Source: Acidobacteriota bacterium (GTDB taxonomy: Bacteria; Acidobacteriota; Terriglobia; Bryobacterales; Bryobacteraceae). From it: a stretch of 62,777 bases of DNA. Below the pieces are notes generated by a model, which was not told the origin of the DNA, did not search any database, and saw only the letters and a program-made list of their open reading frames with translations. Position numbers and translations under genes: made by a program. How positions within the stretch are numbered: position 1 is the stretch's first letter; each line of letters begins with the position of its first letter. The DNA lies in the NCBI GenBank assembly GCA_016871055.1, contig VFZW01000003.1, forward strand, positions 1 to 62,777, in the 5' to 3' direction. Positions 1-62,777 of the stretch are shown here, in pieces.

Positions 1-1464
1 ATTGGAAGTCAGAAAACCAAGTTCGCCGATTTGTGTAAATCCGGTACTGTTGCCGTCGTAACCCAGTCCGGCTGTCAATGTGTGCCGGCGCGCAAACCGC
101 GACACCTGCGCCGAACCGCCAAAGTTGCGCTGCTGCGAGGCGCTTCGGGTCAGTAGGCCGTTGCATTTTTCGCCTGGTTCGTCGCGAAGCACGGCGTTGG
201 CGATACAGCGCCAGTGCGGGAACGGCGTGTTGGCCGCCGATTCGCCGCTCGCCGGAAAACCCGTGAAACCGGCCGCAGTTAGCGCGGCCCGCTCGGCGGC
301 GTTGGGTTGGTAGAGGGATTGATCGAGCGAGTCGTCATTCAGGTCGCCGTTGAATAATCGGGAACGCACGTAGCGGAAGTAGGCGTTTCCGGACAACGCG
401 ACGTGGGGCGAAAAGGTGTGGCGAAGTTGCAGGTTGAGCCATGGCGCCTTGTTGGCGGTGATGTCGGGGATCGTGTAGACGCTCGCGTACCGGCGCGCGA
501 GCAAGGTCTGTTCCTGCAACGCGTTGCCGATCAGCGCGTTGTTTGCGTAGCCGGTCGAGAGCCCGATCGAGGTGCGATCGCGCCTCCAGCCGAGACGCCC
601 GAAGAATTGGCGCACGTTGGTCGGCGAATAGTCCCGCCAGCCCTCTTCGAAGAACATGCCGCTCGCAAGAAACCAATCGATCGACCGCCGCGAGCCGCCG
701 TGTTCGAAATCGGCTGTCTTGCGGCCGAAGCTCCCGCCACCCACCTGCAGCGCCGTTCCCGGAAACGCGGTTCCGTCCTTGCTGCGCATCGATAGCGCGC
801 CGCCCAGGGTGTTCAAGCCGAATACCGGATCGGAGCCCGCAATCAGAGCAGTCTCGGCGATCGCAATCCGCGGAATCAGATCCCAACTTACGATGTCGCC
901 GAACGGCTGGTTTTGCCGGACGCCATCCAAGAAAACCGAAATGCCCTGCGGCGTTCCTACCAGGGGCGATGCCGTGTAGCCGCGATAGTTCACGTCGGCC
1001 TGAAACGGGTTGCCTTGAATCTCATTGACGAACACACCATTCATGCGCCGGTTGAGGAAGTCCGATAGATCCAGCGCACCGCTGGAGCCGATTTCCCGAT
1101 GGGTTGCCCCTTGCACCGGGGAAGGAATCTCCTCGACGGCGCGATCCAATCCTCCGAGAGGCGTTGCCGCGACCACGTTGAGCGAGTACGAGGCCGTTCC
1201 GACCAACATCTTAACGACCTGTCGCGCCGCCTTGCCCTCTTCGATGTCGAACACAACCGCCGGCGCGGCAAAACCGTCCGCCGACACGGTCAACCGGTAT
1301 CGGCCGGCCTTGACATCTCCGGCGTCGAAACCGCCGTCGGCCGCCGTTTCAAACCGCGTGACCGCGCCGCCGCCCGCCGGCTCCAACACTCCTTTTGCTT
1401 TTATCCCCGCGCCCGATGGATCTTGCACGAACACGCTGAGCGCCACCGCCAACAACAATCCCAT
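1..1464 (-). CDS. TonB-dependent receptor, N-terminal part (runs off left edge)
   Basis: The frame runs off the left edge, leaving the first 488 residues. After a short hydrophobic start (MGLLLAVALSVFVQ), a carboxypeptidase-regulatory-like beta-sandwich is readable at about residues 14-95 (GRYRLTVSADGF). A plug domain follows at about 130-240, with DFLNRRMNGVFVNEIQGN and GISVFLDGVRQNQPFGD, and then barrel-like strands. The family consists of outer-membrane importers driven by TonB; the substrate is unknown. It is divergent from an ECF sigma/anti-sigma pair with only 48 bp between the starts, so co-regulation is likely, but no N-terminal signalling domain of the FecA type is visible. The ATG start is preceded by AGGA about 11 nt upstream. 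The C-terminal barrel is outside the window. Confidence 0.85.
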   Translation of the reverse strand, partial: MGLLLAVALSVFVQDPSGAGIKAKGVLEPAGGGAVTRFETAADGGFDAGDVKAGRYRLTVSADGFAAPAVVFDIEEGKAARQVVKMLVGTASYSLNVVAATPLGGLDRAVEEIPSPVQGATHREIGSSGALDLSDFLNRRMNGVFVNEIQGNPFQADVNYRGYTASPLVGTPQGISVFLDGVRQNQPFGDIVSWDLIPRIAIAETALIAGSDPVFGLNTLGGALSMRSKDGTAFPGTALQVGGGSFGRKTADFEHGGSRRSIDWFLASGMFFEEGWRDYSPTNVRQFFGRLGWRRDRTSIGLSTGYANNALIGNALQEQTLLARRYASVYTIPDITANKAPWLNLQLRHTFSPHVALSGNAYFRYVRSRLFNGDLNDDSLDQSLYQPNAAERAALTAAGFTGFPASGESAANTPFPHWRCIANAVLRDEPGEKCNGLLTRSASQQRNFGGSAQVSRFARRHTLTAGLGYDGNSTGFTQIGELGFLTSN

Positions 1465-1472
1465 AAGACGAA

Positions 1473-1504
1473 TATTCCTGAACGGCGTCCGTTGTTCAGG
1501 AATA
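1473..1504. promoter_or_regulatory. Perfect 11-bp inverted repeat between TonB receptor and ECF sigma genes
   Basis: TATTCCTGAAC (1473-1483) and GTTCAGGAATA (1494-1504) are exact reverse complements around a 10-bp spacer. They fill most of the 48-bp gap between the divergent starts at 1464 and 1513. Each arm contains an AGGA that can serve as ribosome-binding site for the gene on its own side, so the repeat could be an operator or could act in both mRNAs. The function is inferred from position and symmetry. Confidence 0.5.
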
Positions 1505-1512
1505 ATGGATTG

Positions 1513-1995
1513 ATGGCCGAGAGCGTCCTCACATGGACCGAGTTATACGCGGAGTTGCGCGCGCCGCTGCTGCGTTATTTGGCAAAGCTCGGCCTGCCCG
1601 CCGCCGAAGCCGAAGACGTGGGACAGGACGTATTTCTCGCGCTCGGCGACCATCTACGGGCCGGCAAGCCGCGCGACAATCTGGCGGGCTGGGTATTTCG
1701 AGTCGGGCACAATCTGGGGCTGCGGCAGCGGACGCGGCTGCAACGCTCGGTTCCGGAGGTGTCATCGATTTGCCAGGCGCCGAATCCGGAACAAATCGTC
1801 GCGGCGAAGGCGCGGCGGAAGCGAATTCGCGCGGTCATCGACGCTCTCCCCGAGCGGGATCGCCGCTGTCTGGCGCTTCGGGCCCAGGGGCTTCGGTACC
1901 GCGAAATCGCCGAGCGCCTCGATATCTCGCTCGGTTCGGTCGCCGCGTCGATCGCTCGATCTCTCGACAAGTTGAGCCGCCATGCAGCATCCTAA
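1513..1995 (+). CDS. ECF-type RNA polymerase sigma factor
   Basis: This 160-residue protein has the two-domain layout of an extracytoplasmic-function sigma factor. Region 2 is seen at about residues 8-70 (LRYLAKLGLPAAEAEDVGQD, then the WVFRVGHNL helix). Region 4 is at about 105-155 (VIDALPERDRRCLALRAQGL followed by the helix-turn-helix RYREIAERLDISLGSVAAS). It would direct RNA polymerase to a small regulon, probably including the divergent TonB receptor and itself. The ATG at 1513 was chosen because AGGA lies about 11 nt upstream and longer versions would read into the opposite gene. Its stop lies inside the next gene (14-nt overlap), which implies translational coupling to the anti-sigma factor. 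Confidence 0.9.
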   Translation: MAESVLTWTELYAELRAPLLRYLAKLGLPAAEAEDVGQDVFLALGDHLRAGKPRDNLAGWVFRVGHNLGLRQRTRLQRSVPEVSSICQAPNPEQIVAAKARRKRIRAVIDALPERDRRCLALRAQGLRYREIAERLDISLGSVAASIARSLDKLSRHAAS

Positions 1996-2662
1996 CGACG
2001 ACATTCTTGTGATGTTTATCGACGGCGAGTTGGACGCGCAGACCGCCTTGGAGGTGGGCGCTCATCTCGGCGAATGCGATGTCTGCACGGCGCGGCGAAA
2101 GGCGCTCGCCGATGCCAGCGCGGCTTACTCGGAATCGGTGCGCCGGCGCCGCTGGCCCTACGCCGCGGCGGCCGCGGCTTCGGTCCTCGCCGCGGCGGGA
2201 TTGTTGTTCGTTCCGCAACGGCCGGTCCACGCGGCTTATCTGCCCGACGCGCGCCTCACTCCCGGCGCCGCCAGCGCGCTGACCGCCGACCAGGTCTGCG
2301 TCGTTGAACGCGAAACCGAAATTCCCGAATCGCTCGCCCGGCGGGTCTTCGCGCAGTATCAAATTGACCGCCCCGCGCCGCGCGCCTACGAGGTCGACTA
2401 TTTGATCAGCCCCTCGCTCGGCGGCGCCGACGACATCCGCAACCTGTGGCCACAACCCTATCGCGGCGGAGACTGGACGGCTAACGTTAAAGACGCACTG
2501 GAAGATCATCTGCGCGGCCTCGTGTGCTCCGGAAAATTGAGACTCACCGATGCCCAGCGCGATATCGCCACCGATTGGGTAGCGGCCTATCGGAAACACT
2601 TCAAGACGGACAAGCCACTTCCCACGCACATCGCGTTTCTTAAGGATCGCCCCTGGGAGTAG
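1982..2662 (+). CDS. Membrane anti-sigma factor with HNH-like outer domain
   Basis: The first 45 residues form a zinc-binding anti-sigma domain with H28-x3-C32-x2-C35 (HLGECDVC). A basic stretch (RRRR) and a transmembrane helix at about 58-77 follow. The outer part (about 90-226) resembles a family I remember from Acidobacteria as secreted hypothetical proteins: a conserved Cys in DQVCVVERE, then YEVDYLISPSLGGADDIRNL, NVKDALEDHL, and AQRDIATDWVAAY. The D-x-L-I/LGG/NLWP/N-x-x-KD spacing recalls HNH endonucleases, but the position expected to be His is Tyr140, so catalysis is doubtful. The usual role would be to hold the upstream ECF factor at the membrane until an outside signal arrives. The gene overlaps the sigma gene by 14 nt. 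Confidence 0.8.
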   Translation: MQHPNDDILVMFIDGELDAQTALEVGAHLGECDVCTARRKALADASAAYSESVRRRRWPYAAAAAASVLAAAGLLFVPQRPVHAAYLPDARLTPGAASALTADQVCVVERETEIPESLARRVFAQYQIDRPAPRAYEVDYLISPSLGGADDIRNLWPQPYRGGDWTANVKDALEDHLRGLVCSGKLRLTDAQRDIATDWVAAYRKHFKTDKPLPTHIAFLKDRPWE

Positions 2663-2944
2663 CCTCCGCTTCGTTGCCCAACCGGAAGTGCAATTTCGAG
2701 CGCGGCAGAAGCGCGCGGCGGTCTCCCTCATAGCGGGCCAAAACGGCAGCGCCACTTCCAGCTGCCCCAGTTCCATCAGCGCGCGGCTAAGCAACGGCGC
2801 CGACTCCACATCCGGCGGCGCCCGCCGCAGCCACTTTATCGCTGCAGCGAAATTCTCGAAAGAATACGCAGATCCTTCTATGTTCAGGACCTTCACTCGC
2901 AGCAAACTCGTGAATAGTCCAACTACGTGAGCCAGGAAGCGCAA
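2640..2944 (-). pseudogene. Possible frameshifted TPR-like remnant
   Basis: Two overlapping minus-strand frames carry pieces of what looks like one tetratricopeptide repeat. One frame reads APLLSRALMELGQLEVALP. A second continues with LARYEGDRRALLPRSKLHF and RLGNEAEA before a TAA at 2640-2642. Joined, these match the alternating helix pattern of a TPR, which suggests a frameshifted or decayed gene whose tail overlaps the anti-sigma gene. No convincing start or complete domain remains, and chance resemblance in GC-rich sequence is possible. From 2945 to 3030 I see nothing. Confidence 0.3.
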
Positions 2945-3030
2945 GTCAGCAGAGTGTCATCGGGTAGGACACAAACGCGTTCAAGATACCAATATTGGAT
3001 CGATGAAAAGCGAGGGTTGTCCGGTCCTCG

Positions 3031-3534
3031 TCAATTGGTCCCGCCGCTCCCGGCGTCCGCCAGCCGCAGCACTAGCGTCATCGGATCGATCGGCGACGCA
3101 ACGAACCCGTGCGCCTCATAGAACCGCTCTGCACTCGCCGAAATCGCATGCACAATCAACGCGCGTACGCCGGCCAACTCCGCAGCCTGCAGCGTTCGCA
3201 AAATCGAATCCAGCAGCAGACCTTTCCCGAGGCCGTTCCCTTGAAACGATTTGTCGACCGCCAGGCGTCCGAGAATCAGCACCGGAATCGGGTCCGGCAT
3301 GTTTCGGCGCACGCGGCCCGGCGCGCGTTCGTGCGCCAACGCACCGACGGCAAGGGAGTAAAACCCCGCAATGCGTTCGCCGGCGCGAACGACGTAAGTG
3401 CGCGACGCTCCGGTCAATTCGTTCTGCAGCGCGCGCCGGCGCAGCCAGTCGTCAAGGAGACTTTCTCCCGAGTCGAAAGAAGTCGCGTCGTGTTCAGGAC
3501 GAAGCTTCTGCGGCGCGCTCAGCTCCGGCGCCAT
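3031..3534 (-). CDS. GNAT acetyltransferase toxin (TacT-like)
   Basis: This 167-residue GNAT protein has the acetyl-CoA motif A in ILGRLAVDKSFQGNGLGKG and the C-terminal Tyr of the fold in SAERFYEAHGF. It begins MAPELSAPQKL with the typical toxin opening (FDSGESLLDDWLRRRA). TacT-type toxins acetylate the amino group of charged tRNAs and stall translation; that activity is inferred from family and context. The ATG at 3534 overlaps the antitoxin stop by one base (TAATG), which fixes the start and implies coupled translation. An in-frame upstream extension lies inside the antitoxin gene and was rejected. Confidence 0.88.
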   Translation of the reverse strand: MAPELSAPQKLRPEHDATSFDSGESLLDDWLRRRALQNELTGASRTYVVRAGERIAGFYSLAVGALAHERAPGRVRRNMPDPIPVLILGRLAVDKSFQGNGLGKGLLLDSILRTLQAAELAGVRALIVHAISASAERFYEAHGFVASPIDPMTLVLRLADAGSGGTN

Positions 3535-3809
3535 TATCGATCCCAAGGCGCCTTCGACCGCAGAAGCGCCGCTAGTTTCGGATTCGGTTTGGCCGGCCGG
3601 TCGAGCAACGCGGAGAACTGTTTGTACGCCTTTTCGGATAAGACGAAGAAGCGGCGGTCGAGCAGTACGTTCTCCGCTTCGCGGCATGCTGAGTCAAGCA
3701 TAAATTCTGAACGGCTGCGGCCCTGCGCTTCCGCCGCTTGATCGATCAACGTCTTTTGTTTGCGGGTCGCTCGAAGGTTGATCGTGGCTTCCCGGGTGTG
3801 TACAGGCAT
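3534..3809 (-). CDS. DUF1778 ribbon-helix-helix antitoxin (TacA-like)
   Basis: The protein has 91 residues. Residues 7-50 form a ribbon-helix-helix DNA-binding domain (REATINLRATRKQKTLIDQA, then GRSRSEFMLDSACREA). The tail at about 50-91 (FFVLSEKAYKQFSALLD) is the segment that wraps the acetyltransferase toxin in this family. It should neutralise the downstream GNAT toxin and repress the shared promoter. Two TGTRTACA boxes lie at its start: one 12 bp upstream of the ATG, the other within codons 2-5. The gene starts 8 bp from the amidohydrolase stop, so its control region sits inside that gene's 3' end. Confidence 0.88.
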   Translation of the reverse strand: MPVHTREATINLRATRKQKTLIDQAAEAQGRSRSEFMLDSACREAENVLLDRRFFVLSEKAYKQFSALLDRPAKPNPKLAALLRSKAPWDR

Positions 3810-3832
3810 GACGATTTCATTGTATACACAAT
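3797..3832 (-). promoter_or_regulatory. Candidate operator of the GNAT/DUF1778 pair
   Basis: TGTATACA (3821-3828), embedded in the near-palindrome ATTGTATACACAAT (3819-3832), and the related TGTGTACA (3797-3804) lie 24 bp apart centre to centre. They flank the antitoxin start. Paired short palindromes of this kind are typical targets of ribbon-helix-helix antitoxins, so autoregulation is a reasonable inference. Confidence 0.5.
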
Positions 3833-5088
3833 TGGGATACAGGTCCGCGGACTATTCCTCCCTGTATCACCGCAACGAATCGCGACCTGTCTTCGAGTAG
3901 CGAAATATCGCCAATGACATCCCCATCGACGACGAGAACATCGCCCAGCTTCCCGGCTTCAAGCGTTCCCGTCTCCGCGCCGAGGCCCATAATCTCGGCG
4001 CCCGTCTTGGTCGCGCACTTCAGCACTTCAAGCGGCGATAACCCCACATACTTGACGAAGAACGTCAACTCCTTCGCATACGTGCCATGCGGCGTCCACG
4101 CGAAACCGTAATCGCCGCCCATGCCGAGGCGGCCGCCCGCACGCAAGATGCGCCGCGCGCTTTCGGCGCCGCCTTCGAGGGTTTCCTTGTGCCCGTCGAT
4201 GACCCGCTGCGACATGCCGAACCCCTTGCCGTACTCGACGCTCGCCCACTCGAATTGCAATGCGGGCACGGCGGGTACATCGCGTTTGAGGAGCAGATCG
4301 AGACCTTCGTCGTCGATGAAAGTGGCGTGCTCGACGGCGTCGTAGCCGGAACGCAAGGCATTCTTGATCCCTTCGGTGGCGCGGCAATGCCCGGTGACTT
4401 TCAAGTTGTGATTGTGCGCCGTCGCGACGACGGCCTGCATTTCGTCGAAGGTCATGCAGAGCGCGTGATGGTCGTTGGTGTCGGGCGCGGCGGCGTCGCC
4501 GGTGGGATAGGTTTTAACCCATTCCACGCCGTCTTTGACAAGCTTCCGCACGGCCGCGCGCGCTTCGGTCGGACCATTGATGATCAGCACGAGTCCCTCC
4601 ATGCCGATCTTTCGAAACTCCGGATTCCAGTCCATCAATCCGCCCGCCGAACAGATCTCGCGGCCGCTTGCCGCCAATCGGGGCCCGGCGGCGATGCCGT
4701 TTTCGATCGCTTCTTTCAGCCACACGTCGATGTTGAACAGGCTTCCGCCGCTGCGCGCCGAGGTGTAGCCGCACTCGAGCGCCAGCCGGGCGTTGGCGGA
4801 GGCGAGCAGTGTCACGTACTCGACCGGGTATTTGATGTCGAGGTCTTCGAGAGCGGCGACGTTGAAGTAGGTCGGGTGAAAGTGCGCTTCGACGAGGCCG
4901 GGCAGGATTGTACCGCCGCGCGCGTCGATGACCCACGCCCCTTCAACAGCGGGGGCGCCATCCGCGGCCCCTGCATACACGATCCGGCCGTCGGTAATTA
5001 CGACGGCTCCATCGGCCACCGGCGCCGCGCCCGTGCCATCAACCAATTGACCGTTACGAATGAGAAGACTGCCGTTGCCGGATTTCAT
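3817..5088 (-). CDS. Amidohydrolase family protein
   Basis: This 423-residue protein has the cyclic-amidohydrolase layout. A small beta domain (LLIRNGQLVDGTG) leads to the first metal motif in ILPGLVEAHFHP. A Lys in GVEWVKTYPTGD is a candidate carbamylated ligand. Later metal histidines are seen in LKVTGHCRA and DAVEHATFID, and a closing beta domain in GTLEAGKLGDVLVVDGD. The family hydrolyses amide or ester bonds in cyclic or acylated substrates; the substrate cannot be read here. No signal peptide is seen. The ATG at 5088 was chosen because upstream in-frame residues are low complexity and overlap the divergent gene. The last residues (SQLCIQ) double as the promoter region of the neighbouring antitoxin. 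Confidence 0.85.
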   Translation of the reverse strand: MKSGNGSLLIRNGQLVDGTGAAPVADGAVVITDGRIVYAGAADGAPAVEGAWVIDARGGTILPGLVEAHFHPTYFNVAALEDLDIKYPVEYVTLLASANARLALECGYTSARSGGSLFNIDVWLKEAIENGIAAGPRLAASGREICSAGGLMDWNPEFRKIGMEGLVLIINGPTEARAAVRKLVKDGVEWVKTYPTGDAAAPDTNDHHALCMTFDEMQAVVATAHNHNLKVTGHCRATEGIKNALRSGYDAVEHATFIDDEGLDLLLKRDVPAVPALQFEWASVEYGKGFGMSQRVIDGHKETLEGGAESARRILRAGGRLGMGGDYGFAWTPHGTYAKELTFFVKYVGLSPLEVLKCATKTGAEIMGLGAETGTLEAGKLGDVLVVDGDVIGDISLLEDRSRFVAVIQGGIVRGPVSQLCIQ

Positions 5089-5110
5089 CGCTATCCAGCA
5101 TACTAACCTC

Positions 5111-5938
5111 ATGAAGAGGTCACTCATCGCCATCTGCGCGGCCGCGCTATTCGCGGCGCCGCTGTTTGAACGGAGCAATCTGATCGCGTGGTGCATTGTG
5201 CCCTTCGACGCCAATAAGCGCGGGCCCGAAGAGCGTGCGCGGATGTTGAAGCGCCTCGGCATTACGAAGTTCGTATACGACTGGCGCGAGAAAGACATTC
5301 CTCATTTCGACGCCGAAATCGACGCGTTGCAAAAACATGGCATCGCGCTACAGGGCTTCTGGACGCCGTTTCCCGCCGATCCCGCCAAGCCCAATCAGCT
5401 CGCGCCGATTCTCGATCTCATCAAGCGCCGCGGCCTACGCACGGAACTGTGGCTCTCGCTCAATATCGACAAGAACCTACCCGATGAAAGGAAGTTTGAA
5501 CTCGCCTCGGCCGCCGTCGCGAAGGTAGCCGCCGAAGCGGCCAAGCTCCACTGCAAAGTCGGACTCTACAACCACGGCGGCTGGTTTGGAGAACCGGAGA
5601 ATCAGATCGCGATCATCGAGAAACTGAAGCTGCCCAACGCCGGCATCGTCTACAACTTCCATCACGGCCACGATCACATCGCACGGTTCCCCTCGCTGCT
5701 CCGAAAGATGCTGCCGCATCTCTACGCCATCAACATCAACGGCATGAAGAGCGGGCAAATGATTCTACCGGTCGGCGAAGGCGAGTATGAACTCGCGATG
5801 CTTCGAGCGATCGCGCAAAGCGGCTACCGAGGCCCTATCGGCATCCTCGGCCATCGCGCGGAGATCGACGCCGAAGAAGCGCTGTCGCTCAATCTCCGCG
5901 GCCTCAAGAAACTCCTGCCCGCCGTCGGCAAGCAGTGA
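5111..5938 (+). CDS. Secreted TIM-barrel (xylose-isomerase-like) protein
   Basis: The 275-residue product starts with a signal peptide (MKRSLIAICAAALFAAPLF). The rest looks like a sugar-phosphate isomerase/epimerase-type TIM barrel: ITKFVYDWREKD, GLRTELWLSLNID, KVGLYNHGGWFGEP, GIVYNFHHGHDHI and GPIGILGHRAEIDAEEAL. Glu and His at strand ends could bind a metal. Such exported barrels are common in Acidobacteria and Planctomycetes and probably act on sugars in the periplasm; the substrate is unknown. The ATG at 5111 is the first start giving a clean signal peptide, 22 bp from the divergent amidohydrolase start. Confidence 0.8.
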   Translation: MKRSLIAICAAALFAAPLFERSNLIAWCIVPFDANKRGPEERARMLKRLGITKFVYDWREKDIPHFDAEIDALQKHGIALQGFWTPFPADPAKPNQLAPILDLIKRRGLRTELWLSLNIDKNLPDERKFELASAAVAKVAAEAAKLHCKVGLYNHGGWFGEPENQIAIIEKLKLPNAGIVYNFHHGHDHIARFPSLLRKMLPHLYAININGMKSGQMILPVGEGEYELAMLRAIAQSGYRGPIGILGHRAEIDAEEALSLNLRGLKKLLPAVGKQ

Positions 5939-6056
5939 GATTCTCACAATCGATGGGCGGTCTTGGACCACGAATACACCTATAGATCTAGTTGGAGAAT
6001 TCACACGCGGCATTGCTGTCGGCAAGCGCACTTGCCCACGCGCCCTCGACCACCGT

Positions 6057-6368
6057 TTTTGCAACCAATCTTGACAACCCGCGCGGCCTTCGCGTCTTTA
6101 GGGAACCTTAGCGTATGTGTAAACGGCGATTCGGCGAAATGAACATCACGGACGATGACCCCAAACCACCCTTGGGCGCCCGCGTCCTGCTTGACGGATT
6201 GCATGAAGTAGCGCTCTGTACTCCAACAGAACTCCGAAGCGAAGTACGAAGAACTGAGCAACGCCACGAGGATGTCCGGCTCTTCAATCTCGGCCGCGCG
6301 CTGGCCTCCAAGGTGAGGCGTTCGTACGTCTCCCAAAACCGCCCCAACGGTCCATGCCGTAAGGTCAT
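6057..6368 (-). pseudogene. Decayed RelE-like toxin start joined to a TIR-domain fragment
   Basis: A frame starting at ATG 6368 overlaps the upstream antitoxin stop (ATGA) and opens MTLRHGPLGRFWETYERL, the usual opening of a small RelE/ParE-like toxin. After about 28 residues the toxin pattern stops. In another frame, about 6315-6057 encodes the second half of a TIR domain: EEPDILVALLSSSYFASEFC, then FGVIVRDVHFAESPF and LRFPKDAKAARVVK. The first half of the TIR fold and its glycine-rich start are missing. The block is best read as two broken genes. From 5939 to 6056 nothing is recognised. Confidence 0.5.
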
Positions 6369-6592
6369 CGATTTCTGGAGCGCCGCTCCGCACAAACTTT
6401 CTCGATCGGTCTGGTCTTGCCCTCTGAAAGTTCCTGTTCCAGTTCTGCAAGGAGCGGCATCCCTCGACCGCCCGGAGAAAAGTCCACCTCGATTTGCCGG
6501 TCCCACTCCAACTCAACAGTCCGTTCGGCAAACTGACGCCGCTCCTCGGCACTCAGCCGGTTGATTTTCGCTTTAACAACTTCGAGGCTCAT
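6365..6592 (-). CDS. Small antitoxin-like protein
   Basis: This 75-residue, highly charged helical protein (MSLEVVKAKINRLSAEERRQ, then WDRQIEVDFSPGGRGM and LLAELEQELSEGKTRPIEK) follows the pattern of short antitoxins that precede RelE-like toxins: an LSxEER helix, W-D-x-Q-I, a glycine turn and an acidic final helix. The next frame begins with an ATGA overlap but is degraded after 28 codons, so the antitoxin may be an orphan. The ATG at 6592 was preferred over a longer in-frame start because the added residues are Cys/Arg-rich and atypical. Its DUF1501 neighbour ends 13 bp upstream. Confidence 0.55.
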   Translation of the reverse strand: MSLEVVKAKINRLSAEERRQFAERTVELEWDRQIEVDFSPGGRGMPLLAELEQELSEGKTRPIEKVCAERRSRNR

Positions 6593-6605
6593 AGTCACCG
6601 CAAGC

Positions 6606-7982
6606 CTACCCCAACACCTCCCGCACAACGCGCCCATGCACGTCCGTCAGCCTCATCTCCCGCCCGCTAAACGGATACGTCAGCCGCGTATGCTCAATCC
6701 CCAGCAAATGCAAAATCGTCGCATGTAAGTCATGCACATGCACGCGATTTTCGATCGCATAATACCCATACTCATCGGTCGCGCCAAACGTCAATCCCGC
6801 CTTCACGCCCGCGCCCGCCATCCACATCGAAAACCCGTACGGATGATGATCGCGCCCCACCGCCTCGCCCGAACCCTGCACGGTCGGCGAGCGCCCGAAT
6901 TCTCCCGTCCACACCACCAGCGTATCCTTCAACAACCCGCGCGCCTTCAAATCCGTCAGCAACGCCGCGATAGGCTTATCGGCCGCCTTCGCATTCCGCG
7001 TATGCCCGCGCTTCAGGTGCGCGTGTTGATCCCACCGGTCCTCGCCATCCTGTTTTGGCGACAACAACTCGACGAACCGCACGCCGCGCTCAACCAACCT
7101 CCGCGCCATCAGGCACGACCGCCCGTACTCTTCCGTTTCGGCTTCATCAAGGCCGTACAACTTGCGCGTCGCTTCGCTCTCGCCCGAGATGTCGGTCAAC
7201 TCCGGCACCGCCGCTTGCATCCGAAACGCCAGATCGTAATTGGAGATCGCCGCCTGCATCTCGCCGGCGCCGCCATAACGAGCCAGCGCGTCTCCATCGA
7301 ATTCGCGCAGCAGATCGAGCTTCGCCTTTTGCCGCGACGGAGCTTCACGCGGAGCCAGATCTGCCAACGGCTGCGCGCCGCGCCGAAACAGTGACGCCTG
7401 ATAACTCGCGGGCAGGAAACCGCTGCCGAAGATGTCGAGGCCGCCCGGCGGAATCATCCCGTTGTCAAGGACGACATACCCTGGCAGATTCCGTGATACA
7501 CTGCCCAACCCGTAGGTCACCCACGCTCCCATGCTCGGCCGGCCCTGCAAACCCGACCCGCTGTGCATGAAGTAATTCGCGGCTGTGTGCTCGGAGTGAT
7601 CGGCCACCATCGAACGAATGATGCAGAGATCGTCGGCGCACTTCGCGGTCTCTGGAAACAGGCTCGACACCGCCGCCCCGCTCTGCCCGTAACGCTGGAA
7701 TGCAAAGGGCGACGGATAGATCGACGTACTCACGGCGCGGACATGCTTCGGCCTCTCCAGCGGCAGCGGCTGACCGGCTTCGGCTTGCAAACGCGGCTTC
7801 GGATCGAAGCTGTCCACGTGCGACACGCCGCCATCCATGTACAGCAGGATCACCGACTTCGCCCGGCCCGCGAAATGGGATGCGCGCGGCGCCAATGGAT
7901 CGGTCACGCGCGTCTGCGCCGGCGCGTACTCGGCGTGCAGCGCCGCAAACGCTATTTGAAAAAAGTCTCGCCGCGTCGACAT
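6606..7982 (-). CDS. DUF1501 domain-containing secreted protein
   Basis: The 458-residue protein begins MSTRRDFFQIAFAAL, a twin-arginine type signal, followed by the DUF1501 hallmark KSVILLYMDGGVSHVDSFDP. Further family blocks are HSEHTAANYFMHSG, RFVELLSPKQDGEDRWDQH, LVVWTGEFGRSPTVQGSG and GRDHHPYGFSMWMAGAGVK. These are alkaline-phosphatase-like proteins that pair with PSD1/DUF1549/DUF1553 cytochrome proteins in Acidobacteria and Planctomycetes; their reaction is not established, though carbohydrate or sulfate-ester work is often suggested. It lies 5 bp downstream of the PSD1 gene in one operon. The ATG at 7982 gives the twin-arginine start. Confidence 0.9.
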   Translation of the reverse strand: MSTRRDFFQIAFAALHAEYAPAQTRVTDPLAPRASHFAGRAKSVILLYMDGGVSHVDSFDPKPRLQAEAGQPLPLERPKHVRAVSTSIYPSPFAFQRYGQSGAAVSSLFPETAKCADDLCIIRSMVADHSEHTAANYFMHSGSGLQGRPSMGAWVTYGLGSVSRNLPGYVVLDNGMIPPGGLDIFGSGFLPASYQASLFRRGAQPLADLAPREAPSRQKAKLDLLREFDGDALARYGGAGEMQAAISNYDLAFRMQAAVPELTDISGESEATRKLYGLDEAETEEYGRSCLMARRLVERGVRFVELLSPKQDGEDRWDQHAHLKRGHTRNAKAADKPIAALLTDLKARGLLKDTLVVWTGEFGRSPTVQGSGEAVGRDHHPYGFSMWMAGAGVKAGLTFGATDEYGYYAIENRVHVHDLHATILHLLGIEHTRLTYPFSGREMRLTDVHGRVVREVLG

Positions 7983-7987
7983 CCCGA

Positions 7988-10585
7988 TCACCTCACAAAC
8001 AAAAACTCTTTCGTATTCAGCAACACATGCGCGAACTCTTGCAACGTTCCGCCGCTGGCGAAAAACGTCGACGCACGATCGCGCTCTTGCGCTGTCGGCG
8101 GCCGCGCGAATGCCTCCTCGAACATCGCGTCCAACTGCGCGCGCGGCGTGTGGAAAGCCGAGGAAACGCGCGCCGCCCACTTCGCCGCCTGCTCCGCCAC
8201 GAACTGATTATTCATCATGGTGAGAGCCTGCGCCGGCACGGTCGATACCAAACGCCGGCCCGCTGTCGATGTCGGCAACGGATAGTCGAAGGCCAGCAGC
8301 AGCGGTGTGATGAAATTCCGCCGCACTTCAAGATACACGCTGCGCCGCCCTTCCCCGTCCAACGCGCCGGAAACCGGTTTGCCGCGCCCGTCCTGGAACT
8401 CGCTGATGTGCACCTTCACGCTTGGGCCGTGCGTCTTGCGGTCGAGCGAGCCTGTCACCGCCAGAATCGAATCGCGCACCGCTTCGGCTTCCAGGCGGCG
8501 CACCGGCATGTGCGTCAACAGCCGGTTCTGCGGGTCTTTTGCCGCCGCTTCGGGCAGCGCCGCGCTATCGCGTTGATACGCATCGCTTAGCACCATCTCG
8601 CGATGCATCGCCTTCACCGACCATCCGCCGTCGACGAACTTCTTGGCTAAATAATCCAACAGCTCGGGATGCGTTGGGCGTTCGCCCATCTGTCCGAAGT
8701 TGTCGACCGTCCGCACGATGCCTTCGCCGAAATGCTGCTTCCACAACCGGTTCACCATTACGCGCGCAAGCAGTAGCGATTCGGTGAGCGATGCCGCTAG
8801 GCCATCCCGCCCGCTATCGGCGTCGAAGCGGCCCTTGGCGTTCAGCACGCGCAGGAATCCGCGCGGAACTTCCTCGCCAAGGTTCAGATGATTGCCGCGT
8901 TCGTGCACACGCATATTGTGCGGAACGTCTTCGTACGTCACGCGCCCAAAGGCCTCTACGGGGAATGTCGCGTTCGCGCCGGCGAGTTCGGGCAGCGATT
9001 CGGCAACATCGGGCGGCGGGGTCTTGTCGTCGGAGAAGATGATGTCGCCGACGACGATATGGCCGTCGCGCTGACGATCGGCAATCTCCAGATGGCAGAC
9101 CTGATTGATCTCTTCATGGAGCGTGATCGTACGCCACCGGAGCGTTCTGTCACCCGCCCCCGCCACTCCCTTCGGATACCGGCCAGGCGCGAAGATCGTC
9201 ACCGCCAGCAACGACGGCTCCTCGCGGACCGGCGCAAACTTCGTCCCCGCCACGCGCACGTGGATGTACTTTTTCTTCGGTACGAAGCTGCGCGAGACCA
9301 TAATGCCCGTCAGCGCGTTCGACGCTCCGCGCGACGAATCCAACCAGCCGTTGCGCGTCTCGGCGAACGCCGCGCCCGTGCGGTAGAACAGCGACATGTC
9401 GAATCGTTCGTCACCTTTGCGTAACGATGTCGCGGGCGCCGCCGGCATCGGCTTTTCGATCGCGCGCAGCGAATCTTCAATCGCCTTTGTCACCGGCGCC
9501 GAGGCGATCGACCCTAGCGACGTTCGCGTGCTATCGAACACGCCCCCGAGCGCATAATAGTCCGTCGCCGGAATCGGATCGAACTTGTGATCGTGACAGC
9601 GCGCGCAGGCCACCGTGAGTCCGAGAAACGCCTTCCCGAACACATCGATCTTTGAGTCCCTCATCTCGGTCCGGACTTCTTCCAAGTCCGTCGCGCCGTT
9701 CCGTTCTTCGCCGAGTCCGTAGAACCCGCTCGCAATCGCCGACTCAACATACGAACCATCGCGCGACGAGCGCGACGGCGCACTGGCGCCTATATGCTCG
9801 CGCACGAACGTGTCGTACGGCAGATCTTCATTGAACGCACGAATCACGTAGTCACGATAACGCCACGCCTCGTATTTATAAAAATCGAATTCGTGGCCGT
9901 TTGTCTCGGCGAAGCGGACGAGGTCCAGCCACAATCGCGCCGAACGTTCGCCGTAGTGCGGGGACGCCAATAGCCGCTCCACAACCTTTGTGTAAGCGTT
10001 CGCGCCGCTGTCGCTCAAGAACGCCTCGATCTCCGCCGCGGTCGGCGGCAAGCCGGTCAAATCGAAGGTCACGCGCCGAAGCAGCGTGCGTTTATCCGCG
10101 AGTCCGGAGGGCTTCAAGCCCGCGCGCGTCCATCGCCCTCGCAACAGCGAATCGATGCTCCCGCCGCCCGGTCGCAACGGCTGAAACGCCCAATACTGTT
10201 TCGCCTTTGTCCAGTCGATCGACGACTGCACCGCCGGCGCCGTCTCCACGCGCGGATCATCCGCGCCGCTATCGATCCATTTCTTAATATCCTCAATGAC
10301 GTTGGCGGGCAGCTTTCCATCCGGAGGCATCTTCAACATCGGATCTGCGTAACTCACGGCGCGATACAGAAGACTGCCCATCGCATCGCCCGGCCGCACC
10401 GCCGTCCCGCGCGATCCGCCGCGCTCCAGGCCGGCCTTCGAATCAACCGCCAGCCCGCTCGTCTTTTTCGCCGCCGAGTGACACCCCTGGCAGCGCGCGA
10501 CCAATACAGGCCGTATGCGGCTTTCGAATAACTCGCCCTGCGCTAGCAACGCCGGCGCTAGGGCCATGAGCAGTAGCGGTCGCAT
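7988..10585 (-). CDS. PSD1 / DUF1549-DUF1553 cytochrome c domain protein
   Basis: This 865-residue exported protein starts MRPLLLMALAPALLAQGEL. A planctomycete-type cytochrome c domain follows with haem motif CQGCH near residue 32. DUF1549 spans about 150-330 (GLPPTAAEIEAFLSD, ERSARLWLDLVRFAETNGHE) and carries a second CxxCH in CARCHDHKFDPI. DUF1553 is at about 590-830 (LARVMVNRLWKQHFGEGIV, STVPAQALTMMNNQF). The family probably moves electrons while processing polymers together with the DUF1501 partner encoded 5 bp downstream; this is inference from conserved pairing. The ATG at 10585 was chosen for the signal peptide; an in-frame TTG further upstream adds unrelated residues. Confidence 0.9.
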   Translation of the reverse strand: MRPLLLMALAPALLAQGELFESRIRPVLVARCQGCHSAAKKTSGLAVDSKAGLERGGSRGTAVRPGDAMGSLLYRAVSYADPMLKMPPDGKLPANVIEDIKKWIDSGADDPRVETAPAVQSSIDWTKAKQYWAFQPLRPGGGSIDSLLRGRWTRAGLKPSGLADKRTLLRRVTFDLTGLPPTAAEIEAFLSDSGANAYTKVVERLLASPHYGERSARLWLDLVRFAETNGHEFDFYKYEAWRYRDYVIRAFNEDLPYDTFVREHIGASAPSRSSRDGSYVESAIASGFYGLGEERNGATDLEEVRTEMRDSKIDVFGKAFLGLTVACARCHDHKFDPIPATDYYALGGVFDSTRTSLGSIASAPVTKAIEDSLRAIEKPMPAAPATSLRKGDERFDMSLFYRTGAAFAETRNGWLDSSRGASNALTGIMVSRSFVPKKKYIHVRVAGTKFAPVREEPSLLAVTIFAPGRYPKGVAGAGDRTLRWRTITLHEEINQVCHLEIADRQRDGHIVVGDIIFSDDKTPPPDVAESLPELAGANATFPVEAFGRVTYEDVPHNMRVHERGNHLNLGEEVPRGFLRVLNAKGRFDADSGRDGLAASLTESLLLARVMVNRLWKQHFGEGIVRTVDNFGQMGERPTHPELLDYLAKKFVDGGWSVKAMHREMVLSDAYQRDSAALPEAAAKDPQNRLLTHMPVRRLEAEAVRDSILAVTGSLDRKTHGPSVKVHISEFQDGRGKPVSGALDGEGRRSVYLEVRRNFITPLLLAFDYPLPTSTAGRRLVSTVPAQALTMMNNQFVAEQAAKWAARVSSAFHTPRAQLDAMFEEAFARPPTAQERDRASTFFASGGTLQEFAHVLLNTKEFLFVR

Positions 10586-10826
10586 GGCTCTCCGTGACGA
10601 CGATACTATCAAATCGGCGCCCCCCCAATGCGGACATCCAGCGAAACTCCCCAATCACGTTTTTTTTCAAGCCGGGCATGATGGGAAATTCACCGCGATT
10701 TCACAATTCCAATTAACGGCGGCGGAATCGATAGCTCCTGCCTATCGACAGCCCGTGGCGAAAACGCTCTATCGGGAGTAAGATGTCCGCAGCCGAAGCA
10801 ATTTACCACTCTAGGAGGTCGTTGTC

Positions 10827-11396
10827 ATGCCGCAACTCAAGCCAGGTAATGAGAAGAAACCATCCCCGGCAACGTTGGTACCCATCAGTTACACACCGCC
10901 GAATAGCCTTGCGCACTTGATTGCGGATGGGGAGAACTGGCAGTCCCTTGCGGCTCGCTACGGAATGCCGGCCGTGGACATCATCAAGATGAATTTCAAG
11001 ACGGCGGACCCTTATGAGATCAACTGGTATCTACGGGAGTACGTCAACTGCAACACGCCGACTGCGGACGGGCATAACTGGCGCTTTTCAACGTCGGCCA
11101 GGAACGGCCCGAGCCCCCGGGCCGGCAAGATCTTCGTGAACCCGAATTGGACGACGATCTTGCGGGCCGCCAAGGAAGCGACGCGGGACTCGGTGGCGGA
11201 CTGGTTCCGGCAGATGTCGATCCGCGATGCAAAGGTGCTAGGCCCGGCGCTCACCATTCCTATGGGCTCCGTCAGTAGTGTGTTTATCACGCGGTGGCCA
11301 TTCACGCAGCGTTTGCGCAACGGCGGAGCCTCCGATCAGATGGCCGAGAAGTGGGCCGATTTTCTGGAAATGACTCTTCGCTCGTACACCGGGTAG
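10827..11396 (+). CDS. LysM-like domain protein, ends at in-frame amber
   Basis: The 189-residue product carries a LysM-like module at about residues 30-100: IADGENWQSLAARYGMP, INWYLREYVNC, TADGHNWRFS and RAGKIFVNP. This glycine/tryptophan pattern belongs to LysM-type proteins found with injection-system or cell-wall genes. The second half is unrecognised (SVSSVFITRWPFTQRL). There is no signal peptide. AGGAGG at 10813-10818 is an excellent ribosome-binding site and fixes the ATG. The TAG at 11394-11396 may be premature, because the same frame stays open and protein-like for another 121 codons. The gene stands alone between two leftward exported-protein blocks. Confidence 0.7.
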   Translation: MPQLKPGNEKKPSPATLVPISYTPPNSLAHLIADGENWQSLAARYGMPAVDIIKMNFKTADPYEINWYLREYVNCNTPTADGHNWRFSTSARNGPSPRAGKIFVNPNWTTILRAAKEATRDSVADWFRQMSIRDAKVLGPALTIPMGSVSSVFITRWPFTQRLRNGGASDQMAEKWADFLEMTLRSYTG

Positions 11397-11759
11397 ATTC
11401 ACGCGAACGTTCCCGTCGCGTTTCCGCTGTACGCGAACTGGAACTTGCCGGGGCCTCCGCCTCCATTACCCGCTACGCCGTTTGCGTTGCTCCACGATAT
11501 GGCGCCTGGACAAACCTTCGTGAGTCGCGGCTTCCTGCGACCGCAACTCCAGCAGTATTTGGGGAACGCGGGTGACCCGGCGGCGACGGCCATGGCGAAT
11601 GCCTATGCGGTTTGGTTTGCCAACGGATTTGAGGCCATGCGGCCGGCGGCGAGGGTCACGTATATGCTGGCCACTGTGCACAACGCCCCCGGACGGATTG
11701 TTACCGGCACCGCATTCGCGGCGCCGGGTTCGATCACGATGCCCCCGATGCTCGTCTAG
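11397..11759 (+). pseudogene. In-frame continuation of the LysM-like gene after TAG
   Basis: Directly after the amber codon the same frame continues for 120 residues to a TAG at 11757-11759. It reads HANVPVAFPLYANWNLPGPP, ATPFALLHDMAPGQTFVSRG, AATAMANAYAVWFANGFEAM and a final FAAPGSITMPPMLV. The composition is that of a real protein and no good ribosome-binding site or ATG opens the segment; the first usable start is a TTG 17 codons in. I read it as the C-terminal half of the same protein after a nonsense change, for instance CAG to TAG. A separate gene or readthrough are alternatives. The domain is not recognised. Confidence 0.5.
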
Positions 11760-11784
11760 AGTATGGAGGGTCGCGCCGAATCCG

Positions 11785-13563
11785 TTACCACCCCACCGGT
11801 TGCCCCTTCAGCTGCTCATCCAACCACTTCTCCAGCGGCGCAAAGTAGTCCTTGATCGCGGTCGCGTCCATCTCGCGCTTGCCCGTAATCGCCTGCAAGG
11901 CATCGGGCCATGGTTTGCTCAGCCCCAACGCCAGCATATCGTTCAGCTTCTTGCCCGCTTCCTTTGAGTCGTAAATCGAGCAGCGATGCAACGGATCATT
12001 ACATCCCGCCGCCTGGCTCAGTGCGCGGTGAAACTGAAACTGCAAAATATGCGCCAGGAAGTACCGCGTGTACGGCACATTCGCCGCCACATGATACTTC
12101 GCCGCCGGATCGAAATCGCCCTCGCCTCGCCCCGGCGCGTCGACCCCCTGATACTTCCGCCGCAACTCCCACCACTTCGCGTTGTAATTGGCCGGCGTGA
12201 TCTCGCCGGAATACACTTTCCAACGCCACTGGTCGATCATCAATCCAAACGGCAGGAACGACACCTTCGCCAGCGCCTGCTTCAGCAGCAGTCCGATATT
12301 GCCGCTCGGATCGGTAGGCTTGTCGAGCAGCCCAACCTTCACCAAATACTCCGGCGTGATCGACAGCGCGATCGTATCGCCCACCGCCTCGTGAAACCCG
12401 TCATTGGCCGAATCACGGAACAGAAACGGCAACTGGCGATACGCCCGCTGATAGATGTTGTGTCCCAGTTCGTGATGAATCACCGCGAACTCTTCGCCCG
12501 TAATCTGAATGCACATCTTGATGCGCAGGTCTTCGTCGTTATCGACGTCCCACGCCGACGCATGGCACACCACTTCTCGATCCTGCGGCTTCACAAACAA
12601 CGACCGCTCATAAAACGTCTTCGGCAGCGGCGCAAATCCGAGCGACTGAAAGAACCGCTCGCCGTAGCGCACCATTTCGATCTCGTTCAGCTTGCGCTCC
12701 TTCAACTTCTCGGTGAGATCGAAATTCTTCGCCGCATTCTTGGGCTCCAGTACATCGTAGATGTTGTCCCACGACTGCGCCCACATATTGCCCGTCAAAT
12801 GCGCCGGAATCGGGCCGTTTGCGGGCACCACCGAAGCGCCGTACTTCTCGCGCAACCGCATCCGCGTGTAGGCGTGCAGCTTCACATAGAGCGGCCGGAC
12901 CTGCTCCCACAGCCGGTCGACCTCCTTCGCGAACGCATCCGGCGTCATATCGTACTTCGACCGCCACATCGCGCCCATATCGGCAAAGCCCAACTCCTTG
13001 GCGCCCTTGTTGCCGAGCTCCACGAAACGCGTGTAATCCTTCCGCAGCGGCCGCGAAATGCGGTGCCAGCCCTGCCATAAATCGGCTAATTCCTTCGCAT
13101 CGCGGCTGGTCGCCATGAGCGACGAGATCGCTGTCAGGTCCAGGCACTTGCCCTTGTCCGCCGCGGCGTCGCGGCAGTACTTGCCCGAACCGTAGGCCGA
13201 TTCCATCTTCGCCACAAGCTGCGTCAGTTCCGTGGCCTCATTCCGGTTCGACGGCGTCGCCAGCGTCAGGCTGATCTTCAACAGCGTCATCTTCCGCGCC
13301 AACTCCGGCGGCAGTTTCAACTTGTCGAACTTCGTCGCGGCCTTCGCGTAGCCCTTCGCCGATTCGATGTAGCGCTCATTCGCCAGCGCCGCCTGCATTT
13401 CGCTGTCGGGATTGATGTAGGTCGATTGCAGCCACTGGGCGCGATTCAAGTAGTTGCTCTGCTTGAGCAGATCGGCCTCGGCGGCGTCGAGGAACGCCTT
13501 TGCCTCCTGCACCGTCTGTCCGAACAGCGCGGCGCCGGCGGCCGCCAGTAGAAGAACTCGCAT
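11785..13563 (-). CDS. Secreted M2-family (angiotensin-converting-enzyme-like) peptidase
   Basis: This 592-residue protein starts with a signal peptide (MRVLLLAAAGAALFGQ). It carries the M2 zinc site HHELGHNIYQ near residue 363 and the downstream Glu ligand in NDGFHEAVGDTIALS near 390, about 25 residues on as the family requires. Helical repeats before the site (FVELGNKGAKELGFADMGAM) and the substrate-pocket region GEGDFDPAAKYHVAANVPYT fit a full-length single-domain peptidyl-dipeptidase. It would remove C-terminal dipeptides from peptides outside the cytoplasm. The gene stands alone on its strand; the next leftward gene starts 19 bp upstream, so cotranscription is possible. Confidence 0.9.
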   Translation of the reverse strand: MRVLLLAAAGAALFGQTVQEAKAFLDAAEADLLKQSNYLNRAQWLQSTYINPDSEMQAALANERYIESAKGYAKAATKFDKLKLPPELARKMTLLKISLTLATPSNRNEATELTQLVAKMESAYGSGKYCRDAAADKGKCLDLTAISSLMATSRDAKELADLWQGWHRISRPLRKDYTRFVELGNKGAKELGFADMGAMWRSKYDMTPDAFAKEVDRLWEQVRPLYVKLHAYTRMRLREKYGASVVPANGPIPAHLTGNMWAQSWDNIYDVLEPKNAAKNFDLTEKLKERKLNEIEMVRYGERFFQSLGFAPLPKTFYERSLFVKPQDREVVCHASAWDVDNDEDLRIKMCIQITGEEFAVIHHELGHNIYQRAYRQLPFLFRDSANDGFHEAVGDTIALSITPEYLVKVGLLDKPTDPSGNIGLLLKQALAKVSFLPFGLMIDQWRWKVYSGEITPANYNAKWWELRRKYQGVDAPGRGEGDFDPAAKYHVAANVPYTRYFLAHILQFQFHRALSQAAGCNDPLHRCSIYDSKEAGKKLNDMLALGLSKPWPDALQAITGKREMDATAIKDYFAPLEKWLDEQLKGQPVGW

Positions 13564-13582
13564 GGCACTATTGTGCCGCGAA

Positions 13583-13864
13583 TCAACCGAAGAATTTGGT
13601 AAACAATTTTTGCGCGCCGCTAACCACCCAATAGACCAGCCCCGCGCAAATCGCCACCATCACGCCCATGTGCAAGTTGCTTTTGTAATCGGGCCGCAAC
13701 CCGAGCAGTTCGCACACGGCGGCCGCGGGCAGCGTTGCGATGCCCGACAGCATTACGTGCAGATTGATCCATCCTCCGCCCTGCGCATTCCGGTCGTCGT
13801 AGATGAGATACATCGCCACCACGACATAAACGGCCGCGAATCCTAAACCCGTTTTCGAGATCAT
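13583..13864 (-). CDS. Small membrane protein with YD / LPAA motifs
   Basis: This 93-residue protein has about three hydrophobic helices: AVYVVVAMYLIYDDRN, IATLPAAAVCELLGL and VAICAGLVYWVVSGA. I do not recognise the family, but its layout (Y-x4-A-x-Y-x-x-YD, then LPAA, a polar loop with D, and a last helix) is shared with the small protein at 21041-21325. Its start overlaps the end of the upstream gene by 4 nt (ATGA), implying coupled translation. The ATG at 13864 was chosen because upstream residues are arginine-rich and lie in the other gene. It is probably an inner-membrane protein of unknown role. Confidence 0.6.
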   Translation of the reverse strand: MISKTGLGFAAVYVVVAMYLIYDDRNAQGGGWINLHVMLSGIATLPAAAVCELLGLRPDYKSNLHMGVMVAICAGLVYWVVSGAQKLFTKFFG

Positions 13865-14283
13865 GGTTCCAACTTTCTCACTCGATATCGATACGCATAC
13901 CCGCCCGCGCCTTCGGTCCACACGCTCCAATCCTCTTCGCGCGCCAGCGGCAGGCGAAATTCTACGACCCGCAGCCCGCCGGCGCGAATGATCACAACAG
14001 GATCCGGCCTCGACGTCGCAAACGGGAGTTTCGCTGTCATCGAGCGCTCGTCGATCACTCGCAGCGCCCCCAGCGTCGCACGATCTTCGTCCCGACCGGC
14101 CGCGTTCATGCTAACATTTCCCTCGGCGACTGGACCCTGCAGCTCCACCTCAAGCCAGAGGTCGGGCGGACGATCCGCCGCCAGCCACGCCGCCGCCATC
14201 GCGACCACGGCCAGTCCAAGCACCAGTAGCCAGAATTTCGGTCCAGGCTGGCTTGTCAATCCGATGCCTTTCACGGGAGACAC
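13861..14283 (-). CDS. Single-pass membrane protein of unknown function
   Basis: One transmembrane helix (FWLLVLGLAVVAMAAAW) is followed by an outer beta-rich domain of about 100 residues (DLWLEVELQGPVAEGNVSMN, IRAGGLRVVEFRLPLAREED, then GYAYRYRVRKLEP). The family is not recognised. The start is uncertain: GTG at 14283 or 14274, or a TTG at 14352 that would overlap the divergent BNR gene; I favour 14283, where a weak GGA lies upstream. The end overlaps the small YD/LPAA membrane protein by 4 nt, so the two probably act together. Both sit back to back with the large BNR protein. Confidence 0.5.
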   Translation of the reverse strand: MSPVKGIGLTSQPGPKFWLLVLGLAVVAMAAAWLAADRPPDLWLEVELQGPVAEGNVSMNAAGRDEDRATLGALRVIDERSMTAKLPFATSRPDPVVIIRAGGLRVVEFRLPLAREEDWSVWTEGAGGYAYRYRVRKLEP

Positions 14284-14351
14284 TGATCCACAAGTAGTCT
14301 TGCGCGGAACGCCGGCAAATGTTCTCACTCCCCTTGCTACAATTTCAACCA

Positions 14352-17300
14352 ATGTTTCGCGTTGCCATTTTGATGACCTCTCTCGCCTGCACCGCGCAGG
14401 ACGCCAAGCTCCTCAAGGGCCTCGATTTCCGCTCCATCGGCCCCAATCGCGGAGGCCGCGTCGTCGCCGTTGCCGGCGTCCCTTCGCAGCCGAATGTCTA
14501 CTATTTCGGCGGCACCGGCGGCGGTGTCTGGAAGACCACCAACGGCGGCGTGAGCTGGCAACCGGTCTCGGACGGTCAACTCAACACGGGCTCGGTCGGC
14601 GCCTTCGCCGTTACCGACTCAAACCCGAACATTGTCTACGTGGGCATGGGGGAGCAGGCCATCCGCGGCAATGCCTCGCACGGCGACGGTGTCTACAAAT
14701 CAACCGACGCGGGCAAGACCTGGAAGCATCTCGGGCTCGCCGACACCCGCCAAATCGGCCGCGTCCGCGTGCATCCTCGCAACCCCGACCTCGTCTACGT
14801 CTGCGCGCTCGGCCACATGTCCGGACCCAACGAACAGCGTGGAATCTTCAAATCCGTCGACGGCGGCAAAACCTGGAAACAGCCGTTCACACGCGGCCCC
14901 GAGGCCGGTTGCGTCGATCTCGCTATCGATCCCTCCAACCCCGACATCATGTACGCCGGCTTCTGGCAAGTCATCCGCCGCCCCTGGTCGATGGAGTCCG
15001 GCGGCAAAGGTTCCGGACTCTTCAAGTCCGTCGACGGCGGCGAAACCTGGAAAGAAATCGGCCACAATCCCGGTGCGCCGAAAGGCTTGCAGGGTAAGAT
15101 CGGCGTCGCCGCTTCTCCCGCTAATCCCGAACGTCTTTGGGCCATCATTGAAGCCGAGGACGGCGGCGTCTTCCGCTCCGACAACGGGGGCGACACCTGG
15201 ACCCGCGTCAACGAACAGCGTAGCCTGCGCCAACGCGCCTGGTATTACTCGCGCATCTACGCTGACCCGCTCAAGCCCAACACTGTCTACGTCCTCAACG
15301 TCGGCTTCTTCCGCAGCGACGACGGCGGCCGGACCTTCACCGCCATTCCAACGCCACACGGCGACAATCACGATCTCTGGATCGCGCCCAATAACAGCGA
15401 GCGTATGATCGAAGGCAACGACGGCGGCGCCAACGTCTCCACCGACGGCGGCCGCCGCTGGACCGAGCAAAATCAGGCCACCGCGCAGTTCTACCGCGTC
15501 TTCGCCGACAACCAGTTCCCCTACATCGTCTACGGCGCGCAGCAGGACAACTCGACCATTCGCATCGCCAGCCGCGGCAACGGCGGAGTCATCAGCGAGA
15601 AGGATTGGTGGGACGTCGGCGGCGGCGAAAGCGGTTGGATCGCCCCCGACCCCAAGGATTCCAACATCGTCTACGCCGGCTCGTATGGCGGCTATCTCAC
15701 CCGCTACGATCACCGCACCGGCAACACCTCGCGCATCGATGTCTGGCCCGACAACCCCATGGGCTACGGCGCCGAAGGCATGCGCTACCGCTTCCAGTGG
15801 AACTTTCCGCTGCTGTTCTCTCCACACGATCCGAACACCCTCTATACCGCCGGCAACATGCTGTTCAAATCGACCAACGGCGGCCGCGTTTGGGAACCGA
15901 TTTCCGGCGACCTCACCCGCAACGACCGCTCCAAACAAGGTCCCTCCGGCGGCCCGATCACCCGCGACAACACCGGCGTCGAATACTACTGCACCATCTT
16001 TACCGTCGACGAATCGAAAATCACCAAAGGCCTCATCTGGGCCGGTTCCGACGACGGCCTCGTCCACGTCACCCGCGACGGCGGCAAGAAGTGGGACAAC
16101 GTCACCCCGCGCGGCATCCCCGAATGGATTCAGATCAACTCCATCGAAGCCTCTCCGCACGACCCCGCCAAAGCCTACATCGCCGCGACCATGTACAAGT
16201 CCGACGATCTTCGCCCCTATCTCTACCGCACCACCGACTACGGCAAGACCTGGACCAAGATCGTCAACGGCATCGACGGCGCGGCCTTCACGCGCGTCGT
16301 CCGCGAGGACCCCAACCGCAAAGGCCTGCTCTTCGCCGGCACCGAGACCGGCTTATATCTGAGCTACGACGACGGCGACAACTGGCAGAAATTCAACCTC
16401 AATATTCCCACCGTTCCGATCACCGACCTGGCCTTCCAAAAACGCGACAACGACTTAGTCGTCGCCACGCAGGGCCGGTCGTTTTGGATCCTCGACGACC
16501 TCCACCTCGTCCAACAACTCAAGTCCGACACAACCCTGTTCGCCCCCGAAGAGGCCCATCGGATCTCTGGCGGATTCCGCCGCCGAGGGTCCGCCGCCAC
16601 GGGCGCCAATCCCCCCGGCGGAGTCGTCATCCACTACATGTTGAAGGACAAGGCCAGGGAAGAAGTCGTCATCGAAATTCTGGACGCCTCCGGCAAGCTC
16701 ATCAAGAAGTTCTCGACCAAGGACAAACCCGCCGCCGGCGAAGGGGAGACTGCCCCGGCGGTTTCCAATGCCGCGGGCCTCAATCAATTCGTATGGGACA
16801 TGCGCCATCCCGACGCGGCCACCTTCCAAGGCCTTATCTACTGGGCCGGCTCGAACCGTGGGCCAATCGCCACTACGGGCCGCTATCAGGTCAAACTCAC
16901 CGTTGACGGCGTCTCGCACACGCAGCCGTTCGTCTTGAAGAAAGACCCGCGCGCGCCCGGCACGCAAGAGGACTTCGACAGGCAGTTGCAGCTTTCGATT
17001 CAGGTCCGCGACAAGGTCACGCAGGCGAACGAAGCGGTGTCGAGGATCCGCGATGTACGCAAGCAGATCGACGAGGAAGTGAAGCGCATGGCCTCGATCA
17101 AGGACGCCGCCAAGGCCATCGAGGCAGGGAAGAAGTTGTCGAAAGAACTCACGGTGATCGAGGAAGAGATCTACCAGACGAAACTCCAGTCGAATCAGGA
17201 CCCCCTCAACTTCCCGATCAAGCTCAACAACAAACTCGCCGCGCTACTCAGCGTGATTCAGCAAAACGAAGGCGCACCGACGGCGCAGGTGAATCAGGTC

Positions 17301-17426
17301 TTCGAAGACCTCGCGACGAAGCTCAACGCGCAGTTGAAGAAGCTCGACGGCCTCCTCGCCGCTGACATCGCCGGCTTCAACAAACTCGTCCGCGACGCCC
17401 AAGTCCCCGCGGTCATCGTGAAGTAA
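14352..17426 (+). CDS. Large secreted BNR/sortilin-type beta-propeller protein
   Basis: The 1,024-residue product has a signal peptide (MFRVAILMTSLACTAQ). Repeated BNR/Asp-box units follow through about residue 720, for example GGGVWKTTNGGVSWQPVSD, GVYKSTDAGKTWKHLGL, GIFKSVDGGKTWKQPF, GLFKSVDGGETWKEIGHN and YRTTDYGKTWTKI. The last 300 residues hold a beta-sandwich (GRYQVKLTVDGVSHTQPFVL) and a coiled-coil-like tail (DVRKQIDEEVKRMASIKDA). The family is abundant in Acidobacteria and often labelled glycosyl hydrolase without proof of activity. The ATG at 14352 gives the signal peptide. The last codons lie in an 83-bp repeat whose second copy is near 21.0 kb. Confidence 0.88.
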   Translation: MFRVAILMTSLACTAQDAKLLKGLDFRSIGPNRGGRVVAVAGVPSQPNVYYFGGTGGGVWKTTNGGVSWQPVSDGQLNTGSVGAFAVTDSNPNIVYVGMGEQAIRGNASHGDGVYKSTDAGKTWKHLGLADTRQIGRVRVHPRNPDLVYVCALGHMSGPNEQRGIFKSVDGGKTWKQPFTRGPEAGCVDLAIDPSNPDIMYAGFWQVIRRPWSMESGGKGSGLFKSVDGGETWKEIGHNPGAPKGLQGKIGVAASPANPERLWAIIEAEDGGVFRSDNGGDTWTRVNEQRSLRQRAWYYSRIYADPLKPNTVYVLNVGFFRSDDGGRTFTAIPTPHGDNHDLWIAPNNSERMIEGNDGGANVSTDGGRRWTEQNQATAQFYRVFADNQFPYIVYGAQQDNSTIRIASRGNGGVISEKDWWDVGGGESGWIAPDPKDSNIVYAGSYGGYLTRYDHRTGNTSRIDVWPDNPMGYGAEGMRYRFQWNFPLLFSPHDPNTLYTAGNMLFKSTNGGRVWEPISGDLTRNDRSKQGPSGGPITRDNTGVEYYCTIFTVDESKITKGLIWAGSDDGLVHVTRDGGKKWDNVTPRGIPEWIQINSIEASPHDPAKAYIAATMYKSDDLRPYLYRTTDYGKTWTKIVNGIDGAAFTRVVREDPNRKGLLFAGTETGLYLSYDDGDNWQKFNLNIPTVPITDLAFQKRDNDLVVATQGRSFWILDDLHLVQQLKSDTTLFAPEEAHRISGGFRRRGSAATGANPPGGVVIHYMLKDKAREEVVIEILDASGKLIKKFSTKDKPAAGEGETAPAVSNAAGLNQFVWDMRHPDAATFQGLIYWAGSNRGPIATTGRYQVKLTVDGVSHTQPFVLKKDPRAPGTQEDFDRQLQLSIQVRDKVTQANEAVSRIRDVRKQIDEEVKRMASIKDAAKAIEAGKKLSKELTVIEEEIYQTKLQSNQDPLNFPIKLNNKLAALLSVIQQNEGAPTAQVNQVFEDLATKLNAQLKKLDGLLAADIAGFNKLVRDAQVPAVIVK

Positions 17427-17483
17427 ATTTGGCGGCCATCCATCGCCCGCCACGTTCCAGCAGCGAGCCCGCGCCGTACACAA
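17401..17483. repeat. 83-bp direct repeat, copy A
   Basis: This segment matches 21029-21111 in the same orientation with about six mismatches. It covers the last eight codons of the BNR gene and, on the other strand, the final 22 codons of a YD/LPAA-type membrane protein gene. The two copies are offset by exactly 3,628 bp and bound the toxin/LysR/terminase island. Such a pair points to insertion with target duplication, site-specific integration, or a local duplication. Confidence 0.8.
17413..17483 (-). pseudogene. C-terminal scrap of a YD/LPAA membrane protein gene
   Basis: The minus strand reads VYGAGSLLERGGRWMAAKF and then TSR-stop, nearly identical to the C-terminus of the intact gene at 21041-21325 (GRWVAAKLTSR). 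Homology ends abruptly at the right edge of the direct repeat, and no start or upstream coding remains. It overlaps the BNR stop codon on the opposite strand. From 17484 to 17593 nothing is recognised. Confidence 0.7.
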
Positions 17484-17593
17484 GAGGATTCGGTCTGCAA
17501 CGGCCCGGAGCGGTCAAGGGCGCGAAGCGGCGCAGCTTCAACCTTGACGGCGAGGACCGCTGTGGAATGTTTGAGAACGAAGGAAGGTGGCGG

Positions 17594-18007
17594 CTAAAGA
17601 GAGAGCACTTGAAGCCCTGGGATCATTCGGAAGTGGCGGACGTTGCGGGTTCCAAGGGCGTAGCCGTAATGCAGAGCCGTGATTCCGATCAGCAGATCGG
17701 CGGTAGCGATGACGAGCCCTACCTTCTTCATGTCGGCGTCGATCTTGGCGGCGAGCACGCCCATCTCGCGCGTGAACGGTTCCACCGGCAGGATGGCTAG
17801 CACTTCATCGAGATAACGGCGGCGCTTGGCGGCGGCTTCGGGCGTGTTGGCGCGACGCCAGCCGTGTTCCAGTTCCATCACCGAGATGGAAGACAGCAGG
17901 AACTCGGTTTCGGAATGTTCAGCGGAGAGCGACGCGAGAAGCTGACTGACCGGGCGTTTCTCCCGTTCCGCCGCGATGAGCACGCTGGAGTCGAGGACTA
18001 GTCCCAC
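17594..18007 (-). CDS. PIN-domain ribonuclease toxin (VapC-like)
   Basis: The 137-residue protein is a complete PIN domain. Its acidic residues are visible in order: Asp in GLVLDSSVLIAAE, Glu in SVMELEHGWRRA, Asp in KVGLVIATADLLIGITAL, and the closing strand GTRNVRHFRMIPGLQV. VapC toxins cut specific RNAs, often tRNA or rRNA. The partner antitoxin lies 3 nt upstream in the same orientation but has lost its N-terminus, so control of this toxin may be altered. The start follows directly on the antitoxin stop. Confidence 0.88.
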   Translation of the reverse strand: MGLVLDSSVLIAAEREKRPVSQLLASLSAEHSETEFLLSSISVMELEHGWRRANTPEAAAKRRRYLDEVLAILPVEPFTREMGVLAAKIDADMKKVGLVIATADLLIGITALHYGYALGTRNVRHFRMIPGLQVLSL

Positions 18008-18010
18008 ACG

Positions 18011-18256
18011 TTAATCCCAAGCCGGCGGCTCGAACGAATCGCGGCGGGAGTCGATGCCCGCTTGCACGTCTTTGGCAAAGTCCTCGTCCGGGATGGGCGC
18101 GTAGCCGAACTTGGCTTCGTAAGCCTTCGCCATGGCGATGCACTCGCTGAGCTTGCGGCCTGGGCGTGTCGATGCGGACGGCTTCAGCACGGCAACGGGC
18201 CGGTGGTCTTGCTCGATGACGATCTCGACGCCTTGCTGCACCTTGGATCCAGGCAT
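18011..18256 (-). CDS. Phd/VapB-type antitoxin, N-terminally truncated
   Basis: The readable part is VQQGVEIVIEQDHRPVAVLK, then SECIAMAKAYEAKFGYAPIP and a toxin-binding acidic tail ending EPPAWD. In Phd/YefM-type antitoxins this segment is preceded by about 15-20 residues that open the DNA-binding domain. Here those are missing: upstream of about 18250 the DNA belongs to a LysR fragment on the other strand. An ATG at 18256 could still give an 81-residue product starting MPGSKVQQG. Toxin neutralisation may survive while operator binding is probably lost. The stop is 3 nt from the PIN gene. Confidence 0.65.
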   Translation of the reverse strand: MPGSKVQQGVEIVIEQDHRPVAVLKPSASTRPGRKLSECIAMAKAYEAKFGYAPIPDEDFAKDVQAGIDSRRDSFEPPAWD

Positions 18257-18799
18257 CCATCGATCGACATCTTCCTCGAGGCCGGCCACAGCTCGCAACT
18301 CATGGCCGAATTGGAGGATGGCTCACTGGACGTGGTCTTTCTGGTTTTGCGGCCCGGGACGGAGAAGAAGTTCGCCGTGGAGGGGTTGTGGAAGTTTGAG
18401 GTCAGTTTGGTAACCAGCCCGCGGCTCGCGCCACGGCGGCGTGTGTCGCTCAAGAGCCTGGCTCAGCATCCGTTCCTGCTGTACCGGCAGGAATCGTACT
18501 TCGAAGAGCAGATCGATCAGTACTTTCAGCGGCACGGCTTTGTGCCGAACGTTGCGATGCGCCTGGATAACGCGGAACCGATGAAGGCGCTGGTTCGGTC
18601 CGGTTTCGGGATTTCGCCGATCCCGCATTGGGCGGTCCGGAAGGAGATCGAGTCAGGAGAGCTTGTGGAGATCCGGCTGAAAGAATCGCCGCCCGTGAGC
18701 CAGCTCGCAATGATCCGCCGCCGGACACGCCATGTGCCGGCGCCGGCGGCGGCCTTCATTCAGTTGGCGGAAGAATGGATGGAACTAGCGCAGCTGTAG
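18242..18799 (+). pseudogene. LysR-type regulator fragment, effector-binding domain only
   Basis: The sequence resembles the effector-binding half of a LysR regulator from RHPSIDIFLEAGHSSQLMAE through LRPGTEKKFAVEGLWKFEV, SLAQHPFLLYRQESYFEEQI, NAEPMKALVRSGFGISPIP to the natural end FIQLAEEWMELAQL. The winged helix-turn-helix and linker, about the first 90 residues, are absent; upstream in the same frame lies antisense of the antitoxin gene. The junction is at about 18242-18251, near a GGATCC. It is a rearrangement scar, and the product, if made, could not bind DNA in the usual way. Confidence 0.75.
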
Positions 18800-19470
18800 A
18801 CCAATGTCTCCGTATCAGACGGGGTCATACCCTCGACCCCACGCAGGGGGATATTGCCACGACACCTGAGCCACAGGTACGGATCACCTTCTGCGAAACA
18901 CATCGTAGATCCCTCAGTGTCCGGATCGTCGGCTACTCGGAAGTTACCCACTTCACCTGCGAACATGAACGCGCGCTCGCCGTTCTTCACGCGTTTTCTC
19001 CTCTACCTTATTGGGAGAACGCCTTCTCCATTTCCAACTGAACCGGAACACCACGTCGGCGCCCATCATGTATCGACCAACCCCGCCAATCGGGTGCTTG
19101 TCCACCCGCCGCGCCGCTCACGTCCGGGAATCGCCGCTTCCAAGCGCAACATCTTTCTCGTCCCTGGACCGAGTCGCATCGTCGAACACCCCGGTTCCGA
19201 CATCGCCTAATTCTCGAAGCTGGCCAAAATCACCCCATCCCCAATCCGAATAACCGGGCGTCTTCATGCGGTTTAGCTCAACGAGCGTTTAACTCCCCAA
19301 AAACGGCACCGGCACCGGCTGCCCTCTCCTTGTCTCTGGCCGTTTTTGGCGAGCAAACCTTATCGTTCACAGCTCTCAAGAAATTATATCTCGTTTGTTT
19401 TCAACACGCGTATTCTAAAACCAATAAGAAAAATATTTACGAAATAATATAATAGTAATAGGAACACTTT
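18800..19470. other. Gene-poor stretch upstream of the terminase-like gene
   Basis: No gene is convincingly recognised here. A minus-strand open frame at 18760-18990 (GEVGNFRVADDPDTEG, CFAEGDPYLWLRC) looks protein-like but matches nothing I know and overlaps the LysR end. An inverted repeat, CCAAAAACGGC (19297-19307) and GCCGTTTTTGG (19339-19349), could form a long-loop hairpin. From about 19370 to 19470 the sequence turns AT-rich and contains a perfect TATAAT, in sharp contrast to the GC-rich surroundings. Confidence 0.5.
19448..19453 (+). promoter_or_regulatory. Candidate -10 element (TATAAT) of the terminase-like gene
   Basis: A perfect TATAAT lies in an AT-rich run 17 bp before the ATG at 19471, with AGGA at 19460-19463 as a possible ribosome-binding site. 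No good -35 hexamer is seen at the expected distance. The base composition differs strongly from the rest of the window. Confidence 0.35.
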
Positions 19471-20904
19471 ATGCCAAACAAGCGCGCCAGTCAATCGAAA
19501 GAAAACGGGGCCAAGTCCAACGGCCCCACTACCCCCGAAGGCCTCGCCCTCTGCAAGGCCGCCGTTGCCATTGGCGGCCGCAAGCGCAAAGCCCACACCT
19601 CCGTCCTCCCCGGCGAATCCCTCGCCGAATTCGAGGCCTTCCGCCTCGAAAACCACGACATGTGGCAACCCGCCAACGTCCAGGAAATCCAACTCGCCGA
19701 CGAGCTCCCCGCCATCAATTGGCAGATCAAACGCAAGTATTTCGTCCGTAATGCCGACCTCTCTGGCCACTACGACGCCGTCGTCCGCTCCCTCCAGCCC
19801 GGCGCCACCAACGAGGACCTCATCCTCAACATCGAGCGCCTCGGCGCCTCCGACGGCTCCCTCCAGCCCGTCTTCGACCGCGCCATCTCCAACGCTACCC
19901 TTACCCGCAACCGCCTCATCAACGCCATGCTCCGCTTGAAAAAAAGCGGAGAAAAACGTCCAAAACGGACTCCTCCGTTGCAAACAAAGGACTTACCCAG
20001 GACCCCTCAGGACCCTTCCTCCTTCGAGCCCGCCCTCGAGGACTCCGATCCACCCGTCCCCGAGCCCGCTCCGCTCGCCGACTCCTTCGAACCCGCCACC
20101 GCCGCGGACCAGGTCGACCTGTCCCAGTTCCCCGCACCGGTCGCTACACCTACACCGGCCGTCGAAGCGGATATCCTCCTCTGGGCCAAGCAGAACTTCG
20201 GCTTCACGCCGGACCCCCTCCAGGCCCAGATCATGACCGACAACTCCGGCCAGACCCTCGTCCTCGGCGCGCGCCAAACCGGCAAATCCACCGCCGCCGC
20301 GCTCAGGGTCCTCCACACCGCCATCCAGAACCCCGGCCAGATCATCCTCCTCGCCGGCCCCTCCAGCCGCCAGTCCGGCCACATCCTCGACAAAGCCCGC
20401 GCCGCGGCCATAAAACTCCTGGGAAAGAAGGTAAAGCCCATCGCCGAAGGCTTCGAATTACCCAACCAAACCCAGGTTATTGGCCTGCCGGACAGCGAGC
20501 CAACCGTTCGCGGATATTCCAATCCCCTTCTCATCGTTGTCGACGAGGCCGCCTTCGTCGACGACGACATCTACAAGGCCCTCCTCCCCGCCCAGGCCTC
20601 CGGCCGGACCAACATCATCGTCATGTCCACACCCAACGGCCAGCAGGGCTTCTTCTACGAGCAATGGGAGAACCACTCCGCCCCCTGGACCCGCATCAAG
20701 ATCGATGCCGCCGACTGCCCCCGCATCACCGAGCAGTTCCTCGCCCAGGCGCGCCTCTCCCTCGGCCACGAGTCCTTCTCGCAGGAGTTCCATTGCCAGT
20801 TCCTCCTCGCTCCCGGCGCCATCTTCACCCGCGAAATGGTCCTCCAGTGCATCAAGCCAAACGTCGAAGCCCTCTTCCCCTGGGACGAGCAGGTGATGTC
20901 GTAA
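19471..20904 (+). CDS. Terminase-like packaging ATPase with an extra N-terminal domain
   Basis: The protein has 477 residues. The first 160 follow a pattern often seen as stand-alone hypothetical proteins in Acidobacteria (SKENGAKSNGPTTPEGLALC, SVLPGESLAEFEAF, QPANVQEIQLADEL). A proline-rich linker leads to a terminase large-subunit ATPase: Walker A LGARQTGKSTAAA near 264-276, Walker B LLIVVDEAAFVDDD near 353-366, and the coupling motif MSTPNG near 385. The C-terminal nuclease domain expected of a phage terminase is absent; the frame stops soon after FHCQFLLAPGAIFTREM. No portal, capsid or integrase gene is nearby. Phage origin is likely; the present role is unknown. It lies within the 83-bp direct repeats. 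Confidence 0.75.
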   Translation: MPNKRASQSKENGAKSNGPTTPEGLALCKAAVAIGGRKRKAHTSVLPGESLAEFEAFRLENHDMWQPANVQEIQLADELPAINWQIKRKYFVRNADLSGHYDAVVRSLQPGATNEDLILNIERLGASDGSLQPVFDRAISNATLTRNRLINAMLRLKKSGEKRPKRTPPLQTKDLPRTPQDPSSFEPALEDSDPPVPEPAPLADSFEPATAADQVDLSQFPAPVATPTPAVEADILLWAKQNFGFTPDPLQAQIMTDNSGQTLVLGARQTGKSTAAALRVLHTAIQNPGQIILLAGPSSRQSGHILDKARAAAIKLLGKKVKPIAEGFELPNQTQVIGLPDSEPTVRGYSNPLLIVVDEAAFVDDDIYKALLPAQASGRTNIIVMSTPNGQQGFFYEQWENHSAPWTRIKIDAADCPRITEQFLAQARLSLGHESFSQEFHCQFLLAPGAIFTREMVLQCIKPNVEALFPWDEQVMS

Positions 20905-21028
20905 CCATCCAAGGCTGACCGCGTCTTCGCGATCGATCGCCCGGTACAGCCAACAGTTCTTTCACAACCGAATATCCCCGTCACCAGCTACCCGCAATCG
21001 GCGGGTAGCCGCGGGGCGGAGGCCTGAA

Positions 21029-21111
21029 AACTCCCCGCGGTCAGCGCGAAGTAAGTTTGGCGGCCACCCATCGCCCGCCTCGTTCCAGCAGCGAGCCCGC
21101 GCCGTACACAA
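21029..21111. repeat. 83-bp direct repeat, copy B
   Basis: This is the second copy of 17401-17483 with about six mismatches. On the plus strand it preserves codons like the end of the BNR gene (PAVSAK-stop versus PAVIVK-stop) without any BNR gene attached. On the minus strand it is the 3' end of the intact membrane-protein gene. It marks the right edge of the 3.6-kb island. Confidence 0.8.
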
Positions 21112-21325
21112 TCAGAACCGACGTCAAATACATCGGAGTCCAGATGCGCAAGTCGCAGTTGCCGCCGTCCAGCTGAAACAGCCCGAAAATCGGCGCCGCG
21201 GGCAGTACGCCGATCGCCGCCGAGATGCCCGATAGCCCGGAGCACCCGTAGCGCATGGAGTCGTACAGCATGTAGAAGGCGAAGACACTGTAGCAGCCAG
21301 CAAGTAGCGCGCCGAGTCGTGACAT
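21041..21325 (-). CDS. Small membrane protein with YD / LPAA motifs
   Basis: This 94-residue protein has three hydrophobic stretches: GALLAGCYSVFAFYMLYD, IGVLPAAPIFGLFQL and TSVLIVYGAGSLLE. It ends in a basic tail, GRWVAAKLTSR. Its spacing of YD, LPAA and a polar loop matches the protein at 13583-13864, suggesting paralogy. A scrap of a third copy sits at 17413-17483. The family is unknown. The ATG at 21325 (MSRLGALL) was preferred over one eight codons upstream. The gene diverges from gltX. Confidence 0.6.
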   Translation of the reverse strand: MSRLGALLAGCYSVFAFYMLYDSMRYGCSGLSGISAAIGVLPAAPIFGLFQLDGGNCDLRIWTPMYLTSVLIVYGAGSLLERGGRWVAAKLTSR

Positions 21326-21361
21326 AGTGTGACCGCCATTATGACGCACAATAGTAGATTC

Positions 21362-22843
21362 ATGTCAGAAGTCCGCACTCGTTTTGCCCCCAGCCCCACG
21401 GGCATGCTTCACATCGGTGGCGTCCGCACCGCCCTCTTCGAAATCCTGATGGCCCACCACCACGGCGGTCAGGCCCTCCTTCGCATTGAAGATACCGATC
21501 GCGAACGCCTCGTCCCTGGCGCCATCCGCGCGCTGATTGAAGACCTCCGCTGGGTCGGCTTGCACTTCGATGAAGGCCCGTCGTTTGACGAAATCGAGCA
21601 GGCCGATTCCGCGCCGCCCGAAGGCACCGGCATCGGCGGCCCCGCTGGACCCTACGTGCAGAGCCTCCGCTTACCCAAATACAAGGAGGTCTCCGAAAGG
21701 CTGATTGCAAGCGGCCATGCCTATCGTTGCGACTGCACCGCGGAACGCCTCGCCGCCGAACGCGACGCGCAGACCGCCAACAAAGAACCGGTCGGCTACT
21801 CCGGATACTGCCGTACGCGCGGCGTACCTGCCGGTGTCCCGCACGTCGTGCGATTCATTATCCCCGAGGATCGCGCCGTCACACTGCGCGACGCCGTCAA
21901 AGGCGATGTCACCTGGGAAAAAGTCATCCTCCGCGACCCCGTGTTGCTCAAGAGCGACAACTTCCCGACCTATCACCTCGCCTGCGTCGTCGACGACCAC
22001 GACATGCGCATCAGCCACGTCCTTCGCGCCGATGAATGGCTCTCGACAGCTCCCTTGCATCTGCTCCTCTATGAAGCCCTCGGTTGGACCGCCCCCGTCT
22101 TCGCGCATCTCCCGCCCGTGCTCGGCACCGATGGCAAAAAGCTCTCCAAGCGCCACGGCGCGACGTTTCTTTCGAACTTTCGCGAAGAGGGGTATCTCCC
22201 CGAAGCCGTGCTGAACTTTATCGCTCTGATCGGCTGGTCGCCCGGCGAAGGCGAAGAGCGCGAGATCTTTTCGCTCGGCGAACTCAAGCAACGCTTCACG
22301 CTCGAACGCGTCAACAATGCGGGCGGAGTTTTTTCCTACGAAAAATTGAAGTGGATGAACGGCATGTACATCCGCGCGCTCGCCCCGGACGAACTCGCAA
22401 AGCGCCTAACTCCATTCCTCGAAAGAGCCGGACTTGTTGTCGACAACGCCAAGCTGGCCCGCATCGCGCCGCACGTACAGGAACGCATGGAACTGCTGCC
22501 CGACGCTGTCCCGTTCATCGATTTTCTCTTCAAGGAATCGATCGAGCGCGACATGCCTTCCATGCTCAAGAAGGGTATGGACGCGCCAACCGCCGAGACA
22601 ATCTGTACGAAGACCGCCGAGGCGCTTGAGTCGCTGCCAGCATTCGAAACACCGGCCATCGAAGCCGCCATTCGCGCGACCGCCGAAGCGCTAGGCCTGC
22701 AGCCTGGCAATGCGTTCCTAGTCATCCGCATCGCCATCACCGGCAAGAAAGTCACGCCGCCGTTGTTCGAATCGATCTACGCTCTCGGCGCGCCGCAAGC
22801 CATCGCTCGTCTCCGAGAAACCGCGGCGCTGCTTACGACGTAG
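21362..22843 (+). CDS. gltX: Glutamate--tRNA ligase
   Basis: The 493-residue class I synthetase shows the HIGH-type motif in [17 protein letters not shown] and the KMSKS-type motif in [15 protein letters not shown]. The family blocks [32 protein letters not shown] and an all-helical anticodon-binding domain after about residue 330 are present. It charges tRNA-Glu in the cytoplasm. Length is normal for bacterial GluRS. The ATG at 21362 ([14 protein letters not shown]) was chosen because the conserved N-terminus begins there. The stop overlaps the convergent glnS stop by 11 nt. Confidence 0.96.
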
Positions 22844-24515
22844 TCTTTTTCTCCACCTTCGCCCAGGTATCGCGCAATGCCACCGTGCGGTTGAAAACGC
22901 CCGGCTCCTTGTCCGCGCAGAAATACCCCACCCGCTCGAACTGGTACTTCGTCAGCGGCGCGGCGTCCTTCACGCTCGGCTCGATCTTCGCCGCTTTCTT
23001 CTGCAGCGAGTTCGGATTGAACGCGGACGCCAAGTCGTCGGTGTCCTTGCCTTCCAGGAACAGCGTGTCGTAGAGCCGCACTTCGCAATCCAGCGCGTGC
23101 GCTGCCGACACCCAGTGCATCGTCGATTTCACCTTCCGTCCATCGGGCGCATTGCCGCCGCGCGTCGCCGGATCGTAGGTGCAATGGACCTCGACCACTT
23201 CACCCGCGTCGTTCTTCACCACGCCGGTGCAAGTAACCAGATAACCGTAGCGCAGCCGCACTTCGCGCCCAGGCGACAACCGGAAATACTGCTTCGGCGG
23301 ATCCTCGCGGAAGTCGTCCTTCTCGATGTAGAGTACCTTCGAAAACGGCACTGTACGCGAGCCCGCCGATTCGTCTTCGGGATTGTTAACCGCGTTCATG
23401 TGCTCGACAAGATCGTCCGGATAGTTATCGATCACAACCTTCAGGGGGTTCAGCACGGCCATCACACGCAGCGCGCGCTTGTTCAGGTCTTCCCGCAGAT
23501 AATGTTCGAGCAAGCCGAACTCGATGAGCCCGTTCGTCTTCGACACGCCGATGTTCGCGCAAAAAGTTCGAATTGCTTCGGGCGTATAACCGCGCCGCCG
23601 GAACCCGCAGATGGTTGGCATGCGTGGATCGTCCCAACCCGAGACATACTTCTCGCGCACCAGCGCCAGCAGCTTTCGCTTGCTCAGAACCGTGTTGGTC
23701 AGATTTAGACGATCGAATTCGATCTGCTGTGGCGCGTGAATGCCCAGGTTCTCGACATACCAGTCGTATAACAGGCGGTGGTCTTCAAACTCCAGAGTGC
23801 AAATCGAATGCGTGATGCCTTCGATCGAGTCCGACTCGCCGTGCGCATAGTCGTACATCGGATAGATGCACCACTTGTTGCCCGTGCGATGATGCTCGGC
23901 CCGCAAAATACGGTACATGACCGGATCGCGCATGTTGAAGTTCGGCGACGCCATGTCGATCTTGGTGCGCAGCGTGCGCGAGCCGTCGGGAAACTCGCCC
24001 GCGCGCATGCGTTCGAACAGGTCGAGATTTTCTTCGACGCTCCGGTTGCGGTACGGGCTCTCCTTGCCAGGCTCTTGCGGTGTGCCGCGATACTCGCGGA
24101 CCTGTTCGGCATTCAGATCGCAGACATAGGCCTTGCCCGCCTTGATCAACTGAATCGCCCAGGCGTAAAGCTGATCGAAGTAGTCGGAGGCGTAGAACAT
24201 CCGATCGTCCCAGTCGAACCCCAGCCAGCGGACATCCTCGATGATCGAGTCGACGTACTCGGTTTCTTCCTTCGACGGATTCGTATCGTCGAAGCGCAGA
24301 TTGCACTTGCCGCCGAACTCTTGGGCAAGCCCGAAGTTCAGGCAGATCGACTTGGCATGGCCGATGTGCAGATACCCGTTCGGCTCCGGTGGAAACCGCG
24401 TATGCACGCGCCCGCCGTTCTTGCCGTTTTGGATGTCCTGAATGACGATGTCGCGAATAAAATGAGAAGGCCGCGCGGACTCGTTCTCCGCGTTGGAGAC
24501 TGACTCGGAAGACAT
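22833..24515 (-). CDS. glnS: Glutamine--tRNA ligase
   Basis: This 560-residue GlnRS carries the family start [20 protein letters not shown], the HIGH motif in [20 protein letters not shown], the GlnRS block [18 protein letters not shown] and the KMSKS-type [11 protein letters not shown]. The beta-barrel anticodon domain ends near [17 protein letters not shown] and [11 protein letters not shown]. It charges tRNA-Gln directly, a route present in only some bacterial lineages and thought to be of eukaryotic origin. The gene is convergent with gltX and the two overlap by 11 nt at their 3' ends. Confidence 0.97.
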
Positions 24516-24595
24516 AAGTTTCAGTATAGCGGGACGCTTCGAGTTGACATCCGTGGCGGGGCGAGCGGTCGCGCTATATCGAAAGCGGCGCCGTC

Positions 24596-24880
24596 GTGCG
24601 AATCCGATTCCGCATCGATCCTGTCACCTCGTCGCCGCACATCTACAACCATGGCGTCGATGAGCACGAAGTTGCCGAGGTCCTGGAATTCCCAGGAGAA
24701 GATCGGCGAGGCCGCAACGGTTCCCGTATCGCGGTCGGGCAAACAAGCGCCGGCCGCTACCTTCGGGTCATTTACATTCCAGACCCAGAGCCCGACAGCA
24801 TCTTCGTTGTAACAGCCTACGAACTGGACGGGAAACCACTAGTCGCCTACCGTCGGCGGCGCAAGAGAAAACTCCAATGA
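24596..24880 (+). CDS. Small toxin-like protein (DUF4258-type)
   Basis: This 94-residue basic protein starts with GTG ([19 protein letters not shown]) and continues [39 protein letters not shown], ending in an arginine-rich tail. The H-x7-E...G-R-Y-L-x-V-x-Y pattern is that of the DUF4258/BrnT-like small RNase-fold proteins encoded in toxin-antitoxin pairs. Its stop overlaps the next start (ATGA). It lies about 80 bp from the divergent glnS start. Toxin activity is inferred from the pair. Confidence 0.7.
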
Positions 24881-25071
24881 ATCAAAGCAAATTTCCAATC
24901 GGGTGGGACGCTGCGCGCGTACAAAAGCTGATCGATCACTACGAGCAACAGACCGAACTCGAAGCGGTTGCGGAAGACGAAGCAGCACTGCGTGAAGAAG
25001 GTACGACGATGCAGGTCCCCGCCGAACTCGTTCCCCTCGTCCGCGAGTTGATCGCGAAGAGTAAGGCGTAG
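24877..25071 (+). CDS. Antitoxin-like partner of the DUF4258-type protein
   Basis: This 64-residue acidic protein (FPIGWDAARVQKLIDHYEQQ, TELEAVAEDEAALREEG, VPAELVPLVRELIAKSKA) has the G-W-D-x-x-R-V...HYE-x-Q-T-E pattern of the small partner usually found behind DUF4258 toxins. The start overlaps the toxin stop by 4 nt, so translation is coupled. It should bind and neutralise the toxin. Confidence 0.7.
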   Translation: MNQSKFPIGWDAARVQKLIDHYEQQTELEAVAEDEAALREEGTTMQVPAELVPLVRELIAKSKA

Positions 25072-25086
25072 CTGGCAGCGCAAATC

Positions 25087-25290
25087 GTGACCAATTACGC
25101 AATCGTCATTGAACAAGGCCCGAACAACCTATCCGCATACGCGCCGGATCTTCCGGGCTGCATCACAACGGGCCGGACCGTCGCGGAAATCGAGCGCAAC
25201 ATGCTCGAAGCGATCGAACTTCATCTCGAAGGCCTCGCCGAAGACGCAACACGAAACCCTACGCCGCGGGCCGATACCGAGCAACCTTAA
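25087..25290 (+). CDS. HicB-like protein, short C-terminus
   Basis: The 67-residue product starts with GTG and reads TNYAIVIEQGPNNLSAYAPD, LPGCITTGRTVAEIERNMLE, AIELHLEGLAEDATRNPTPR. This is the HicB N-terminal fold with the hallmark Y-A-P-D-L-P-G-C. No HicA toxin is adjacent. The expected end after the EGL helix is replaced by RADTEQP, encoded in the 32 bp that overlap the 3' end of the convergent higA. It may be an orphan whose end was altered when the neighbouring locus arrived. It lies 15 bp behind the preceding antitoxin and may be cotranscribed. Confidence 0.7.
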   Translation: MTNYAIVIEQGPNNLSAYAPDLPGCITTGRTVAEIERNMLEAIELHLEGLAEDATRNPTPRADTEQP

Positions 25291-25576
25291 TCAACTTCTC
25301 CCGCCGCTTCGCCTGCGCGATGTCGTAGGAATTCTGCATCCGCATCAACGTCTCCATCTCCAGCCCAAACGCTTTCGCGAAGCGCAGCGCCATATCGCCG
25401 GATAGGCTGGATCGCCCATTCAAAAACGTCGAAAGAGTCGGCCGCGACACACCCAACACATTCGCCGCTTCCGTCACGGAAAGTCCGTAGGCCTCGACGA
25501 TCGCCGAGCGCAAGAACGGCCCCGGGTGCATGGGGTTCAACATCCGCCCTTCGTCGCCGCTAGTGGTAGTCTTCAT
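25259..25576 (-). CDS. higA: HigA-type antitoxin
   Basis: The 105-residue protein carries a Cro/C1-type helix-turn-helix at about 30-75 (MHPGPFLRSAIVEAYGLSVT, EAANVLGVSRPTLSTFLNGR, SLSGDMALRFAKAFGLEMET), followed by the HigA signature NSYDIAQAKRR. It neutralises HigB and represses the operon. The start overlaps the upstream higB stop by 17 nt; toxin-first order is normal for higBA. A shorter start at MLNPMHPG is possible. Its 3' end overlaps the convergent hicB-like gene by 32 bp. Confidence 0.85.
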   Translation of the reverse strand: MKTTTSGDEGRMLNPMHPGPFLRSAIVEAYGLSVTEAANVLGVSRPTLSTFLNGRSSLSGDMALRFAKAFGLEMETLMRMQNSYDIAQAKRREKLIKVARYRPAA

Positions 25577-25844
25577 AGTTCACGTCCTGTACTTCGCCGT
25601 CTTCGATTCGAAAAGTAAGCCGAAAGTTCCGCGTTACGCGAAAGCTCCATGTCCCTGCCCGATTGCCCGTCAGTTGATGAACCCGCCACGACGGGAACCG
25701 CGTGAACTCCGCTGGATCTTGCATGATCTGGAGAAACGTCATCATTTCGCGAAGCCTTGCCGCCGCGTCGGGCGGGAAGTCTCTGCCACTGTCCTCCGAG
25801 TAGAGCCTACGTAGGCCTCTATGGAGGAAGTTTCGAATCCTCAA
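25560..25844 (-). CDS. higB: HigB-type RelE-family toxin
   Basis: The core is complete: IRNFLHRGLRRLYSEDSGRD, PDAAARLREMMTFLQIMQDP, FPSWRVHQLTGNRAGTWSFR, VTRNFRLTFRIEDGEVQDVN and a final YEDYH. HigB toxins cut mRNA in translating ribosomes. The start is uncertain: TTG at 25844 gives a 94-residue product of normal length; an ATG at 25874 would add ten residues. The promoter region toward the divergent TonB receptor contains GTGTA (25852-25856) and TACAC (25868-25872) in inverted arrangement, a possible HigA operator. Confidence 0.85.
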   Translation of the reverse strand: MRIRNFLHRGLRRLYSEDSGRDFPPDAAARLREMMTFLQIMQDPAEFTRFPSWRVHQLTGNRAGTWSFRVTRNFRLTFRIEDGEVQDVNYEDYH

Positions 25845-25907
25845 TCCACGAGTGTAGCCCCTAGCCTTACACATTGCAATCGGTGGCAGGTATATACTAC
25901 CCCTCAA

Positions 25908-28900
25908 ATGCGCTTCACACTCCTAGTCCTCCTCGCCGCCGCATCCGCATACTCTCAGAACATCACCGCCACCATCACCGGCATCGTCAAGGACGGCACC
26001 GGCGCCGTCATCCCCAACGCTTCGGTGAAAGCCACAAACACCGGCACACAAGCCTCTTTCTCGGCGGTCTCGTCCACCGACGGCAGCTACATCGTACGTA
26101 CGCTCCCCGTCGGTATGTACACCGTCCGCATCGAAGCCCGTGGATTCCAGGCCTGGGAAGCGCGCGAACTCCGCCTGCAGGTCAACGAAATCGCCCGCGT
26201 CGATGCGACCCTCGGCGTCGCCTCCACCACCGACTCGGTCACCGTCTCGGCCGCGGTCGTCAGCGTCGACACCACCAGCGCAACGCTTCGCACCGTCGTC
26301 GACCAAAAGCGCATCGAAGAACTCCCGCTGAACGGCCGCAACGTCACCCAGTTGCTCCGCCTCGTCGCCGGCGTCGTCGCCGACCCCCGCGCCGACGTCA
26401 CCAGCGGCACCACCTACCCCGGCACCGTTCCCGTCTCCGTCAACGGCGGCCGCGCCAATGCCACCAATTACGTCCTCGACGGCGCGCAGAATAACGATCT
26501 CTACTCCAACGCCCCCAACCCCTTCCCCAACCCCGACGCCCTGCAAGAGTTCAGCGTCCAGACCAACAACTTCTCCGCCGAGTTCGGCCGTCAATCGGGC
26601 GGTGTCGTCAACGCCGTCACCAAATCCGGCACCAACGAATTCCACGGCAGCGCCTTCGAGTTCGTCCGCAACCAGGCCCTCAACGCCACCAACTTCTTCT
26701 CGCCGATCATCCCCGGCACCCAATCCAAGCGCCAGGACGGCCTGAAGCGCAACCAGTTCGGCGCCACCATCGGCGGCCCCGTGCTCCTGCCGAAAATCTA
26801 CAACGGCAAGGACAAGAGCTTCTTCTTCTTCTCCTATCAAGGTTCGATGCTCCGTGTCGTTCCCGCTTCGGTCCAGCGCATCGTGCCGACGACGCTCCAA
26901 CGCGCCGGCAATTTCTCCGCGCTGAACCGCGCGCTGCGCGATCCGCTCAGCGGCCAGGCCTTCCCCGGCAACATTATTCCAGCCAGCCGCATCAGCCCCA
27001 TCTCGCGCACTATTATCGACTCCTCGCTGCCCGACGGCGGCCCCGAGGGCCGCATCACCACAACCGTCTCGACGCCCAACAACGACCACCAGGTTATGGT
27101 CCGCGGCGACCACCAGATCAGCGATAGCAACCGGCTGTCCGGCCGCTACTACAAATCCTTCGCCAAATCGCCGGCCGTGCTGAACCTGTCCAATCTTCTG
27201 GAACAATCCAGCGGCGGAAACTGGTTCAACGAATCGATTTCGATCACCGACACCCACACGCTCACACCCACCATCGTCAACCAGTTCCTCTTCTCCATCA
27301 ACCGCACCAACGGCTACTTCGAGCCCATTCAACCTGCCCGCAGCCTCGCCAGTCTCGGCATCAGCTATTACAACGACCCCCTCATCAAGTGGGACGTCAA
27401 CATTGCCGGCTACTTCCGCATTAACACCGGCGATACCAACGGCTTTCCTCGCCGCGAAACGCAGTTCCTCGATACCCTCCGCTGGACCAAGGGCCGGCAC
27501 AACATTACGCTCGGCGGTGAATACGGCCGAGGCGCCAACGACATCATCAACAACTTCCGCGCCAATGGCGTGTGGGACTTCAACAGCGTTGCCGGCTTCA
27601 CCAACGAATCGCTCGGCGACTTCATGATCGGTAAGTTCAACAGCCTTCAGCAAGGCATAGGCGAATATAAGAACACCCGCTTCCACCGCGTCGGCTTCTT
27701 TGCGCAGGACTCGATGAAGCTGCGGAAAAATTTTGTACTCGACGCCGGCGTCCGTTGGGAACCGTTCTTCCCATTCACCGATGAGGTCGACCGCATCGCC
27801 ACCTGGCACCCCGGCACTCGCTCGACGCGGTATCCCAATGCGCCCGTTGGTGTTCGTTACGCCGGCGATAACGGCATTCCGAAGGGAACCGTACCGGTCT
27901 TCTGGAAAAACATCGGCCCGCGCCTCGGCTTCGCCTGGGACGTCTTCGGCGACGGCAAAACCGCGGTCCGCGGCGCATACGGCATCTTCTTCGATTCGTT
28001 CAATTCCATCGCCACAAACAGTCAGGCCAATCAGGCGCCGTTCGGCACTGTCGTCACCGTCTTCGGCAACGCAACGAACAACTTCGCCAACCCTTGGCTC
28101 GGCACAACGAACCCCTTTCCCGGCCAGCGAAATCCACCGCGCGATGCCATCTTCCCGCAGTTCTCCACGCACTTCCTGAACTCGCACGACTTCCACAATC
28201 CCTACATCCAATCCTGGAACCTGACGCTCGAACGCGAGATCGGCGCTGGCTTCATCTCGCGGACCGCCTACGCCGCCTCGAAGGGCACGCGCCTGATGAC
28301 GCTGCGTGAAATCAACGCCGCCGTTTTCGCTCCCGGCGCGACCACCGCCACCACCAATCAGCGCCGGCCTTTCGCTCCCGGCCTCGGCCAGACCACGCTC
28401 GTCGAGCCCGTCGGCAACTCGACCTACCACTCTTTCCAATGGACCATCGAGCGCCGCTTCAGTAAAGGCTTCAGCGTCTTGGCCAACTATCAGTTCTCCA
28501 AGTCGATCGACGATACCTCCGCCAACAAAGGCACCGGCCAAGTCCGAACCAACCCCAATAGCCAGGCCTTCGATAAGGGTCTCTCCGACTTCCACCGCGC
28601 CCACGCCTTCACGTTCTCGAGCGTTTGGGATCTGCCCGTCAAGTTCCAGAATCGCGCCGCCAATTTCGCCCTCGGCGGCTGGAATCTGAACAGTATCATG
28701 ACGCTGTATGCCGGCCAGCCGATCAACATCGGCAGCGGCGTCGATAACGCCCGCACCGGTACGGGCGGACAACGCGCCGATCTCACCGGCGACGCCCGCC
28801 TCTCTACAGATCGCCCGCGCAACGACCTGATCACCGAATGGCTCCGCCGCTCTGCCTTCGCGCCCAACGCGCTTGGAACCTTCGGCAATCACGGCCGCAA

Positions 28901-29123
28901 CATCTTCTTCGGCCCCGGCCTGGCCAATGTCGATCTCGGCCTCGGCAAGGAGTTCCGCGCCAACGAACGCTTCGGCGCCACGTTCCGCTTCGAAGCCTTC
29001 AACGCCTTCAACCGCGTGAACCTCGGCAACCCGACGACGGCGCAGAACAACGGTAACTTCATGCGGATCACCAACGCCGGCGACCCGCGGATTCTGCAGC
29101 TCGCGCTGCGGCTCGCATTCTAA
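25908..29123 (+). CDS. TonB-dependent receptor, Oar-like
   Basis: The 1,071-residue outer-membrane protein has a signal peptide (MRFTLLVLLAAASAYSQ) and then a carboxypeptidase-regulatory-like domain at about 18-105 (ITATITGIVKDGTGAVIPNA, GMYTVRIEARGFQ). A plug with the family block ELPLNGRNVTQLLRLVAGVV and VNGGRANATNYVLDGAQNND follows. A large barrel runs to the terminal aromatic strand ending ILQLALRLAF. This class is the dominant receptor type of Solibacter-like Acidobacteria and is thought to import large or glycan-derived substrates; the substrate is unknown. The start at 25908 gives the signal peptide. It diverges from higBA. Confidence 0.92.
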   Translation: MRFTLLVLLAAASAYSQNITATITGIVKDGTGAVIPNASVKATNTGTQASFSAVSSTDGSYIVRTLPVGMYTVRIEARGFQAWEARELRLQVNEIARVDATLGVASTTDSVTVSAAVVSVDTTSATLRTVVDQKRIEELPLNGRNVTQLLRLVAGVVADPRADVTSGTTYPGTVPVSVNGGRANATNYVLDGAQNNDLYSNAPNPFPNPDALQEFSVQTNNFSAEFGRQSGGVVNAVTKSGTNEFHGSAFEFVRNQALNATNFFSPIIPGTQSKRQDGLKRNQFGATIGGPVLLPKIYNGKDKSFFFFSYQGSMLRVVPASVQRIVPTTLQRAGNFSALNRALRDPLSGQAFPGNIIPASRISPISRTIIDSSLPDGGPEGRITTTVSTPNNDHQVMVRGDHQISDSNRLSGRYYKSFAKSPAVLNLSNLLEQSSGGNWFNESISITDTHTLTPTIVNQFLFSINRTNGYFEPIQPARSLASLGISYYNDPLIKWDVNIAGYFRINTGDTNGFPRRETQFLDTLRWTKGRHNITLGGEYGRGANDIINNFRANGVWDFNSVAGFTNESLGDFMIGKFNSLQQGIGEYKNTRFHRVGFFAQDSMKLRKNFVLDAGVRWEPFFPFTDEVDRIATWHPGTRSTRYPNAPVGVRYAGDNGIPKGTVPVFWKNIGPRLGFAWDVFGDGKTAVRGAYGIFFDSFNSIATNSQANQAPFGTVVTVFGNATNNFANPWLGTTNPFPGQRNPPRDAIFPQFSTHFLNSHDFHNPYIQSWNLTLEREIGAGFISRTAYAASKGTRLMTLREINAAVFAPGATTATTNQRRPFAPGLGQTTLVEPVGNSTYHSFQWTIERRFSKGFSVLANYQFSKSIDDTSANKGTGQVRTNPNSQAFDKGLSDFHRAHAFTFSSVWDLPVKFQNRAANFALGGWNLNSIMTLYAGQPINIGSGVDNARTGTGGQRADLTGDARLSTDRPRNDLITEWLRRSAFAPNALGTFGNHGRNIFFGPGLANVDLGLGKEFRANERFGATFRFEAFNAFNRVNLGNPTTAQNNGNFMRITNAGDPRILQLALRLAF

Positions 29124-29151
29124 GCCGCATACTGCGATAATCAAAGAGCCC

Positions 29152-29595
29152 ATGAAAATTGCCGTTGGCGCCGATCACGCGGGGTTCGCTCTCAAGCAAC
29201 GCCTCGTCGAAAAGTTGAGATCGGAAGGCCACGACGTTACCGACCTCGGAACCAATTCCACAGAGTCAACCGACTACCCCGACTACGCCGAGGCCGTCAG
29301 CCGCCGCGTGATCGACGGGAGCGCGGACAAAGGCCTGCTTGTCTGTTCCAGCGGCGTCGGCATGTCCATCGCCGCGAACAAGATTAAGGGCATCCGCGCC
29401 GCGCTCGGCACCGTGCCCGACGAGGTCATGTACACGCGCAAGCACAACGATGCCAACGTGCTTTCGATCGGCGCGAACTACACCACGCCCGAAAACGCCG
29501 AGAGCATGGTCGCCACTTTTCTGAACACCGAGTTCGAAGGCGGCCGCCACGCGCGCCGCTTGGAAAAAATCACGAAACTGGAGCAACAAGGATAG
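29152..29595 (+). CDS. rpiB: Ribose 5-phosphate isomerase B
   Basis: This 147-residue protein opens [20 protein letters not shown] and carries the RpiB active-site Cys loop [16 protein letters not shown], the anion-hole helix [20 protein letters not shown], and [11 protein letters not shown]. It interconverts ribose 5-phosphate and ribulose 5-phosphate in the pentose phosphate pathway. Length is typical. It is followed after 2 nt by glyA, a common bacterial pairing, so the two are almost certainly cotranscribed. Confidence 0.95.
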
Positions 29596-29597
29596 CG

Positions 29598-30887
29598 ATG
29601 ATGAAGTTCAAGACGTTGGCCCAAGCCGACCCGGAAGTTTACGAAGCGATTCAACAGGAGGTCGAGCGCCAAAACTCGCGCCTCGAACTCATCGCCAGCG
29701 AGAACTTCGTCTCCGAACCGATCCTTGAAGCCGCCTCCAGCGTCTTCACCAACAAGTACGCCGAAGGTTATCCCGGCAAGCGCTACTACGGCGGCTGCGA
29801 ACACGCCGATACCGTGGAAAATCTCGCGCGCGACCGCGCCAAGAAGCTCTTCAACGCCGAACACGCCAACGTCCAGCCGCACTCCGGCTCACAGGCCAAC
29901 GCCGCCGCCTACATGGCGCTGCTTAATCCAGGCGACACCATTCTCGGCATGGACCTCGCCCACGGCGGGCACCTCACGCACGGCCACAAGCTGAACTTCT
30001 CCGGCAAACTCTACAACGTCATCGGCTACGGCGTCCGCAAGGACGACGAGCAGATCGATTACGAACAACTCGCCGCGCTGGCCGAACAGCATAAGCCGAA
30101 GATGATCATCGCCGGCGGCTCGGCCTATCCGCGTATCATCGACTTCACCAGGTTCCGCCAGATCGCCGATTCCATCGGCGCGGCCTTCGTCGTCGACATG
30201 GCGCACTTCTCCGGTCTCGTCGCCGCCGGGCTCTACCCGAATCCGTGCGAACATGCCGACATCGTCATGTCGACCACCCACAAGACGCTGCGCGGGCCGC
30301 GTTCCGGCCTGATTCTTTGCAAGGAAAAGTTCGCCGCCGCCGTCGATAAATGCGTCTTCCCCGGCCAGCAGGGCGGACCGCTCGTGCACATCGTCGCGGC
30401 CAAAGCGGTCTGCTTCCTCGAAGCGTTGCAGCCCGAGTTCAAGACCTACCAGAAGCAAGTGCTCGTCAACGCCAAAGCAATGGCCTGCGCACTGCAAGAC
30501 GCCGGTTACCGCATCGTCAGCGGCGGCACCGATACGCACCTCGCTCTCGTCGATGTCTTCGCCAAAGGCGTTCGCGGTAAGGACGCCGAGTGGGCGCTCG
30601 ACGAAGCCTTCATCACGGTCAACAAGAACGGTATTCCGTTCGATGTGAATCCGCCGCTCAACCCCAGCGGCATCCGCATCGGCAGCCCCGCGGTCACCAC
30701 GCGCGGCTTCGGCGAGAAGGAAATGCGCACCGTGGGATCGCTGATCGCCGATGTCGTCGATGCCGTCGCCGCCAGCGGCCGCGATGGCGCGCACGATGCC
30801 CTGCACGCCGTCCGCGCAAAGGTCGCTCAATTAACCGGCGAGTTTCCGCTCTACGAATGGAAGCTCCCCGCCGCGGCGCGAGCTTAA
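29598..30887 (+). CDS. glyA: Serine hydroxymethyltransferase
   Basis: The 429-residue PLP enzyme shows the family start [20 protein letters not shown] and [19 protein letters not shown]. The folate-site loop is seen in [19 protein letters not shown] and the Schiff-base lysine in [20 protein letters not shown]. It converts serine and tetrahydrofolate to glycine and methylene-tetrahydrofolate. AAGGA lies just before the two tandem ATG codons (29598, 29601); either may be used. The next gene begins immediately after its stop. Confidence 0.97.
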
Positions 30888-32027
30888 GTGTCACTGGTAG
30901 CGATCGATGTCCGCCACATTGGCGATTTCGGCTACGGCACCTACATTCGCAATCTCATCCGCGCGATCGGCGAACTCGAGCACGACCTCCAGTTCATCCT
31001 GATCGGCAAACCAAACGGCGCGGCCGAGCTCGGCCAGCTTCCGCCCAACTTTCGCACCGTCGAGTACAACCGCGAAGACTCCGCTCGCATCGAAAACCTC
31101 ACGTTCCCGCTGTTCGTGCGCAAACTCAGGGCGGATCTGGTTCACCTCCCGCTCAACAATGTTCCCGTGTTGATGCCCAAGCCGTATGTCGTCACGATCC
31201 ACGACATGAGCAGCCTGGTGTTCGACTTCGACGACGACACCGCCGACAAACTCCACCTCTGGCGCTTCCGCCGAGGCCTCTTGCGCGCCGACCGCGTCAT
31301 CGCCGTTAGCGGCGCCACCCGCCGCGATGTTCTGAACTTTCTAAGCATACCCGCCGCGCGCGTCCGCCAGATCTACAACGCCCTCGACCCGGCCTTCTTC
31401 AATGTCGAGACCGACGAAAAGAAACGCCGAGAAGCGCTCGACCGCTATCAAATCGGCTACCCCTATCTGCTCTACGCCGGATCGGTCAACCCCCGCAAAA
31501 ACGTAGCGCGCATCGTCGAGGCTTTTGCGCTGCTCCGGCAAGACCTCGGCGAGCACCCGCGATACAAGGACCTCCGGCTCGTCATCATCGGCGACCGGAT
31601 GTCGAAGTATCCGGCGTTGCGCCGTGCCGTGCATCAATCACGCGTGCGCGAAGTCGTACGCTTTCTCGGCTTCGTGAAGAAGGACGAGCTGAAGGTGTTC
31701 TATCAATCCGCCGAAGCATTCGTGTTTCCGTCGCTGTATGAGGGCTTCGGGCTTCCGCCCCTCGAAGCAATGGCCCTCGGCACGCCCGTCATCACCAGCG
31801 GCGTCAGCGCGCTGCCGGAAGTGGTCGGCGACGCCGCGATGATCGTCAAGCCGGAGAACGTGTTCGATATTGCGCGGGGCATCCGCGAAGTTTTGCTCGA
31901 CGCCGAGGTACGGTCCACTCTGATTGAACGCGGCCATCAACAGGTGAAGAAGTTTAGCTGGTACGACACGGCCCGCCAGGTTCTCGAAGTGTATCGAGAA
32001 ATCCTGGCGAGCCGGAAAAAGGCTTAG
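30888..32027 (+). CDS. Glycosyltransferase family 4 protein
   Basis: The 379-residue GT-B protein begins with GTG directly after the glyA stop ([20 protein letters not shown]). Family features are the inter-domain loop [11 protein letters not shown], the acceptor-side [20 protein letters not shown], the donor-side [20 protein letters not shown], and the C-terminal nucleotide-sugar site [20 protein letters not shown] with its conserved E-x7-E. It transfers a sugar from a nucleotide donor, probably into a glycan or lipid at the inner membrane face; acceptor unknown. The stop overlaps the convergent metallopeptidase remnant by 4 nt. Confidence 0.9.
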
Positions 32028-32852
32028 TGTTCGTCGTGGTGATCGGGCTTGCCGCGCTTTTCGCCCGGCACCCAGAACACGTGTGTGATCACGCGGTGAC
32101 CGTTGCCGAAGTCCTGCACGTAGAACTCGCCGTTGCCGTTGTTGTTGGTGGCGACTAGCTTGCCCCAAGTGCCAGGCTCGGTGAAGTCCATGTTTTGCAT
32201 GGCCGGCGGGTGGGCGGCGCTAGCGGTAGAATTGGCGATTGTTGTGGTGCTATCCAGATGCGCGTAGATCGTTTCTAATTGGTCGTAGTCGTGCGCGTTC
32301 GGATGCTGATTGCTGTTCGGACTATTTGTGTAGTCCATGCACGTACCGAGATTGGGATTGTTGAATGCTTCGTCCTGGTGCGCAAGTCCGAACACATGCC
32401 CGACTTCCTGACACATAACCAAATTCCGCCATGCTGTCGTATTGTAGGTCGCGGTATTGAAATACGTGTCGTTCAATTTGACCGAGGCCTGCGTGATATG
32501 GTTGCCGCTGGCCCAGATCGAGGCAATACCAAGCCAACCGTTGTTCCCATACGTCGTATTACAGACCTCCACTTGGCCAGAAGTGGGCGTGCAGCGGCGC
32601 GCCGAGCTGTTGTTGGCCAACAATGCTCGTATTCAACACACTCGAGGCGGTCCAATCGGAAGATGCCGTTTGCAGATGCGAGTCCCAGACGGACGTCACC
32701 TTATCGCCCAGCTTGATGGTAAACGGATTCGCCGTCCGCGCCCAATGATAGTTCCCCCACGAATGGCTCGCCCGAACCGTCGTGGCCACGCCCAGAACCA
32801 ACGCCAAAGCCGCGAAAGCAATCGCGGCTCTCCGGAATTTCTGATCAGTCAT
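32024..32852 (-). pseudogene. Secreted matrixin-like metallopeptidase, frameshifted
   Basis: The start (32852) encodes a signal peptide (FRRAAIAFAALALVLGVATT) and a mature N-terminus (SWGNYHWARTANPFTIKLGD) that reads to SVLNTSIVGQQQ before running into nonsense. A second frame from about 32620 continues with SSARRCTPTSGQVEVCNTTY, NNGWLGIASIWASGNHIT and the active-site region WRNLVMCQEVGHVFGLAHQD, ending [14 protein letters not shown]. Joined, the two frames give one metzincin-like protein of about 275 residues. A one- or two-base slip near 32600-32620 separates them, either a real frameshift or a sequencing error. The zinc motif reads QExxHxxGxxH, with Gln at the first His position. Confidence 0.7.
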
Positions 32853-33023
32853 GATTTTGTGTACCCTCTCTGCACTATGCGGAAAAGCAGACGCATTCCC
32901 GTCAACTGTCCGGATTATAGCTTAGTTAGCCGGATACCGAACTCAGAATTCTACCCTAAGAAGTTCCATTACCACCCGGAAATGCTATCCGCAGTTAACG
33001 CCGCTCGCGCCAACAGGTCAGCC

Positions 33024-36000
33024 TTATCGGCCCGCCCCGTGCGGAAACGCCGGCTGGTGCAAGCCCGCCACGCCCTCGATCCACTGCTCGCGCGTCCAAT
33101 TGCGATCCGCAACCAGCTTATCCGTCATTTCCGTGGCCGCATGAATGCCAAGCTGCCGGTAGCTCTCCAACTGCGATTCGTTGAAGAACTGATCGCCGGT
33201 CGATTGCTGCGGAAACTCCTCGTTCTGTTTTTTGTACTGCTGCACGTCGTAGGGCTCTCGGCCCGTGTAGGACGATTTCAAGTAGATAATCCGCCCCTTC
33301 GAGCGGTCTTCGTAAGTAATGTCGCCGACGGTCCAGTGGTTCGGATTTTTTTCTCCGGGCTTCGCCGGAACAATCGGCGACACGTCGATTTCGATCGTCG
33401 CGCCAAAGTCGATCCGACATTTGCGAACAGCCATGCCCAGCGCCTCGAACATGTACTTGTCGTCCTGCTCGCCGTCGCCAACGATGATTACCTTGCACTT
33501 GCGGCGCACAAGTTCATAGAGGCCCAGGTTTTCGAAGTGGCCGCCGTCGGAGAGGTTGACGTAGGCGTCGTCTGTCTCCGCGGCGCCGAAGAGTTCGAAA
33601 AAGATGTACGCGAAGTTGAAGTGCGATTTGAACCAGCCCCCAAAGCAGCGTAACCGCGGGGGGATCGCAAGCCACCAGCCGAGGCGCACATTGAAAAAAG
33701 TCAGCAGGAACGCGACTGGCGAGGACATGTGATAACCCATGTTGGGATTGGCGGCGGCGCCGGATGTCGCGATCAACGTGCCGAGGGTCACGTCGCCGGG
33801 GTTGCGTTCGGTCGTCAGCTTCGTCATGTCGAAGGCCCCGGTAGCGTCCGAATACGCGTGAAACGGCGTAAAGGCGAAGGACTGGGCGCGGCGTTCCTGC
33901 ATGGCTGCGTCCTGGCCGCCCATGGCGTTGAGTGCGGTGTTGACAATGGGAACCGGCGTGATCGGCGACGTATTCAGATGCGCGGCGATGGCTTTCATGG
34001 GTAAGTCGTCGCCGAAGTCGAAACCGGTAATCGGATCGGGTTTGCGTACGCCCGTGCGGGCCGCGCCGAGGAAACAGCGCACCAGGCGGTTGCGGTAGAA
34101 GCGGTTAATGGAGAACTCGTTGATGTCGAGCCGGAACATGAGGAACAACGCTATCGCGGCGAGGGCGAACAACAAACTCCAGGTCAACCACCATTGATCG
34201 CGGATGGAGGTTTCCATGAACTGCCAGTGGAACTTGATGAGGTCGTCCGGCGAAGGCCATGCGGGACCGTTCCAGGACGCGGCGCTGGCGCAAGCCGGGC
34301 AATCCGAGAATTTGCTCGCCTCCGAGACGGCGGTGGCACGTTCGCCCAGCCCAACGCAGGCCGCGCAAATCTCGAACTTAGGAATCGCGGGAACGATGGA
34401 ACAGGCCGCGGAACGCACGCTCAGGGTCTTATACACGAATGCGCCATGGATGGCCATGGCAACGCCGCAGAACAGAATCACGATGAAGAGCACCGGGCCC
34501 ACCTTGGCGAAGAGCTCCAATTTCGAGCCGCCCGCTTTCTTGCCGCTGGTGTCGCCGCTGTTGGCGGCAAAAATGCTGAGCGCGCCGATGATCGCGGTCG
34601 CGGCGCCGCCGGAAGCGAGGACATAAGAGTTCCAGCTCACCCAGGCCCATAGGATCAACATCGGTCCGTAGATGCCGATGACGCCGACGAGGAGCAGCGC
34701 GGCGGTCAACATGTAGAGTTTCGCGCCGAGGCTGCTCCAGGCCTCGCGCACGATGTCGGGCATGGCGCGGCCGGCGATTCCGATTAAGACGATAATGCAA
34801 AGACCGAGGGTGGCGAGGAGGCCTGGAGCGGCGAAGAGCGCGTAGTTCCAGAGGTCATTGCTGGCGGCGAAAACGTCGCGGGTGTTTGCTAGCAAGGTAG
34901 TGTGGCGGGCCGCGTCACCGTGAAACGAAGAGGACAGATAGAGTCCGGCGACACTGACAATGCCACAAGCGGCCGCGGCTGCGAGACTACGGCAGATATC
35001 AACGGTTTTTTCGTGATCCTCGACAAGGAAGATGCGATTCCAGGCGACACCAATTGTCAAGGCCGCGATGGCCGCGGACATACCGATTCGCCGCCACATG
35101 TCGAAGTCGTGCAGCCCGAACGATCCGTCGCAAACGACGATCGACGCGAACGCTGTCAGAAAGGCCCAGAGTAGCCGTACCGGGCGTTTGGCACGCGGAT
35201 GAAACCTGCGGCCAAAGCCGAGTGAAAAGAGAGCGAGATAGAACCCGCACGAGCCTAGCGTAAGGCTGAATTGCAGTTCCAATTCGGCGAAAGCGGGGCC
35301 ACCGCCCCGCTCGAACGGCTTGAACGCGCCGAGGGCGAAGAAGGTTGCGCCGATAAGAGCAAGGCCCAGAACCACGGTAAAAACGCCGCGGATGTTGATG
35401 TCTTTTCGAGGAGGACTGGGAATGCCGTCAAACAGCGATCGCTTGGAAACCGGCGGATCGAAAGCGTTGATGAGCAGCGCGGAAACACCAACGGTAAAAA
35501 AGTGAAAGATGACGATCGCAATGGTGACGGCCCATTCGTCGAAAGTGGTTGATGTAAGATGCTCGCGAAGGAACATGCCCCAGATTCGCGGCAGCATGAG
35601 GAGGAATCCGAACACTGTCAACAAAAAGACTTGCAACAGGCTGGTATTACGGAACCAGACCATCATCATTGTCCAGGTGTCCGCGCTGAACGCCCCAAGC
35701 GACGGCGACAGATAGTTGGCGAAACTGCGCAAGTGCTTGAGCGGCGGATCGTCCTTGTCGCCTTTGATCTCGCGGTGATTCACGCGGTTGGCCATGACGT
35801 ACCCGCCGATGTAGCCGCCGCCGGAAACGGTGGAGAGGTAGTCGGCCAGCTTCAAGAATCCCTTCGCTTCAAGGACGGTCAGAATGCCGAGATTGAAGAT
35901 AGCGCTTCGGATGCCGCCGCCGGACATGCACATCCCGATGGGATCTTGTTCCTCTCCGCCGTGGCGGGTTTTCAAGAACTCGCGTTCTTCCGCAATCGCG

Positions 36001-36032
36001 CGGTTGATGCTTTCTCGGGCCTCGTCGCTCAT
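33024..36032 (-). CDS. Patatin-like phospholipase with a large membrane insert
   Basis: The 1,002-residue protein opens with a split patatin domain: the oxyanion loop GMCMSGGGIRSAIFNLGIL near residues 33-51, the nucleophile Ser in STVSGGGYIGGYV near 66-78, and the catalytic Asp in VNLSDGGHFENLGLYELV near 828. Between them lie many hydrophobic helices (VFLLTVFGFLLMLPRIW, GLLATLGLCIIVLIGIAG, WLTWSLLFALAAIALFLMF) plus Cys pairs in CAACVGLG and DCPACASAA. It should be a membrane-embedded lipid acyl hydrolase. Its start lies 32 bp behind the stop of an outer-membrane protein gene, so the two probably form an operon. Confidence 0.85.
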   Translation of the reverse strand: MSDEARESINRAIAEEREFLKTRHGGEEQDPIGMCMSGGGIRSAIFNLGILTVLEAKGFLKLADYLSTVSGGGYIGGYVMANRVNHREIKGDKDDPPLKHLRSFANYLSPSLGAFSADTWTMMMVWFRNTSLLQVFLLTVFGFLLMLPRIWGMFLREHLTSTTFDEWAVTIAIVIFHFFTVGVSALLINAFDPPVSKRSLFDGIPSPPRKDINIRGVFTVVLGLALIGATFFALGAFKPFERGGGPAFAELELQFSLTLGSCGFYLALFSLGFGRRFHPRAKRPVRLLWAFLTAFASIVVCDGSFGLHDFDMWRRIGMSAAIAALTIGVAWNRIFLVEDHEKTVDICRSLAAAAACGIVSVAGLYLSSSFHGDAARHTTLLANTRDVFAASNDLWNYALFAAPGLLATLGLCIIVLIGIAGRAMPDIVREAWSSLGAKLYMLTAALLLVGVIGIYGPMLILWAWVSWNSYVLASGGAATAIIGALSIFAANSGDTSGKKAGGSKLELFAKVGPVLFIVILFCGVAMAIHGAFVYKTLSVRSAACSIVPAIPKFEICAACVGLGERATAVSEASKFSDCPACASAASWNGPAWPSPDDLIKFHWQFMETSIRDQWWLTWSLLFALAAIALFLMFRLDINEFSINRFYRNRLVRCFLGAARTGVRKPDPITGFDFGDDLPMKAIAAHLNTSPITPVPIVNTALNAMGGQDAAMQERRAQSFAFTPFHAYSDATGAFDMTKLTTERNPGDVTLGTLIATSGAAANPNMGYHMSSPVAFLLTFFNVRLGWWLAIPPRLRCFGGWFKSHFNFAYIFFELFGAAETDDAYVNLSDGGHFENLGLYELVRRKCKVIIVGDGEQDDKYMFEALGMAVRKCRIDFGATIEIDVSPIVPAKPGEKNPNHWTVGDITYEDRSKGRIIYLKSSYTGREPYDVQQYKKQNEEFPQQSTGDQFFNESQLESYRQLGIHAATEMTDKLVADRNWTREQWIEGVAGLHQPAFPHGAGR

Positions 36033-36064
36033 CTTGTTGCTCCCGCGCCCGCCCGCGTGGCGCG

Positions 36065-37363
36065 CTACGAATTCAGCAGGTTCACGAAGTCGATTCCCAT
36101 TCCAATGCGGTAGGTGTCTCTCGAACTCGGCCGCGACACCACCGCGACTGTCGGACTAAATAGTTGAACATTCGTTCCGGCCGGCTCCAGGGCAATTACG
36201 TCCAACGGCTTGGGCTTGGTCAACCGCAGATTCGCCGTACCGAACAGGAAAACGAACTTAAAGCGGCCGTCCTGCTTCCCAACGGGCAGGGGATAAAAAA
36301 CATCGGCGCGCGCGACGACGTCTTTGAAGACGCCTTCGGTAATCAGTTGATCCCGGCCAAGCGTGAACATGTAGGTGGCTGGCGGCGAATAGGGACGGGC
36401 CAGTTCGAACGTCGACAAGCGCATGCCGAAACCGTATTGGCGATAAAAGCGTTCGCGATCCGGCGGGACAAAGCCGATGTGTTCCGGTATCGCACCTCCG
36501 GTTAGCCGGCGAATGTCCTCGCCGAAGTTGCGCTCGAAAATGCCGCGTTGAGGAGTTCCAACACCAGGAACTTTGTAGATCTGCGAACGAGTGCCCGGTT
36601 CGGCGAACGCACCGTTGGCGCCCCAGAACCCGACCGTTTCCAGCATTCGGATGCGATCACCCTGTTGCCAGTTCTTCAATCGCAAACCAAGACCCGTAAG
36701 AAACTCGCCGCTCTGCGCCAGTTCGTTGACCTTGAGACTTCCGGCATTGGTCGAAAAGTTCGCGACGAAATTCGCCACCGACGAGTCCACCTGCTGCGGC
36801 GAACTGGCAATCCGAACGTTTCCCCATACGTTCACCCGAGAGTCATAGACCTTCGCGTGATTGCCGAGGCCACGCATGATGTAAAAGTCGAAGAAGTAGT
36901 TCTGCGTCGACTCTGCGGAACTGGCGCCGGCTTGATGAAATCCGAGTACCGCACGCGCCTCCCATTCGCCTTCTTTATCGGAGTCCAGCGCCGGTTTTGC
37001 CGGAGCGGCGGGGGCGGCGGGAGGTTGCGCGGCGGGGGCTACGGGGACGGCCGGTGGCGCCGGAGGTTGCGCCGCGACCGGCGCAGCCGCGGTCGCCGAC
37101 ACCGGCAGTATCCGAACCGCCGGCGCGCCGATCGTTACATTGCCTGCGACTTGCGTCACCGTCCCTCGCGCCTTCGCCTCAATTGCATCAGCTTGGGCGC
37201 GCAGCGCCGCGGCCTGTTCCAAGAGCGCATTCTTATACGATTCCTGCGCCTCGCGCAGTGCGGCTTCGGCTTCGCGAACTTTCGCGGCCGCCGCGTCGGT
37301 GCTCTGGCCGTATACGGTCATCGCGGCCAACAGCGCGATGAGCGGCCGGGTGTGTTTCGCCAT
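36065..37363 (-). CDS. Outer-membrane beta-barrel-like protein with coiled coil
   Basis: This 432-residue exported protein starts MAKHTRPLIALLAAMTVYGQ. A charged coiled coil follows at about 25-70 (AAKVREAEAALREAQESYKN), then an Ala/Pro-rich linker at about 90-130 and a C-terminal domain of amphipathic strands (EWEARAVLGFHQAGASS, NYFFDFYIMRGLGNHAK, RFKFVFLFGTANLRL, TYRIGMGIDFVNLL). The layout is that of a periplasm-spanning outer-membrane protein; I do not recognise the exact family. The ATG at 37363 was chosen for the signal peptide. It is first in an apparent two-gene operon with the patatin-like protein. Confidence 0.7.
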   Translation of the reverse strand: MAKHTRPLIALLAAMTVYGQSTDAAAAKVREAEAALREAQESYKNALLEQAAALRAQADAIEAKARGTVTQVAGNVTIGAPAVRILPVSATAAAPVAAQPPAPPAVPVAPAAQPPAAPAAPAKPALDSDKEGEWEARAVLGFHQAGASSAESTQNYFFDFYIMRGLGNHAKVYDSRVNVWGNVRIASSPQQVDSSVANFVANFSTNAGSLKVNELAQSGEFLTGLGLRLKNWQQGDRIRMLETVGFWGANGAFAEPGTRSQIYKVPGVGTPQRGIFERNFGEDIRRLTGGAIPEHIGFVPPDRERFYRQYGFGMRLSTFELARPYSPPATYMFTLGRDQLITEGVFKDVVARADVFYPLPVGKQDGRFKFVFLFGTANLRLTKPKPLDVIALEPAGTNVQLFSPTVAVVSRPSSRDTYRIGMGIDFVNLLNS

Positions 37364-37434
37364 ATTGATCCTCACTACGGTTAGCGTAGTCAACGCTTTG
37401 ATAGTGACATTTCCCGCAAGGCCGTTACAGCGCC

Positions 37435-40038
37435 TTAATCGTTGAAATGCAGAATCGCGTTAAACAGCATGGCAAATTCCGCGTGGTTCTGCCACCGGTA
37501 GCAGGGGTTCGTTGCAAATAAGAGGACGCGCCCCTTGCCTGCCGGGACATCCAAAATCGCCGGCTTGTCTCGAATCTCGCCCGCACCCTTGAGTAACCCA
37601 CTCAACTCCGTGCCCGTATACTTCATCAACGTCCACGCGGCCTTGTTCTTTTCGGGAACACTCAGGATCGGCCCGTTGGCATACCGCACCGGCAGCTTCT
37701 TCGCGTCGTAGCCATAGAACACCGGATGCGCCGCTTTTTCAATTTGCGTTTCGACAACCGGACCCGGCGCATAAAACGCGGCCGACGTGCGGCCGGCGTT
37801 GACATCGCGCGTTATGCCGAACTCCGCCGGGAACGCGCTCGACCCGCCGAGCGTGATCAACACGCCGCCTTCCTGCACGAACTTCTCGAACTCCAGCGCG
37901 CCCGCGATACCCATGCCTCCGGTGATGTCGTCGCTCTTTCCGTATCCGCCATCGTAGGCCAGCGGAACCTTCGCCGGATCGAGATCATGCACCAGCGCCT
38001 TCGCCGTCGACATCTGGTGCGGAATCAGAATCACGTCGAAGTCCCGCCGCAGCGAGCCCCGCTTCACGCGCTCCTTGAAGATCAACTCATACGGCACTTC
38101 GATCTGATCGAACGCGTGCCGCACCCAACCGACCGGCTGCGTCGCGCCCCAGGTGCTGAACATCGCCAGCCTCGGCAGGTCGACCGCGTGGCGCTTGCCC
38201 TCCGGCATCGCGTTCAGCGCCACCGCTCGCAAGGCAAGCTTTTCGATCTCACCGCGCAACCGCGCCGAATCGGCAACCAGATACGATCCCGCCGGCACCT
38301 TCACGCCATTCGCATCGAACTCTTTCTCGTTGGCCTCGAACACGACGTCCTTCATGCGATATCGCAACGTCGCCAGCCCATGCGCGCCGTTGTGAATCAC
38401 GGCGACAATCGACCCGCCGTTCTTGATCTCGCCCTTCGGCGCGTAGGTGTCAACCGCCGTCACCGCCGCATCCAGCAGCGCCTTATCCGCGATCTCCTTC
38501 ACTTCGATCCCCGCCGTCAGGCCCATCGTCCAACCCGTGTCGTCGTATGTGCGCAGATTCGCGTCCGGGAACGCCTGCTTTTCCAGCAGCGATTTCGCCA
38601 GCCGTCCATACGGTTGATTCCGCTTGATCACAAACGAGCCAGCCGCGAACGTCGTGTCCTTCAACTTGAGTTCGGCATTGAGCCGTCCAACTTCGATCCC
38701 CTGCAACCGCAGCGTATTCACCACCCACGCTACGCGCGTTTCATCCTTCTGCGCGGCGGGAATGACAAACCCATACGGCGCCGACTTCGCTCCATCTTCC
38801 ACCGCGTGCAGCGACTTCTTGTAGAAGTTTTCGAGAATGACTTTCGGATGCGACGACGCCAATTCCAACGCCGCCAGCACGCCCGTCTGCCCATAATTCG
38901 TGTTGTTGCGTAGCGACCACAAGACCTCCTTCTCCGCCGGCAGCGGCCGATACCACTCGCGCTGCGTCGCCCCAAAGCCGGTAACCTTGCGCTTCATCGT
39001 GTTCGCGCCGCCGTTGCCGTAGACCTCATACATGCGCAACATGCCGTTGTGATTCGACGCCATGAAGCCGAGGTAGCCAACCGACCACATATCGACAAAC
39101 GCGTGCGTCCACACACCGGGCATGCCGTAGCCGATCAACTTCGTCATCTCGTAGTTGGCGAACCATGGGAGCTCGGCGTAGAGAATCGGATCGAGGTTCG
39201 GATTCTGCGGCGCTTGGCCGGAGAAGGTGTAGAGGAAGGGCACCGACTCGTGGATATCGTGGACGATCGGCGGATGCCAATCGAGATACGCGCGCAGCCA
39301 TTGCCGCATTGTGACCTGCGAGTAGTGCATGTCGCGGTTGTTGTCGTGGAAGATGTACTTGCCCCAGTAGGGCGGACCGGGAAGGCGGTCGTCTTCGTTT
39401 TCCTCGGTGACTTTGTACCGCCGATACCACTCGACGTAACGGTCGCGCCCATCGGGCTCGAGCATCGGCGTCATCATCACGATCAGATTCTTGCGGATCG
39501 AATCGTACAGCACGCCGTCTTCGGCGATGAGGCGATAAGCGAGCTCCATGATCATCTCCGGCGGGCCAGTTTCGCCGGAGTGCAGTCCGGTGGTGATGTG
39601 ATAGACGGGCTTGGCGGCGTCGATGATCTTGCGCGCGTCATCGGCCGAGAGCCCACGCGGATCGGCCAGCTTGGCCAGATGCGCTTTGTACACTTCGGCA
39701 CGGGCGATCGTCGCTTCATCGGCAATAATCACGGTCCAACAGGGACGGCCTTCGTCGGTGCGGCCGAGGTCGATGATCCGGATGCGCTTCGACGCCTTCG
39801 CCAGCGCGTCAAAGTACCGGCGGATGTCGGCCGATGCCGTCAACTTCTTCGGCGTGCCGATGTGATAGCCCAGTACGTCTTTCGGAGTCGGGATGCCTTT
39901 CACCAGCGGCAAATGATCGACCAGCGGAGAAGAAAACTCCGGCTTGGTGGTCCATTCTTTGACAGACTTGGCGAAGTCGACATCCATCGACGGCTGTGCG
40001 AACGCGGCGAGGCTGAGGAGCCCCAGGTAGAAGCGCAT
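37435..40038 (-). CDS. Secreted M14-family zinc carboxypeptidase
   Basis: This 867-residue exported protein (MRFYLGLLSLAAFAQPS) has an M14 domain with the H-x-x-E zinc pair in TTGLHSGETGPPEM near residue 160 and the probable third His in PPIVHDIHESVPFLYTFSG. A Tyr/Glu-rich C-terminal part contains a glutamine-amidotransferase-like fold (VPLAYDGGYGKSDDITGGMG, GGVLITLGGSSAFPAEFG). Proteins of this architecture are common in Acidobacteria and probably degrade peptides outside the cell. The ATG at 40038 gives the signal peptide; an in-frame ATG ten codons upstream is less likely. Confidence 0.9.
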   Translation of the reverse strand: MRFYLGLLSLAAFAQPSMDVDFAKSVKEWTTKPEFSSPLVDHLPLVKGIPTPKDVLGYHIGTPKKLTASADIRRYFDALAKASKRIRIIDLGRTDEGRPCWTVIIADEATIARAEVYKAHLAKLADPRGLSADDARKIIDAAKPVYHITTGLHSGETGPPEMIMELAYRLIAEDGVLYDSIRKNLIVMMTPMLEPDGRDRYVEWYRRYKVTEENEDDRLPGPPYWGKYIFHDNNRDMHYSQVTMRQWLRAYLDWHPPIVHDIHESVPFLYTFSGQAPQNPNLDPILYAELPWFANYEMTKLIGYGMPGVWTHAFVDMWSVGYLGFMASNHNGMLRMYEVYGNGGANTMKRKVTGFGATQREWYRPLPAEKEVLWSLRNNTNYGQTGVLAALELASSHPKVILENFYKKSLHAVEDGAKSAPYGFVIPAAQKDETRVAWVVNTLRLQGIEVGRLNAELKLKDTTFAAGSFVIKRNQPYGRLAKSLLEKQAFPDANLRTYDDTGWTMGLTAGIEVKEIADKALLDAAVTAVDTYAPKGEIKNGGSIVAVIHNGAHGLATLRYRMKDVVFEANEKEFDANGVKVPAGSYLVADSARLRGEIEKLALRAVALNAMPEGKRHAVDLPRLAMFSTWGATQPVGWVRHAFDQIEVPYELIFKERVKRGSLRRDFDVILIPHQMSTAKALVHDLDPAKVPLAYDGGYGKSDDITGGMGIAGALEFEKFVQEGGVLITLGGSSAFPAEFGITRDVNAGRTSAAFYAPGPVVETQIEKAAHPVFYGYDAKKLPVRYANGPILSVPEKNKAAWTLMKYTGTELSGLLKGAGEIRDKPAILDVPAGKGRVLLFATNPCYRWQNHAEFAMLFNAILHFND

Positions 40039-40112
40039 GGGTGTAGGGTAGCAGGAGTGGGGATTCAAGATTCAGCAGAATTTGGCGACCAAGTCGCGTA
40101 AGATCGATAGAG

Positions 40113-40265
40113 ATGTCGGAGTTTGATCAAGAACGTCAGCCACCAACCGAACCCCGCGCTGAAAGTCTGACCCTGGAGCGCTTGGCCGGTTACTGCAACG
40201 AGCGCTTCCGCGAACTCGGATTCGAATCCGTCGACGACTACATCGATGCCGTCCGTGGAAGGTGA
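40113..40265 (+). CDS. 50-residue acidic protein, unrecognised
   Basis: A short gene reads MSEFDQERQPPTEPRAESLT, then LERLAGYCNERFRELGFESV and DDYIDAVRGR. Codon usage is normal for this window and the sequence is amphipathic-helical, with a G-F-x-S-V-D-D-Y-I-D turn. It lies 74 bp from the divergent M14 peptidase start and ends 17 bp before the PQQ-type propeller gene, so it could be a leader or small partner in that transcript. The function is unknown; its compact composition argues against chance. Confidence 0.5.
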   Translation: MSEFDQERQPPTEPRAESLTLERLAGYCNERFRELGFESVDDYIDAVRGR

Positions 40266-40282
40266 TATATAAGAGTGACTCT

Positions 40283-41659
40283 ATGCGAGTCTCTTTCCTG
40301 TTCGCCCTCGCCGCCACCGCCGCCGAGTGGCCCAGCTTCCGCGGCCCCAACGCTTCCGGCCAATCCGCCGGCACCGCGCCCCTCGAAATAGGCCCAGCCA
40401 AGAACGTCGCCTGGCGCATCGATCTTCCGCCCGGCAACTCTTCCCCCGTACTCTCCAACGACGCCATCTTCCTCACCGCCTCCTCCGCCAACGAACTGCT
40501 GACGTTGAAGATCGACCGCGCGACCGGTCGCATCGCCTGGCGCCGCGCCGTCCAGTCGCAGCGCGCCGACGCACGCCACAAGCTCAACAACGCCGCCAGC
40601 CCGACCCCCGTCACCGACGGCCGCAACGTCTACAGCTTCTTCGCCGAATTCGGCCTCGTCTCCTACGGCCCCGACGGCAACGAACGCTGGCGCCTACCCC
40701 TCGGCCCGTTCATCAACCTGCACGGCATGGCGGCATCGCCGATTCTCGCCGGCGACAAGATCATCCTCGTCTGCGATCAGGACAGCGAGTCTTTCGTGCT
40801 GGCCGTCAACAAGAACACCGGCAAGATCGAATGGCGCACCGTCCGCCCCGCCGTCGTTCACGGCTTCGCGACGGCAACGTTGTTCAACAATCAGATCATC
40901 GTGCCCGGGTCCTATCTATTGGCCTCCTACGCCCTCAAGGACGGCAGCGAGTTGTGGTCGGTGCGAGGCCTGTCGTGGCAGATCAAAGCCACTGCCGTAG
41001 TCGATGACGACACCATTTACGCCACCGGCTGGGCGCCCGGCGCCGATCCGGGCCAAGCCAAGCCGATTCCAGGTTTCGACGAAGCCGCCAAACAAGCCGA
41101 CGCCAACAAGGACGGCAAACTGCAAAACGCCGAACTCCCCGAACCCTGGAAACACGGCGGCAGTTGGACCGCCATAGATCTCGACAAAGACGGCGGGCTC
41201 GACCGCCACGAATGGGGCTTCTACCGCGCCCGCCGCGAAGCCAACAACGTCACCATTGCCGTCAAACCCGGCAGCGCCCGCGGCGATATCACCGACACCC
41301 ACGTAGTCTGGAAACATCAACGCATGGTGCCCGAAGTGCCCTCGCCGCTCCTGCTCGACGGCTTCTTGTACACGATCAAGACCGGCGGCATTCTCACTTC
41401 AATGTCGGCCAAGACGGGCGAGATCTTCAAGACCGCCCGCGTTCAAGGCGCCATCGACGCCTACTACGCTTCCCCCATCGCCGCAGGCGGACGAATTTTT
41501 CTCTTCAGCGAAAAAGGCAAAAGCGCCGTGATCAAACCCGGCGCGCAGTGGGAGACCGAATCGGTCGTCGACTTCGATGAACCGGTCTACGCCACACCCG
41601 CCGTCGGCGACGGCGTGATGTACCTGCGCACCGCCACCGCGCTTTATGCCTTCAAGTAG
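40283..41659 (+). CDS. Secreted PQQ-type beta-propeller protein with EF-hand motif
   Basis: The 458-residue product has a short signal peptide (MRVSFLFALAATAAEW) and then the Acidobacteria/Planctomycete-type start PSFRGPNASGQ. PQQ-like blades follow: LTLKIDRATGRIAWRRAVQS, LAVNKNTGKIEWRTVRP, SYALKDGSELWSVRGLSWQI and GVMYLRTATALYAFK. Two Ca-binding-like loops are inserted: DANKDGKLQNAEL and DLDKDGGLDRHEW. The family is usually extracytoplasmic and may bind quinone cofactors or act as a scaffold; activity is not shown. The ATG at 40283 was chosen for the signal peptide. Confidence 0.85.
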   Translation: MRVSFLFALAATAAEWPSFRGPNASGQSAGTAPLEIGPAKNVAWRIDLPPGNSSPVLSNDAIFLTASSANELLTLKIDRATGRIAWRRAVQSQRADARHKLNNAASPTPVTDGRNVYSFFAEFGLVSYGPDGNERWRLPLGPFINLHGMAASPILAGDKIILVCDQDSESFVLAVNKNTGKIEWRTVRPAVVHGFATATLFNNQIIVPGSYLLASYALKDGSELWSVRGLSWQIKATAVVDDDTIYATGWAPGADPGQAKPIPGFDEAAKQADANKDGKLQNAELPEPWKHGGSWTAIDLDKDGGLDRHEWGFYRARREANNVTIAVKPGSARGDITDTHVVWKHQRMVPEVPSPLLLDGFLYTIKTGGILTSMSAKTGEIFKTARVQGAIDAYYASPIAAGGRIFLFSEKGKSAVIKPGAQWETESVVDFDEPVYATPAVGDGVMYLRTATALYAFK

Positions 41660-41700
41660 GTGAGCACGGTTGCTATCCTAGTAGGTTCGGAGTCCCTCAC

Positions 41701-42240
41701 TTGTCCCGCATCGGTAACGCATTCAGCAGTTTCTTCGGCATCCTCTTCGGCGGCGAATTGCCCGCCGAGGTCGCGCAGGCCTATGGCTACACAAAAGCGA
41801 AAGCGGTCGAAACGCCAAAACCCGCCGCGCCCAAGGCGCCCGAGATCAAACACGCCGACGGCGCGATGCAGCTCCTCGGCATCCTCCAACGCGATGCCCG
41901 CCTGGTCGACTTCCTCATGGAAGACATCGCCGCCTACTCCGACGATCAAGTCGGCGCGGCCGTCCGCACCATGCACGAACAGTGCGGCGCGGCACTCAAA
42001 CGCTGCGTCACGCTCAACCCGATCATCGACGGCGTCGAAGGCACTTACTCAAAAGCCGTAGCCGCCGGCGCCGACGCCAAGCAGGGCCTCAAGTTCATCG
42101 GCAATGTCCCCGCCGAAGGCCGCGCGCCCGGCGGTCTCCTCCGCCACAAAGGCTGGAAGGCGTCCAACGTCGATCTGCCCAAGGTCAATCAAGCGGTGAA
42201 TCTCGCCATCATCGCCCCGGCCGAAATTGAAGTCGAGTAG
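41701..42240 (+). CDS. DUF2760 domain-containing protein
   Basis: This 179-residue protein (TTG start) has a hydrophobic N-terminus (IGNAFSSFFGILFGGELP), an Ala/Pro/Lys linker, then the DUF2760 core: ADGAMQLLGILQRDARLVDF, LMEDIAAYSDDQVGAAVRTM, GVEGTYSKAVAAGADAKQG and a closing GWKASNVDLPKVNQAVNLAI. DUF2760 proteins are regularly encoded just before the two Hsp70-like proteins seen next; their role is not established. The stop is 3 nt before the first Hsp70 gene. The TTG is supported by the conserved N-terminus rather than by a strong ribosome-binding site. Confidence 0.85.
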   Translation: MSRIGNAFSSFFGILFGGELPAEVAQAYGYTKAKAVETPKPAAPKAPEIKHADGAMQLLGILQRDARLVDFLMEDIAAYSDDQVGAAVRTMHEQCGAALKRCVTLNPIIDGVEGTYSKAVAAGADAKQGLKFIGNVPAEGRAPGGLLRHKGWKASNVDLPKVNQAVNLAIIAPAEIEVE

Positions 42241-42243
42241 CCA

Positions 42244-43908
42244 GTGGGGGTAATTGGGATCGACCTCGGCACGACCAACTGCGCTGTCGCGCGCGCGGGC
42301 GAAATCGTCCCTGTCCCGCAACTCATCGGGCCCGGTGAACTGCGCGCCGAAACCCTCTTCCCTTCGTCGCTCTACATCCCCGGCGCTAAGGAATTCCCGG
42401 ACGGCGCGCTCGCTTTGCCGTGGGACGAAAAGCCCAAGTGGATCCTCGGCGAGTTCGCCAAACGCCGTGGCGTCGAAAATGCCGCGCGCCTGGTGCACTC
42501 GGCCAAAAGCTGGCTCTCGCATAGCGGCGTCGACCGCAGCGCGCCCATCCTCCCGCTCACCGCGCCGGAGATTTCGCCGCTCGATGCGTCGGCCGCCTAT
42601 CTCGCTCATCTCACGCACGCCTACGACGGCGCCGAGCAAGTGCTGATCACCGTGCCCGCGTCCTTCGACGCCGGCGCGCGCGCGCTAACCGAAGAAGCCA
42701 CGAACCGCGCGGGAATCGCCAACGCTATCCTGCTCGAAGAACCGCAGGCCGCCTTCTACGCCTGGATCGAACGCCACGCGGATTGGCGCGAGCGCGTCGG
42801 CGCCGGCGATCGAATTCTCGTCATCGACATCGGCGGCGGCACGACGGATTTCACGCTCATCGCCGTCGGCGAATCGGGCGGGGAATTGACCCTCGAGCGC
42901 GTCGCCGTCGGCGAACACATCTTACTCGGCGGCGATAACACCGACTTAGCGCTTGCGCGCACCGTTGAACAAGGTCTGCCGAAGCTCGACGCGCTGCAAC
43001 TCCACATGTTATGGCAGCGTTGCCGCGCCGCGAAGGAAAAGTTGCTCGCCGAAGGCGCGAAGCAAAAGGAAGAACCCGTCACCATCTTGGGCCGGGGTAC
43101 GGGCCTGATCGGCGGAACAATCAAGGCCGCGCTGAAACGAGAGACTCTCGAGAGCGTTCTCCTCGATGGATTCCTGCCCCTCCTCGGCAAAGACGAAGCC
43201 CCGGTAAAGGCCCGCCGCGCCGCGCTGCAGGAAATCGGACTCCCTTACGCCTCCGACGCGCGCATCACCGCTCATCTGGCTGCATTCGTCCGCCAAGCCG
43301 GCGCGCCAACCCACGTCCTCTTCAACGGTGGCATACTGCGCTCCGGACTCGTCCGCAATCGCCTCCTCGAATCGCTCAATAGCTGGCTTCCGAAGCCCGT
43401 CGAAGTACTCACCGGCGAGGACCTGATGCACGCTGTCGCTCGCGGCGCGGCGTATTACGGACTCGCCCGCCAAGGCAAAGGCGTGCGCATCCGCGGCGGC
43501 GTGCCGCGTACTTATTACATCGGCATCGAATCGTCGATGCCGGCCGTTCCCGGTTTCCCCGCCCCGATGAAAGCGCTCGCCGTTGTTCCGTTCGGCCTCG
43601 AAGAAGGTTCGAAAGTGACTCTGCCGCGCAATGAATTCGGATTACTGACCGGCGAGCCCGCCGAATTTCGTTTTTATTCCAGCGTCTCCCGCCATGACGA
43701 CAAACCCGGCGACATTCTCGACCCCATTCCCGATGGCGTCGAAGAGCTCGCCCCGGTCGAAGTCTCCTTGCCAGCCGACGCAGACTCCGTCGCGCGCGTG
43801 ACCTTGGAAGCCGAAGTAACTGAAACCGGCGTGCGGCAGCTTTGGTGCGCGGGCTCCAACCAGCAGCGCTGGAAACTCGAATTCAACGTTCGCGAGCAGA
43901 AGAAATGA
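42244..43908 (+). CDS. Hsp70 family protein (first of a pair)
   Basis: The 554-residue protein starts with GTG (GVIGIDLGTTNCAVARAG) and has the actin-like ATPase motifs in order: phosphate-1, then ILITVPASFDAGAR-like, LLEEPQAAFYAWI, phosphate-2 VIDIGGGTTDFTLI, and adenosine loop LFNGGILRS near 350. After about residue 400 a short beta domain (YYIGIESSMPAVPGFPAPM, EFRFYSSVSRHDD) stands in for the substrate domain; the long DnaK helical lid is absent. It resembles HscC/YegD-like chaperones rather than DnaK. It is translationally coupled to the next gene by an ATGA overlap and follows DUF2760 by 3 nt. Confidence 0.88.
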   Translation: MGVIGIDLGTTNCAVARAGEIVPVPQLIGPGELRAETLFPSSLYIPGAKEFPDGALALPWDEKPKWILGEFAKRRGVENAARLVHSAKSWLSHSGVDRSAPILPLTAPEISPLDASAAYLAHLTHAYDGAEQVLITVPASFDAGARALTEEATNRAGIANAILLEEPQAAFYAWIERHADWRERVGAGDRILVIDIGGGTTDFTLIAVGESGGELTLERVAVGEHILLGGDNTDLALARTVEQGLPKLDALQLHMLWQRCRAAKEKLLAEGAKQKEEPVTILGRGTGLIGGTIKAALKRETLESVLLDGFLPLLGKDEAPVKARRAALQEIGLPYASDARITAHLAAFVRQAGAPTHVLFNGGILRSGLVRNRLLESLNSWLPKPVEVLTGEDLMHAVARGAAYYGLARQGKGVRIRGGVPRTYYIGIESSMPAVPGFPAPMKALAVVPFGLEEGSKVTLPRNEFGLLTGEPAEFRFYSSVSRHDDKPGDILDPIPDGVEELAPVEVSLPADADSVARVTLEAEVTETGVRQLWCAGSNQQRWKLEFNVREQKK

Positions 43909-46523
43909 AGATAGGGATTGACTTAGGCACAACCAACTCGGCCATCGCGTGGATGGACCCATCCGACGACGATCTCTCCATTCACGTTTTCGAAATACCT
44001 CAATTCGTCGCCGCCGGCCGCGAAGAAAAACTTCGCACGCTGCCGTCGTTTTTGTATCTCGGCGATCAAACCTACGTCGGCGCGTTCGCCCGCGAACAAG
44101 GCGCACTCACGCCCACCCGGTGCGTGCACTCCGCCAAGAGCTGGCTGTCGAACTCCGACGTCGATCGCACCGCCAAAATTCTCCCTTGGGATACCCAGGA
44201 ATCGGCCCGCGAGTTAAGCCCCGTCGATGTCAGCGCGGCCTACCTTGAGCACATGCGTAAGGCCTGGGACGCCGCCCACCCGGAAGCGCCCCTCGCTCAG
44301 CAGGACATCGTCCTCACGGTGCCCGCGTCTTTCGACGAAGAAGCCCGCGAACTCACCGTCGCCGCCGCCAAACAGTCGGGCTTTGAAGATCTCACGCTGC
44401 TGGAAGAGCCTGCCGCGGCATTCTATAGCTGGATCGCCAATCACCTCGCCGAATCCCGCAAGCAACTGTTCGACGGCCAGACCGTTCTGATCTGCGACGT
44501 CGGTGGCGGCACCAGCGATTTTACACTTATAAAGGTAAGTCGCAAGGAAGACGTCGTCGAATTTACACGCACCGCCGTCGGCAAGCACATACTCCTCGGC
44601 GGCGATAACTTGGATCTTACTCTCGGCTGGTTAGTCGAGGCCAAGTTAGGGAAACAGCTCAGCCTGCGCCAACGCAGCGCGCTCCGCCGCCAGTGCGCAT
44701 CGGCCAAGGAGCGCATGTTGAATAACCCGGCGGTCGACAAGGTCGAAATTACCGTGCTCGGCGCGGGATCGTCGCTGATCGGTGGTTCGCTGCGCACCGA
44801 GATTCTCCGCGCCGAGGCTCTGGAACTCGCCCTCGACGGCTTCCTACCGAAGTGCGCGCTCACCGATCGCCCCAATGACGACAAGCGCTCGGTCTTCCGC
44901 GAACTCGGCCTTCCCTACGTCTCCGACCCCGCCGTCACGAAGCATCTGGCCGCCTTTCTCGCCGGCGCCGGAGATGCCGTGCCCGACGCAATCCTCTTCA
45001 ACGGCGGCTTTTTCATCCCCGATATTCTCCGTCAGCGCGTCGCCGATGTTCTCGAAAGCTGGTTCGGCAAGCGGCCGATTATTCTCGAGAATCGCGATCT
45101 CGATCTCGCGGTCGCCGTCGGATCGGCGTATTACTCCTACGCAAAGACGACAGGTAGCGGCGTGTTAGTTCGCGGTGGACTGCCGCGAGCCTATTTCATC
45201 GGCGTCGATCAGGAAGCTGATTCGATCAAGACCGTCTGCCTCGCCCCACGCGCCGCCGAGGAAGGCTCATCGGTTAGTCTCGACTTAGAAGGCTTGCAGT
45301 TAGTCGCCAATAAGCCGGTAAGTTTCCGCCTGTACAGCAGCCTGACTCGCACGGAAGACAAACTCGGCGATGTAGTTACTTTCTCGAAAGACGACGACCT
45401 CCACGCCCACGCCCCGCTCAACGCGCTCATCCGTTTCGGCAAGCCGCAGGGCGAGCGCCTGGTACCGGTGAAACTAGGCGCCACGCTCACCGCCGTCGGC
45501 ACCATTGAAATCTACTGCGACTCGAAGATCAGCGACAACCGCTGGCGCCTGCAGTTCGAACTGCGCAAACAAAAGGCCGCGACAGTGAGACGCGCCGCCG
45601 CTGTCATCAGCGACGAAGCGCGCGCCAAAGCGGTCGATCTCGTCGCCGCGACGTTTTCACCCAGCGGGACAAGAGCCCCCGAAGAGCTGCCCGCCCAGTT
45701 GGAACAGGCGCTCGGACTCGGCCGCCTAAGCTGGCCGCTGGATCTGATTCGCACGCTGGCCGACAAGTTCCTCGAACACGCCGAAGGCCGCAAGAAGTCC
45801 GCGGCGCACGAGGCCCGCTGGCTGAATCTCTGCGGTTTATGTCTCCGGCCCGGTTTCGGTTCTCCCGGCGACGACCTTCGCATCGAACAGTCCAGAAGGA
45901 TCTACGCCGGCGGCCTGACTTTCGGAAATCAGGTGCAGTGCGAGATCGAATGGTATATCTTCTGGGGCCGCGTCGCCGGCGGGCTAAATCGTAACCAGCA
46001 GGCCGACGTCTACCAGCGTGTCGCGCAGTATCTTCTGCCCAAGGGCAATAAGAAACCGCAGCGCATCAATTCAAGCCTCCACCGCGAAATGTGGCGGACG
46101 TCGTCCAGCCTCGAGTTACTTCCCGCGGGCACACGCACCGAGTTAGGCGACGCCCTCGTCAAGCGCGTGAAATCGGGCGACGGCGGCGCCTCCGAGATAT
46201 GGTGCATCGCCCGCCTCGGCGCGCGCAAGTTATTCTATGCGCCGATTAACCAAGTGCTCCCCGCCTCCACGGCCGGCCGCTGGGCTGAAAATCTTCTGAA
46301 AGCGCCGAACGCCGGCGAAACACTCGCGCGCCTCTGTCAGAAGACGGGAAACGTAACTCTCGACGTCTCTCTGCAAACAGTCAACCTTGTCACCGCGCGC
46401 CTGGCGGGCGACGACGAGTTACTCGCGCTCATTAACGGCGAGTCCCAAGGCGACATGGACCGCGTCTTCGGCGAGGAGCTTCCCGGCGGCTTAGTGCTTG
46501 CACCGGTCGAGAATCAGCAGTAA
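43905..46523 (+). CDS. Hsp70 family protein with DUF3731-type C-terminus (second of a pair)
   Basis: The 872-residue protein begins MKIGIDLGTTNSAIAWMDPS. Hsp70 motifs follow: VLTVPASFDEEARELTVAAA, LLEEPAAAFYSWIA, ICDVGGGTSDFTLIKVSRKE and AILFNGGFFIPDI. A short beta domain comes at about 400-560, then a helical DUF3731-type domain at about 600-872 (ARWLNLCGLCLRPGFGSPGD, CEIEWYIFWGRVAGGLNRNQ, SGDGGASEIWCIARLGARKL). It shares the SAKSWLS block with its neighbour, so the pair arose by duplication. The ATG overlaps the previous stop (ATGA). Client proteins are unknown; the operon suggests a three-part chaperone unit. Confidence 0.88.
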   Translation: MKIGIDLGTTNSAIAWMDPSDDDLSIHVFEIPQFVAAGREEKLRTLPSFLYLGDQTYVGAFAREQGALTPTRCVHSAKSWLSNSDVDRTAKILPWDTQESARELSPVDVSAAYLEHMRKAWDAAHPEAPLAQQDIVLTVPASFDEEARELTVAAAKQSGFEDLTLLEEPAAAFYSWIANHLAESRKQLFDGQTVLICDVGGGTSDFTLIKVSRKEDVVEFTRTAVGKHILLGGDNLDLTLGWLVEAKLGKQLSLRQRSALRRQCASAKERMLNNPAVDKVEITVLGAGSSLIGGSLRTEILRAEALELALDGFLPKCALTDRPNDDKRSVFRELGLPYVSDPAVTKHLAAFLAGAGDAVPDAILFNGGFFIPDILRQRVADVLESWFGKRPIILENRDLDLAVAVGSAYYSYAKTTGSGVLVRGGLPRAYFIGVDQEADSIKTVCLAPRAAEEGSSVSLDLEGLQLVANKPVSFRLYSSLTRTEDKLGDVVTFSKDDDLHAHAPLNALIRFGKPQGERLVPVKLGATLTAVGTIEIYCDSKISDNRWRLQFELRKQKAATVRRAAAVISDEARAKAVDLVAATFSPSGTRAPEELPAQLEQALGLGRLSWPLDLIRTLADKFLEHAEGRKKSAAHEARWLNLCGLCLRPGFGSPGDDLRIEQSRRIYAGGLTFGNQVQCEIEWYIFWGRVAGGLNRNQQADVYQRVAQYLLPKGNKKPQRINSSLHREMWRTSSSLELLPAGTRTELGDALVKRVKSGDGGASEIWCIARLGARKLFYAPINQVLPASTAGRWAENLLKAPNAGETLARLCQKTGNVTLDVSLQTVNLVTARLAGDDELLALINGESQGDMDRVFGEELPGGLVLAPVENQQ

Positions 46524-46593
46524 CATTCCGCCCAGCGCCATCAATGGTGTGTACGGCTCCGGAGTCTTGGTGGTATGAAGAGAAATAATTAGT

Positions 46594-46609
46594 CCTAACT
46601 TCTGTTAGG
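46594..46609. terminator. Short hairpin between convergent genes
   Basis: CCTAAC (46594-46599) and GTTAGG (46604-46609) form a 6-bp stem with a TTCT loop in the 95-bp gap between the convergent Hsp70 and kinase genes. There is no clear T-run on either side, so if it terminates transcription it is weak or factor-assisted. Confidence 0.3.
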
Positions 46610-46618
46610 TATAGGGCT

Positions 46619-49429
46619 CTACAGCTTCGTCGATCCCGCCAGCTCGATCGCCTTCCGGCACGCTTCGAGCTGCGCGTCGATCCCGCTGACCGCCCCGCGG
46701 TCCTCTCCCGAAAGCTGCCCCTGCTTGCTCAGCGCCTCAAACATCCCTCGCGCCTTCTTCAACTCCGCCTCCGCCTCGCGCCACTTAGCGCCATCTAACA
46801 GCGTCCTCCCCAGCACCCACTGTGCCACGGCACGGTCCCGCTGAAAAAGCACATTCAGCTTTTCTTTCTCCACCAACTTCTCGAGCAGCCCATTCGCCGA
46901 TTTCGCATTGTCGACACCGTTCGCTCCCAGTGCATCGGCCAGCTTCAGCTGCGCCACGGCCAGCATATGGCTCGCGTAGGAACTACCCGGGTCCTTCGAT
47001 ACCCACTCGCGCGATGACTGCACCATATCCCGGAACCAGTCGGCCGCTTCTTTTGCCTTGCCGCCCTTCATCATCGCGGTGCCTACCCGCTCATACGCAA
47101 GCGCCAAGTCGCGCCTTGCCAGGATGTTACCCGGATCCAGCGCAGCCAGTTGCCGGAACGACTCCAACGCGTCTTCGGGCGATCCATTTTTCATCAGCGC
47201 ATACGCCAGGTCCCGCCGCGCCTGTATGTTCTGGGGATCCGATACCGCCAACTCCCGCCGCAGCCGCAGCAGCCGCTGATAATGCAAGCCGGGATCGCTC
47301 CCGGCGCGCCGCAAATAATCGCCGTAGTCCTCAAGCGCGTACGAAAACTCCCGCTTGGCCCGCGCACTCAACGGATCCGAAGCGCCCAATTTTTCGTGCA
47401 GCTGCTGCGCCTCCCGAAAGTGTTCCGCCGCCCCCCCCACATCACCCGCACGGTCGAGCACAATCGCCAGCTTGCCGTGACTGATCGCCTGCTGCCGCAT
47501 CGCGTCCGTCCCGCTCAACCCCATCGCCAGTTGATGCGCTTGTGTCACCATCGACTTCGCCTCGGCCAGCGATCCAGACGCCGACAACGCCACCGCCAGG
47601 TTCTGCAAGCTCGCCGCTCGCGCCGCCGGCGCCGCACCTGACTGCTCCCGCAACTGCACCGCTCTCCGCAACGCCTCCAACGCGCCGGCCGAATCGCCGC
47701 CGACGGTCATCATGTCCGCTAGTGCCTCCAGCGTCCCCGCCAAGTCGTTCTGGACCCCGGCATTCTTCGGCTCGGCCGCCAAGATCTGCTCCTGCAACTC
47801 GCGGGCTTTCTTATAACTGGCCGCCGCGCCGATCGCATCGCCTAAGTTCGCAAAATTTGGATTTCCCTGTAAGTGCCCGACGCGCACATATCCCGCCGCT
47901 AATTCGCGTTGCAACGAGTTATCACCGCTCGACTCTTTTGCCAGGTTCGAAAGATACTCCAGCGCCTTCTGTACCAGTAACCGCCGCGCGGGAGTGGTCC
48001 CCGGCAGCGGCGCCAGAGCGTCCTGGACATCGAACAGCAGCGCGTTCGACATCTTCCGCACTTCACCGAACCGCGCCTCGGCCCGTATGCGCTGCTGCCT
48101 CGCCAACGATGCCTGCCATAACGCAAACACCGCTACCGAAATCAGCATCAGCACCGCCGTCGTCGCGGCCAACGCAATCGTTTTGTTGCGCCGCAAGAAC
48201 AGCCCGAATCGCTGGCCTGCCGATTGCGTCCGCGCCATCACGGGCATCAGCGCCAGATGATTTCGAATATCGTCGGCTAACTGCGCCGCCGATTGATACC
48301 GCTCTTTCGGATTTCTCCGCAGCGCCCGCAGCGTGATCGCATCCAGATCCCCGCGCAGCCGCTTCACTAAATTCGACGGCTCGGCGTTCCGCGCAAAGCT
48401 GACGATGTTGATATTGCGCGTCACCTTCTTCGCGCCCTCCATCGTCAGCGTCTCTTTAACGCGAAACAGGGCTTCACTTGGCCGTTGCGGCTCGCTCAGT
48501 GATACGGCCCGCACCACCTCCATCGTCGCCTGGTCCTTCACCTCATACGGCCGGTGCCCTGTTAGTAACTCATAGAGAACGATGCCGAGCAGATAGACGT
48601 CCGACGCCGTCGTCACCGGGTCGCCCTTCCCCTGCTCCGGACTCGCGTATTGCGGCGTCATCATCCGCATCGACGTCGCCGTCCGTTCCGCCACCACCGA
48701 GCCGAGGTCCGCGTTCATCAACTTAGCGATGCCGAAATCGAGTAACTTCGCCGTCGCATCCGAACGCACTAGTATGTTACCCGGTTTGATGTCCCGATGA
48801 ATAATCAGGTTCTGATGCGCGTAGTGAATCGCATCGCAGACCTGCAGAAATAGCCGCAGCCGCTGTTCGATCGACGACCGCCGTTGATCGCACCATATGT
48901 CAATCGGTTGGCCATCGACAAACTCCATCACGAAGTACGGACGCCCATCGGCCGTCGCTCCGCCGTCCAACATGCGTGCGATGTGCGCGTGATCGAGCGA
49001 TGCCATGATCTGCCGCTCGCGCCGGAATCGCTGCAGGATGCGATCGGTCTCCATGCCTTTGCGGATGACCTTGATCGCCACCTGCTTGTCGTAGCTCTTG
49101 TCGGCGCGCACGGCCAGATAAACGCGACCCATCCCGCCGCTGCCGATCGGCCGCTGTAACGCATACGGGCCAATCGTCGCCGGCATCTTGTCGTCGGCTT
49201 CCGACGCGGCCTCTTCCATCAACTTCGAAATCGGTGTAATCGCCGGCTTATCGAGAAAGTCTTCCGACGTCGAATCGGACTGGATCAATTCCCGCACGCG
49301 TTCATATAGGTCGCGATCGGCGCCGCAAGCGCGATCCAGGAACGCCGCGCGCGATCCAGACGGCTGTTCGAGCACGAGCTGAAAGAGGCTTTTTACCTGG
49401 CTGTACCGCTCCGGCGTCATCACCGTCAT
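46619..49429 (-). CDS. Membrane Ser/Thr protein kinase with TPR sensor domain
   Basis: This 936-residue protein has a short N-terminal helical domain (TPERYSQVKSLFQLVLEQPS). A PknB-type kinase spans about 85-400: glycine loop IGSGGMGRVYLA near 95, catalytic lysine in VAIKVIRKGM, HRDIKPGNILV, LLDFGIAKL and YASPEQGKG. A transmembrane helix follows (TIALAATTAVLMLISVAVF), then about 450 residues of TPR-like repeats (FRQLAALDPGNILARRDLAL). It would sense an outside signal and phosphorylate cytoplasmic proteins; this layout is typical of Acidobacteria. The ATG at 49429 is favoured because GGAG lies about 7 nt upstream; a second ATG three codons on is possible. Its leader holds a terminator-like hairpin. 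Confidence 0.92.
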   Translation of the reverse strand: MTVMTPERYSQVKSLFQLVLEQPSGSRAAFLDRACGADRDLYERVRELIQSDSTSEDFLDKPAITPISKLMEEAASEADDKMPATIGPYALQRPIGSGGMGRVYLAVRADKSYDKQVAIKVIRKGMETDRILQRFRRERQIMASLDHAHIARMLDGGATADGRPYFVMEFVDGQPIDIWCDQRRSSIEQRLRLFLQVCDAIHYAHQNLIIHRDIKPGNILVRSDATAKLLDFGIAKLMNADLGSVVAERTATSMRMMTPQYASPEQGKGDPVTTASDVYLLGIVLYELLTGHRPYEVKDQATMEVVRAVSLSEPQRPSEALFRVKETLTMEGAKKVTRNINIVSFARNAEPSNLVKRLRGDLDAITLRALRRNPKERYQSAAQLADDIRNHLALMPVMARTQSAGQRFGLFLRRNKTIALAATTAVLMLISVAVFALWQASLARQQRIRAEARFGEVRKMSNALLFDVQDALAPLPGTTPARRLLVQKALEYLSNLAKESSGDNSLQRELAAGYVRVGHLQGNPNFANLGDAIGAAASYKKARELQEQILAAEPKNAGVQNDLAGTLEALADMMTVGGDSAGALEALRRAVQLREQSGAAPAARAASLQNLAVALSASGSLAEAKSMVTQAHQLAMGLSGTDAMRQQAISHGKLAIVLDRAGDVGGAAEHFREAQQLHEKLGASDPLSARAKREFSYALEDYGDYLRRAGSDPGLHYQRLLRLRRELAVSDPQNIQARRDLAYALMKNGSPEDALESFRQLAALDPGNILARRDLALAYERVGTAMMKGGKAKEAADWFRDMVQSSREWVSKDPGSSYASHMLAVAQLKLADALGANGVDNAKSANGLLEKLVEKEKLNVLFQRDRAVAQWVLGRTLLDGAKWREAEAELKKARGMFEALSKQGQLSGEDRGAVSGIDAQLEACRKAIELAGSTKL

Positions 49430-49443
49430 TCTCGCACTCCACG

Positions 49444-49481
49444 AAAAAGGAAAACGAGGCCGGTTCAAGGGGCCGACCTCG
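49444..49481 (-). terminator. Terminator-like hairpin in the kinase leader
   Basis: On the minus strand CGAGG-T-CGG pairs with CCG-G-CCTCG (one mismatch, 9-nt loop; 49455-49481) and is followed directly by TTTTCCTTTTT. This is a good Rho-independent terminator shape. It ends only about 15 nt before the kinase ATG and lies about 130 nt behind the lipoprotein stop on the same strand. Transcription into the kinase must therefore pass it, so it may act as an attenuator. Confidence 0.6.
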
Positions 49482-49546
49482 TCGCCTCCGACAATGCGAG
49501 CTCTGGAACCGCCAAGCAGTTCGGCTCTCACTAACTAGCGCGCAGC

Positions 49547-49571
49547 TGACGGGGGAAAGCCGTCATTTTTT
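49547..49571 (+). terminator. Plus-strand hairpin with T-run, no matching gene
   Basis: TGACGG (49547-49552) and CCGTCA (49560-49565) enclose a 7-nt loop and are followed by six T on the plus strand. Both flanking genes run on the minus strand, so no known transcript ends here. It may stop antisense transcription into the lipoprotein gene or end a small RNA. Confidence 0.4.
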
Positions 49572-49613
49572 CTTACGTCGTTCTATCGTCCAGCCGTCGC
49601 ATCAGAAGCCACG

Positions 49614-50534
49614 TTACCGCCCCACGCCCCGCAGCCCCAACTCCCGTAGCGCCTCCACGCCCTCCGGCTTGTTCAACTCCCAATACTTATTCCTCACCGA
49701 CGCAATCCGCTTCGCCTCCACGCCTTCCGACGTCGAGTACGAAACCACGCGGTGCGGCGCCGCCTTCTCCACGAAGTACGTTCGCGTCCGCCCATCGCTC
49801 AACACCGCCGTCGCCTCTTCAACCTCACCCTTCGCCACGCGCGACAATTTCACCGTCCCCCACTGCGACGGTCCCTTCTTCTGCCGCGAATGCTGCAGCG
49901 CCAGCAACACCGGCGCCTCCCGCGTCTCCCCCACCGCCACCACCGGCCAGGTCATTCCGCGCGCCCACAACAGCAACGCGTCCTCGCTTAGCACTGCCGC
50001 CCCCGGCGACGGAGTCGTCTGCTCCTGATCCCCCTCGCCATCGAAGTAGCTGTGGCTCACGACATGCACATTCCCATCGTCGAACCGCGCGATCTTGAAC
50101 AGATTTCCGCACCACTCCTGGCTCGACCACGCCACCTTCGCCGTCACACCCGCCGGCCGGCCATGCACTTCGGCCAGCGCCACAAACGTCTGCAGCATCA
50201 GCTTGTAGTCGTAAATCCCGGTCTGAAAGCTTTCGACCAGATTGAGTTTCATCACCGGAAACTCATCATCCTTGCCGCGCACGCCCGGATCGCTCTTCAC
50301 GCCCAACGACTTCGCCATCGTTTCCGTCACGAAGATCGAAACCGCCGTCCCTTCCCGCATTGCTCCGTAGCGTGGATACTTCAACGCATACGATGTCACC
50401 TCGGCTTGCCCGTCGCCCCACGACTTCCAGAACGCGGCGTCATAGGTGGGCGAGGCCTTGTCGACAACCGGTTTCTCCGCCTTCTTCGTATCCGAACAAG
50501 AGGCCAATAGCAGCAGAACAGCGAGGTAACGCAT
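49614..50534 (-). CDS. Lipoprotein of unknown function
   Basis: The 306-residue product begins MRYLAVLLLLASCSDTKKAE, a clear lipoprotein signal with Cys13 in LLLASC. The mature part (AAFWKSWGDGQAEVTSYALK, AVSIFVTETMAKSLGVKSDP, VESFQTGIYDYKLMLQTFVA, YFDGEGDQEQTTPSPGAAVL) looks like a septum-site-determining-like or uncharacterised exported family, but I cannot name it with confidence. It is likely anchored in the outer membrane. The ATG at 50534 was chosen over one two codons upstream for signal-peptide shape. It lies upstream of the kinase on the same strand. Confidence 0.75.
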   Translation of the reverse strand: MRYLAVLLLLASCSDTKKAEKPVVDKASPTYDAAFWKSWGDGQAEVTSYALKYPRYGAMREGTAVSIFVTETMAKSLGVKSDPGVRGKDDEFPVMKLNLVESFQTGIYDYKLMLQTFVALAEVHGRPAGVTAKVAWSSQEWCGNLFKIARFDDGNVHVVSHSYFDGEGDQEQTTPSPGAAVLSEDALLLWARGMTWPVVAVGETREAPVLLALQHSRQKKGPSQWGTVKLSRVAKGEVEEATAVLSDGRTRTYFVEKAAPHRVVSYSTSEGVEAKRIASVRNKYWELNKPEGVEALRELGLRGVGR

Positions 50535-50556
50535 TCCCACAGAATCTCATGCTCTA

Positions 50557-50997
50557 ATGTCGGTCATGTGGCTCGCCCTGCTGGCCAACGCCGCGCCGGT
50601 GCTCGGTTTCGTGCTGTGGCTGACACCCTTCTCATTCACCGGCGGCGGTTGGGACTTCCCCAAGGTGTTCTCAATCGGTATTTACATGGCGTTCGCTGGG
50701 CTCGTGGTTCCCGTGCCCATTTGGGCCGTGGCCGCTCCCGGCCTTGCTAAAACTGAGGCGCTCGCCGCCATCAAATTTCACGCGTTGATCGCGGCGATCG
50801 TACTCGCATTTGTTCTCGCCGTCCTCATCGCTTCGCACTTCGATCCGCCAAATCCGACGCTCGCCAACCAGCCGCAGAACTTCCTTGCCGGCCTGACACT
50901 CTTCTTCGCCGCCGCGACGTTCGTATTGCCCGTCGTCGAACTGGTGCGCGCCGCTACTGGCGTGCGGCGCGTGCTCGCCGCAGTGTCGAAACTCTAA
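50557..50997 (+). CDS. Integral membrane protein, four helices
   Basis: The 146-residue protein has four hydrophobic segments: MWLALLANAAPVLGFVLWL, FSIGIYMAFAGLVVPVPIW, FHALIAAIVLAFVLAVLIA and FFAAATFVLPVVELVRAA. Short polar loops lie between them. The family is not recognised and no catalytic motif is visible. Its last 4 nt overlap the convergent trmJ stop. It diverges from the lipoprotein gene with about 22 bp between starts. Confidence 0.65.
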   Translation: MSVMWLALLANAAPVLGFVLWLTPFSFTGGGWDFPKVFSIGIYMAFAGLVVPVPIWAVAAPGLAKTEALAAIKFHALIAAIVLAFVLAVLIASHFDPPNPTLANQPQNFLAGLTLFFAAATFVLPVVELVRAATGVRRVLAAVSKL

Positions 50998-51692
50998 CCG
51001 CGCAGCTTCCAAAGCATCTGCCGCAACATCCCCTGCACGGCCATCGCGTCCTTCTCCGAAAGCCCCATACGCCGGATAAGCTGCCGGATCTTCCTTTCCT
51101 GGGAGACTCCGCCGGCCTGTTTGGCATACCCGCTCAACGTCAACGCTTCGATGAGAAGTTCTCCGATGCGTTCGTTCGACCCTGCCGCCGCTTCCACCAC
51201 AGGCTTCTCGGCCAGCGGCTCGGCGCCGGTTCGAATCAATTCGTACAGCGTCACCGCCACCGCCTGGCCCAGGTTCATCGCCCGGTGGTCCAGCCGCGTC
51301 GGAATGCGCGTCAGCAGATGGCAATGCGACATGTCGTCGTTGGACAGCCCGAACTTCTCGGAGCCGAACAACAATGCCACTTGGCCCTTGGATCGCCGCA
51401 TCTGCTTTGCCGCGTCGATCAAGCTCTTGCAAGGCATCTCGACGTCGCGCGGGCCGAGCGCCGTTGTCCCAATGACCAAATGACAGTCGGCGACAGCCTC
51501 CGCCACCGACGAAAAATCGCGCGCCTGTTGCAACACCGCGTCCGCCTTGACGCCGCTTCGCGCCTCTTCCGCCGCCACCCGATACGCTTCGACAAGCCGC
51601 AAATCGTCGAATCCAAAGTTCGACATCGCGCGAGCCGCCGCGCCGATATTCAGCGAATTGCGGGAACGGACAAGAACGACGGCCAGGCTCAT
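50994..51692 (-). CDS. trmJ: tRNA (cytidine/uridine-2'-O-)-methyltransferase TrmJ-like
   Basis: This 232-residue SPOUT methyltransferase opens SLAVVLVRSRNSLNIGAAAR and AMSNFGFDDLRLVEA. It contains the knot motifs LVIGTTALGPRD, ALLFGSEKFGLSNDDMSHCH and the SAM-binding end LTRIPTRLDHRAMNLGQAVA. TrmJ methylates the ribose at tRNA position 32. A helical C-terminal tail (RKIRQLIRRMGLSEKDAM) is shared with the family. Its ATG follows the stop of the upstream unknown gene without any gap (TAG-ATG), so it is the last gene of the operon that starts with the LysM protein. Confidence 0.88.
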   Translation of the reverse strand: MSLAVVLVRSRNSLNIGAAARAMSNFGFDDLRLVEAYRVAAEEARSGVKADAVLQQARDFSSVAEAVADCHLVIGTTALGPRDVEMPCKSLIDAAKQMRRSKGQVALLFGSEKFGLSNDDMSHCHLLTRIPTRLDHRAMNLGQAVAVTLYELIRTGAEPLAEKPVVEAAAGSNERIGELLIEALTLSGYAKQAGGVSQERKIRQLIRRMGLSEKDAMAVQGMLRQMLWKLRG

Positions 51693-52418
51693 CTATTCGC
51701 TGACCAAAACCGACATTGCGTTGCCAAAAATCTCCGCCGACCCGGCTGCGGCGATCCCGCGCCTCCGGTACGCCGCCTGCATTCGCGGCGCTGTTCCGCT
51801 CAGCCGGATTTCGATCATCCGCCGCCCGCCCGCCGGCAATCGAATTTCGCCGGAAGCCTTTCCAAGAGACGATTGTGGATACGCCGCCGCCGCGGGCGCC
51901 CCCAGGATTTCGATCACGCTGGCATCGGGGATAAGGATCGGCGTCGTGCCCCCGGCAATCAACTCAACCCGCGCGACGTTGCCAGTGCGCCCATCCCACC
52001 GCACGGCGAGCGTTTGCACCGGGGTCGCGGACGCCTCTTTCTCCGCCTGTTCCAAAGCGCGCGTAAATCGCGGCACCTTCGCAAGCACACCGGCGTCATG
52101 AATCAAGCGCAGTTGCTTCGGGCCCAGCGTCAACAGATGATTCGGCATGCCCGGCGCCAGCCGCGGACCCGCCGGCGCCTGCGCCGGAAAGTTCTTGATG
52201 AGCGCGTCGCGGACCGCGGCTGAAATCCGCCCGCTAAATACGCCGATCGCGCCGTCGCCCTTCGCAGCAGCCTGGCGCACCAACGTCCCGCGATCGCCCT
52301 CGATCTTCAAACTGGAATGCAGCGATGCCGGTCCGTCGAAAAACTCGTGGGAAAAAGTGAAATCCATGGCGCGGCCCTCCGCCGTAAGTATCAGCGCGAC
52401 GAAACTCCTGCGTCGCAT
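51693..52418 (-). CDS. Unknown protein, possible paralogue of the upstream gene
   Basis: This 241-residue protein (MRRRSFVALILTAEGRAMDF) has a beta-rich first half (FSHEFFDGPASLHSSLKIEG, IGVFSGRISAAVRDALIKNF), a linker helix (FTRALEQAEKEASATPVQTL), and a beta-sandwich second half (GNVARVELIAGGTTPILIPD, SGEIRLPAGGRRMIEIRLSG). The family is not recognised. The order of blocks parallels the 301-residue protein encoded just upstream, suggesting an old duplication. Its ATG shares one base with the upstream stop (TGATG). It may be cytoplasmic, as no clear signal peptide is seen. Confidence 0.6.
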   Translation of the reverse strand: MRRRSFVALILTAEGRAMDFTFSHEFFDGPASLHSSLKIEGDRGTLVRQAAAKGDGAIGVFSGRISAAVRDALIKNFPAQAPAGPRLAPGMPNHLLTLGPKQLRLIHDAGVLAKVPRFTRALEQAEKEASATPVQTLAVRWDGRTGNVARVELIAGGTTPILIPDASVIEILGAPAAAAYPQSSLGKASGEIRLPAGGRRMIEIRLSGTAPRMQAAYRRRGIAAAGSAEIFGNAMSVLVSE

Positions 52419-53323
52419 CAGGCGCCCACTTGGAACGAGAGCTCTTGACTGAAGACGGCGCCGCGCAAGCGGGCCACACCGGCGATCGTGTCCTCTCCGA
52501 AATAGTTCGAATAAACCGCGCGGGCCAGATATTCTCCTGGCTCGGGGCAATCGACTTCCGTTCTTAACTCGACCGTCTGCGACCCGCCCGGCGCCAGCCA
52601 TACGAACTGAATGCCGCTCTCCTCCGGAGCAAGAAGCGGCATCTCCTGCACTTCGATCGGCAGCGGCGTCACGCCTTCTTCGAGCTTCGGCCGGCGGCCG
52701 TAATAAAGCGAACAGCGCTCGTCGTAAACGGTCTGATTCAGCGTCCGCGGATGGGGGATCCAATACGGCTCGCGGCCTGTGTTGACAAACCGCAGTCTCG
52801 CCGGAATAATCTGCCGGCCCGGAACCGGCGCCGGCATCGAAAGTTCAACCGCAAGCGAACGGATCGGATTCTGTTTCGCGCGCTGCTCGATTTTCTGTAA
52901 GCGGTCAAGGAACGGAAACAAAGGCTCGAACAACTCGGCGTTGTTGCCGCCGATGAACTTCACCAGTTGCATTCCCCCCAACATCAGCGTGATGCGGATC
53001 CGCATGTCCATCGGCTCCAGCCGCACGGGCGGAATTTCGAACAGTCCGACCGCTTCAAGCAGATCGAGAAGTTCCGCGATCTCTTCCTTGGTCACCTGTC
53101 CGGCGAACTGCCCGATCGGATCGCCGCTGGCATCGGAAATGGAGCGCACGGTGGCGAAGTGGACCTCGCCGTTGCCAGTGATCGAGAGCCGCTCTTCATA
53201 GGCGCGGCCCGACGGCGCAAGCCCGGCGCCGTAGACGACATACCGTTCCAGACCAAAGCCCGCGAGCAGGGCGGGGTGCCCGGCCCGCGCCGCCGCCATC
53301 GCCTTCTTGAATATCGGATCCAT
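52418..53323 (-). CDS. Unknown protein with DUF6438-like front and beta-sandwich back
   Basis: The 301-residue protein begins MDPIFKKAMAAARAGHPALL. Residues about 40-110 (ERLSITGNGEVHFATVRSIS, GQVTKEEIAELLDLLEAVGL, FEIPPV) recall the DUF6438 type: a beta-strand pair, then a helix that measures an effect. After a helical linker (FLDRLQKIEQRAKQNPIRSL) comes an Ig-like domain (GRQIIPARLRFVNTGREPYW, GSQTVELRTEVDCPEPGEYL). No signal peptide is seen. It starts 2 nt behind the metallopeptidase stop. A partner or immunity role for the peptidase is possible but only inferred from position. Confidence 0.6.
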   Translation of the reverse strand: MDPIFKKAMAAARAGHPALLAGFGLERYVVYGAGLAPSGRAYEERLSITGNGEVHFATVRSISDASGDPIGQFAGQVTKEEIAELLDLLEAVGLFEIPPVRLEPMDMRIRITLMLGGMQLVKFIGGNNAELFEPLFPFLDRLQKIEQRAKQNPIRSLAVELSMPAPVPGRQIIPARLRFVNTGREPYWIPHPRTLNQTVYDERCSLYYGRRPKLEEGVTPLPIEVQEMPLLAPEESGIQFVWLAPGGSQTVELRTEVDCPEPGEYLARAVYSNYFGEDTIAGVARLRGAVFSQELSFQVGA

Positions 53324-53325
53324 CG

Positions 53326-54591
53326 TTAGTCGATCGCCTCGTAGACGTAGTCTTTGCCGTACTTTTTCTTGATGATACGCTTCGTCATCTCCACGATGCC
53401 ATGGTAGTGGCGTTTCTTGACCAGCTCGGTGCTGTTCATGATCGTGGTCGCGTCGATGCCGTTCACCGCGCCGTCGGTGTTAATTGTCGGATCCACCGCG
53501 CCGCCGGCGTATTCATCGGGATTGTCCAGATGGTGTCCCGCCTCGTGAGCGGCCATCTTCAGATCCGGATCGTCGAACGCGAAGTTGCCCGCATCCGAAC
53601 GCCAGCCGCCAGGCGCCATGTAGATGACATCGTCACCCGAGGTCGTCACCTCCGTGATTGTCATCGTCAGGTCGGTGTCGTACAAGCAGCAGCGAACGCC
53701 GTCGTCGGACCTGCACTCCTTGCGCTTGATCATCAGCGCATCGGTCCAGACGTCGTGCGCTTTCTGGCACCAGTCGGCTCGCTTCTTCACGTACTTGGCG
53801 TCGTTGAAATCGTAATCGGCGAAGGTCTCGGGCCACGTGCCGCCATACCGGGCCACGAACTTGGTTCCAGACTTCACGAACGTAGCGCCGAAATAGTTGG
53901 TTGCGCCCGGTGCAAAGCCGGCGGGCAGTGCGACCCAGGCGTTGCCGTCGTAATACTGGTCGGGCTGCATATGATTCAGATTCAGCGCGCGGCCCCACCG
54001 ATGTCCGTTCTCCGGACAGCCGCCCGCCTTGCCGTTAACGAAACCGGTCAGGTTGATCTTCGTCGCGCCCCAAGCTTTTCGTGCCTTGAGCGAAACCGTC
54101 ACCAGGTTCTTGAAATTCTCGATCTTCTGGTCCCACTTCGGGTCCATCGTGAATCCGCTCCAGTTACGGTGCGCGGTGAATGTCTGCTTATCGCCTTTGA
54201 TCAACCCATCGACGCGCAGCTTGGCTTCGGCGGTCCCGCCGCCGCCGGTCGCGATCGCCTTGAGCTCCTCGAATTCGAGAAAACTATCGTCGCTCTTCTG
54301 GAAACCGATGTTCTGGACTTTCCACTTCCACGAGCCCTTGCCATCGGTAAGCGCGATGTCGACCGCATCCGGCGGTGAATTCATGTCGACTAGAACCGCC
54401 GTGAACTCCACATGCGCCGAGTCGATGGGCAAGGACGTCTCGACCGTCAACTCGACCTCATCCCCGCAGACCGCCTTTTCCGGTTTCCACTTGACCAGAA
54501 TCGATCCTTGCGGCGTGATTCCGCCCGGCCGTTCGCACGGCGATACCTCGGCCAGGCGATGATAAAACCGGCACGCGAATGTGTCGCCCGT
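53326..54591 (-). CDS. Zinc metallopeptidase segment, in frame with the upstream OmpA gene after TAG
   Basis: The C-terminal part is a zinc peptidase with MAAHEAGHHLDNPDEYAGG (HExxH plus a nearby Asp/Glu), preceded by a beta-rich region (ILVKWKPEKAVCGDEVELTV, SWKWKVQNIGFQKSDDSFLE). Disulfide-type Cys pairs occur (RKECRSDDGVRCCLYD). The first usable start codon is a TTG at 54450, but protein-like sequence continues upstream in the same frame to the TAG at 54592, including DTFACRFYHRLAEVSPCE, which I know as the tail of OmpA/peptidoglycan-binding proteins. The segment is therefore probably the second half of one 730-codon gene (53326-55515) broken by an amber codon. The peptidase likely acts on cell-wall or surface proteins. 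Confidence 0.65.
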   Translation of the reverse strand, partial: TGDTFACRFYHRLAEVSPCERPGGITPQGSILVKWKPEKAVCGDEVELTVETSLPIDSAHVEFTAVLVDMNSPPDAVDIALTDGKGSWKWKVQNIGFQKSDDSFLEFEELKAIATGGGGTAEAKLRVDGLIKGDKQTFTAHRNWSGFTMDPKWDQKIENFKNLVTVSLKARKAWGATKINLTGFVNGKAGGCPENGHRWGRALNLNHMQPDQYYDGNAWVALPAGFAPGATNYFGATFVKSGTKFVARYGGTWPETFADYDFNDAKYVKKRADWCQKAHDVWTDALMIKRKECRSDDGVRCCLYDTDLTMTITEVTTSGDDVIYMAPGGWRSDAGNFAFDDPDLKMAAHEAGHHLDNPDEYAGGAVDPTINTDGAVNGIDATTIMNSTELVKKRHYHGIVEMTKRIIKKKYGKDYVYEAID

Positions 54592-55515
54592 CTAATCGAA
54601 CGTACGCGGATTCGCTTGCGGATTCCGCCGCTTCTCGCCGTCGCTCCAGAAACGCCCCTTGCACGCCGAGACCCCTTCGGAAACGCGCGGGCAGGGCCAG
54701 TCGGAAGGCATCGTCGAGCCGGCCGGAAAGAGATACGCGAGCACGCGCCGGTTGACCGAATTGCGTTCGTTGCGTTGGCCATGCTTGGCCGGCTGTTGCA
54801 ACGTGGTGTTCTCAGAAATCGAAAACACCATCGTCGGGTTAAATTCACTGCACCCCTGGATGTCGCCTTTGCCGCCCGAGTCGGCCCCCTTGTTGAGGAA
54901 GTCGGACTTGGTGCACGCTGCCGGCCACAGGTAGGCCATGTAGTCCGGGATTAGCGCCTTCCGCGTGTTGGCGCCCGCGGAGCCGTCCGCCGTCAGTCCC
55001 TTGGATTGTTGAAAGCTCTTGATCGCGTCCGTCGAGGTCGCGCTCGCTGATCCCGATGTTCCCCCGGTGTCGAAACCGAGGGCGGTCAACATCATCTGCG
55101 TTTCCCGCAGACCCCACGTTTTTCCGGCCGGTGCGGCTGTGAAAAACTTATCCCACGGCGCCGGGTCGCGCAGAAGGATAGCGTAAATAACCTCGGCGCG
55201 ACGGCCGCTCAGCGACTTGTTATACGTCTCGTCGCCGGTCGGATCGGCGTGACCGAACAGCGACATCGGGCAGCCCGGATGAGCGGCCCGAAGCGCGGCC
55301 AGCTCGGCGAGTTCGGCCTTGGCTTCCGGCCGGACAAAGCAGGAGTCGAAATCGAAACGCCCATCGTCGAGCTTCCAGCATGCCTCCGGCCGAGGCTGTC
55401 GCATGATGACGTTCTTTTCGCCTCTGGTTGTTGGTGAAAGGTAGACTGTTTGGTTCGGACGTGCGGGGTGACTTGCGGCGTGCCCGGCTTCGAGTTTCTT
55501 GTCTCCGTATGCCAT
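54592..55515 (-). CDS. OmpA-like / peptidoglycan-binding domain protein, ends at amber
   Basis: This 307-residue protein has an OmpA-type domain at about 45-125 (DSCFVRPEAKAELAELAALR, CPMSLFGHADPTGDETYNKS, LSGRRAEVIYAILLRD) and a peptidoglycan-binding-1 helical repeat at about 140-190 (GLRETQMMLTALGFD, IKSFQQSKGLTADGSAGANT). The Cys-containing C-terminal region (GCSEFNPTMVFSISENT, NSVNRRVLAYLFPAG) runs up to GRFWSDGEKRRNPQANPRTF and then TAG. The pattern is that of proteins encoded beside type VI or phage-tail-like secretion genes. There is no signal peptide, which also fits delivery by such a system. It starts 4 nt behind the LysM gene. Confidence 0.75.
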   Translation of the reverse strand: MAYGDKKLEAGHAASHPARPNQTVYLSPTTRGEKNVIMRQPRPEACWKLDDGRFDFDSCFVRPEAKAELAELAALRAAHPGCPMSLFGHADPTGDETYNKSLSGRRAEVIYAILLRDPAPWDKFFTAAPAGKTWGLRETQMMLTALGFDTGGTSGSASATSTDAIKSFQQSKGLTADGSAGANTRKALIPDYMAYLWPAACTKSDFLNKGADSGGKGDIQGCSEFNPTMVFSISENTTLQQPAKHGQRNERNSVNRRVLAYLFPAGSTMPSDWPCPRVSEGVSACKGRFWSDGEKRRNPQANPRTFD

Positions 55516-55519
55516 ACCA

Positions 55520-56761
55520 TCAACTGCCGTGCACTTCCTTCAGTTTGCCTTGCGTGTTCGGTCCGCATATCCCATCGACGCCGAGACTGTAGTCGCACTG
55601 AAACTCTTCGACCGCACTGCGAAATTTCATATCGTTTGGATCGCCCTTGTGTCCCGGATCGTAGCCTAGGTTCTCAAGCCGGCCTTCCTGCCCGCTGATC
55701 TCCTCCACCGGATCCAAATGCCCCAGCCGGACTTCGATTTCCTGCCCGTTCACAACCATCTTGCCGATCCGCTCGCAACTCGGATCGATATTCTTCTTCA
55801 CGCTCCCGTCGCCGGCCGTGCGAATCTTTTCGCCCTTGTCGACCTGCAAGTCGAGTTCGATGTCCGGAAGCGGATTGCCCGCCCAATCCAGTATGACGAT
55901 CTTTAATTGCAACAACTCGCCAATCGTCTGAAACGTGTGATACTCGCCGGTCGGAACGCTCTCTTCCTTCTTCTGCTTCGCGGGGATTTCCACGACGTCG
56001 CCCGGAAACAGAACATTCCCGTTGCGTTTGCCTTTCAGCGAGGCGTTCTTGCCGTCGTCCCAAATGGTCTTCCATAAGACGAACCCCGCATCGTGCGCGA
56101 TCGCGCTAATGTGGTCGCCCTGCTTCACCGTGTATGGGCCGGCCGGAATTTTCGGAGCGTGTTTGAAAAGTTCGACCGACTTGCCTTCCGCGAAACTCCC
56201 GGACTTGGACCACTCCTTGCCGCAGAGATCGGGGAACTTCACTTTGCAGGTGCCTGGGTCGATGCCGTCCTTGCGCACAACACCTTTGTCGTTCAGCGCC
56301 GTTTCGACGACCGTTCCGTCCGGCAGTGTGAGTACGACCTTCGTTCCTTTGACCGGACACTTCTTCGCATCGATCAGTTCGATCTCAATCCAGGTCTTCT
56401 TCGAGTCCTGCGACGGGTCTTTCTTCGAAGATGAACTTCCGCCCGCGCCAGCCGCTTTCTTCGCCGCTTCGATCGCGCCCGCCAAATCGAGCGTCGTTGT
56501 TGTCTGCGGCGCCGTTACAACCGACATCGTCCAGCGGCCCGATTCGACGCGCTTGGCGACTTCTTCCATTACATCGGCATCGCGGTATCGCGCGACGATC
56601 GGGCCGGCGTCCCTGGCCAACAATTCCCGCAATCGCTGTGTCGAGACGGGATCAAATCGCGACCGCCGCAGCATCGACGCATTCCCAGCATCCCCGCCGC
56701 CCTGACGCGGCATCGCGCTGATGTGCGCCAACATACCACCTATCCGAATACTGACTGTCAT
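55520..56761 (-). CDS. LysM and peptidoglycan-binding multidomain protein
   Basis: The protein has 413 residues. After an Arg-rich N-terminal region comes a beta domain typical of secretion-spike cargo (TWIEIELIDAKKCPVKGTKV, VLTLPDGTVVETALN, GIDPGTCKVKFPDL) at about 120-185. A LysM module follows at about 205-260 (YTVKQGDHISAIAHDAGF, GNVLFPGDVVEIPAKQ), then a second beta domain (LKIVILDWAGNPLPDIELD, RLGHLDPVEEISGQEGRL), and a C-terminal peptidoglycan-binding-1 domain (AVEEFQCDYSLGVDGICGPN). This order is familiar from proteins encoded with VgrG-type spikes. No signal peptide is present. It heads the leftward operon and diverges from dnaA. Confidence 0.85.
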   Translation of the reverse strand: MTVSIRIGGMLAHISAMPRQGGGDAGNASMLRRSRFDPVSTQRLRELLARDAGPIVARYRDADVMEEVAKRVESGRWTMSVVTAPQTTTTLDLAGAIEAAKKAAGAGGSSSSKKDPSQDSKKTWIEIELIDAKKCPVKGTKVVLTLPDGTVVETALNDKGVVRKDGIDPGTCKVKFPDLCGKEWSKSGSFAEGKSVELFKHAPKIPAGPYTVKQGDHISAIAHDAGFVLWKTIWDDGKNASLKGKRNGNVLFPGDVVEIPAKQKKEESVPTGEYHTFQTIGELLQLKIVILDWAGNPLPDIELDLQVDKGEKIRTAGDGSVKKNIDPSCERIGKMVVNGQEIEVRLGHLDPVEEISGQEGRLENLGYDPGHKGDPNDMKFRSAVEEFQCDYSLGVDGICGPNTQGKLKEVHGS

Positions 56762-57197
56762 GTTGTCTTTTCGAACTTCGCGGAATCCGCTCTATTGTCC
56801 CTACGCTATCAAAAGCGCGGACGCGGGGCAATTTCCATCAAATGCTTTTTTCGAAATTTCCACAACCCGGGATTTCGATTCCCCGGAACCGACTGTAACA
56901 CAATTGTCGGATTCCCGGCGGGGGTGTCAGGCGATCGTCACAGAATAGAAACAATTTCGATTGGAAATGTTTTCTCACTGAAAACAAGGGAGTTATTGTT
57001 CTTCGTGGTGCTTGTATTAGATCCCGGCGTCTGTGTTATTCTAAGGTTCCGCACCGCTGTTCCACTCAGCTAAATTGGGGGGTCTCCTCCCAGCTCTCAC
57101 CAGTGGAACATCCTCTGCCAACAAACTAATCCACTGGTTTTTTCACAGCTGTGGAAAACTTGTGGTATTCGTTCGTCTTCACTGCATTTGAACAACT
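56762..57197. promoter_or_regulatory. dnaA upstream region with DnaA-box-like sites
   Basis: This 436-bp AT-richer gap separates dnaA from the divergent LysM operon. It holds TGTGGAAAA (57150-57158), the reverse complement of TTTTCCACA, within a near-palindrome CACAGCTGTG flanked by T and A runs. It also holds ATTTCCACA (56856-56864) and an exact inverted pair TGTTCCACT (57058-57066) and AGTGGAACA (57102-57110). DnaA autoregulation and participation in the origin are likely; no further gene is seen. Confidence 0.6.
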
Positions 57198-58511
57198 ATG
57201 ACCACCTGGGATCAGATCAAACAACAACTCGCGCGGAACGTGAGCGCCGAGAGTTTTCAAAACTGGATCGCGCCGACCGAACAGCGCGAAGAATTTGGCG
57301 GAACCGTTGTCGTCCGTGTTCCGAGCGACGCCGCCAAAACGTGGATGGAACAGGAGTACGCCGAGAACATCCATTCGGCGATCCGGGCGATGCAGTTGAA
57401 CGTAAAAAGTGTGGTCTACGAAGTTGGCGCGGCGCCCGCGCCGCTTGCGAATCTGGTTGCCGATCGCCCGCAGAGCGAAATTCAGTTTTCACCGGCGGCT
57501 TCGCTGCTCAACGCCAAATACAGCTTCGCGAACTTCGTCGTCGGGTCGTGTAATCAGTTTGCGCACGCCGCCGCCCGCGCGGTTGCCGATAAACCGGCCG
57601 AGCGCTACAACCCGTTGTTTATCTATGGCGGCGTCGGAATGGGAAAAACACATCTGATGCACGCAATCGGACGGGCGTTGATGGAACGGTCCCCCGGGTC
57701 GCGCGTGGTTTACACATCGAGCGAACGGTTTATGAACGAGATGATCGCCTGCATCCGCACTGATCGCATGAGCCAGTTCCATAAGCATTACCGAAAGGCT
57801 GACGCGCTGCTGGTCGACGATGTCCAGATTCTAGCCGGCCGAGAACGGACGCAGGAAGAGTTCTTCCATACTTTCAACGAGTTACACGAACACGGCAAAC
57901 AGATTGTCATCTCGTCCGACCAATCGCCGAAGAACGTACAAGGCTTGATGGACCGGCTTCGCAGCCGCTTCGAGTGGGGACTGATGGTCGATGTGCAGCC
58001 GCCGGATCTCGAAACGAAAATGGCGATCCTGGACAAGAAGGCAGAGGCGGAAGGCGTACGTCTGCCGGAGGAGGTTCGCATCCACATCGCGACGAAGACG
58101 AAGTCCAACGTCCGCGAGCTCGAAGGCGCGCTGGTGAAGTTGATCGCCTACTCCAGCGTGACGGAATCCCCAATCACGTTGGCGATGACGCAGCAGGTAT
58201 TAAAGAACTTGAGCGCCGGATCGGAACGCCGCATCACAATTGAGGCCATCGTGAAAGCGGTAGCAGATAAATTTGGCATGCAGCCGGCGCAACTCAAGTT
58301 AAAGACGAACGTGCAGAACATCGCCTATCCACGTCAGATCGCGATGTACCTGGCCAAGGAACTGACGCCGGCGTCGTTGCCGGAGATCGGCCGGCACTTT
58401 GCCAACAAGCATCACACGACGGTCCTGCATTCGATCCAGAAGATCGAGAAGCTCCGGCAGCATGATAGCGATCTGAACAGGCTTATCCACAGCGTGATCG
58501 ATGCGTTTTGA
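57198..58511 (+). CDS. dnaA: Chromosomal replication initiator protein DnaA
   Basis: The 437-residue protein has all DnaA domains. Domain I is at about 1-75 (TTWDQIKQQLARNVSAESFQ). After a short linker, the AAA+ domain begins with KYSFANFVVGSCNQFAHAAA, Walker A YGGVGMGKTHLMHAIG and Walker B LLVDDVQILAGRE. Domain IV has the DNA-binding signature LPEIGRHFANKHHTTVLHSI. It melts the origin and loads the helicase. Domain II is short. The signature has His where Asp of the usual R-D-H-T-T-V motif stands. A perfect TTATCCACA box lies inside the last codons. Confidence 0.97.
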   Translation: MTTWDQIKQQLARNVSAESFQNWIAPTEQREEFGGTVVVRVPSDAAKTWMEQEYAENIHSAIRAMQLNVKSVVYEVGAAPAPLANLVADRPQSEIQFSPAASLLNAKYSFANFVVGSCNQFAHAAARAVADKPAERYNPLFIYGGVGMGKTHLMHAIGRALMERSPGSRVVYTSSERFMNEMIACIRTDRMSQFHKHYRKADALLVDDVQILAGRERTQEEFFHTFNELHEHGKQIVISSDQSPKNVQGLMDRLRSRFEWGLMVDVQPPDLETKMAILDKKAEAEGVRLPEEVRIHIATKTKSNVRELEGALVKLIAYSSVTESPITLAMTQQVLKNLSAGSERRITIEAIVKAVADKFGMQPAQLKLKTNVQNIAYPRQIAMYLAKELTPASLPEIGRHFANKHHTTVLHSIQKIEKLRQHDSDLNRLIHSVIDAF

Positions 58512-58759
58512 GAGACTTAGGCGTGGTTTCCACAGCCAGGGTCGATTTGGGGTTGAGGAAGCTTGTGGAACAGTTGAGGCGCCGAAATCTTCCGCAACTT
58601 CCCTCAACAAAATCCGCAGTCGTGTGTGGCGGGAAGCACTTTGGTTTTGTATAATTTAGAGAGAATTCAACATATCCACAACTCCTACGATTCCGGTACA
58701 GTAATTGTTCTCTTCATTCTCTACTAAGAAACCGGAAGAGCAGAGCAAAGGCGGCAACA
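58483..58759. promoter_or_regulatory. dnaA-dnaN intergenic region, probable oriC with DnaA boxes
   Basis: DnaA-box matches cluster here: TTATCCACA (58483-58491, inside the dnaA end), GTTTCCACA (58526-58534), TGTGGAACA (58564-58572, reverse strand) and ATATCCACA (58672-58680). An AT-rich run at about 58640-58735 could be the unwinding element. A perfect -10 hexamer TATAAT (58650-58655) in the same run probably serves dnaN, although no good -35 is visible. Location between dnaA and dnaN is a frequent origin position. Confidence 0.65.
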
Positions 58760-59875
58760 ATGGAATTCACAATCAATCGAGCGGACCTGGTGCGCGAACT
58801 GGCGCTCTCGCAAGGCGTTGTCGAGAAGAAGTCCACGATTCCAATTTTGTCGAACGTGCTGATCGAGGCTGAGGAGGATCGCATCGTCCTCACCGCCACC
58901 GATCTGGAGCTTGGCATACGCACGGCCTGTCCGGCGAAGGTGAAGAAGGCGGGGTCGGGTACCATCCCGGCCAAGAAACTGATGGACTACGTCCGCCTGC
59001 TTCCGGAAGGCGAGATCGTCGTCAAGTTCGGCGATAACCAGTGGGCGTCGTTGACCTGCGGCAAATCGAAAACGCGCATCGCCGGCATGAGCCGCGAGAG
59101 TTTTCCCGAGTTGCCGGAGATGCCCGCGCTGATCGCGCAGCTTCCCGTCAAGGTTCTCGCCGGCATGATCCAGCGAACGATCTTTTCCATCTCCGCGGAA
59201 GAATCGCGCTTCACGCTAAATGGCGCGCTGCTGCTGGTCCGGCCCGAGGGTCTGGTGATGGTTTCGACCGACAGCCACCGCCTGGCGGCCGTCGAGGCGC
59301 CGCTCGAGCTGCAGCTGCAAAATAACGAACCCTTCCGCGCGCTGCTTCCGCGCAAGGCGATGAACGAGCTAATGAAGGTCGCCGCCGAATCGGCCGAAGG
59401 AACGATGATGTCGTTCGCGGGCGACGAGAACCACCTATTCTTCCAGATCGGCGACCGCCTGCTGATCGGCCGCAAGCTGACCGGCAATTTCCCCGACTAC
59501 GAACGCGTCCTGCCGAAAGAACACGCCAATGTCATCGTGCTGGCCAAGGACGTCCTGCGCGGCTCGCTCGAACGCGTCATGCAGTTCTCCGACGAACGTT
59601 CCCGCGCCATCAAGTTCCGCGCGGCCGATGGCGAGGTGACCTTACACTCGTCGCTGTCGGAGACCGGCGAATCGGAAGAGACGATTACGGTCGACTACAA
59701 CGGCGCCAAGGTCGATATCGGCTTCAACGCCCAGTACATTCTCGATTTTCTCCGGGCCATCGACGAGCCCTCAGTGACTTTCCACTTCAAAGATTCCGGC
59801 GCGGCCGGCGAACTTCGCCCCGCCGGCGACACCAACCTCAAATACCGGTATGTCGTCATGCCGATGCGGATCTGA
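58760..59875 (+). CDS. dnaN: DNA polymerase III subunit beta (sliding clamp)
   Basis: The 371-residue protein shows the three-fold clamp architecture. Domain I opens MEFTINRADLVRELALSQGV with IPILSNVLIEAEEDRIVLTA. Domain II includes FSISAEESRFTLNGALLL and VSTDSHRLAAVEAPLEL. Domain III ends with VTFHFKDSGAAGELRPAGDT and the conserved last strand YRYVVMPMRI. It forms the ring that tethers DNA polymerase III. An AAAGGCGG lies just before the ATG. It follows dnaA across the probable origin; no recF lies between it and gyrB. Confidence 0.97.
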   Translation: MEFTINRADLVRELALSQGVVEKKSTIPILSNVLIEAEEDRIVLTATDLELGIRTACPAKVKKAGSGTIPAKKLMDYVRLLPEGEIVVKFGDNQWASLTCGKSKTRIAGMSRESFPELPEMPALIAQLPVKVLAGMIQRTIFSISAEESRFTLNGALLLVRPEGLVMVSTDSHRLAAVEAPLELQLQNNEPFRALLPRKAMNELMKVAAESAEGTMMSFAGDENHLFFQIGDRLLIGRKLTGNFPDYERVLPKEHANVIVLAKDVLRGSLERVMQFSDERSRAIKFRAADGEVTLHSSLSETGESEETITVDYNGAKVDIGFNAQYILDFLRAIDEPSVTFHFKDSGAAGELRPAGDTNLKYRYVVMPMRI

Positions 59876-59893
59876 AGCGTTACCTAGGAATAA

Positions 59894-62326
<2,433 letters not shown>

Positions 62327-62352
62327 CTGCGCTCCGGCTTGTCATGGGTCGC

Positions 62353-62658
62353 CTAGCCATGTCTAATTACGGTTCGTACAATTTCCAGGAGTGCGAGTCG
62401 AGCCTCGTTCAAGTCCTCGCGCAAGGCGGGGAGCGGAACTCCCGAGTGAGACCTGTTGCCGACTATCGGTTTGTGTGCGACGTCCAGTGGGCGAATTGCG
62501 CGAATGCCCCGCACTGGCAACTGTACGACCGCATTGTCCGAAGGTATTGTTCCTCGCATTCGCGTCTCTTTCGCACTTGAATATTTGCCCCAGTCCACGG
62601 ACATATTATCGCCCTGTATCCTGAACACGCCCGGTTGCAGATCGTCGTCTCTGAACAA
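62353..62658 (-). CDS. Conserved hypothetical protein, start uncertain
   Basis: The protein-like frame reads FRDDDLQPGVFRIQGDNMSV, DWGKYSSAKETRMRGTIPSD, NAVVQLPVRGIRAIRPLDVA, HKPIVGNRSHSGVPLPALRE. I remember this kind of short protein (V-D-W-x-K-Y-S, A-D-N-x-V, N-R-x-H-x-x-V) as a conserved hypothetical family without known function. A TTG at 62658 gives 101 residues; the ATG at 62604 would cut off the conserved first block. Upstream in frame, residues such as PTAFRRW are encoded by a hairpin repeat, so the original N-terminus may have been replaced. It is convergent with gyrB, 26 bp away. Confidence 0.55.
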   Translation of the reverse strand: MFRDDDLQPGVFRIQGDNMSVDWGKYSSAKETRMRGTIPSDNAVVQLPVRGIRAIRPLDVAHKPIVGNRSHSGVPLPALREDLNEARLALLEIVRTVIRHG

Positions 62659-62660
62659 CC

Positions 62661-62721
62661 ACCGCCTGAAGGCGGTGGGGTCGATGGGCGACTGAAAGTC
62701 GCAGGACGCGGCTGAAGCCGC
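62661..62721. repeat. Cluster of three small perfect hairpins (REP-like)
   Basis: Three palindromes follow each other: ACCGCCT-GA-AGGCGGT (62661-62676), GCGACT-GAA-AGTCGC (62688-62702) and GCGGCT-GA-AGCCGC (62708-62721). All share a CT-GA-A/AG core around the loop. Such stem-loops resemble dispersed intergenic repeats of Solibacter-like genomes, but only one cluster lies in this window. To the right edge (62722-62777) nothing else is seen. Confidence 0.6.
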
Positions 62722-62777
62722 TCCAGATTCCGGCTTTCGCTGCCCCGTTGTCAGTCATTCGGCACCGTGACCTTGAA

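What the first reader, a model, noticed from the sequence alone, without database searches (positions are those of the whole stretch)
53326..55515. OmpA/peptidoglycan-binding protein and zinc metallopeptidase are one frame split by a TAG
The OmpA-like gene stops at TAG 54592-54594, but the same frame stays open for 421 more codons. The residues just after the stop (DTFACRFYHRLAEVSPCE) are ones I associate with the tail of the OmpA/peptidoglycan-binding family, and no ATG, GTG or TTG occurs until 54450. So the stop sits inside a conserved block, upstream of the HEAGHH peptidase. Explanations are a nonsense mutation, suppressor readthrough that switches between a short binding protein and a long binding-plus-protease form, or a sequence error.
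Basis: partly seen in the sequence, partly recalled or inferred. Interest (0 to 1): 0.7.

Follow-up and report, generated by a model that had tools for sequence, protein, structure and literature searches.

The report
Effector gene cut by nonsense codon
A gene that relatives read as one long protein, probably a weapon of a bacterial secretion system, is cut in two by a stop codon in this acidobacterial draft genome; it looks like an ordinary recent nonsense mutation in a genome with many broken genes, not a programmed switch.

Summary
A TAG at 54592-54594 (minus strand) splits one gene: the frame stays open for 421 codons and the first in-frame start is the TTG at 54450. Two orthologues with the same tail (L043, L045) run through without a stop. 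Of 60 fetched stretches, 56 cover the site; all 56 read on. The gene belongs to an OmpA/peptidoglycan-binding trunk family with exchangeable tails. Its upstream neighbour resembles VgrG tails and a vgrG-linked LysM protein, so it is probably a type VI secretion effector with a putative immunity gene downstream. TAG is an ordinary terminator here, RF1 is present, and no CUA tRNA was found in an incomplete tRNA set. In 1.27 Mb of this genome, 15 homologue-bridged in-frame stops (11 TAG) and 11 frameshift rows were listed, against 1 and 0 in 1.13 Mb of relatives. One lies in a vgrG. The tail shows no relaxed constraint. Best reading: a recent nonsense mutation, one of many in a decaying or imperfectly assembled genome. 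Programmed read-through is unsupported.

The parts
54595..55515 (-). Trunk ORF, 307 aa: OmpA domain (aa 53-120), PG_binding_1 (aa 137-188), then a family-specific region; ends at the TAG
54592..54594 (-). In-frame TAG; no stop there in 56 of 56 homologous copies that cover the site (60 stretches fetched)
54532..54585 (-). Conserved junction block DTFACRFYHRLAEVSPCE, downstream of the TAG, shared by the trunk family
53329..54591 (-). Open frame of 421 codons after the TAG: junction block, predicted beta-rich segment (aa 31-128; poor model overall), HEXXH metallopeptidase-like C-terminal part; TAA at 53326-53328
53530..53547 (-). HEAGHH (HEXXH) motif, followed by PDEY; HE.GH and PDEY are the same in 4 of 4 aligned tails
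54448..54450 (-). First possible in-frame start (TTG) after the TAG; GAGG lies five bases before it
52418..53323 (-). Downstream gene (301 aa), putative immunity partner: a homologue follows the same tail in L043 and (its start only, at the contig edge) L045, and an unfused relative of the peptidase in L184
55520..56761 (-). Upstream gene (413 aa): one part resembling the VgrG C-terminal extension, one part resembling a LysM/PG-binding protein encoded next to vgrG

Best explanation
A recent nonsense mutation has interrupted a single gene. In relatives this gene encodes one protein: an OmpA/peptidoglycan-binding trunk, a conserved junction block and a zinc-metallopeptidase-like tail. It lies in a cargo locus that looks linked to type VI secretion, and the gene after it is a likely immunity partner. 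In this genome the ribosome should stop at the TAG and make a 307-aa trunk that lacks the junction block and the peptidase. The effector function is then probably lost while the putative immunity gene stays open. Shown: the split frame, the intact orthologues, the absence of the stop from the family, the intact and constrained tail, and other disrupted genes in the same genome. Inferred: loss of function, type VI delivery, peptidase activity, immunity role.
For: Orthologues L043 and L045 are one open frame with the same tail; the same downstream gene follows. 56 of 56 copies covering the site read through it; in the 45 with the exact motif the residue there varies (D17, E7, T7, Q6, K4, A2, V1, L1). 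Amino-acid distance on the window branch is 0.468 in the trunk and 0.393 in the tail (ratio 0.84), against 0.279 and 0.223 (0.80) between the intact pair, so no long relaxation is seen. With 144 one-step paths to a further stop, the neutral age is under about 0.06 substitutions per site at 5%. RF1 is present; no CUA tRNA among 38 hits or by pattern; TAG ends 268 of 799 gene-like ORFs, against 87 of 236 in G017 and 102 of 354 in other relatives. In 1.27 Mb of this genome, 15 homologue-bridged in-frame stops and 11 frameshift rows, against 1 and 0 in 1.13 Mb of relatives (one-sided p 1e-4 and 2e-4). Stop types roughly follow codon usage (expected TAG 0.54; seen 11 of 14 curated, p 0.054; 11 of 21 in the homology-free scan). 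Three genes carry two disruptions each, which favours real decay.
Against: No reads or second assembly of this allele were available; the closest genome, G007, has a different trunk allele at this locus and its contig ends inside it. The raised disruption rate could mean poor consensus quality instead. It depends on the sense-frame filter (unfiltered bridged stops: 15, 4, 4 and 34 in ownA, ownB, G017, relatives), and the homology-free scan shows only a weak excess: 21 of 799 ends, against 1 of 236 (G017) and 7 of 354 (other relatives). TAG is slightly over-represented (11 of 14, p 0.054) and slightly rarer as terminator than in G017 in one scan (211 of 632 against 108 of 267, p 0.047). The tail shows no decay of its own, which would also fit read-through.
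Confidence: 0.7

Rival explanations
1. Consensus or assembly error in a draft genome: the TAG is not in the organism.
For: The genome is a 713-contig draft. Both in-frame stops and frameshifts are raised against the control sequence. The own C11 trunk copy has a frameshift at or near a T-run.
Against: Three genes carry two disruptions each (expected 0.4, P 0.005; 0.7, P 0.03 if only genes over 400 aa count), which suggests real pseudogenes. Six window genes align to G007 without a frame change (one of them across two contigs). Contamination is 0.49%.
Confidence: 0.18
2. Split but working pair: a 307-aa trunk and a separately started peptidase (TTG 54450).
For: A GAGG lies five bases before the TTG at 54450. 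An unfused relative of the peptidase exists (L139/L184). A trunk-only copy exists (L086).
Against: The trunk-only copy L086 keeps the junction block that the window's short product lacks. A TTG start would drop 47 residues, the junction block included. Both full-length orthologues are fused.
Confidence: 0.06
3. Stop-codon read-through (suppressor tRNA or leaky TAG) makes a minor long form.
For: The tail is intact and constrained. TAG is 11 of 14 curated in-frame stops. In-frame stops in genes under purifying selection are reported in bacteria (PMC7918605, abstract and passages read).
Against: The stop is in none of 56 homologous copies, whereas that paper counted only stops present in two or more genomes. 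RF1 is present, no CUA tRNA was found, TAG is a normal terminator, there is no notable structure (z -0.75), and frameshifts are raised as well. The tRNA set is incomplete (no Tyr, Phe or Lys-UUU gene among the hits), so absence is not proof.
Confidence: 0.06

Closest known systems
Polymorphic toxin systems (Zhang et al. 2012, PMC3482391; passages read; author name recalled)
   Same: Conserved N-terminal part, exchangeable C-terminal domains (HExxH metallopeptidases among those listed), a downstream partner gene, sharp allele replacement between close relatives. The paper mentions PGB1 and LysM domains in toxin polypeptides.
   Different: The trunk is OmpA plus PG_binding_1, not one of the trafficking domains named in the passages I read; there an OmpA domain is described as a C-terminal toxin domain.
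In-frame stop codons in bacterial genes (Belinky et al. 2021, PMC7918605; abstract and passages read)
   Same: A single in-frame stop in an otherwise constrained gene.
   Different: Those cases need the stop in two or more genomes; here it is in one only.
VgrG-linked cargo adaptors of type VI secretion (the kind is recalled, not looked up)
   Same: The upstream gene resembles VgrG C-terminal extensions (40%, E 2e-13 and 1e-10) and the LysM-like protein encoded next to vgrG1 (33%, E 3e-29).
   Different: The locus is beside dnaA, not in the vgrG/TssC cluster on contig C19; no secretion was tested.

Membership tests
Polymorphic effector (trunk plus exchangeable tail) | Conserved N-terminal trunk with many different C-terminal tails | tested here: met
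   56 of 60 fetched stretches cover the trunk end; where the motif was found (54), the frame runs on for 30 to 1616 aa from its start, some cut by contig ends
Polymorphic effector (trunk plus exchangeable tail) | Tail-specific partner gene downstream | tested here: met
   The downstream gene follows this tail in L043 and L045 (start only, at the contig edge) and the unfused L184 relative (25%, E 5e-12); at 1e-4 it matched only L043 among the 60 stretches
Polymorphic effector (trunk plus exchangeable tail) | Toxicity neutralised by the partner | not testable with these tools
   needs the bench
Type VI secretion cargo | T6SS present in carriers | tested here: met
   TssC (PF05943) in 18 of 19 genus genomes; the 18 trunk carriers of the genus all have it. 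Weak evidence, since 42 of 61 family genomes have TssC too
Type VI secretion cargo | Physical or sequence link to VgrG/PAAR | tested here: met
   By sequence only: the upstream gene resembles VgrG tails and a vgrG-adjacent LysM-like protein. No VgrG or PAAR among the 8 window proteins scanned
Type VI secretion cargo | Secretion by the T6SS | not testable with these tools
   needs the bench
Zinc metallopeptidase (zincin) | HEXXH with a third ligand in a zincin fold | tested here: inconclusive
   HE.GH and PDEY identical in 4 of 4 tails; no peptidase match in Pfam; PDB profile hits (zinc proteases 1c7k, 4hx3) only at E 0.8 over 21 residues; model too poor (mean pLDDT 40)
Programmed stop-codon read-through | Stop conserved across orthologues | tested here: not met
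   0 of 56 copies covering the site have a stop there
TAG reassignment or suppression | Cognate CUA tRNA | tested here: inconclusive
   None among 38 RF00005 hits (one unassigned) or by one pattern, but the draft is 95.7% complete and several expected tRNAs are missing
TAG reassignment or suppression | TAG depleted as terminator | tested here: not met
   TAG ends 268 of 799 gene-like ORFs, against 87 of 236 and 102 of 354 in relatives

The most novel reading that the evidence does not exclude
This acidobacterial lineage tolerates UAG genome-wide through weak read-through, so that many genes, T6SS cargo and a VgrG among them, are expressed at low level across in-frame TAGs. In the homology-based list 11 of 14 curated in-frame stops are TAG (p 0.054), and the tail tested here looks constrained.
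Probability: 0.05. Interest if true: 0.7.

Novelty: new member of a known kind. Interest (0 to 1): 0.22.

Why it matters
It separates a tempting recoding story from ordinary gene loss. The same draft has homologue-bridged stops and frameshifts at a rate above its relatives, so single stops in this assembly should not be read as regulation. Along the way it shows an OmpA/peptidoglycan-binding trunk family (21 of 101 genomes searched, one to ten matches each) with exchangeable tails in T6SS-bearing Acidobacteria, which may be a useful handle for effector discovery.

Tried and rejected
Natural end at the TAG: rejected, 56 of 56 copies covering the site read on. Code change: rejected as the main reading. 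TAG excess as evidence of suppression: the excess is about what codon usage predicts. Local RNA structure at the stop: nothing unusual. Naming the peptidase family: Pfam, NCBIfam, PHROGs, PDB sequence and plasmid searches gave nothing firm (the trunk had no plasmid match either); the AlphaFold model was poor, so no fold search was made. The full tail was seen in three genus genomes, with a partial relative in a fourth; an even draw of 396 phylum genomes gave only the own genome and one weak hit. The first coding-potential thresholds missed the known case and were loosened. The first homologue scan gave many wrong-frame matches in the relatives set and was replaced by a sense-frame filter, which dropped 2 of 15, 2 of 4, 4 of 4 and 33 of 34 bridged stops in ownA, ownB, G017 and the other relatives. 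I looked at the dropped rows afterwards (of the 33 relatives' rows it printed 32): nearly all are wrong reading frames with clearly negative coding margins on at least one side. One dropped own row (L196 6781) looks like a real stop, and L070 8772 sits at a gene start. In one search, L222 is probably a gene boundary and L086 a natural end; both are left out of the 14 against 0 count. Several frameshift rows rest on one subject at about 30% identity and are weak, and the two L258 rows are one place. The "5 frameshifts" line is my own hand count.

Full report
Observation. On the minus strand, the ORF 54592-55515 (307 aa, ATG) ends in TAG 54592-54594. The same frame is open for 421 codons to the TAA at 53326-53328. 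The first in-frame ATG/GTG/TTG after the stop is the TTG at 54450. The first part has an OmpA and a PG_binding_1 domain; the second has no Pfam match at 0.01 but an HEAGHH motif. The window is a whole contig of a 7.14 Mb, 713-contig draft. It lies among Acidobacteria: three homologous loci in genome contigs are Acidobacteria MAGs, and their contig lengths coincide with those of three genus relatives.

One gene in relatives. A search of 101 genomes, the own one included, found the trunk in 21. Sixty stretches holding matches were fetched. Four do not reach the trunk end (L040, L042, L053, L096). All 56 others read on in frame past the TAG position: 54 by the motif, L061 and L091 by reading the frame. 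One of the 54, L038, has a frameshift further upstream. In the 45 copies that begin exactly DTF, ten positions of the block after the stop are invariant, and the residue at the stop position is variable and always sense. Two copies, L043 (G014) and L045 (G002), carry the same metallopeptidase-like tail over its whole length (59-61% identity) in uninterrupted frames of 730 and 732 aa. The same downstream gene follows, in L045 only its start before the contig edge.

Age and constraint. With L043 and L045, the window branch has an amino-acid distance of 0.468 in the trunk and 0.393 in the tail (ratio 0.84). The intact pair has 0.279 and 0.223 (0.80). GC3 of the tail is 0.80. The tail has therefore not been evolving freely for long. 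With 144 one-step paths to a further stop and none taken, the neutral age is below about 0.06 substitutions per site at the 5% level. Synonymous distances to these relatives are large or saturated, so dN/dS was not used.

What the locus is. Copies of the trunk occur with very different tails, from 30 to 1616 aa counted from the motif. In G007, whose flanking genes are 96-99% identical in protein, DNA identity per 100 bases falls from 0.86-0.99 to 0.60-0.73 within about 100 bases of the trunk start, then lower. That is allele replacement, as in polymorphic effectors. The upstream gene combines a part like the VgrG C-terminal extension (40%, E 2e-13 and 1e-10) with a part like the LysM-like/PG-binding protein encoded next to vgrG1 (33%, E 3e-29). 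TssC is present in 18 of 19 genus genomes, including all 18 trunk carriers of the genus, though it is common in the family anyway (42 of 61). The downstream gene also has a relative after an unfused relative of the peptidase in G004 (25%, E 5e-12). A type VI effector with an immunity partner is the likely reading. Delivery, toxicity and immunity are inferred.

Is the stop read through? RF1 is present. RF00005 gave 38 tRNA hits, none with CUA, one without an assigned anticodon. A CUA-type pattern found only a place on contig C48 that is the tRNA-Glu. The tRNA set is incomplete (no Tyr, Phe or Lys-UUU gene among the hits), so absence is not proof. TAG ends 268 of 799 gene-like ORFs, against 87 of 236 in G017 and 102 of 354 in other relatives; an earlier scan gave 211 of 632 against 108 of 267 in G017 (p 0.047). 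The 161-base RNA around the stop folds no better than shuffles (z -0.75).

A genome-wide pattern. A vgrG on contig C19 also has a TAG inside its conserved domain, where the 95%-identical G007 gene has a sense codon. I therefore scanned 1.27 Mb of this genome, about 18% (873,559 and 400,000 bases), against 400,000 bases of G017 and 732,668 bases of mixed relatives. Using blastx with a sense-frame filter, the own genome shows 13 plus 2 bridged in-frame stops and 8 plus 3 frameshift rows over about 192,000 covered codons. G017 shows 0 and 0 over about 53,000, and the relatives 1 (a natural end, L086) and 0 over about 166,000. One-sided p is 1e-4 for stops and 2e-4 for frameshift rows. Before the filter the bridged stops were 15, 4, 4 and 34; the dropped rows are nearly all wrong reading frames. 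Leaving out L222 and L086, 11 of 14 stops are TAG, where codon usage predicts 0.54 (p 0.054). A homology-free scan gives 11 TAG, 5 TAA and 5 TGA in the own genome, some of them gene boundaries; that is 21 of 799 ends, against 1 of 236 in G017 and 7 of 354 in the other relatives, so this scan alone shows little excess. Three genes have two disruptions each (L192, L209, L193), more than expected (P 0.005, or 0.03 for genes over 400 aa only). The own C11 trunk copy is frameshifted. The window TAG is thus one of many disruptions, and it needs no special mechanism. G017 is a better assembly (40 contigs), and the relatives set is biased to effector loci; both limit the control.

Verdict. Nonsense mutation in an effector-like gene, recent, in a genome with a raised load of broken genes (0.7). 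Draft error is the main rival (0.18). Read-through (0.06) and a split working pair (0.06) are unsupported. From the literature I read the abstract, outline and passages of PMC7918605 and passages of PMC3482391; other papers were seen only in search listings. In the listings I saw no title or abstract start that describes this trunk family; no wider claim is made. The label "zinc metallopeptidase" rests on the motif and on recalled knowledge.

Noticed in passing
L187 9684-9686 (own contig C19): A vgrG of the C19 cluster has an in-frame TAG within the Phage_GPD domain; the orthologue in G007 is open there.
   Followed up: yes
own genome, loci L038, L192, L193, L195, L196, L206, L209, L220, L255, L263: Homologue-bridged in-frame stops in other genes (by look: TonB-receptor-like, sugar-isomerase-like, sialidase-like; PQQ dehydrogenase in L206 by Pfam) and several frameshift candidates, above the relatives.
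   Followed up: partly
window about 55505, against L053: Sharp identity drop at the trunk gene start between sister genomes: allele replacement beside dnaA.
   Followed up: partly
window 57198-62326: dnaA (Pfam) and two genes that I take for dnaN and gyrB (by position and recall) lie directly beside the effector-like locus, so it may sit near the replication origin.
   Followed up: no
L117 795-889; L198 around 18464; L213 around 12422: The genome has a tRNA-Sec gene; a TGA in an AhpC/TSA-like protein (SADW*PYCK) and one in a rhodanese-like protein may be selenocysteine codons.
   Followed up: partly
window 11394-11396: A second possible in-frame TAG (+ strand, open 193 codons before and 120 after) by coding potential in one scan only; no Pfam match on either side, and not in the stricter scans.
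   Followed up: partly
L038 about 6767-6794 (own contig C11): Another trunk copy in the same genome is frameshifted at or near a T-run.
   Followed up: partly
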